From a virus: a DNA stretch of 25,001 bases. A program made the position numbers and the translations under genes. The notes below the pieces were generated by a model. It saw only the letters and a program-made list of their open reading frames with translations. It was not told where the DNA came from and searched no databases. Where the stretch lies: IMG/VR virus record IMGVR_UViG_3300036772_000007, positions 1 to 25,001 of that record. The stretch is one strand, 5' to 3'. Below are positions 1 to 25,001 of the stretch, in pieces; position 1 is the stretch's first letter; every line of letters begins with the position of its first letter.

Positions 1-87
1 ATCCTGAGTAAGACGGACGTTAATAATCCTTCTGCTACAGCTCAAGTTATCGCTGACCTGAGTCAGAAAGCACCCCGGGAGATTTGA
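1..87 (+). CDS. C-terminal end of an unidentified protein (partial)
   Basis: The frame is open from the window edge to a TGA at 85-87 and gives 28 residues ending in KAPREI. The stop directly abuts the endolysin ATG at 88. Holin genes usually lie immediately upstream of SAR endolysin genes, so this may be the tail of a holin. The visible residues are polar, with no membrane segment, and I do not recognise them. The reading frame is supported only by being open and by the tight junction; the function is a guess from position. Confidence 0.45.
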   Translation: MLSKTDVNNPSATAQVIADLSQKAPREI

Positions 88-564
88 ATGAATGCATCTC
101 TCCGCAACAAGCTGATCGGCGCAGCATCAGCCGGTGCGATGGCGATTGGTGGTGTGCTTATCACTGACCAGGAAGGGGTTAAATACACAACCTATCTTGA
201 TCCGATTGGCATCCCAACAACATGCGCTGGCGTGACCGGGCCGGATGTTGTTATGGGTAAGACCTACACTAAAGCTGAATGCGACAACCTGCTCTATAAG
301 CACATGCTTCCCGCTGTGAAGGCGGTCGACAGTTCTGTGAAGGTTAAGCTGAACGACTACCAGAAAGCCTCGCTCTACTCATTTACATACAACGTCGGCG
401 TTGGTGCGTTCACCGCATCAACGATGCTGAAGAAACTCAACCAGGGCGATATACCCGGCGCATGCGACCAACTCCGTCGCTGGACTTATGCCGGTGGGAA
501 GCAGTGGAAAGGGTTAATCACCCGGCGCGAAGTGGAGCGGCAGTTATGCTATGGCAAACCTTAA
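88..564 (+). CDS. SAR endolysin, lysozyme of the phage 21 R / T4 lysozyme type (GH24)
   Basis: Muramidase that cleaves peptidoglycan at the end of the lytic cycle. The 158-residue product has the GH24 catalytic spacing E-8-D-5-T: Glu29, Asp38 and Thr44. Residues about 9-25 form an Ala/Gly-rich, weakly hydrophobic segment after LRNK. This fits a signal-anchor-release domain that lets the enzyme leave the inner membrane when the membrane is depolarised. That segment has no cysteine, so the cage would be of the phage 21 type, not the disulfide-switched P1 Lyz type. An SD-like GGGAG lies just before the ATG, which directly follows the upstream stop. The 3' end overlaps Rz by 19 nt. The family is clear; the SAR mechanism is inferred. 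Confidence 0.95.
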   Translation: MNASLRNKLIGAASAGAMAIGGVLITDQEGVKYTTYLDPIGIPTTCAGVTGPDVVMGKTYTKAECDNLLYKHMLPAVKAVDSSVKVKLNDYQKASLYSFTYNVGVGAFTASTMLKKLNQGDIPGACDQLRRWTYAGGKQWKGLITRREVERQLCYGKP

Positions 565-920
565 AGGCGCACTGGCGAATCATCGTGGCCGCAATCCTGA
601 TGGTTCTGCTGTTTGTTACTGCGAAGATTGCCAGAAGTAATTACGACAGGGCTATCACTGCTGAAGACGCTATCGAATCCTCTGCAATGGTGACAAAGAA
701 CGTCATCACCGCCATGAACCTTTTTCACGACATATCAAAGGCCGCATATGAAGAAAAGCAAAACCTTGCTGAGAAAGGTGCGGCGCATGTGGTTTATATC
801 CGCCAGACGCTTCAAGGCGATACCTGTGCTCATCAGCCTGTTCCTGGTGCCGCTGTTAACAGCCTGCGGGAACTCAAAGATAGTTTACGTACCCGCACCA
901 GTAGCACCAATCAGCGCTGA
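546..920 (+). CDS. Rz-like i-spanin (inner-membrane spanin subunit)
   Basis: Spanin subunit that works with Rz1 to fuse the inner and outer membranes in the last step of Gram-negative lysis. The ATG at 546 lies inside the endolysin end and gives 124 residues. Residues about 10-26 are one hydrophobic N-terminal transmembrane segment (RIIVAAILMVLLFVTAK). A polar periplasmic part follows, with Glu/Lys/Ala-rich stretches that fit a coiled coil. The frame stays open upstream to 462, but that part is endolysin sequence read in another frame and was dropped. The order endolysin, Rz, nested Rz1 is the standard lambdoid arrangement. Sequence identity is weak in this family, so the call rests on topology and context. 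Confidence 0.9.
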   Translation: MLWQTLKAHWRIIVAAILMVLLFVTAKIARSNYDRAITAEDAIESSAMVTKNVITAMNLFHDISKAAYEEKQNLAEKGAAHVVYIRQTLQGDTCAHQPVPGAAVNSLRELKDSLRTRTSSTNQR

Positions 921-1074
921 CCTCACCGCAGACACTACGATACCCGATATTACACAGCCATTCACATACGGTGCCAGCGTTGAGCTAAACGCCATGCTCT
1001 ACACCGCATTGGGCCAGTGCAATATCGACAAGGCAGCAATCAGGAAAATCGAATCATCCAGAGCCTCGCAATAG
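787..1074 (+). CDS. Rz1-like o-spanin (outer-membrane lipoprotein)
   Basis: Outer-membrane half of the spanin complex, encoded in the +1 frame within and beyond Rz. From the ATG at 787 the product has 95 residues: a basic start (ARRFK), a hydrophobic core, and the lipobox L24-T25-A26-C27. The mature lipoprotein would begin CGNSKIV and is followed by a Pro-rich stretch (PAPVAP), typical of Rz1. The SD-like AAGGTG at 775-780 is 6 nt before this ATG. An in-frame ATG at 748, also with an AAAGG 6 nt upstream, would add 13 basic residues and is the alternative start. The 3' end runs 154 nt past Rz and its stop lies inside a terminator hairpin. Confidence 0.9.
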   Translation: MWFISARRFKAIPVLISLFLVPLLTACGNSKIVYVPAPVAPISADLTADTTIPDITQPFTYGASVELNAMLYTALGQCNIDKAAIRKIESSRASQ

Positions 1075-1086
1075 CGGGGCTTTTTT
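1062..1086 (+). terminator. Rho-independent terminator after the lysis genes
   Basis: AGCCTCGC and GCGGGGCT form an 8-bp stem with one G-U pair and a short AATA loop, followed by six T residues. The stem includes the Rz1 stop codon. It would end the lysis transcript unless antiterminated. Confidence 0.85.
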
Positions 1087-1100
1087 ATACCCGTATTTTA

Positions 1101-1234
1101 CCGCGCATTCTCGTGCGCATCTTAACCAGGAGCCTTTCGGGGTAGGGCTTGAGATAGGGCAGTGGTAACGCTGACCGCTCTTGGGCTGCCCACATCTACG
1201 AGAACAGGCTCAACCACCAAAAGGTATCAGCGTA
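1101..1234 (+). other. Structured untranslated stretch upstream of the KilA-N gene
   Basis: No supported gene lies between the lysis terminator and the ATG at 1235. The stretch can fold: GCGCA/TGCGC around 1104-1118, AGTGGT (1161-1166) with ACCGCT (1174-1179), and GGGCAG (1157-1162) with CTGCCC (1186-1191). The last two share bases, so they could be alternative folds. This could be a leader RNA of the downstream gene or an independent small RNA. I do not recognise a known family. Confidence 0.35.
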
Positions 1235-1756
1235 ATGAATATTATCCCTCTAAGTTATAAAGGCGAATCGGTGCGTTTCAGTACTGAAGGCTGGGTAAAC
1301 GTTACAGACGTTGCCGAGAAATTTGGTAAGCGTATTGATAACTGGATGCGACTAGCTGAAACCCTCGAATACATCCGGGCACTGGATGAGGCAATGACAG
1401 GTGTTGAGTCTCAAATTTTACATCCCTCGAAATGCAGGTATGTAAAAACCAGCAAAGCGAGAAAGGATCGTGGCGGTGGTACGTGGCTTCATCCAAAGCT
1501 CTCTGTTGCATTTGCTCGTTGGTGCGATGCACGATTTGCTGTCTGGTGCGATTTGCATATTGATAGCCTCCTTCGCGGAGAGTTAACCGAGCAGCAAAAT
1601 TATGAGCAAGCGTGTCGAATTCGTGATGACCGGAAATCAAAAGCAAGTGGTGGTGCTCGTGAAATGGCTCGCTGGCGTTGGGATAAACCAGCCTTGGATG
1701 CGAGTGTTGAATTCTGGCAGGAACAATTGAAGTTGACGCTTGATGTTGCAAGTTGA
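1235..1756 (+). CDS. KilA-N domain protein, putative DNA-binding or antirepressor-like
   Basis: A 173-residue protein. The KilA-N fold is supported by WVNVTDVAEKFGKRIDNW (residues 20-37) and by GGTWLHPKLSVAFARWCD (residues 81-98). The latter is the characteristic TW-HP-LA-FARW-D signature. The C-terminal part (110-173) is charged and has no domain I recognise. KilA-N proteins of phages bind DNA and often act as antirepressors or late regulators, but the role here is unknown. The ATG at 1235 was chosen because an AAAAGG lies about 9 nt upstream; the frame extends to 1181 without a sensible start. The gene sits alone between a terminator and a short gap, suggesting its own promoter. Confidence 0.85.
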   Translation: MNIIPLSYKGESVRFSTEGWVNVTDVAEKFGKRIDNWMRLAETLEYIRALDEAMTGVESQILHPSKCRYVKTSKARKDRGGGTWLHPKLSVAFARWCDARFAVWCDLHIDSLLRGELTEQQNYEQACRIRDDRKSKASGGAREMARWRWDKPALDASVEFWQEQLKLTLDVAS

Positions 1757-1884
1757 AATCGGAGAGAGCCACTTTCACAACGGCTCTCCATTACAAAGCT
1801 CATCTGCGGGTGGGCTTGATAATGAGCGCTAAAGAAAATCTTCACAAAGTCGATACTTCCAATTCAATCTGAAGAGGAGGATAT

Positions 1885-2142
1885 ATGAGCACTTTTAATC
1901 TGGTCAGCACAGTCAAGTTTGTGAACTCTCATGGGCATGAGGCTAAATACGACATCTACTACGACCAATCTTCGTCTGAATATCATGCTGAAATTTTTCA
2001 TATTTCCCGCGTGAATTCTCAGGATCCTAATGCCCATACCATATATGTCTGGCATAGAACTCTTAATACATACCGCCGAATTCCTGGCAATAACATTAAA
2101 GATGTAGAGGATTCTTGCCGAAACAATTTTCTTGGAAAATAA
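1885..2142 (+). CDS. Small protein of unknown function
   Basis: An 85-residue product beginning MSTFNLVSTVKF, rich in aromatic and charged residues (YDIYYD; HTIYVWHRTLNTYRR), with no signal peptide or membrane segment. The start is strongly supported by the GAGGAGG Shine-Dalgarno sequence ending 6 nt before the ATG. Two terminators follow immediately, so it is the last gene of a short unit that may begin with the KilA-N gene. The composition suggests a small folded beta-rich protein. I do not recognise the family. Confidence 0.75.
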   Translation: MSTFNLVSTVKFVNSHGHEAKYDIYYDQSSSEYHAEIFHISRVNSQDPNAHTIYVWHRTLNTYRRIPGNNIKDVEDSCRNNFLGK

Positions 2143-2150
2143 AATCCATA

Positions 2151-2172
2151 AGCCGCCTCCGAGCGGTTTTTT
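2151..2172 (+). terminator. Rho-independent terminator, first of a tandem pair
   Basis: CCGC (2153-2156) pairs with GCGG (2163-2166), extended by two weaker pairs, and is followed by six T residues. It lies 8 nt after the stop of the small gene. Confidence 0.75.
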
Positions 2173-2184
2173 ATTGCCATCACA

Positions 2185-2209
2185 AAGGCCACTTACGAGT
2201 GGCTTTTTT
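2185..2209 (+). terminator. Rho-independent terminator, second of a tandem pair
   Basis: GCCAC (2188-2192) and GTGGC (2199-2203) enclose TTACGA, extended by AAG/TTT pairs, with a T6 run. Together with the first hairpin it forms a strong transcription barrier ahead of the packaging genes. Confidence 0.8.
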
Positions 2210-2210
2210 A

Positions 2211-2449
2211 ATGGCTGCAATCCAGCAATAATCAATTCCGTGGCGGAAGCAAAAGAGTGGGGAAGTCCTGCTGTGAAGCACCGCAACTCTGCGACCAGAA
2301 TTCAGCAGCACACCCCAGCTACCGGTGGGGCCAATAACAGTAGCAGTCACTGAGAGATGAACCTCCAGCCAGTACATCGGCTAAAAAGAGTCTTTGTAGT
2401 GAAGGACTGATGGAAAGACATCTTATTCCAACTTATTGAGGGCATGACA
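2211..2449 (+). other. Gap without a supported gene, between terminators and the head-fibre gene
   Basis: No frame here has both a good start and convincing composition. There is a weak hairpin CCCCA/TGGGG around 2314-2331. Two tiny frames run just before the next gene: 2357-2410 (17 codons) and 2410-2439 (9 codons), joined by a TGATG overlap. They could be translated leader peptides, remnants of a degraded gene, or chance. A promoter for the packaging operon would be expected in this gap, but I cannot point to convincing -35 and -10 boxes. Confidence 0.35.
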
Positions 2450-2677
2450 ATGACGGCACGTGTAATCGGACAGTCTGGTAAATCCGTAGAAGTCGCAACA
2501 ATAGAAGATGTAGATGGCGAGGCATACACGCTGCCACCTGCGGCGCCCACCGTTCTTGGTGGAGTAAAGAAGGCCGCAACAGTAGCTGACTGCACAGTGG
2601 CGGCTGATGGCACGAGTGCAGGTACCCAACTAAACGCACTAATTGCATCATTACGTGCTGCCGGAATAATCGTTTAA
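2450..2677 (+). CDS. Putative head fibre protein (small capsid decoration)
   Basis: A 75-residue product. The second half, from LPPAAPTVLGGVKKAA to the end LIASLRAAGIIV, has the pattern G-G-V-x-x-A-A-x-V-A-D with a closing N-A-L-I-A-S-L-R-A-A-G-I. That pattern is typical of the head fibre family (PF11133-like) found in many phages. These short proteins decorate capsids or sit beside fibre genes. GAGGG at 2438-2442 is only 1 nt from the ATG at 2444 but 7 nt from the ATG at 2450, so the later start was chosen. The gene opens the packaging and head block. Family assignment is from pattern memory only. Confidence 0.7.
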   Translation: MTARVIGQSGKSVEVATIEDVDGEAYTLPPAAPTVLGGVKKAATVADCTVAADGTSAGTQLNALIASLRAAGIIV

Positions 2678-2727
2678 CGGACAATATCTCGCCGGGTTAA
2701 AAATCCTCCGAGTGTGGAAAGTGGGAT

Positions 2728-2937
2728 GTGCTGAAAATGGTGAGTAAAATTCTTGATAAAGTGGATGTGGAGGTGGTTTACCCGGGTGGAAGGGAGGTGA
2801 GAGGCTACGCTCGATTCTATCCAGAAGCCACTAAGCAGGTTCTGTTTCAGGTATTTGACTATAACGGAAATGACTCATACATAGTGAATCTGCAGTTGGC
2901 AGAAAGCATCAAGTTGGTTCCGACATTCAAGGAATAA
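2728..2937 (+). CDS. Small protein of unknown function upstream of the terminase
   Basis: At most 69 residues, containing KVDVEVVYPGGREVRGYARF and an aromatic, beta-strand-like core (VLFQVFDYNG, YIVNLQLAESIKLVP). The first possible start is GTG at 2728; the ATG at 2737 would give 66 residues. Weak SD-like GGA or GGGA sequences precede each, so the start is undecided. The stop lies 2 nt before the small terminase ATG, which indicates co-transcription with the packaging genes. It looks like a small soluble beta protein. I do not recognise it. Confidence 0.65.
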   Translation: MLKMVSKILDKVDVEVVYPGGREVRGYARFYPEATKQVLFQVFDYNGNDSYIVNLQLAESIKLVPTFKE

Positions 2938-2939
2938 AA

Positions 2940-3527
2940 ATGGCAAAGCTCACCGACAAACAAGAGCTGTTTGCCCGTGAATATTTGTCAGACCTGAATG
3001 CTACTCAGGCAGCCAAGCGAGCGGGATACAGCGAAAAGACCGCGTACAGCATTGGTCAAGAAAACCTGAAGAAACCTGAAATCCAGACTCGCATTGCTGA
3101 ACTGAATGCTGAACGGTTAGAGAGAACAAGGGTTGGCGCTGATTATGTCCTGCGCCGATTAGTTGAAATCGACCAGATGGATGTACTGGATATCCTGCTT
3201 GCCAATGGTGAATTGAAGCCGATTAAAGATTGGCCCAAGACGTGGCGAACTACCTTATCAGGAATGGACGTTACGGAGATGCCCGGTGATGTTCCTGGCT
3301 CCCTCAAAAAAATCAAATGGCCAGACAAAGTTAAGAACCTCGAGTTGCTCGGTAAGCATGTTGATGTTCAGGCGTTTAAAGAGCAGGCGACCCACGAGCA
3401 TACCGGCAAAAATGGTGGGCCAATCGAATACACCGATATCACCAAAGAAGAATTAGAAGATCGCCTTAAGGAGCTTGGTCATGGCCGTCACAGATCACAG
3501 CTCTCTGAGAAACAGGCAGACACTTGA
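2940..3527 (+). CDS. terS: Terminase small subunit (Terminase_2 family)
   Basis: DNA-recognition subunit of the packaging motor, which binds the packaging start site on phage DNA. The 195-residue product starts LTDKQELFAREYLSDLNATQ and continues AAKRAGYS. This is the classic helix-turn-helix opening of the Terminase_2 (PF03592-like) small subunits. The central region about 55-140 matches the usual length and oligomerisation part. The tail is charged. An AAGGA lies upstream of the ATG. The 3' end overlaps the large subunit by 47 nt, consistent with coupled translation. A pac or cos site would be expected near or within this gene but cannot be recognised by eye. Confidence 0.95.
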   Translation: MAKLTDKQELFAREYLSDLNATQAAKRAGYSEKTAYSIGQENLKKPEIQTRIAELNAERLERTRVGADYVLRRLVEIDQMDVLDILLANGELKPIKDWPKTWRTTLSGMDVTEMPGDVPGSLKKIKWPDKVKNLELLGKHVDVQAFKEQATHEHTGKNGGPIEYTDITKEELEDRLKELGHGRHRSQLSEKQADT

Positions 3528-5001
3528 GGCGTATAAGCGCAGGGCGATAGCGGAGGCGAGAGAGAGCCTGATGGGGTTCACTCTCTACACCAACCCTTTG
3601 TATGAGACAGGTTGGTTTAACGAGCTACTCTCCGCTGAGTTAGACCAGTTCCTTGCTGATGTCGAAGCGGGGAAGATGCCGCGCCTGATGATATTCGCCC
3701 CTCCGCGCTCAGGTAAGAGTGAGAAAGCCTCTCGCCGATTCCCGGCTTACGTGCTGGGTAAGCACCCTGACTGGAACGTTATAGCCTGTTCGTACTCCTC
3801 TGACCTGGCAAACAGGATGTCACGCGACACTCAGCGCATCGTTGGGTCAAAGAAATATGCTGATGTATTCCCTGATACGTCACTACCGTCCGGCAGGAGT
3901 GGTGCGGGCGGGGCAATTCGGACTGCAGAGCTCTGGGAGGTGATAAACGGTCAAGGTGACATTCATGGCGGTGCTTATCGTGCTGCCGGCGTAAACGGCG
4001 GGATAACCGGGCAAGGGATGAACATCGGCATCATTGATGACCCAGCCAAAGACTACAAAACAGCATCATCCCCAAATTACCAGGAATCAGTTATTGACTG
4101 GTATGACACAACATTCTTCACCCGCGCAGATCCGAAGATAAACGGCATCATCATTATTCTTACCCGTTGGCATCAGAATGACCTTGCTGGTCAATTACTG
4201 AAAAAGGCCGAAGAGGGCGGGGAGCAATGGCGCGTAGTCAGCTTCCCAATGGAGGCTGAAAAAGAAGAGATTCACGAGCTTAACGGTAAGAAATACTTTC
4301 TTCGTAAACCGGGTGAAATCCTGTTTCCTGAGCGAATGCCACAAGAGTTCGTCGACAAAGCCAAGCAGCGCGGCTCCCTGGTGTGGAACGCTTTGTATCA
4401 GCAGCGACCAACAGCCAAAGGTGGCGGCCTAATCAAGTCAGATTGGTTCGGTGAGTACAAAGAGTTGCCGGTGATGAAGTGGCGTGCCGTCTATGGGGAT
4501 ACCGCGCAGAAAACGAAAGAGGTTAACGACTTCTCCGTGTTCGAGCACTGGGGGCTTGGTGTCGATGGCTACATGTACCTTATCGATATGATTCGTGGAA
4601 AGTGGGAGGCAGATGAACTTAAGCGGCGCGCTATCGCATTCTGGAATGCATGCAAACAGCTAAAGAACGGGCCGCTGCGCCATATGGCAATCGAAGATAA
4701 AGCTTCTGGCACCGGTCTGATACAGAGCATCCGCAAAGACGCACTATGTCCAGTTAAAGCAATTCAGCGTGACAAGGATAAATACACGCGGCTGATGGAT
4801 ACGCAGGGATTCATTGAGTCCGGATACTGCAAACTGCCTTCTGATAAGCCATTCATTAATGACTTCCTCGTCGAGATGGAAGCAATTAACCCCGAGTTCA
4901 ACACTCACGATGACCAGCTCGATCCGATGATGGACGCCATCACCGAGATGAAAGCTAAAGCTGGCATTCTGTTCCACATCCCTGACGAGATACTGCAATG
5001 A
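3481..5001 (+). CDS. terL: Terminase large subunit (packaging ATPase and nuclease)
   Basis: Motor that pumps DNA into the prohead and cuts the concatemer. It has 506 residues. The N-terminal ATPase shows a Walker A-type loop APPRSGKS at 73-80 and a Walker B IGIIDD at 182-187. The C-terminal RNase H-like nuclease shows YGDT with Asp340, the IEDK motif around Glu405/Asp406, and HDDQLD with Asp477, Asp478 and Asp481. These are the expected metal-binding acids of T4 gp17-type terminases. AAGGAG at 3468-3473 is 7 nt before the ATG at 3481, so this start was taken over the in-frame TTG at 3475. The gene is intact and overlaps the portal gene by ATGA. Confidence 0.97.
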   Translation: MAVTDHSSLRNRQTLEAYKRRAIAEARESLMGFTLYTNPLYETGWFNELLSAELDQFLADVEAGKMPRLMIFAPPRSGKSEKASRRFPAYVLGKHPDWNVIACSYSSDLANRMSRDTQRIVGSKKYADVFPDTSLPSGRSGAGGAIRTAELWEVINGQGDIHGGAYRAAGVNGGITGQGMNIGIIDDPAKDYKTASSPNYQESVIDWYDTTFFTRADPKINGIIIILTRWHQNDLAGQLLKKAEEGGEQWRVVSFPMEAEKEEIHELNGKKYFLRKPGEILFPERMPQEFVDKAKQRGSLVWNALYQQRPTAKGGGLIKSDWFGEYKELPVMKWRAVYGDTAQKTKEVNDFSVFEHWGLGVDGYMYLIDMIRGKWEADELKRRAIAFWNACKQLKNGPLRHMAIEDKASGTGLIQSIRKDALCPVKAIQRDKDKYTRLMDTQGFIESGYCKLPSDKPFINDFLVEMEAINPEFNTHDDQLDPMMDAITEMKAKAGILFHIPDEILQ

Positions 5002-6425
5002 CAAAACGCAAGGCCGCACAGGCACCTCGCCGGGAAGTGGCAAATATTACGCAGATGCACCTGGATAGTGCTGCTGTAGCGAATGATGCTGTGCCGATGA
5101 CTGAGTTCAAGACCTACGAGCCGTTGCCAGGCGTAATCCCGAAAGGGAAAGAGAAAGCAGTATTCGCAATGGACGCCACGCCATATGACGCTATCAACGC
5201 GATGTATGCAGGTACTGAATATTCAGGGTTCCGTGGTTATCCTGCACTGGCTGCGATGTCTCAGCAGGTCGAATATTCGAACATGCATAATGTGTTTGCT
5301 GATGAGATGACGCGTAACTGGATAGAGGTCAAGAGCCGAAAGGAAGGTGACCACGACCCGGCAATCGACAAGATGGAAAGGGCGCTTGAGAAGTACGATA
5401 TTAAGCGACTGATGCACGAAGCGGTGCGGCAGGATTCCATGTTCGGTGTGGCTCACATTTACATCGATACCGGAGCGAGAGGTGAGGAGCTGAGCAAGCC
5501 GTTATTCCTGGATAAGCGGAAAATCACCAAAGGATCGCTCAAGGGGCTGCGAGTTGTAGACCCAACGTGGGTTTACCCTGCGCTCTACAACACGCGCTGG
5601 CCGTTGCAGGAAGGATTCTACAGGCCGCAAGCATGGTTCGTCATGGGTGACACTGTTCACGAGTCCCGCTTTATGGATATCGTTAGCCGCCCGGTTCCAG
5701 ACATCCTTAAGCCGTCGTACAGCTTTGGCGGCCTGTCGCTTACGCAGTTGATGGAGGATTACGTTACCGACTGGCGAGACGCCAAGAAGAACGTAATTAA
5801 AATTCTCCGCACGTTACGCATGAGAGCGCTGAAAACAGACATGGACGCTCGCTTACAGGAGCCGGGGCAGTTCGATAAGCGCATTAAGCTCTTCACTCAG
5901 TACCAGGACAATTTTGGCATCTGGGCCATAGATAATGAAGAGGACTTGCTGCACATGCAAACCTCTCTCAGTGAACTATCAAGCCTGCTGTCGAACTATC
6001 AGGACCAGCTCTGCATGCCAGCGCGAATCACCAACCTTAAGCTGCTGGGTAACGCGCCTGCTGGCCTGAATGCTTCTGGAGATTCAGAGCTTACCACCTG
6101 GCACGAAACGGTGTCCGGGTATCAGGATGGCGAGATGCGCCGGCCCCTGGAGAACATTTTCAAGCTTATCCAGTTGTCCGAGTTTGGCTCCATTAACGAT
6201 GACATCTATTTCGAATTCCGACCGCTGGATGAAATCAGCGAGAAAGAGCGTGCTGAAATTGCCAAAATTCGAGTTGAGACGGTGGCGGTGGCATCTGACA
6301 GCCAGTTGGTTAACTCCGAGGAAGGTCGGGAGGCACTGAAAGGCATCGAAAACGCCGGATTCGAAAACTTGGATGGTGATTATGAGTCGGAAGAAGACGA
6401 AGAGATTAAAAGCGGTCAACTATAA
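4998..6425 (+). CDS. Portal protein (DUF1073 family)
   Basis: Dodecameric ring at the capsid vertex through which DNA passes and to which the terminase and neck attach. The 475-residue product has typical DUF1073 features: an early YPALAAMSQQVEYSNM segment, MFGVAHIYID in the wing region, WVYPALYN, and the stem and clip region with KNVIKILRTLRMRALKTDM. It also has LSELSSLLSNYQDQLCMPAR and GNAPAGLNASGDSEL, near-diagnostic for this portal family. The tail (from about 450) is very acidic. It overlaps the terminase stop by 4 nt and the next gene by 44 nt, placing it firmly in the packaging operon. Confidence 0.95.
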   Translation: MTKRKAAQAPRREVANITQMHLDSAAVANDAVPMTEFKTYEPLPGVIPKGKEKAVFAMDATPYDAINAMYAGTEYSGFRGYPALAAMSQQVEYSNMHNVFADEMTRNWIEVKSRKEGDHDPAIDKMERALEKYDIKRLMHEAVRQDSMFGVAHIYIDTGARGEELSKPLFLDKRKITKGSLKGLRVVDPTWVYPALYNTRWPLQEGFYRPQAWFVMGDTVHESRFMDIVSRPVPDILKPSYSFGGLSLTQLMEDYVTDWRDAKKNVIKILRTLRMRALKTDMDARLQEPGQFDKRIKLFTQYQDNFGIWAIDNEEDLLHMQTSLSELSSLLSNYQDQLCMPARITNLKLLGNAPAGLNASGDSELTTWHETVSGYQDGEMRRPLENIFKLIQLSEFGSINDDIYFEFRPLDEISEKERAEIAKIRVETVAVASDSQLVNSEEGREALKGIENAGFENLDGDYESEEDEEIKSGQL

Positions 6426-7191
6426 CGCCGGAAACATCAAGTGGTATCAGCGTGAATTGCTTGCTGAAATACGCGAGATGAACGAAGACGTTAAACAACA
6501 GGTGATCGATATAATCCGTGGCAATCCTCTTGCCGAGGATTCGTCGCTGGCAATGGACGCTAACCCTGTCCAGATGGTTAAGCATGCTCTCGATGCGCTG
6601 GCTCGCAAATGGGTAGACCGATTCATCAGCAAAGCATTCCCTATATCTGATGACTTGGTTAAGAAAACAGAGTCAGCAGTTGATCGGGGGTTGCTCGCAT
6701 CAGCCCGTAAAGAATCTCTCACCATCAACATGCAATGGACTCCAGCAATGACCGAAAAGGTTGATGCCATCATTGCTGAAAACGTGTCGCTGATTCGCTC
6801 TATACCTGAGAAATACTTCACCGAAGTGGAGGGAATGGTTTACCGGGCTGTGGCACGTGGTGGAGACCGTAAGGGGCTGGCTGACGAGATTGAGGCCAGT
6901 TTCGGCAAGCGTTATGGAATTACCCGGCGCAGGGCCGAGTTCATCGCTCGTGACCAGATCCGAAAAGCAACCAGTGCGCTTTCATCTGCACGGCAGCAGG
7001 CGGCTGGGATAGAAGAGGGTGAGTGGGTTCATAGTGGTGGCGGTCACGCACCGCGAAAGAGTCACGTCAAGGCCGGCAAAGAGCGCAAACGCTTCAAGTT
7101 GTCGGAAGGCTGTCTTATTGATGGCGAATACATAATGCCAGGACAGCTTCCGAACTGCGGATGCACCTGGAAGCCAGTCTTGCCGTTTTAG
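6382..7191 (+). CDS. Head morphogenesis protein (Mu gpF / SPP1 gp7-like)
   Basis: Minor head protein that usually associates with the portal and is injected or needed for head assembly. The product has 269 residues. The C-terminal domain (about 150-269) carries RRRAEFIARDQIRKATSAL, then EWVHSGGGHAPRKSH and PGQLPNCGCTW. These are the hallmark motifs of the Phage_Mu_F domain (PF04233-like), including the paired Cys. The N-terminal half is helical and charged with no recognised domain. The ATG at 6382 was preferred because GGATGG lies 5 nt upstream; an in-frame ATG at 6373 would add three residues. The gene starts inside the portal gene end and is followed by a terminator-like hairpin. Confidence 0.9.
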   Translation: MSRKKTKRLKAVNYNAGNIKWYQRELLAEIREMNEDVKQQVIDIIRGNPLAEDSSLAMDANPVQMVKHALDALARKWVDRFISKAFPISDDLVKKTESAVDRGLLASARKESLTINMQWTPAMTEKVDAIIAENVSLIRSIPEKYFTEVEGMVYRAVARGGDRKGLADEIEASFGKRYGITRRRAEFIARDQIRKATSALSSARQQAAGIEEGEWVHSGGGHAPRKSHVKAGKERKRFKLSEGCLIDGEYIMPGQLPNCGCTWKPVLPF

Positions 7192-7206
7192 CGAAAGAAA
7201 AATCAC

Positions 7207-7231
7207 AAGGTCACTTCGGTGGCCTTTTTTG
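7207..7231 (+). terminator. Terminator-like hairpin inside the head operon
   Basis: AAGGTCAC (7207-7214) and GTGGCCTT (7219-7226) form an 8-bp stem with one G-U pair, closed by the stable tetraloop TTCG and followed by T residues. It sits between the head morphogenesis stop and the protease start, so it could attenuate expression unless antiterminated. Confidence 0.75.
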
Positions 7232-7253
7232 TTGCCTGAAGAAAGGTAAATCC

Positions 7254-8477
7254 ATGCCAGTACATCAAAAAGACGGCTCATGGTGGTGGGACGGCCGCGG
7301 ACCATTCGATACCAAAGAGAAAGCCGAAGAGGTTGAGCGCGCTGCTTATGCGAATGGTTATGCAGAAGATGCAGTATTCGCTTTCGATAAAGCCAGCGTC
7401 CGCACCTACGACGCAGATGGAATGATGCACGTTGCCCTGACGCCAATAAGCAAGGCCAATATCTGTGTCTACTACGGGAAAGAGATTCCTGATTGGGAAA
7501 AGCTAGGGCTCGATCCTGATAAGGGTTATCGACTGCTGCGCGACCCTGAAGAATTGCGTAAGGCTGTACCGACATTCAATAACAAACCGATCCTTAATCA
7601 GCATATTGGCGTGAGCGTCCTTGACCCACCCAAAGACGCAATCATCGGTTCGACTGGCGAGAGCGCATCGTTCGACGGGACCTACCTGAAAAACTCAATG
7701 GTCATCTGGGATGTCGATTCCATTATGGGCATTGAGACCGAGCGACAGAAAGAAAATTCATCCTCCTACCGCTGGCGGCTCGATCTTACGCCGGGGGTGT
7801 ACGAGGGCGAAGCATACGATGGCGTCATGCGTGACATCATTTGTAACCACGTGGCAATCGTGCCATCAGGCCGGGCAGGTCCGGATGTATTTGTATACGA
7901 CTCACAACCGATAGGACTCAAACTGATGTCAAAAATTAAATCACTCATGACTTTCATCCGGCCTTTGCTGGCTAATGATGAAAAGGCAGAGGAAGTGGAA
8001 AAAAAGGTCGAAGAAATCATCAAAGATGAAGACAAAGACCCCAAGAAAGCCGAAGACGAAATGACCGAGGAAGAGAAGAAAAAACTCGCCGAGGACGAAG
8101 AGTCTGAGAAAGATAAAAAGGCTGAAGATGAAGCCGAGGAAGATAAAAAAGAAATAGAGAAGATGGCAAACGATAGCAAGCTGGCGATGGATGCCGCTAT
8201 TAAAGGCGTTGAACGCCGCTTCACTGATCTTCGCCAGGCTGAGCGTGATGTTCGACCTATTGTTGGCGAACTGGCCTGTGATAGCGCGGAAGAAGTATAT
8301 CGTACCGCTCTGAAGCAGATGGGATGCGATGACCATGCAACATTGCCAACTGCAACGCTGCGCTCAGTATTCAACACACTAGCTCGCGCTCCTTCTCTGG
8401 CGCAGGATTCTTCCCCTCAGCATCTGAGCGGCGACACTAAATCCGATGTAATGAAAATGATTCGCGGGGTTAAATAA
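7254..8477 (+). CDS. Prohead protease fused to scaffold (DUF2213 family)
   Basis: A 407-residue protein combining a capsid maturation protease (about 1-220) with a highly charged scaffold-like half (about 225-407). The protease half has the DUF2213 landmarks KPILNQH (His117), ENSSSYRW (Ser169-171) and NHVAIVPSGRAG (199-209). His117 and one of these serines are candidate catalytic residues, not proven. The second half has long Glu/Lys/Asp runs with heptad spacing (e.g. EEVEKKVEEI), as in scaffolding proteins. AAAGG precedes the ATG at 7254; the frame is open back to 7161, but that part covers the end of the previous gene. It precedes the cement and major capsid genes, as expected. Confidence 0.9.
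   Translation: MPVHQKDGSWWWDGRGPFDTKEKAEEVERAAYANGYAEDAVFAFDKASVRTYDADGMMHVALTPISKANICVYYGKEIPDWEKLGLDPDKGYRLLRDPEELRKAVPTFNNKPILNQHIGVSVLDPPKDAIIGSTGESASFDGTYLKNSMVIWDVDSIMGIETERQKENSSSYRWRLDLTPGVYEGEAYDGVMRDIICNHVAIVPSGRAGPDVFVYDSQPIGLKLMSKIKSLMTFIRPLLANDEKAEEVEKKVEEIIKDEDKDPKKAEDEMTEEEKKKLAEDEESEKDKKAEDEAEEDKKEIEKMANDSKLAMDAAIKGVERRFTDLRQAERDVRPIVGELACDSAEEVYRTALKQMGCDDHATLPTATLRSVFNTLARAPSLAQDSSPQHLSGDTKSDVMKMIRGVK
7926..8477 (+). CDS. Possible separate scaffold protein from an internal start in the DUF2213 gene
   Basis: An in-frame ATG at 7926 (Met225 of the long protein) begins MSKIKSLM exactly at the border between the protease domain and the charged coiled-coil half. AGGA at 7913-7916 is 9 nt upstream. 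Initiation here would give a free 183-residue scaffold, as in the lambda C/Nu3 arrangement, where a nested gene makes scaffold in excess over the protease fusion. The start and spacing are visible; use of the start is inference. Confidence 0.4.
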   Translation: MSKIKSLMTFIRPLLANDEKAEEVEKKVEEIIKDEDKDPKKAEDEMTEEEKKKLAEDEESEKDKKAEDEAEEDKKEIEKMANDSKLAMDAAIKGVERRFTDLRQAERDVRPIVGELACDSAEEVYRTALKQMGCDDHATLPTATLRSVFNTLARAPSLAQDSSPQHLSGDTKSDVMKMIRGVK

Positions 8478-8479
8478 TA

Positions 8480-8977
8480 ATGTCATTCCAAAAAAGCGTA
8501 ACCACCTATCGCGGTGTCGGCCAGGTCGGTCACCCTGCATCAACATCACCAATCATCGCTGCTGCCGGTGGTCCTGGTGCATTTAAAGCAGTTGCGGCGG
8601 GCGTAACCATCGCAACATTCGTGTACCGCGATGCCACCGATCCAAAGGCAGTCACGAACGTTGCACCGACATCCACCACTAAGCCAGTTGGCTTTATTCA
8701 GAATCTTGGGCAGGCAATCATTGGCTACGGCCAGAGCGCAAGCATGCTGATTCGTGGCGGAGTGGAAGTGTCTCCGAAAGTCGGTGGGGACTTCTGGGTT
8801 AAATCTTCTACTGTGGCCGCAGTTGGTCAGAAGGTATTTTCAAGCACTACTGACGGCACGATTGCGACCGGTGCTGCTGGCGCTACCGTTGCCGGTCACG
8901 TTGAAACCGATTGGTATGTGGCTCAAGGCGCAGCCGTTGGCGATCTGGTTATTATTTCTTCCTGGAGCAAAGCATAA
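8480..8977 (+). CDS. Capsid decoration / structural cement protein
   Basis: A 165-residue protein rich in Gly, Ala, Val and Thr with repeating short beta strands. Features include a YRGVGQVGHPAS start, a central GFIQNLGQAIIGYG stretch, and SMLIRGGVEV followed by FWVKSSTVAAVGQKVF. This is typical of trimeric cement proteins that sit on the capsid surface and are encoded directly before a DUF2184 major capsid protein. It has no membrane or signal segment. It starts 2 nt after the protease/scaffold stop, and its own stop shares a base with the capsid gene start. The family call is by pattern and position. Confidence 0.8.
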   Translation: MSFQKSVTTYRGVGQVGHPASTSPIIAAAGGPGAFKAVAAGVTIATFVYRDATDPKAVTNVAPTSTTKPVGFIQNLGQAIIGYGQSASMLIRGGVEVSPKVGGDFWVKSSTVAAVGQKVFSSTTDGTIATGAAGATVAGHVETDWYVAQGAAVGDLVIISSWSKA

Positions 8978-9996
8978 TGTCAAAACCAACCTTTAAGGAC
9001 TTCATTCAGGTTGCTAACGCCCAGGGTATTACCTTCCCGGCGTCAGTAACCCGACTGGCAATGGATGCCGATCCTCAGCCTACTATGGCTCCTAACGGTG
9101 GTATCCCTGCAATCGTATCTACCTTCATCGACCCGACTATCGTTGATACACTTTTCACCCCTAACCGTGCAGTAGCAATTCTGGGACGAGAAGAGAAGCG
9201 AGGCTCATGGGCCCAGGATAGCTTCATGATTCAGCGCATCGAAGAAACGGGCGACACTGTAGCGTATGACGACTACAGCGAGCAGGGCGGTGTGCAGGTT
9301 ACTCCAGCATGGGAAAACCGTGACGTGTATCGCTATCAGACTATGGTGACTTACGGCGAACTGGAGCAAGAACGCTATGGACTTGCAATGCTTCCGTATG
9401 CCGCGAAAAAACAACGGGCCGCAGTAAACATCCTCGATCAGGATCAGAACAAGTTCTATTTCTACGGTGTTTCAGGTCTGAAAAACTACGGGCTCCTGAA
9501 TGACCCAGCCCTCCCAGCTCCGATCACCCCGATTGATGTTGGCGGCAGCGTTCTCTGGAAGGACAAACAGGTTGTCGATAAGTACAACGACATTCTGGCC
9601 CTTTACGAAGATCTGGTGGCGCGAACCAACGGTATCGTTGGTGATGGCGTAGATATGTCATCAAGCCTCGTTCTGGCGATGTCCAACAAACTGAGTGTGA
9701 ACCTGAAGTCCGCGAACGAGATCTTCGCAACCTCTCTGGAAGACATGCTCAAGAAAGCGTTCCCGAACATGCGTTTCGAAACAGCACCTCAATACAGCAC
9801 AGATGCTGGCGAGCTGATCCAGATGTTCGTTGAAACAGCACAGGGTCAGGAAGTTGGTTTCATGGCTTACAGTGAGAAGCTTCGCGCGCACCCACTGGTT
9901 ACTGAGGTTTCTTCCTACAAGCAGAAATACTCTGGCACCACTTACGGCGCGGTCATCACGCAGCCATTCCTGTTTGCGCAAATGCTGGGGGCATAA
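8977..9996 (+). CDS. Major capsid protein (DUF2184 family, HK97 fold)
   Basis: Main shell protein, 339 residues from the ATG at 8977, which overlaps the previous stop by one base (TAATG); GGAG lies 9 nt upstream. Family landmarks include DPTIVDTLFTPNRAVAILG, then GSWAQDSFMIQRIEETGDT, VAYDDYSEQGGVQV and the segment DQDQNKFYFYGVSGLKNYGL. The C-terminal half has LVLAMSNKLSVNL and TYGAVITQPFLFAQMLGA. The N-terminal part up to about residue 40 may be trimmed or act as a delta-like region, but this cannot be seen directly. A longer open frame from 8911 is read-through of the cement gene region and was not used. Confidence 0.95.
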   Translation: MSKPTFKDFIQVANAQGITFPASVTRLAMDADPQPTMAPNGGIPAIVSTFIDPTIVDTLFTPNRAVAILGREEKRGSWAQDSFMIQRIEETGDTVAYDDYSEQGGVQVTPAWENRDVYRYQTMVTYGELEQERYGLAMLPYAAKKQRAAVNILDQDQNKFYFYGVSGLKNYGLLNDPALPAPITPIDVGGSVLWKDKQVVDKYNDILALYEDLVARTNGIVGDGVDMSSSLVLAMSNKLSVNLKSANEIFATSLEDMLKKAFPNMRFETAPQYSTDAGELIQMFVETAQGQEVGFMAYSEKLRAHPLVTEVSSYKQKYSGTTYGAVITQPFLFAQMLGA

Positions 9997-10322
9997 TGGC
10001 TAAAGCAGCAAGCTATATCATCGGCTGTAAACTTCCGGCAGGGTTGGTCATCAGTCATGAAGGCCAAAAGTTGAAACTGGCTGGCACCAATGATTCCCTG
10101 TTGATTAACGGCTTCGGCATCACTCGCGACGTTCCTTCTGAATTGTGGGAGGGGTTCGCTAAGACCTTCGCCGGGCAGCCGCTTTTGCGTAACGGGGTGG
10201 TATTTGCGGTTACCGATGAAAAGTCGGTGGCAGATGCATCGAAAGAGCATGCGGATCAGAAGACCGGCATGGAACAACTCGACCCGAAAAAGCAGCAGAC
10301 TAAGCCCGACAAAGAGGATTAA
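9996..10322 (+). CDS. Small conserved protein after the capsid gene (FluMu gp35-like)
   Basis: A 108-residue protein starting one base inside the capsid stop (TAATG). It has the pattern IIGCKLPAGLVISHEGQKL, then KLAGTNDSLLINGFGITRDV and a hydrophilic tail containing GMEQLDPKK. This is a recurrent family placed after major capsid genes in Mu-like and related phages. I recall it as similar to FluMu gp35 proteins. Its exact function is not established; a role in head completion or capsid stabilisation is likely from position. The tail from about residue 78 is Lys/Asp/Gln-rich and probably disordered. Confidence 0.7.
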   Translation: MAKAASYIIGCKLPAGLVISHEGQKLKLAGTNDSLLINGFGITRDVPSELWEGFAKTFAGQPLLRNGVVFAVTDEKSVADASKEHADQKTGMEQLDPKKQQTKPDKED

Positions 10323-10325
10323 ATC

Positions 10326-10730
10326 ATGGCAATCGTGGTTCTGGATATCACCAAGTTCCGCGCCATGTTTCCTGAGTTCTCTAATCTTACCGATGAACAA
10401 CTTCCATTCCTGTTTGACCAGTCCACCGATTACCTGAACAACTCCGAATACTCACTTGTTGAAGACGCCGTTAAGCGTGAGCGATTGCTCTATCTGCTAA
10501 TGGCTCATCTGGCGTATGTGCGATACGGGGACGCTAACGGTAACGGTGGATCTGGAATGGTGGGTAGGTTGTCATCGGCATCAGAGGGTAGCGTGTCTGT
10601 ATCCTCTGATGCTGGTCAGATTGAGTTCCGTTACATGTGGTACACACAAAGCCCGTATGGAATGGACTTCTGGCAGGCAACCAAAGTGTATCGCATGGCG
10701 AACTACTACCCAGGGAGCATATATGGCTGA
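10326..10730 (+). CDS. Head completion / head-tail connector protein (DUF4054 family)
   Basis: A 134-residue adaptor that probably docks on the portal after packaging. The pattern FRAMFPEFSNLTDEQLPFLF near the start is the typical opening of DUF4054 connectors. The middle has RERLLYLLMAHLAYV, and the end has GRLSSASEGSVSVSSD followed by FWQATKVYRMANYYPG. These match the helical bundle plus extended loop seen in gp6- or gp15-type connectors. It begins 3 nt after the previous stop and overlaps the next gene by 8 nt. The family is recognised by motif memory; the length is usual. Confidence 0.88.
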   Translation: MAIVVLDITKFRAMFPEFSNLTDEQLPFLFDQSTDYLNNSEYSLVEDAVKRERLLYLLMAHLAYVRYGDANGNGGSGMVGRLSSASEGSVSVSSDAGQIEFRYMWYTQSPYGMDFWQATKVYRMANYYPGSIYG

Positions 10731-11199
10731 TGCTATCGAGGCGTTTCTCAATAATGTTGCCAGTCAGCTTGATTCTAAACAGGTGAAGGTTGGGTTTATT
10801 GGCGGTGTTGTACATGAGAACAGCAATGAAACGGTCGCTCAGATTGCTGCATGGAACGAATACGGGCAGCCAGAGAATAATCAGCCTCCTCGTCCATTCT
10901 TCCGTAATGCAATTAATGAACACGAGAAGGAATGGAATGATGCGCTAGCCAAGATGCTTCAATCAGGAGTGGGTGTGGATCAGGCGCTGGATGTTCTTGG
11001 GGGTCAGATTCAGGGTGATGTTCGGATATCAATATCTCAACTGATGGATCCGCCATTGTCTCCTGTAACCCTGAAAATCAGGCGCACCAGAAAAGCACGC
11101 AGGACCGACTCAACCAAGCCACTGGTAGATAGCGGTGAAATGTTTGACGGTGTCAGTTACGAGGTGGGCGACATTGAACCTTCACAAGATAGCCAATAG
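10723..11199 (+). CDS. Neck or tail-completion protein (virion morphogenesis type)
   Basis: A 158-residue product with KVGFIGGVVHENSNETVAQI, then AAWNEYGQPENNQPPRPFFR and, near the end, STKPLVDSGEMFDGVSYEV. The combination of a Gly-rich first strand, N-E-[FY]-G, R-P-F-F-R and L-V-D-[ST]-G-x-[ML] is characteristic of virion morphogenesis or gp10-like neck proteins. These mediate head-tail joining. The ATG at 10723 has AGGGAG 5 nt upstream and overlaps the DUF4054 gene end. The frame extends upstream only through that gene, so the internal start is right. Confidence 0.8.
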   Translation: MADAIEAFLNNVASQLDSKQVKVGFIGGVVHENSNETVAQIAAWNEYGQPENNQPPRPFFRNAINEHEKEWNDALAKMLQSGVGVDQALDVLGGQIQGDVRISISQLMDPPLSPVTLKIRRTRKARRTDSTKPLVDSGEMFDGVSYEVGDIEPSQDSQ

Positions 11200-11545
11200 T
11201 GCCATTCGCCGGGTTAACCCGAACATCTCTGCAGTCCTGAAGAAGTACGCCGGTGAAACCATAGGGCCTGGCCGAACTCCGCAACCTTCATACCTACCCG
11301 ATCAGGGTGTCATCATTCAGTTGCAGCCGCTAAGTAAGGGTGAGCTTCAGCATGTAGATGGCCTGAACGTTCAGGGGCTGGTTAAGTCGATTTATGTGAA
11401 TGGTAACTACTTCAGCGTCCAGCGAGAAAAGGAACAGGGTGGCGATATATTCCTGATCAATGGCGAGACATGGCTTGTCGTTGAGCCAATCGAGTTATGG
11501 CCTGACTGGTGCCGCCTCCTGGTTAACTTGCAGGTAAGCACATGA
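11174..11545 (+). CDS. Conserved neck/tail gene of unknown exact role, probable TTG start
   Basis: A 123-residue protein beginning MNLHKIANSAIRRVNPN when started at the TTG at 11174. It contains GLNVQGLVKSIYVNG and INGETWLVVEPIELWPDWCR. This matches a family I recall between the neck and tail terminator genes of DUF3383-sheath phages, whose members often start M-N-L-H-R. AGGTGG lies about 7-8 nt before the TTG, while the open frame from an ATG at 11135 lacks a good site. The start overlaps the preceding gene by 26 nt and the end overlaps the next gene by ATGA. The function is probably head-tail joining, inferred only from position. Confidence 0.7.
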   Translation: MNLHKIANSAIRRVNPNISAVLKKYAGETIGPGRTPQPSYLPDQGVIIQLQPLSKGELQHVDGLNVQGLVKSIYVNGNYFSVQREKEQGGDIFLINGETWLVVEPIELWPDWCRLLVNLQVST

Positions 11546-12057
11546 ACGACTTCACAATTGATAACATTATTGATGTTCTGTCTGATTACATCGAGCCGAT
11601 TGGTGGTACTTGCCGACAGGCACAGGCCAATAGGGTGCCGATGCCAAAAGGACAGTTCTGCATCCTGACCCCCTTGCGATTCACCCGGTTATCCACGACG
11701 AGAGACATCAAGCAAGATACCAGCTCTCCAGCTACCAGCGCGATGGGTTACACCGAAGTTCGCCAGGCTGTTATTCAGGTTGATATCTACGGTCAGGGTG
11801 CAGGGGATAGGGCTATAGCGCTCGAGACTGTTTTCACATCAGGCCACGCCTACGACAAAATAAAAGCCATCGATTCAAGACTGGCACCGCTTAATTCAAC
11901 TGCTGCGATTCAGGCCCCGATGATAGATGCGGAAAGCCAGTGGCAGGAGCGCTACACGCTAACACTCTCTTTGCAGGCACATATTACCGTGTCATTCCCG
12001 CAGGACTATTTCGACCATGCCGAAATTACCACTGAACAGGTAGATAAACGCCCATGA
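11542..12057 (+). CDS. Tail terminator / neck protein (gp12-like family)
   Basis: A 171-residue protein that probably caps the tail tube and sheath before head joining. It has VLSDYIEPIGGTCRQAQANR, then KGQFCILTPLRFTRLSTT and a strand pattern RQAVIQVDIYGQGAGDRA followed by WQERYTLTLSLQAHI. These fit the phage neck terminator family found directly before DUF3383 sheath genes. It is joined on both sides by 4-nt ATGA overlaps, so its translation is coupled to neighbours. The family assignment is from pattern memory; the position supports it. Confidence 0.8.
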   Translation: MNDFTIDNIIDVLSDYIEPIGGTCRQAQANRVPMPKGQFCILTPLRFTRLSTTRDIKQDTSSPATSAMGYTEVRQAVIQVDIYGQGAGDRAIALETVFTSGHAYDKIKAIDSRLAPLNSTAAIQAPMIDAESQWQERYTLTLSLQAHITVSFPQDYFDHAEITTEQVDKRP

Positions 12058-13544
12058 GCACAATCCCTTTATCCGTTGATTTTAATATCACGCCCAATGT
12101 TGTGACGCCTGCCGGTGATGCGGTGGACGCCAATGGCCTGATGCTTACCGACAATGAGCTAGTGCCGGTTGGCGCTGTTGTTAGCTATTTTACCGCTGCC
12201 GATATTTCTGCATTGATGGGCAGTGATTCCAAGGAGTTTCTTGCCGGGCAACAGTATTTTAACGGCTATGACAACTCCTCCGTTATCCCTGGCGAGCTGC
12301 TAATGGCTCGCATCGTGACTGAAGATGTCGCCGGGCATTTGCTGTCAGGAAATCTTAAAGGTGTGCCACTTGCCACGCTCAAAGCGATCCCAGCAGGAAC
12401 CATCACACTCACCGTTGATGGCACTGCAGTGACCAGCACCTCCATTGACCTGTCTACAGCGACGAGTTTCAGCGATATCGCAGCCAAGCTGAAAGCAGGC
12501 ATTGGTGTCAGTAAGGTTGATGTCGAATGGCTGTCTGTCGCTAACAAATTCATTATCCGTTCAGCCACCACGGGCGACGACAGTGCAGTCTCATATGCCA
12601 ACGCTGGCGCACTGGCGACTGGATTGCTACTGACTGCGGCCACCGCAGCAACTGTTTCACCGGGTTCTGATGCTGTAACCCTGACAGACACGATGAATAA
12701 CATCATCAACACTAATCAGAACTGGATCCTGTTTAACTCATTGGTTGAGCTGACCGATGAACAGAAAACTGAACTTTGCGCATGGGCCAATGGCACCAAA
12801 AACCGATTTGGCTATGTCGTCCATGACACTACTGCTGCCGGTACAGTTGCTAACAATGCTAATTGCTTCGTGCAAAAAGTGGTTGTGGCAAACGGCTACG
12901 AAAATATTTTCCCGATATATGGCTCGTACCTGTACAGCGTAACTGCCCTGTCGTATGCGGCCTCTGTGGATTTTGCGCGAACCAATGGGCGCGTTTCATT
13001 CAAGTTCCGTGGGTTCTCAGGACTGGCTCCGAATGTAAGCGACCTGGCTACATCGCAAGCGCTGAAGTCTAATGGTTACAACTTCTACGGCTCATACAGC
13101 CTGAATAAAACTATGGCTCAGTACGCATCTGATGGAGCAATTACTGGCAAGTTTGTATGGCTGGACAGCTTTATTGACCAGGTATGGATTAACGCAAATC
13201 TGGTTGGAGCTTATGCAAATCTGTTTACCAACAATCAATCCTACGCATTCAACGATGCAGGATATGGCGCTGTACAGGCGGCGACAATTGACGTAGCGGA
13301 GCAAGCTCTGACTTTTGGTGCCATCCAAAAAGGTGTGGTTCTGGACCAGGCGCAAATCCGAATCGTGAACAACACCGTCGGGAAGGATATTTCGGCCACG
13401 CTTTACTCTCAGGGCTGGTATCTCTACATTCCTACACAAACAGGTTCAGCGCGACTGGCTCGCGACCTTCAGGGCGCAATCTTCTACTACGTAGACGGAC
13501 AGCTGATCCAATCCATCACCATGTCTTCAACCGCAATTCTGTAA
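12054..13544 (+). CDS. Contractile tail sheath protein (DUF3383 family)
   Basis: A 496-residue protein that forms the contractile outer sheath. The early IPLSVDFNITPNVVTPAGDA and VPVGAVVSYFTAADISALMG are typical of DUF3383. So are FLAGQQYFNGYDNSSVIPG and, in the C-terminal half, VWLDSFIDQVWINANLVGAY with a conserved QIRIVNNTVGKDISATL region. The last part, WYLYIPTQTGSARLARDL, is followed by a final beta hairpin that in sheath proteins donates strands to neighbours. This is the strongest evidence that the phage is a myovirus. It overlaps the tail terminator by ATGA and lies 10 nt before the tube gene. Confidence 0.95.
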   Translation: MSTIPLSVDFNITPNVVTPAGDAVDANGLMLTDNELVPVGAVVSYFTAADISALMGSDSKEFLAGQQYFNGYDNSSVIPGELLMARIVTEDVAGHLLSGNLKGVPLATLKAIPAGTITLTVDGTAVTSTSIDLSTATSFSDIAAKLKAGIGVSKVDVEWLSVANKFIIRSATTGDDSAVSYANAGALATGLLLTAATAATVSPGSDAVTLTDTMNNIINTNQNWILFNSLVELTDEQKTELCAWANGTKNRFGYVVHDTTAAGTVANNANCFVQKVVVANGYENIFPIYGSYLYSVTALSYAASVDFARTNGRVSFKFRGFSGLAPNVSDLATSQALKSNGYNFYGSYSLNKTMAQYASDGAITGKFVWLDSFIDQVWINANLVGAYANLFTNNQSYAFNDAGYGAVQAATIDVAEQALTFGAIQKGVVLDQAQIRIVNNTVGKDISATLYSQGWYLYIPTQTGSARLARDLQGAIFYYVDGQLIQSITMSSTAIL

Positions 13545-13554
13545 GGACGACAAA

Positions 13555-13989
13555 ATGCCGATTGATATTACAAGTGCCAATTCCAAGTTGCGCATCGTCG
13601 TACCTTCTTACTACCCTGGCGGTTTTGACGTAGACGATTACTCAGCTGACAACATGTTTGAAACCGGGGCTCTCACCAATACAGAAGACCAGATGTCAGC
13701 GGATGGTAAGTACCATGCTGGATTTATCTTCAACCCAACGGAACAGACTATCACTTTAATGCCAACGTCTAATGCTGGCTTCCTGATTGATGATTGGTGG
13801 ACGGCAGAAAGAACGGCGATCTCTAAGTTTCCATGCAATATGGTGCTAACGGTCCCCGCACTTGGCAGGAAATGGCAGTTTGTGAATGGAGTAATCCATA
13901 CGTGGACTCAAAACCCTCCAGGCGGCCGAGTTCTCAAGGCGCGACCAGCAGTTTTCCATTTTGAATCAGTTACCCCGAGTCCAATCTGA
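13555..13989 (+). CDS. Tail tube protein (DUF3277 family)
   Basis: Inner tail tube protein of 144 residues that stacks as hexameric rings under the sheath. It has SYYPGGFDVDDYSADNMFE, the tube-like TLMPTSNAGFLIDDWW, and PCNMVLTVPALGRKWQFVNG, all typical of DUF3277. AAGGACG lies about 6 nt before the ATG. The order sheath, tube, chaperone, tape measure is the conserved myovirus order. Its stop shares one base with the chaperone start. No anomalies were seen and the length is usual for the family. Confidence 0.95.
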   Translation: MPIDITSANSKLRIVVPSYYPGGFDVDDYSADNMFETGALTNTEDQMSADGKYHAGFIFNPTEQTITLMPTSNAGFLIDDWWTAERTAISKFPCNMVLTVPALGRKWQFVNGVIHTWTQNPPGGRVLKARPAVFHFESVTPSPI

Positions 13990-14399
13990 TGGCAAGAAAA
14001 GAAATCACATACATCGTGGAAGACGAAGGCCGCGATAAAGGGAAAGAGTTCATCATCACTGAGATGTCGGCATGGGATGCTGACGAGCTGGCGCAGGATA
14101 TCTTCCGGGCAATGGGTGACTCAAACTTTTCAGAAATCCCGGCAGACGTTATCGCGATGGGATGCGCCGGTCTTGCTACGGTTGGGTTAAGTGTGCTTTC
14201 TGCATCATCCCCTGATGTGGCCCGCACTCTTCGTGACCGACTCATGTCTACCGTGCAAATTGCCATAACGTATGATGGGCAAAGGCAAGTTCGCAAAGTG
14301 AATGGTGGTATCGACTTCGAAGAGGTCTCAACGATTCGCCTGGTGATGGACAAAGTCTTTAAGGCCAACTTCGATTTTTTAACAATCGCCGAAGGGTAA
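13989..14399 (+). CDS. Tail assembly chaperone, zero-frame product
   Basis: A 136-residue protein, KEITYIVEDEGRDKGKEFII at the start and KVNGGIDFEEVSTIRLVMDK towards the end. It lies between the tube and tape measure genes, where almost all tailed phages encode a tail assembly chaperone made as a short form and a -1 frameshifted long form. It has no catalytic motif or membrane anchor. The stop TAA at 14397-14399 follows 16 nt after a T TTT TTA slippery heptamer and lies within a strong hairpin. A minority of ribosomes would instead continue in the -1 frame. It starts one base inside the tube stop. Confidence 0.88.
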   Translation: MARKEITYIVEDEGRDKGKEFIITEMSAWDADELAQDIFRAMGDSNFSEIPADVIAMGCAGLATVGLSVLSASSPDVARTLRDRLMSTVQIAITYDGQRQVRKVNGGIDFEEVSTIRLVMDKVFKANFDFLTIAEG

Positions 14400-14434
14400 A
14401 GTACCCGTTTCTCGAAGAGGAAACCCTTCCGGCG
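14375..14434 (+). promoter_or_regulatory. Programmed -1 ribosomal frameshift signal of the tail chaperone
   Basis: The zero frame reads GAT TTT TTA, giving the heptamer T TTT TTA at 14375-14381 in correct X XXY YYZ phase. After a 5-nt spacer, CGCCGAAGGGT (14387-14397) pairs with ACCCTTCCGGCG (14423-14434), an 11-bp stem with a single bulged C. The zero-frame stop is inside it. A competing smaller hairpin GGGTA/TACCC spans 14394-14406. Slippery site, spacing and stem are all directly visible; frameshifting itself is inferred. Confidence 0.85.
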
Positions 14435-14614
14435 AAATTAGTATCCCCAGTCAACATTTCCCAAACTATCAACGCCATCATCTGCTCAGGAAAAGCCACT
14501 TACCTTGACCTGCAGGAAAGACTATCCGTGGCGGATATGTACAACCTGCTGGAGATTATTTCCGTGGAAAACTTCAATCAGCGCGTATGGCATAAGTTCC
14601 AGGAGCAAAGATGA
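14381..14614 (+). CDS. Tail assembly chaperone, -1 frame extension (T-like part)
   Basis: The -1 frame is open from the slippery site for 77 codons to a TGA at 14612-14614. It reads NNRRRVKYPFLEEETLPAKL at the start and VENFNQRVWHKFQEQR at the end. It has no initiation codon near its beginning, so it is only expressible as a fusion: 131 zero-frame residues plus 77, about 208 in all. The final TGA overlaps the tape measure ATG at 14611. The content (a YLDLQERLSVADMYNLLEII helix) looks like the second domain of G/GT-type chaperones, which binds the tape measure while the tube polymerises on it. It is normally missed because it lacks a start codon. Confidence 0.82.
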   Translation, partial: NNRRRVKYPFLEEETLPAKLVSPVNISQTINAIICSGKATYLDLQERLSVADMYNLLEIISVENFNQRVWHKFQEQR

Positions 14615-16437
14615 TTATCAATGAACTTGCCTACAAGGTAACCATCAGGGCAGATGAGTTCCTGAACGGGAAAAAGAAAGTTGAAAGCGGCGTTAAAGAG
14701 CTGAGTGATACCGCTACTAAGGGGCTTGATGAAGTAGGGGAAGCATCCAAAAAGGCCGGTAATGATATCGCTAAAACTGGCGATAAAATCCAGGACTCGA
14801 ACAAAAAAACAAGGAAGTCATTTTCGGATGCGGAGTTTGACGTTAAGAAGTTTGGCGGCGCGGCAGTATCGTCATTTCGTGGTGTCACTGCTGCGGCTGC
14901 CGGGTTCCTTGGTATTGGCGCTGGATTATATGGCGTTAAGCAGTTATTCACTTCCACGGCAAACGAGATAGTCAGAGCCAGCCAGCAGGCTAAGTTTTTT
15001 GGTTCTGACGTGAATAAAATGTTTGGTGTTCAGCGCGGATTCAAACAAGCCGGTCTTAACGGTGATGCGTTTATCTCTGCATCCGGCAATGCCCGCATGG
15101 CCCTGGCTAACATTGCTGACCCGACAGTGTTTGGTGGCCTTACGGGTGCCGCTCAAAACCTTATGGTGCTGGGCGCTCGTACTGGTCTGAACGTTAATAA
15201 CCTTGGCGACCCCAACAAGGCGCTTGGAGAGTTCACCCGTTACGGCAAGAAGCATTCACAAGAGAACCTGATGCAGGTGATGTCTGCGGCTGGGTTTGAC
15301 CCTACAGATGCGGCAAAAATAAAATCTGGTGAGCTGAAGTCGCTTGTCGATTCTGAAACCAAGAAGTCCAATATCACTGCTGCTCAGGTTAAAGAACAAG
15401 AGAATCTGGTGTCTACGCTGGGCCAGCTTGATTCTGAGTTCGCAAGACTAAGGACAGATTTGGCGATAGCATTTGCACCAGAAGTGATTGATGGAATGAA
15501 GGAATTTGGTCAATGGATCAAGGAGCACCACGGCGACATCATTGGGTTCTTCAGGGATGCAGGCGATAAGGTAAAATCATTTACTGAGGCTGTAGGCGGA
15601 GCAACTAAAGCTTTAGAAATAATAGCCTCGGCTTATGCTGGATATAAAATTGGTGGAGTACCTGGGGCTATAGTCGGCGCCACTTTAAATCCAGCCACAG
15701 ATGCTGTTGAGGGTGCCATTTCTGGCACAAGCATCGGTGATTGGATGAACAACTCTGGAATTGATTTAACACCGGGTAACCCATGGTTTTATAGCAGGAA
15801 GCCTGGTGAAGAGCCTGAACAACGCGGCCAATCAGGAAGAAAGCAGATATCTCATGGTGGGTTGGATAACTTGCTTCATGGCTTGATGATGACAGAGTCG
15901 GGAGGTGATCCACTTGCTTACAACGCTGGTTCTGGAGCTGCGGGGGCGTTTCAATTCATGCCAGGTACGGCAAGAGATATGGGACTCCGTGTCGATTCAC
16001 AGGTTGATGATCGACTGAATCCAGAAAAGTCCAGAGCTGCAGCTTCTGTCTACATGCGACAGCTTTTGAATCGATATGACGGCAATGTTGATAATGCTCT
16101 CAGAGCGTACAACTGGGGCATGGGAAACGTTGATAAGTGGATTGCCAATGGTAGTGATATTTCCGCGCTCCCAAAAGAGACAAGGGAATACACTGGTAAA
16201 GTTCATGGCAATATGGGCGAAGCCAGAAACTACTATGCAACGCAGGGCAGAATCGCAGACAGCAGGCCATATCAACTGGCGTCAAGCGGTGGAAACCCGC
16301 AGATAACTAACAGCACCCATATCAACACGGTTAACGTAAACTCTAATCCTCAGACGGTTGATTCGCTAACAAAGAGCATAAATCAACAGGCGCAACGATC
16401 TTCTACTAATGCATCATTCTCTAGTGCGGTGAAGTAA
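14611..16437 (+). CDS. Tape measure protein with C-terminal lytic transglycosylase domain
   Basis: Sets tail length and helps DNA cross the cell envelope. It has 608 residues, short for a tape measure. The N-terminal half is helical and charged (LNGKKKVESGVKELSDTATK), with hydrophobic, possibly membrane-active segments near 90-115 and 325-355. The C-terminal domain (about 415-545) is an SLT-type lytic transglycosylase. It shows ESGG with catalytic Glu429, GAFQFMPGTA at 445-454 and AYNWG at 499-503. It would open peptidoglycan during infection. The ATG overlaps the frameshift stop. Composition becomes more AT-rich from about 15580, hinting that the C-terminal part was exchanged. Its end overlaps the convergent gene by 17 nt. 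Confidence 0.93.
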   Translation: MIINELAYKVTIRADEFLNGKKKVESGVKELSDTATKGLDEVGEASKKAGNDIAKTGDKIQDSNKKTRKSFSDAEFDVKKFGGAAVSSFRGVTAAAAGFLGIGAGLYGVKQLFTSTANEIVRASQQAKFFGSDVNKMFGVQRGFKQAGLNGDAFISASGNARMALANIADPTVFGGLTGAAQNLMVLGARTGLNVNNLGDPNKALGEFTRYGKKHSQENLMQVMSAAGFDPTDAAKIKSGELKSLVDSETKKSNITAAQVKEQENLVSTLGQLDSEFARLRTDLAIAFAPEVIDGMKEFGQWIKEHHGDIIGFFRDAGDKVKSFTEAVGGATKALEIIASAYAGYKIGGVPGAIVGATLNPATDAVEGAISGTSIGDWMNNSGIDLTPGNPWFYSRKPGEEPEQRGQSGRKQISHGGLDNLLHGLMMTESGGDPLAYNAGSGAAGAFQFMPGTARDMGLRVDSQVDDRLNPEKSRAAASVYMRQLLNRYDGNVDNALRAYNWGMGNVDKWIANGSDISALPKETREYTGKVHGNMGEARNYYATQGRIADSRPYQLASSGGNPQITNSTHINTVNVNSNPQTVDSLTKSINQQAQRSSTNASFSSAVK

Positions 16438-17239
16438 TCTGAACGCCAGCGGTAGGGAAATCAGTGGTCAATGGCTTAGCAATGCCAATCATGCTTTCAT
16501 AGCCACCAGAACCGCAGGACATAATATTGATATTAACCTTATCACCTGTTTTGAATAATTGATCTGCCCATGAGCGGGATGCATTGTCGAGACCATTAAA
16601 GTTGACCTCAAGCTTAGCTGGATGCTCTTTAAATCGCATTTCCTCGACATGGCGCTCATCTTTGTCGAGAATAACTTCACTGATGGTAAGATCTTGCTTT
16701 TTTGTATCGCAACCGGAACCCTCAACGTTGTAACTTACTACGGCGACATATTGTTTAGCTTTATTGACTATGAGTATATCGCCATCATACTTATCAGACT
16801 TGTTGATGATTTTACTCAGCGCGGTGTCATCATTTGGTGCTGGTGCTGGTGCTGGTGCTGAGTGATGCGCGTTATAGTAATCTACTGCTTGTTTGTGCAC
16901 GGTATCGATAACCAGTGTTTTATATCTGTCTATTTCAAACGTTATACCCGATAAACTTCTCAGACTTGCAGTCCTCCACTGGTCAATCTCTTTTGGTGAT
17001 TGTGCATTTGATGCTGCGTCGATTCCGTATACGCAATAATACTCAACTGTACGGCGTATATCCGCTGGGGATTCACCAAATTCTGCCAGTGCGTCACCCT
17101 GCTTTGCTACAAGAGTGTCACCAAAGCTATTGCATTGATTTCTTGCGGTCACTACATCTTTATATTCATCTGAATATGCAAGCCCAGCATGAGTCATAAT
17201 TAGGCATGCAACTATTGTTGTGATTGAAATAATTTTCAT
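16421..17239 (-). CDS. Secreted protein of unknown function (moron)
   Basis: A 272-residue leftward gene inserted in the rightward tail operon. Residues 1-22 are a signal peptide (MKIISITTIVACLIMTHAGLAYS) with no lipobox, so a periplasmic or secreted location is expected. An all-helical-looking domain (about 24-125) has two Cys. An Ala-Pro linker (APAPAPAP) follows. The C-terminal domain (about 140-272) looks beta-rich, with two more Cys, perhaps disulfide-linked. AAGGA precedes the ATG by about 7 nt. Strand, position, lower GC and leader suggest a lysogeny-expressed moron acting on the host envelope; that is inference. I recognise no family. The stop lies within the tape measure end. Confidence 0.8.
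   Translation of the reverse strand: MKIISITTIVACLIMTHAGLAYSDEYKDVVTARNQCNSFGDTLVAKQGDALAEFGESPADIRRTVEYYCVYGIDAASNAQSPKEIDQWRTASLRSLSGITFEIDRYKTLVIDTVHKQAVDYYNAHHSAPAPAPAPNDDTALSKIINKSDKYDGDILIVNKAKQYVAVVSYNVEGSGCDTKKQDLTISEVILDKDERHVEEMRFKEHPAKLEVNFNGLDNASRSWADQLFKTGDKVNINIMSCGSGGYESMIGIAKPLTTDFPTAGVQITSPH
16836..16859 (+). repeat. Tandem hexanucleotide repeat, four copies of GGTGCT
   Basis: Four perfect copies of GGTGCT (AGCACC on the coding strand) encode the Ala-Pro linker of the secreted protein. Because the unit is 6 nt, slippage would change linker length without breaking the frame. Confidence 0.9.
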
Positions 17240-17302
17240 ATCAATGTCCTTATGTGGTTTTCCTGACTCTAACCATTAGCTGATGAAAATTCATGCAACA
17301 TC

Positions 17303-17329
17303 GCCCACTCAGGTGGGCTTTTTATTTTT
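17303..17329 (+). terminator. Rightward Rho-independent terminator before the immI-like module
   Basis: GCCCAC (17303-17308) and GTGGGC (17313-17318) with TCAG loop, followed by TTTTTATTTTT on the + strand. The T run points rightward. It would stop tail-operon transcription from running antisense through the repressor gene. The stop codon of the Mnt-like gene lies in the loop. Confidence 0.8.
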
Positions 17330-17668
17330 ACTTTCCAGCGCGAGCTTTTGAGCCTCTTTACGCGCGATATTCTTAAGCTCCTCTTCAAACTCCTTGGTCA
17401 TTATGGTTTTTGCTGCGATCTCCACGAATTCAGGAAGCCTTTCCATTGTCAGTCTCTTAACTGTTTCTTGGGCATGAGCTGAGAAGCTGCCCGGCTCAGC
17501 CGCGCCGAGAAGTCGACCACTATCGGCGTCATTCAAATAGGATTCTGTTAATCGGGTGACAATCTCGGAGTTTAGAGAGCGACCATTTTTTTTTGCACTC
17601 TCCTGCAACCTTTCTTTCAGCTCAGCGGGCAATCGAACGCCGTACGGCGCGATATCTCGAACTTTCAT
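17309..17668 (-). CDS. Mnt/Arc-like ribbon-helix-helix repressor (leftward)
   Basis: A 119-residue DNA-binding protein. Residues about 9-45 have the Arc/Mnt ribbon-helix-helix pattern: beta strand YGVRLP, helix AELKERLQESAKKNGRS, then LNSEIVTRL. The rest is helical and charged and may form the oligomerisation tail, as in P22 Mnt, although longer. The gene faces left, opposite to the Arc-like gene at 17786, with operator-like repeats between. This is the same geometry as mnt and arc in the P22 immI region. It probably represses the antirepressor operon in the lysogen. The ATG at 17668 was chosen; an upstream ATG (17710) would begin inside the operator region. Confidence 0.85.
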   Translation of the reverse strand: MKVRDIAPYGVRLPAELKERLQESAKKNGRSLNSEIVTRLTESYLNDADSGRLLGAAEPGSFSAHAQETVKRLTMERLPEFVEIAAKTIMTKEFEEELKNIARKEAQKLALESKNKKPT

Positions 17669-17694
17669 AGTGTTAATCCGTGTAGCAAGGTTTC

Positions 17695-17768
17695 TACACA
17701 ATGTAATCAAAAACGCTTTGACAATCTATGCACACAATGTAGTATTTGTGTAGTGATTACACAATGTA
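17695..17768. repeat. Three operator-like copies of TACACAATGTA
   Basis: TACACAATGTA, a short inverted repeat (TACA-CAA-TGTA), occurs exactly at 17695-17705 and 17758-17768, and as CACACAATGTA at 17731-17741. Start-to-start spacings are 36 and 27 nt. A further half-site TTTGTGTAG lies at about 17745-17753. The set fills the gap between the divergent Mnt- and Arc-like genes and overlaps the rightward promoter, fitting binding sites for one or both repressors. Confidence 0.75.
17718..17745 (+). promoter_or_regulatory. Promoter for the Arc-like gene and antirepressors
   Basis: A perfect -35 TTGACA at 17718-17723 and a -10 TAGTAT at 17740-17745, 16 nt apart. One operator-like repeat covers the -10 edge (17731-17741) and another the expected start point (17758-17768). 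Repressor binding there should block transcription. No equally convincing leftward promoter was seen. Confidence 0.65.
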
Positions 17769-17785
17769 GAAAATGTGAGGCAGCA

Positions 17786-17947
17786 ATGGAACAGGCACGT
17801 AACATCCCACCAACTGGTATTCGGTTCCCGGAATCATTGAAAGAGATCATCAAGAAAGCAGCAAAAGAAGAAGGTCGCTCACTTAACAGTGAGGTCATTA
17901 AGCGGATCGAACGGAGTTTGAAAGAAGATGGATTTATCAAAGCGTAA
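17786..17947 (+). CDS. Arc-like ribbon-helix-helix repressor (rightward)
   Basis: A 53-residue protein, the same length as P22 Arc. It shows the short beta strand TGIRFP (10-15), helix ESLKEIIKKAAKEEGRS, and LNSEVIKRIERSL, the canonical Arc fold, and is clearly related to the leftward neighbour (both have GRSLNSE). GAGG is 5 nt before the ATG at 17786; the frame is open to 17753, but those codons fall in the operator. In P22, Arc turns down the ant operon after infection, and the same role is inferred here, with the BRO-N and ORF6N genes downstream. It acts as a dimer on the intergenic repeats by analogy. Confidence 0.88.
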   Translation: MEQARNIPPTGIRFPESLKEIIKKAAKEEGRSLNSEVIKRIERSLKEDGFIKA

Positions 17948-17957
17948 ATACGGCGAA

Positions 17958-17984
17958 GCCCTAACTAATTGCAATAGTCAGGGC
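17958..17984 (+). promoter_or_regulatory. Hairpin between the Arc-like gene and the BRO-N gene
   Basis: GCCCTAACT (17958-17966) and AGTCAGGGC (17976-17984) form eight base pairs with one mismatch around a 9-nt AT-rich loop. There is no T run on either side, so it is not an ordinary terminator. It could shape translation of the downstream gene or mRNA stability. Confidence 0.4.
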
Positions 17985-18020
17985 CTCTTATCGAACAAAT
18001 CCAGCGAAGGAATTATCGAC

Positions 18021-18641
18021 ATGAATATTGTAGCAAAATCAGATCTTAACTTCCAAGGCAAAGCGCTTGTGCCGGTATCTAACATTACTGGAACCTGGTT
18101 GACTTCATCCGACCTTGCAAAAGCACTTCAATATTCAAACAGCCGCGCTGTGACAATGATCTATAACAAGTACGCAGACGAGTTTACCAGTGCAATGACT
18201 CAGGTACTCGAAGTGAGTACCTCAGGGGATGAGGTCGGGGTACTCAATCTGAGTACCTCGAAGAACGTTAGGAATTTAAAGAAGAAAGTTCGTGTTTTCT
18301 CGTTACGCGGCGCTCATCTGATCGCCATGTTTGCTCGCACACCTGTAGCCAAAGAGTTCCGCCGCTGGGTGTTGGATATTCTGGATCGCGAAGTTGCACA
18401 GGGTAACGTCAACCCGGCATTCGATTTCAAGATGCACGTTCATAACATCAACGTGGCATGCATTCACTTAGACGCAATGTATGAAATCTGGCGCAATGAG
18501 CTTAGCCCCGCGCTTCGCACTCTCGGTTCTCCGGTAGCGGGGAAAATGGTTGATCGCCTGAAGGATGCATGTGCTCAGGTAAATGGTGTGCGTGGTGGTA
18601 TGGAAAGAGCTTCTGGTTTGAAGGGATTGCAGTATCACTGA
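18021..18641 (+). CDS. BRO-N domain antirepressor-like protein
   Basis: A 206-residue protein. The N-terminal BRO-N domain (about 15-125) is seen in TWLTSSDLAKALQYSNSRAV, VRVFSLRGAHLIAMFARTPV and AKEFRRWVLDILDREV. These are the typical A-L-x-Y and R-x-W-V-L-D signatures of phage antirepressors. The C-terminal part has a Lys/Met/His-rich helix and no recognised domain. Between them lie two VLEVSTS/VLNLSTS segments encoded by a duplicated inverted repeat. The ATG at 18021 has AAGGA 9-10 nt upstream. An in-frame ATG at 17928, overlapping the Arc-like gene, is the alternative start. It probably interferes with a phage repressor, by analogy with P22 Ant control, but the target is unknown. Confidence 0.83.
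   Translation: MNIVAKSDLNFQGKALVPVSNITGTWLTSSDLAKALQYSNSRAVTMIYNKYADEFTSAMTQVLEVSTSGDEVGVLNLSTSKNVRNLKKKVRVFSLRGAHLIAMFARTPVAKEFRRWVLDILDREVAQGNVNPAFDFKMHVHNINVACIHLDAMYEIWRNELSPALRTLGSPVAGKMVDRLKDACAQVNGVRGGMERASGLKGLQYH
18202..18257. repeat. Duplicated GGTACTC-N5-GAGTACC inverted repeat inside the BRO-N gene
   Basis: The first copy is AGGTACTC-GAAGT-GAGTACCT (18202-18222), a perfect 8-bp inverted repeat. The second is GGTACTC-AATCT-GAGTACC (18239-18257), a perfect 7-bp inverted repeat. Their starts are about 36 nt apart, so the duplication stays in frame. The spacers differ in sequence but not in length, as expected if the palindrome itself is under selection. Confidence 0.85.
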
Positions 18642-18660
18642 TGGGCGCATGGGATGGCGC

Positions 18661-18691
18661 AAAAAGAAAAACCGCCAGTTACAGCTGGCGG
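18661..18691 (-). terminator. Leftward Rho-independent terminator upstream of the ORF6N gene
   Basis: CCGCCAG (18672-18678) and CTGGCGG (18685-18691) form a 7-bp GC-rich stem. On the minus strand it is followed by TTTTTCTTTTT (the A-rich run 18661-18671 on the + strand). There is no T run on the + strand, so the polarity is leftward, opposite to the genes on both sides. Confidence 0.75.
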
Positions 18692-18741
18692 CTTACGTTA
18701 ACTACTGATTGGAGTCTTGCATGCAACAATCTTTATCAACT
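18661..18741 (-). ncRNA. Candidate Sar-like antisense RNA covering the ORF6N gene start
   Basis: A leftward transcript of about 80 nt is predicted from about 18741 to about 18661. The promoter is at 18748-18776 and the terminator at 18661-18691. It would be complementary to the ORF6N Shine-Dalgarno (18711-18714) and ATG (18721) and would end just beyond. P22 makes a similar short RNA, Sar, that blocks ant translation. The ends are predictions only. Confidence 0.45.
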
Positions 18742-19506
18742 GCTGTAAATGTAGCAAACGTAGTTCCTGCTGTCGATCCTGATATGTTTCCAGTGATTGA
18801 GTGGGCGGGTGTTCGTGTTGTTACAACTGAAGTTCTGGCTAAGGGGTACGGGTGCGATGAAAAAAATATTCGCATGAATCTATCGAGAAATTTGGAGCGT
18901 TTCGAAGAGGGTAAGCATTACTTCATGATTACCGGTGCAGAGCTTAATAATTTGCGAGCTACTGCCAGTGGCTCACAAATTTCAAGCAAAGCCCGGAGCC
19001 TCACCCTCTGGACTGAAAAGGGCGCGGCCCGCATGTCGAAGATTGTCGACACCGATGAAGCGTGGAATTTCTTTGAGCGGCTGGAGGATGCATATTTTCA
19101 CCCTAACAAGTCAGTTATTCCTCAAACCTACGAAGAAGCGTTGGAAGATCTTCTTGCCAAGGTGAAGGAAAATCGTCTGATTGCAGAACAGCGTGATCAT
19201 GCCGTGCGCACGAAAGCTTGGATTGGTGAGAAACGTGAAGCAACAGCAATGGCAACCGCCTCAGCCGAAAAGCGCAAAGCAAATGCCTTGGCTGAAAAAT
19301 TGGGAGAATGCAGTAAATTCGCAACCATTAAAGCCGTGCATCGTGAAACTGGTGAGAAATTCAGCCCGTATCCAATGCGTAAATGGTGCAAAGAGAATGG
19401 ATTATCGGCCAGGGATGTACCCGATGAAAGCTACGGCACAGTAAAGGCATGGCCTGCTGAAGCATGGAAAGCTGTAAATAACGTGGTGTTACGTAAGTTG
19501 TTTTAA
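18721..19506 (+). CDS. ORF6N domain antirepressor
   Basis: A 261-residue protein. The N-terminal ORF6N-type domain (about 25-120) contains VIEWAGVRVVTTEVLAKGYG, IRMNLSRNLERFEEGKHYF and RSLTLWTEKGAARMSKIV, the typical start of phage antirepressors. A helical, Ala/Lys/Glu-rich linker follows (about 140-195). The C-terminal part carries FATIKAVHRETGEKFSPYPM and RKWCKENGLSARDVPDESYG, a small DNA- or protein-binding domain found on such proteins. GGAG at 18711-18714 lies 6 nt before the ATG at 18721. It is the last gene of the module and is followed by a strong terminator. It probably binds and inactivates a repressor to induce prophage growth; the target is not in this window. Confidence 0.85.
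   Translation: MQQSLSTAVNVANVVPAVDPDMFPVIEWAGVRVVTTEVLAKGYGCDEKNIRMNLSRNLERFEEGKHYFMITGAELNNLRATASGSQISSKARSLTLWTEKGAARMSKIVDTDEAWNFFERLEDAYFHPNKSVIPQTYEEALEDLLAKVKENRLIAEQRDHAVRTKAWIGEKREATAMATASAEKRKANALAEKLGECSKFATIKAVHRETGEKFSPYPMRKWCKENGLSARDVPDESYGTVKAWPAEAWKAVNNVVLRKLF
18748..18776 (-). promoter_or_regulatory. Candidate leftward promoter for the antisense RNA
   Basis: On the minus strand, TCGACA (18776-18771; 5 of 6 match to the -35 consensus) is separated by exactly 17 nt from TACATT (18753-18748; 4 of 6 match to the -10 consensus). It lies within codons 10-19 of the ORF6N gene and points at its start region. Confidence 0.4.
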
Positions 19507-19534
19507 TGCCATGAGAATTCAGGATATCTATCAG

Positions 19535-19557
19535 ACCCGCCTCGGCGGGTTTTTTTA
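19535..19557 (+). terminator. Rightward terminator closing the immI-like module
   Basis: ACCCGC (19535-19540) and GCGGGT (19545-19550) with a CTCG tetraloop, followed by seven T residues. It isolates the island from the baseplate genes that start at 19568, which then depend on read-through late transcription or on a promoter not seen. Confidence 0.85.
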
Positions 19558-19567
19558 TGGGTGAAAT

Positions 19568-20398
19568 ATGAGCATCATCGACCTCAATACGGCAGACATA
19601 TTCAACGCCATTGGTGGCGGCTCTCCACTATCTATCATCGACAGCGTTCTTCATCCGCAATATGTGATCAGAGACAGTACAACAGGAACTGTAGCTCTTG
19701 AATTCAGCGGGATGGCTTCAATTCAGCCAAGTGGAAGGGCACAGATAACTAATGCCCCTGTTGAGCAGGGCACTTATCAGTCTATTAACAAAGTAAAAGA
19801 GCCTTCAAGAGTTCGCTGCTCAATTGTTATCAGCGGGCTTACCGGATTCTCAGGCAGCTTGCCGAACATATTTGACCTGACATTCACCAGTCAGAACGAA
19901 GTGCTCAACACGATTAAAACCATGCTGAGCACGGCATTCACCTATGACATTGAAACGCCAAAAGAGACTCTGGAGAGCTACGACCTCGTTGATCATGCCT
20001 ATGAGGTGAACTCGCAAAAAGGTGTCTCTTTGCTGACTGTTTATCTGGACTTTCAGGAAGTCATACAGCAAATGGAAGTGGTTTTGTCTGGGGCTCAGTC
20101 CAAAAATAAGCCAGTCGATGACCAGAAGAGCCAGGGAATAACCGGGGTGGGGTCGGATCTGAAAGAGGCGGGGGCAACACAGGCAACGGTAGACGACCTT
20201 GGAAAATCATGGTCATCACTAAAAACCTCCGTAAGCGATATTGCGGGAAAGGCATCAAACACCATCACCACTGGCTTTCAAAGCGCACTGGACACAGTTA
20301 AAAAGCCCGTTCTTGACGTTACCAGTAGCGTGACGCAAAAAGCGGCTGAGATTGCGAAAAACATCAATGAGAACATCACCGGGCCAAGGAAAACATAG
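19568..20398 (+). CDS. Dit-like baseplate/tail protein
   Basis: A 276-residue protein whose first 165 residues fit the Dit-like tail domain: SMSIIDS-type start and DSVLHPQYVIRDSTTGTVAL, then RAQITNAPVEQGTYQSINKV with strands RVRCSIVISGLTGF. The [IV]-[ST]-x-x-P-V-E-x-G motif is the usual mark of this family. The second half (from about 175) is Ser/Thr/Lys-rich with helical repeats (DIAGKASNTITTGFQSAL) and looks flexible. It follows the tape measure by function, with the accessory island placed between. It would sit at the top of the baseplate around the tube. It is in series with the plug gene 2 nt downstream. Confidence 0.8.
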   Translation: MSIIDLNTADIFNAIGGGSPLSIIDSVLHPQYVIRDSTTGTVALEFSGMASIQPSGRAQITNAPVEQGTYQSINKVKEPSRVRCSIVISGLTGFSGSLPNIFDLTFTSQNEVLNTIKTMLSTAFTYDIETPKETLESYDLVDHAYEVNSQKGVSLLTVYLDFQEVIQQMEVVLSGAQSKNKPVDDQKSQGITGVGSDLKEAGATQATVDDLGKSWSSLKTSVSDIAGKASNTITTGFQSALDTVKKPVLDVTSSVTQKAAEIAKNINENITGPRKT

Positions 20399-20400
20399 AA

Positions 20401-20703
20401 ATGTTAACCATCTCAATTGAGCCGCAAAAATCACAGTCTATATCCGTCAGTCTTGCAGGTCAGAAATGTGTTATTCGCATGATTCAACGCGAAAGCTTTA
20501 TCTATATGGACTTGACGGTAAATGGTAACCCAATCATGCAGGGGGTACCGTGTCTTTATGGCAATAAGATGGTTGGTTATTCATACCTTGGGTTTAAAGG
20601 TGATCTGGTATTCCTTGATAGCGATGGGCAGCAAGATCCGCATTGGGATGGGCTGGGTAAACGTCACATTCTATATTACATAGAGGAGAGTGAGCTTGTA
20701 TAA
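20401..20703 (+). CDS. Baseplate plug protein (Pam3 gp18-like)
   Basis: A 100-residue beta-rich protein with TISIEPQKSQSISVSLAGQK, ESFIYMDLTVNGNPIMQGVP and GYSYLGFKGDLVFLDSDGQQ. Small proteins with this P-x-x-x-x-Q opening and a Y-M-D strand are the baseplate plug family of compact myoviruses. They sit between hub and tube and block the channel until infection. AAGGA lies about 12 nt before the ATG. The 3' end overlaps the hub gene by 8 nt. The family is recognised from pattern and gene order, so confidence is moderate. Confidence 0.78.
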   Translation: MLTISIEPQKSQSISVSLAGQKCVIRMIQRESFIYMDLTVNGNPIMQGVPCLYGNKMVGYSYLGFKGDLVFLDSDGQQDPHWDGLGKRHILYYIEESELV

Positions 20704-21580
20704 GCAACATTTACTCCGATTTGAGTTTACAAATAAAAAATCATCATTTGACGGTAGTGGGAATAATAAAATTTCCATTAGCAATATAAAGTCTACCGTT
20801 TCTTTGAATTCAGTCGTAGTGGGAAGGTTGGGGGCTACCGCAGACATTTCACTTTATGGGCTTAGTTTAAAACGAATGTCTGACCTGTCTGGACGCGCTC
20901 AAGGGATTATTACTGATGACCAAGAAATAGATGTTGAAATCTATGCAGATGAATCATTGGTTTTTTCTGGCGGCATGACGGCATCAATCGCTAACATGAA
21001 CGAAATGCCAGAAGGCAGCTTAATGATTTCGGCGACAGCCAACGCCAACCTTCAGCAAATGACAGCCAGTCCTTTTACTGCTCAAGGTTCGCAAAATATA
21101 ACGGATGTAATCAGTTCAATTTGCACCGCAGCCGGATACGAAGTTGCATTCAAAAACTTGAAAGGAATGACGACATCTGGAAGCCCTCATTTTGAAGGGA
21201 GTGTATTCGAGCAGTTGCACCAGGTCTGTTCAGGATATGGCATTTCAATGTCCGTAACGCCTCCAAAAAAGGTGGAGTTCTGGCCGTCATCAGAACAGCG
21301 TGATGATGTAATTCCTTTTATATCCAGAGATTATGGCCTCGTTGGTTATCCGGTTTTTTCTTCTGGAGGTCTGATGTTTCAGACGCAGTATTCATCACTT
21401 CTTAGTATCGGTCGATATATTAATATGAAAACAGATTTGCCATGGGCAAGTGGAACATATCAATTATCGACTGTAAGGCATGAATTATCGTCATGGGTGC
21501 CTGGTGGGTCATGGCATTCAATTTGCACTGCAACCAGAACGCATAAAGACAGAGTTGAGGCTCAGAAAACAAATGGATGA
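20696..21580 (+). CDS. Baseplate hub protein (gp27/Pam3 hub-like), probable TTG start
   Basis: A 294-residue hub that forms the centre of the baseplate under the tube and carries the spike. It has beta-rich early strands (SISNIKSTVSLNSVVV; ADISLYGLSLKRMSDLSG) and DVEIYADESLVFSGGMTASI. A phage-late-control-D-like middle has ITDVISSICTAAGYEV and FEQLHQVCSGYGISMSVTP. Near the end, WASGTYQLSTVRHELSSWVP is the typical G-x-Y-x-[IV]-x-x-[IV]-x-H-x-[LI] closing motif. GAGGAG at 20683-20688 is 7 nt before TTG 20696 but only 1 nt before GTG 20690, so the TTG is favoured. The gene is clearly AT-rich. Confidence 0.82.
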   Translation: MYKQHLLRFEFTNKKSSFDGSGNNKISISNIKSTVSLNSVVVGRLGATADISLYGLSLKRMSDLSGRAQGIITDDQEIDVEIYADESLVFSGGMTASIANMNEMPEGSLMISATANANLQQMTASPFTAQGSQNITDVISSICTAAGYEVAFKNLKGMTTSGSPHFEGSVFEQLHQVCSGYGISMSVTPPKKVEFWPSSEQRDDVIPFISRDYGLVGYPVFSSGGLMFQTQYSSLLSIGRYINMKTDLPWASGTYQLSTVRHELSSWVPGGSWHSICTATRTHKDRVEAQKTNG

Positions 21581-22172
21581 TAATTTATTTTCACCATCCA
21601 GTGCCCAGGTAAGTGAAGCTGAGTCTCTGGAATATATTTTTGAAATGCTAATGTCCGGACTATTCTTTATTGAAATAGCCAGAGTTCAGGCGGTCAGAGG
21701 GGAAGCGCCAAATTTAGTCGTTGATGTTCTTCCTTTGCTTTCAAGAACAGATCGCACTGGCGCGATGATAGCCAATTCGACATTGTACGACCTGCCGGTG
21801 TTCAGGTTGCAGAGAGGCAACAGCGCAATAGTCATGAACCCAATAGTGGGTGACATTGGGATAATTGGGGTGTGTGATCGTGATACATCTTTAATTCGAA
21901 CCAACCTGAAAGAGTCCGTGCCAGGCAGTAAGAGAAAGCACAGTAAATCAGATGCTATTTATTTTGGCGGTATCCTCAATGCCCAGCCTACAGAATATGT
22001 GGAATTCACTGGTTCAGGAATCAATATAAAGTCCCCTAGCACAGTAAACATCAATGGCCTGAAAATCCTTCCAGATGGACGCCTGCAATTAGTCGATGGA
22101 AGCATTGTTGATGCGCACACACATGGTGGAGTGCTACATGGTGGAAGTAACACAGCGCCTTTGGAGCCATAA
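21573..22172 (+). CDS. Baseplate spike protein (Gp138 N-terminal OB-fold type)
   Basis: A 199-residue membrane-piercing spike. Residues about 35-125 match the Gp138-like OB fold: FIEIARVQAVRGEAPNLVVD, YDLPVFRLQRGNSAIVMNPI and VGDIGIIGVCDRD. The C-terminal part has the beta-helical pattern INIKSPSTVNINGLKILPDG, followed by VDAHTHGGVLHGGSNTAPLE. The D-x-H-T-H-G-G motif is the common tip signature of phage spikes, where histidines may hold a metal ion. The ATG at 21573 overlaps the hub stop by 8 nt; the frame is open to 21480, but that lies in hub sequence. Composition is AT-rich like the hub. Confidence 0.88.
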   Translation: MDDNLFSPSSAQVSEAESLEYIFEMLMSGLFFIEIARVQAVRGEAPNLVVDVLPLLSRTDRTGAMIANSTLYDLPVFRLQRGNSAIVMNPIVGDIGIIGVCDRDTSLIRTNLKESVPGSKRKHSKSDAIYFGGILNAQPTEYVEFTGSGINIKSPSTVNINGLKILPDGRLQLVDGSIVDAHTHGGVLHGGSNTAPLEP

Positions 22173-22532
22173 ATGACTTACAGAACCATGCAATTAGATA
22201 CATCAACATGGGATCTAACGCTGGACGGTAACGGGAGCATTGCTATCGCTGATGAGTCCTATTCCGTTGCGCAGGATGTGGCAAGCGCCTGTCTGGTGTT
22301 CTTTGGGGAATGCTATTACGACAACACACTTGGCATCCCCTGGAAGTCAGATGTATTAGGTAAGCGACCAACGCCAAGCTATGTGGCTCAGAAGCTGCAA
22401 ACAGAAGCCAAAAAACTCCCCATTGTTGACCAGGCTATCGCTAACGTCTTTTTCGATAAAAACACCCGGCGCATGCGCGGGACTATCCGCGTCACTGACG
22501 TAAACGGGAATGTAGCGCAGGCAAATTTATGA
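22173..22532 (+). CDS. Baseplate wedge protein (gp25/W-like)
   Basis: A 119-residue protein that probably nucleates the sheath on the baseplate. It has LDTSTWDLTLDGNGSIAIAD, SVAQDVASACLVFFGECYY and DNTLGIPWKSDVLGKRPTPS. It then has a helix and strand ending in VTDVNGNVAQANL. The W-D-x-x-x-D-x-x-G-x-[IL] start, A-[SQ]-D-V-x-x-x-x-x-x-x-G-E-C and G-I-P-W pattern is standard for these proteins. The ATG directly follows the spike stop and the end overlaps the J-like gene by 4 nt. Here the GC content returns to a balanced level, unlike the hub and spike. Confidence 0.87.
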   Translation: MTYRTMQLDTSTWDLTLDGNGSIAIADESYSVAQDVASACLVFFGECYYDNTLGIPWKSDVLGKRPTPSYVAQKLQTEAKKLPIVDQAIANVFFDKNTRRMRGTIRVTDVNGNVAQANL

Positions 22533-23758
22533 CGACACTAACGACCGCTGTTCCGGATGTCACAATTACCGAGAACGGACTCCTGATCCCCGATGTATCG
22601 GACATCCTTTCTGGCCGACTCACGGATATGAGCACAGCACTCGGAGGTGGTGCCAGTCAGTCATTGAGCTCACCACAGGGGCAAATCGCACAGTCAGATA
22701 CTGAAATCATTGCTCAGGTTAACGACAAGTTACTTTGTCTGTTTAACCAGATGAACCCTGATTTCTCAACAGGTAGATTTCAGGATGGAATAGGGCGCAT
22801 CTACTTTCAGGAGCGAATATCAGCACAAGGCACCGTGGTAACAGCAACATGCATTGGTAAGGTAGGCACAACCATCCCGGCAGGTAGCACCGCAGTTGAT
22901 GAGGATGGATATATCTATCAAAGCATAGATAACGCCATTATACCCGCATCAGGCTCGATTGATGTTCAGTTCGTAAACACCACCACCGGCCCAATCGCCT
23001 GCGGTGCCGGAGCACTTAATCAAATTTATCGTTCTGTTCCGGGCTGGGATAGGGTTACCAATGCGAGCCCTGGTGTTGTTGGTGTCGATGTTGAGTCGAG
23101 AATTGCATTTGAAACCCGGCGAAAACAATCTGTTGCAAGAAACAGTCGCAACCAGGACGCATCAACACTGGCTGCCATTCTGGCTACGGAAGGAGTGCTG
23201 GATGCGTATGTTTGGTCCAACCGAACGGCTGCCACTGTCAACAAGGGGTCGACTAATTACCCTGTTCTCGCACACTCGTTGTTTATCTGCGTGTATGGCG
23301 GGGCGGACGCTGATGTCGCCGAGTCAATTTTCCAGACGTATAACCCTGGGGCAAACATGAATGGCGATACGCATTACACCATTTATGACAACATCAACTA
23401 TACGGCACCCTATCCTGAATATGATATGCAATGGCTAAAGGCAACGCCTACCAGAGTATACTTCAACGTTGAAATAGATAGTTCTCTAAATCCCCCTAGT
23501 GATATTACAGCTCAAGTTAAAAACATGATTACAACCGTATTTAATGGTGGCTATGAGGGTATTGGAAAAGCGAGAATTGGAGCGACAATAAATGCAGGTA
23601 AGTATTATGCACCTGTTATATCTATTTCACCGGATTCAGTAGGAATACTTTCCTTGGAGGTTTCACTTGATGGTTCAGTTTATGGCCCCGCGGTGACAAT
23701 GGGGATAGACAAGGTTCCCACAATTCAGGAATCAGATATTAATGTAACATTATCGTAA
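22529..23758 (+). CDS. Baseplate J-like protein
   Basis: Wedge protein of 409 residues linking the hub to the fibre attachment. The N-terminal half has PDVTITENGLLIPDVSDILS, LNQIYRSVPGWDRVTNASPG and ESRIAFETRRKQSVARNSRN. G-W-[DE]-x-[VA]-x-N-x-x-x-x-x-x-G and [ED]-x-R-x-A-F-x-x-R-R are the J signature. AILATEGVLDAYVWSNRTAA follows. The last 100 residues have P-T-x-V-Y-F-N-V-x-[IV] and GKARIGATINAGKY. Composition shifts to AT-rich at about 23450, inside this gene, suggesting a recombination joint ahead of the fibre-side genes. The gene overlaps the wedge gene by ATGA and no frame damage is seen. Confidence 0.92.
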   Translation: MTTLTTAVPDVTITENGLLIPDVSDILSGRLTDMSTALGGGASQSLSSPQGQIAQSDTEIIAQVNDKLLCLFNQMNPDFSTGRFQDGIGRIYFQERISAQGTVVTATCIGKVGTTIPAGSTAVDEDGYIYQSIDNAIIPASGSIDVQFVNTTTGPIACGAGALNQIYRSVPGWDRVTNASPGVVGVDVESRIAFETRRKQSVARNSRNQDASTLAAILATEGVLDAYVWSNRTAATVNKGSTNYPVLAHSLFICVYGGADADVAESIFQTYNPGANMNGDTHYTIYDNINYTAPYPEYDMQWLKATPTRVYFNVEIDSSLNPPSDITAQVKNMITTVFNGGYEGIGKARIGATINAGKYYAPVISISPDSVGILSLEVSLDGSVYGPAVTMGIDKVPTIQESDINVTLS

Positions 23759-23768
23759 GGGATAGAGC

Positions 23769-24407
23769 ATGTGGCAAGACACCGTTCTTACCCAGTACTC
23801 TGCCAGTCAAAAACTCCTATCCATAATTAGCACCTTTGATCAGGCTACCAGCCTTGATGATTTTTCGGATGAGTTTATCACCAGAGTATGGGATTTAATG
23901 ACTTGTGAGACTTACGGTCTTGATGTGTGGGGAAAGATAGTAAATATAAGCAGGTACATCATTGCACCCATTGAAAGTACCTCTTTCGGATTTAGTGAGT
24001 CTGATGATGCAAATCTTGACTATCCAACCCCATTCAATGAATCTCCATTTTTTGGCGGCGTTCAAGAGACGACGAATGTTAGGCTTGGTGATGATGCATA
24101 TCGAACTTTAATCTTATGCAAGGCATTTACAAACATTAGCATTGCGACAATTCCAGAAATTAATAAGTTTCTTAAGATACTCTTTTATGAAAGAGGTCGG
24201 GCCTATTGCGTAAATTATAGAGATATGACAATGGGGATAACATTTGAGTTTGAATTAGCTCCATATGAGGAGTCAATTATGACTAACTATGATGTTGTTC
24301 CCGTTCCCAGCGGTGTACTTATTAATATCAATCAGATCGTGAGTCCATATTTTGGATTCGCTTCAGATGCATATCCATTTAATGATGGAACATTTTACAG
24401 AGAATAA
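23769..24407 (+). CDS. Tail fibre-proximal baseplate protein (DUF2612 family)
   Basis: A 212-residue protein of the DUF2612 type, the functional equivalent of P2 gpI, which connects the J-like wedge and the tail fibre. Landmarks are FITRVWDLMTCETYGLDVWG, KIVNISRYI, FGFSESD and the later LGDDAYRTLILCKAFTNIS. That last stretch is the [DE]-x-x-[YF]-R-x-L-[IL]-x-x-[KR] pattern common to this family. AAGGG lies upstream of the ATG. The gene is AT-rich and follows the J-like gene by 10 nt, with the fibre 2 nt downstream. It looks intact. Confidence 0.88.
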   Translation: MWQDTVLTQYSASQKLLSIISTFDQATSLDDFSDEFITRVWDLMTCETYGLDVWGKIVNISRYIIAPIESTSFGFSESDDANLDYPTPFNESPFFGGVQETTNVRLGDDAYRTLILCKAFTNISIATIPEINKFLKILFYERGRAYCVNYRDMTMGITFEFELAPYEESIMTNYDVVPVPSGVLININQIVSPYFGFASDAYPFNDGTFYRE

Positions 24408-24409
24408 TT

Positions 24410-25001
24410 ATGAATCGTACCGATGCGCCTGTAAAACAATCAACTCCCTTCGCTGTTAATGGTCAGCGCGAACCAATTCTGCCAAATACCCCAGCGGGAG
24501 ATAACACTGCATCCTATCTGGATGGTTTCCCGCCAATCACCATGACCTTGAAGTCGGCCGGTGGGTTACCTCCAAAAGGTCAGGATATGAACCAGATTTT
24601 ATTTGAGCTTTCAGCTCTTGCTCGATGGGCTAGCTCTGGGGCTACAAATAACTGGGATACTGCATTTTCAACTGCCATTGGTGGGTATCCGATGGGCGCG
24701 GTAGTGCTCGGAACAGACGGGCTGACGCAATATAAAAGCACTGTTGATTCAAATACTACAAATCCAAACACAGGTGGTGCTGGTTGGTTCAATTTAACTG
24801 CTGGCTATCTCAAAACCGCAAGCAACCTTGGAGAGATCGCTGCGGCAGGATCAGCAGCAGTTGCTGTAGCTATAGCAAACCTTGGATTAACCGATACTGT
24901 CTCACAGGCAGCGGTCGCTCTGAACCGAACCAGAAATCTCGCTGATTTAAACGACATTCCAGCATCAAGAGGATCGCTTGGACTTAAAGGTGCCGCTCTT
25001 C
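24410..25001 (+). CDS. Tail fibre protein, N-terminal part (cut by window edge)
   Basis: A rightward frame open from the ATG at 24410 to the window end, 197 codons. It starts MNRTDAPVKQSTPFAVNGQR and continues with GLPPKGQDMNQILFELSALA, the typical opening of enterobacterial tail fibres that attaches to the baseplate. Later parts have LGEIAAAGSAAVAVAIANLG and SRGSLGLKGAAL, short fibre-type repeats. It starts 2 nt after the DUF2612 stop, in the expected host-range position. The receptor-binding end and any chaperone are outside the window. Confidence 0.92.
   Translation, partial: MNRTDAPVKQSTPFAVNGQREPILPNTPAGDNTASYLDGFPPITMTLKSAGGLPPKGQDMNQILFELSALARWASSGATNNWDTAFSTAIGGYPMGAVVLGTDGLTQYKSTVDSNTTNPNTGGAGWFNLTAGYLKTASNLGEIAAAGSAAVAVAIANLGLTDTVSQAAVALNRTRNLADLNDIPASRGSLGLKGAAL

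Follow-up and report, generated by a model that had tools for sequence, protein, structure and literature searches.

Results and Discussion

A probable programmed frameshift in a phage tail chaperone gene

The tail assembly chaperone gene of this contractile-tailed phage very probably encodes two products through a programmed −1 ribosomal frameshift of the kind known from lambda G/GT and P2 E/E+E′. The sequence and its relatives show a slippery heptamer in exact phase, an open −1 frame behind it, conservation of the slip site among homologues and a signature of purifying selection on the −1 product. Such a frameshift had been proposed in the original prediction from the letters of the DNA, and the conserved heptamer, the open frame and the conserved −1 protein sequence now strongly support it. 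The mechanism as such is textbook; the member described here is new and unannotated in its phage family. The window, i.e., the whole stretch of DNA analysed, comprises 25,001 nucleotides, and its relevant features are collected in Table 1.

Table 1. Features of the chaperone locus and its neighbours (coordinates of the window).
Feature	Coordinates	Strand	Evidence
Tail sheath (DUF3383)	12054..13544	+	PF11863 E 4.4e-102; phrog_205
Virion structural protein (E217 gp32-like), probably tail tube	13555..13989	+	PF22764 E 1e-16; phrog_1964 E 1.2e-55
Zero-frame ORF, 136 aa, short tail assembly chaperone (gpG-like, TAC-N)	13989..14399	+	phrog_1932 E 8.5e-46; annotated homologues
Slippery heptamer T TTT TTA	14375..14381	+	sequence; T6N in 89/96 distinct homologous genes, T TTT in 96/96
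−1 extension, 77 codons plus TGA, C-terminal domain, putatively gpT-like	14381..14614	+	phrog_3976 E 2.7e-18; dN/dS 0.21
Spacer, 4 nt (5 nt if U14386–A14435 is open)	14382..14385	+	MFE structure
Stem-loop, 12 bp, bulged C14429, nested hairpin 14408–14422	14386..14435	+	MFE, covariation, synonymous randomisations
Zero-frame stop TAA, first base within stem	14397..14399	+	sequence, MFE fold
Tape measure / lytic tail protein, SLT domain	14611..16437	+	phrog_2013 E 7.8e-137; Pfam SLT E 9.1e-24

According to Pfam, PHROG and the records of relatives, the genes follow one another in the order sheath, tube-like protein, chaperone, extension and tape measure, and since a sheath gene is present, the tail is contractile. 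The chaperone gene is situated between the E217_Gp32-like gene and the SLT tape measure gene, as lambda-type phages place G and T. The TGA of the former gene overlaps the chaperone ATG, and its position suggests that this gene probably encodes the tail tube. The zero-frame ORF matches the PHROG family annotated as 'tail assembly chaperone', and homologues in NC_026611, NC_054464, NC_019527 and OQ847583 carry the same annotation. The family matched by the −1 extension is listed with unknown function, and a gpT-like role of this domain is suggested by its gene position.

Modelled with AlphaFold (mean pLDDT 78.7), the zero-frame protein resembles predicted phage proteins in BFVD, with best E values of 1.4e-6 for an uncharacterised protein and 1.3e-5 for a named tail assembly chaperone. 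Searches with both chaperone parts gave no match in Pfam or NCBIfam, and the chaperone matched no solved structure in the PDB, either by sequence or by fold. Likewise, the fold search with the −1 domain yielded no significant match, Rfam gave none within the window, and E. coli genomes contained no near match.

Slip site, reading frames and proposed mechanism

With the zero frame set by ATG 13989, the heptamer is read as T 14375, TTT 14376–14378 and TTA 14379–14381, in exact phase as originally claimed, and 18 nt separate it from the end of the zero-frame stop. The open −1 frame spans 14363 to TGA 14612–14614. The first codon after a −1 slip would be AAC 14381–14383, and 77 codons (14381–14611) would be read from the slip up to this TGA, which shares the sequence ATGA with ATG 14611 of the tape measure gene. 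The anticipated overlap with the tape measure start and a fusion of about 208 residues (131 + 77) agree with this layout. TTTTTTA occurs seven times in the window against 4.3 expected, and the heptamer alone is therefore not unusual; chance is excluded because of the comparative evidence described below, not by the heptamer or the stem alone.

In the proposed mechanism, most ribosomes would stop at the zero-frame TAA and release the 136-residue chaperone. In a minority, tRNA-Phe on UUU and tRNA-Leu on UUA would slip back by one base onto UUU UUU, and these ribosomes would continue through the 77 further codons to yield the 208-residue fusion. In the clade of the window, the stem 4–5 nt downstream probably makes slippage more frequent. 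By analogy with lambda gpG and gpGT, the common part may coat the tape measure protein, while the minor C-terminal part may bring tail tube subunits to it, and the ratio of the two products would then matter for assembly. In lambda, the chaperones are no longer part of the finished virion. We infer slippage in cells from the sequences, and its efficiency is uncertain because in E. coli, U UUU UUA is reported to shift far less readily than A AAA AAG (PMC5009743).

Conservation of the slip site and of the −1 product

The comparison drew on 57 relatives from a viral scan and a genome scan, on 80 profile-scan loci with partial overlap to this set, and on 22 matching phage records. All close relatives with complete sequence possess an in-phase T6 heptamer followed by an open −1 frame, which extends about 66–71 codons past the zero-frame stop. 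Stops in the −1 frame or loss of the heptamer in homologous phages had been named as findings that would speak against the frameshift, and no close relative displays either.

Across 96 distinct homologous genes, which are related rather than independent sequences with chaperone identity to the window down to about 30–40%, a TTT preceded by T lies in phase at the slip in every case, and T6N is found in 89. The heptamers comprise TTTTTTA (65), TTTTTTC (13), TTTTTTG (6), TTTTTTT (5), T5C-type sequences (6) and TTTTGTA (1). Elsewhere in these genes, TTT accounts for 41% of Phe codons (215/528) and TTA for only 6% of Leu codons (63/992), compared with TTTTTTA at 65/96 slip sites.

Furthermore, 39 distinct 77-codon extensions contain no −1 stop at all, and the other two frames are both interrupted by stops in 39/39. 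The dN/dS across the extension of these 39 relatives is 0.21 in the −1 frame versus 1.35 and 2.13 in the other two, which shows purifying selection on the −1 product. Immediately behind the slip site, a conserved arginine-rich stretch (RRRVKYPF) begins. Many relatives have a −1 frame that is open just 25–31 nt upstream of the zero-frame stop and thus closed a few nucleotides before the heptamer, so that entry into this frame must occur at the heptamer.

Alternative explanations

The same fusion could arise without any slip of the ribosome if RNA polymerase slipped on the T6 run and produced a mixed mRNA pool. A homopolymer T run is indeed present at the junction, and some relatives have longer runs, e.g., T9 in locus L137. 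However, slippage by the E. coli polymerase needs a long homopolymer run, and none is conserved at this site: the run is only T6 here and T5 or T4 in several related clades whose extension is retained. For comparison, a Citrobacter gene yields two products through slippage of the polymerase at 11 A (PMC4256274). The conserved feature is the frame phase (T TTT) rather than the run length, as ribosomal slippage predicts, and transcriptional slippage is therefore considered very unlikely.

The −1 ORF might also be a gene of its own, with a separate start codon or with translation reinitiating behind the TAA that ends at 14399. The GenBank records of relatives with separate ORFs of 48–60 aa would fit this, and the zero-frame stop within the region could permit a re-start. 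On the other hand, the −1 frame was predicted to have no start of its own near its beginning, and indeed no ATG, GTG or TTG is conserved where the RRRVKYPF stretch begins, while the first in-frame ATG of the window (about 14537) lies deep inside and leaves 25 residues. An independent gene would also leave the fixed TTT TTN codons unexplained, and it is hard to reconcile with an arginine-rich stretch that begins right at the slip site and a −1 frame that is closed just before the heptamer in many relatives; we regard it as extremely improbable. That a pseudogene or a sequencing error has split a once-continuous chaperone gene has a practically negligible probability: although a one-base difference would join the two frames, the two-frame layout recurs in all readable close relatives and many distant ones, the extension is under purifying selection, and this conservation refutes the reading.

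A lineage-specific downstream stem

In the MFE fold (−21.5 kcal/mol), positions 14386–14397 pair with 14423–14428 and 14430–14435, leaving C14429 bulged. The stem comprises 12 bp, or 11 bp leaving out U14386–A14435, and accordingly 4 nt (counted to U14386) or 5 nt (to C14387) lie between heptamer and stem. Its loop encloses a second hairpin of 6 bp (14408–14413 with 14417–14422). The strong 11-bp stem with a bulged C of the original prediction is therefore present and slightly larger than described, but it is specific to a clade. The zero-frame stop, said to lie inside the stem, contributes the first base of the TAA to it, and the AA lies in an internal loop. As low a free energy was reached by 2 of 200 dinucleotide shuffles (z −3.0), as stable a fold by 18 of 2000 synonymous-codon randomisations, and as extreme a value by 8 of 266 control windows. 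Given its coding content, the stem is only moderately unusual.

In the clade of the window, 97% of the cells scored for the seven core pairs are paired, versus 33–55% with the partner slid. One stem pair alternates between A-U (20 sequences) and G-C (7 sequences), and both sides are changed in 9 cells versus 2.3 in shuffles, a covariation that comes from few independent events among related sequences. The change of the 5′ arm from GAAGGG to GGAGAG keeps RRRV in the −1 frame and turns EG into GE in the zero frame, which fits joint selection on the putative fusion and the stem. In the stem-bearing group, each of the 19 sequences tested folds more stably than the synonymous-codon null, most of them mildly so. 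In Yersinia/Edwardsiella-type and several other clades, fold stability centres on zero relative to this null, and the stem is absent from other clades with the same heptamer. Taken together, these data make the stem a likely lineage-specific stimulator in the clade of the window rather than a universal part of the frameshift site.

The zero-frame C-terminus reads AEG or AGE in stem-bearing clades and AAA in those without the stem (window 14386–14428 versus L031, L049 and L053), while the −1 reading stays R-R/S-R-V. The last zero-frame residues thus seem able to vary with the stem and the −1 frame. Three further candidate elements were rejected. Conservation of the nested loop hairpin is no better than chance. 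The smaller GGGTA/TACCC hairpin, suggested earlier as a switch between two structures, had to be abandoned, since 21 of 29 sequences disrupt its second pair and its covariation does not exceed that of shuffles. Short Shine-Dalgarno-like AGG/GAGG matches 7–19 nt upstream vary with the coding sequence and are not conserved as a stimulator.

Slip sites in distant relatives

The exceptions to T6N were followed with three further scans. In a metagenomic clade, 29 of 32 distinct genes possess gat TTT TCT/TCG (T5 only) at the slip position, and Aeromonas-type loci possess ggt TTT TCT/TCC within a G GGT TTT heptamer; the extension is intact in both types (loci L205–L252, L005 and L255–L264). In a Klebsiella-type clade (L008:2459–2977 and L148–L203), gcT TTT GTA/GTC or gcT TTC TTA/TTG occupies this position and no X XXY YYZ heptamer is present, yet the −1 extension is conserved. 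Among these distant loci, L181 ends at the contig edge.

The common denominator of these distant sites is U UUY, i.e., P-site tRNA-Phe re-pairing. It is conceivable, though we consider it doubtful, that the slip site has relaxed within one chaperone family from tandem U UUU UUN to P-site-only tRNA-Phe re-pairing with the extension left intact. If this is true, the relaxed sites would offer a natural set of cases in which to study what takes the place of the second slippery codon. More generally, the variety of slip sites in this family, some followed by a stem and others not, is a useful natural resource for comparing frameshift mechanics.

One close chaperone locus (L061), whose slip region is the same as that of L012, is located in a contig titled Chryseobacterium. 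The other genome hits belong to Enterobacterales, and L061 possibly stems from a mislabelled or contaminated assembly.

Comparison with known systems

The lambda G/GT frameshift is widely conserved, and that of P2 is two- to three-fold higher (PMC5009743), while a reporter test in a tail chaperone cluster gave 6–7% (PMC3711429). The present locus shares with lambda G/GT the position between the tail tube and tape measure genes and the predicted output of a short product and a minor −1 fusion. It differs in the contractile tail, in U UUU UUA instead of the lambda site and in the downstream stem of its clade, and PHROG and Pfam revealed no sequence relation of its chaperone to lambda gpG. With P2 E/E+E′, it has in common a T6N heptamer in the tail chaperone gene of a contractile-tailed phage and the same gene logic (PMC3091744). 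P2 shifts at TTTTTTG, which P2-like Burkholderia phages keep without a hairpin (PMC3091744) and which is also present in three relatives here (L051, L109 and L110). The differences are that P2-like phages are reported without a downstream hairpin (PMC3091744) and that the proteins here belong to PHROG 1932 and 3976.

A 2025 paper makes the same annotation correction in another myovirus family (PMC12846349). The locus it treats in Pakpunavirus, Vandenendeviridae and Andersonviridae likewise has a −1 extension misannotated as a separate hypothetical gene, a T-rich slip motif (GTTTTT) and no −1 stop across the family; it concerns other phage families, has GTTTTT rather than TTTTTTA, and no stem is described in the passages considered (PMC12846349). 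HIV-1 gag-pol has the identical heptamer U UUU UUA and a downstream stem, but the likeness is mechanical only, as the genes are unrelated and bacterial ribosomes translate the present one. No report of a tail chaperone frameshift in this phage family was found in the openly licensed literature. Papers on Edno5 and Aeromonas phage 56 (new myovirus group), on Brutus and Scipio, two related phages of Obolenskvirus, and on the Pbunavirus phage Banzai do not mention one.

Annotation of the family and a neighbouring cassette

In the examined phage records of this family, the locus is given as two separate genes or the extension is unannotated. In the records of GF-2, Edno5, PA-1 and 56, the extension is entered as an ORF of its own with 48–60 residues, and the separate hypothetical genes (L002:2986–3132, L003:2986–3132, L004:2935–3117 and L005:2926–3102) cover its C-terminal part from an internal start codon. 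The expectation that routine gene callers leave 14400–14610 empty therefore does not always hold, as relatives' records place a truncated ORF there. The frameshift reading corrects the annotation of a widespread group of myovirus prophages, Gofduovirus-like ones and their relatives, whose records lack the minor long form of the chaperone or show a stray short ORF instead, and it would make PHROG families 1932 and 3976 the two portions of a single product.

Downstream of this locus, between the tape measure and baseplate genes, the window contains a cassette (16421–19506). It includes a 272-aa ORF on the minus strand without a Pfam match, an Arc-type DNA-binding protein on the minus strand (17309–17710), a BRO-N antirepressor (17928–18641) and an ORF6N protein (18709–19506).
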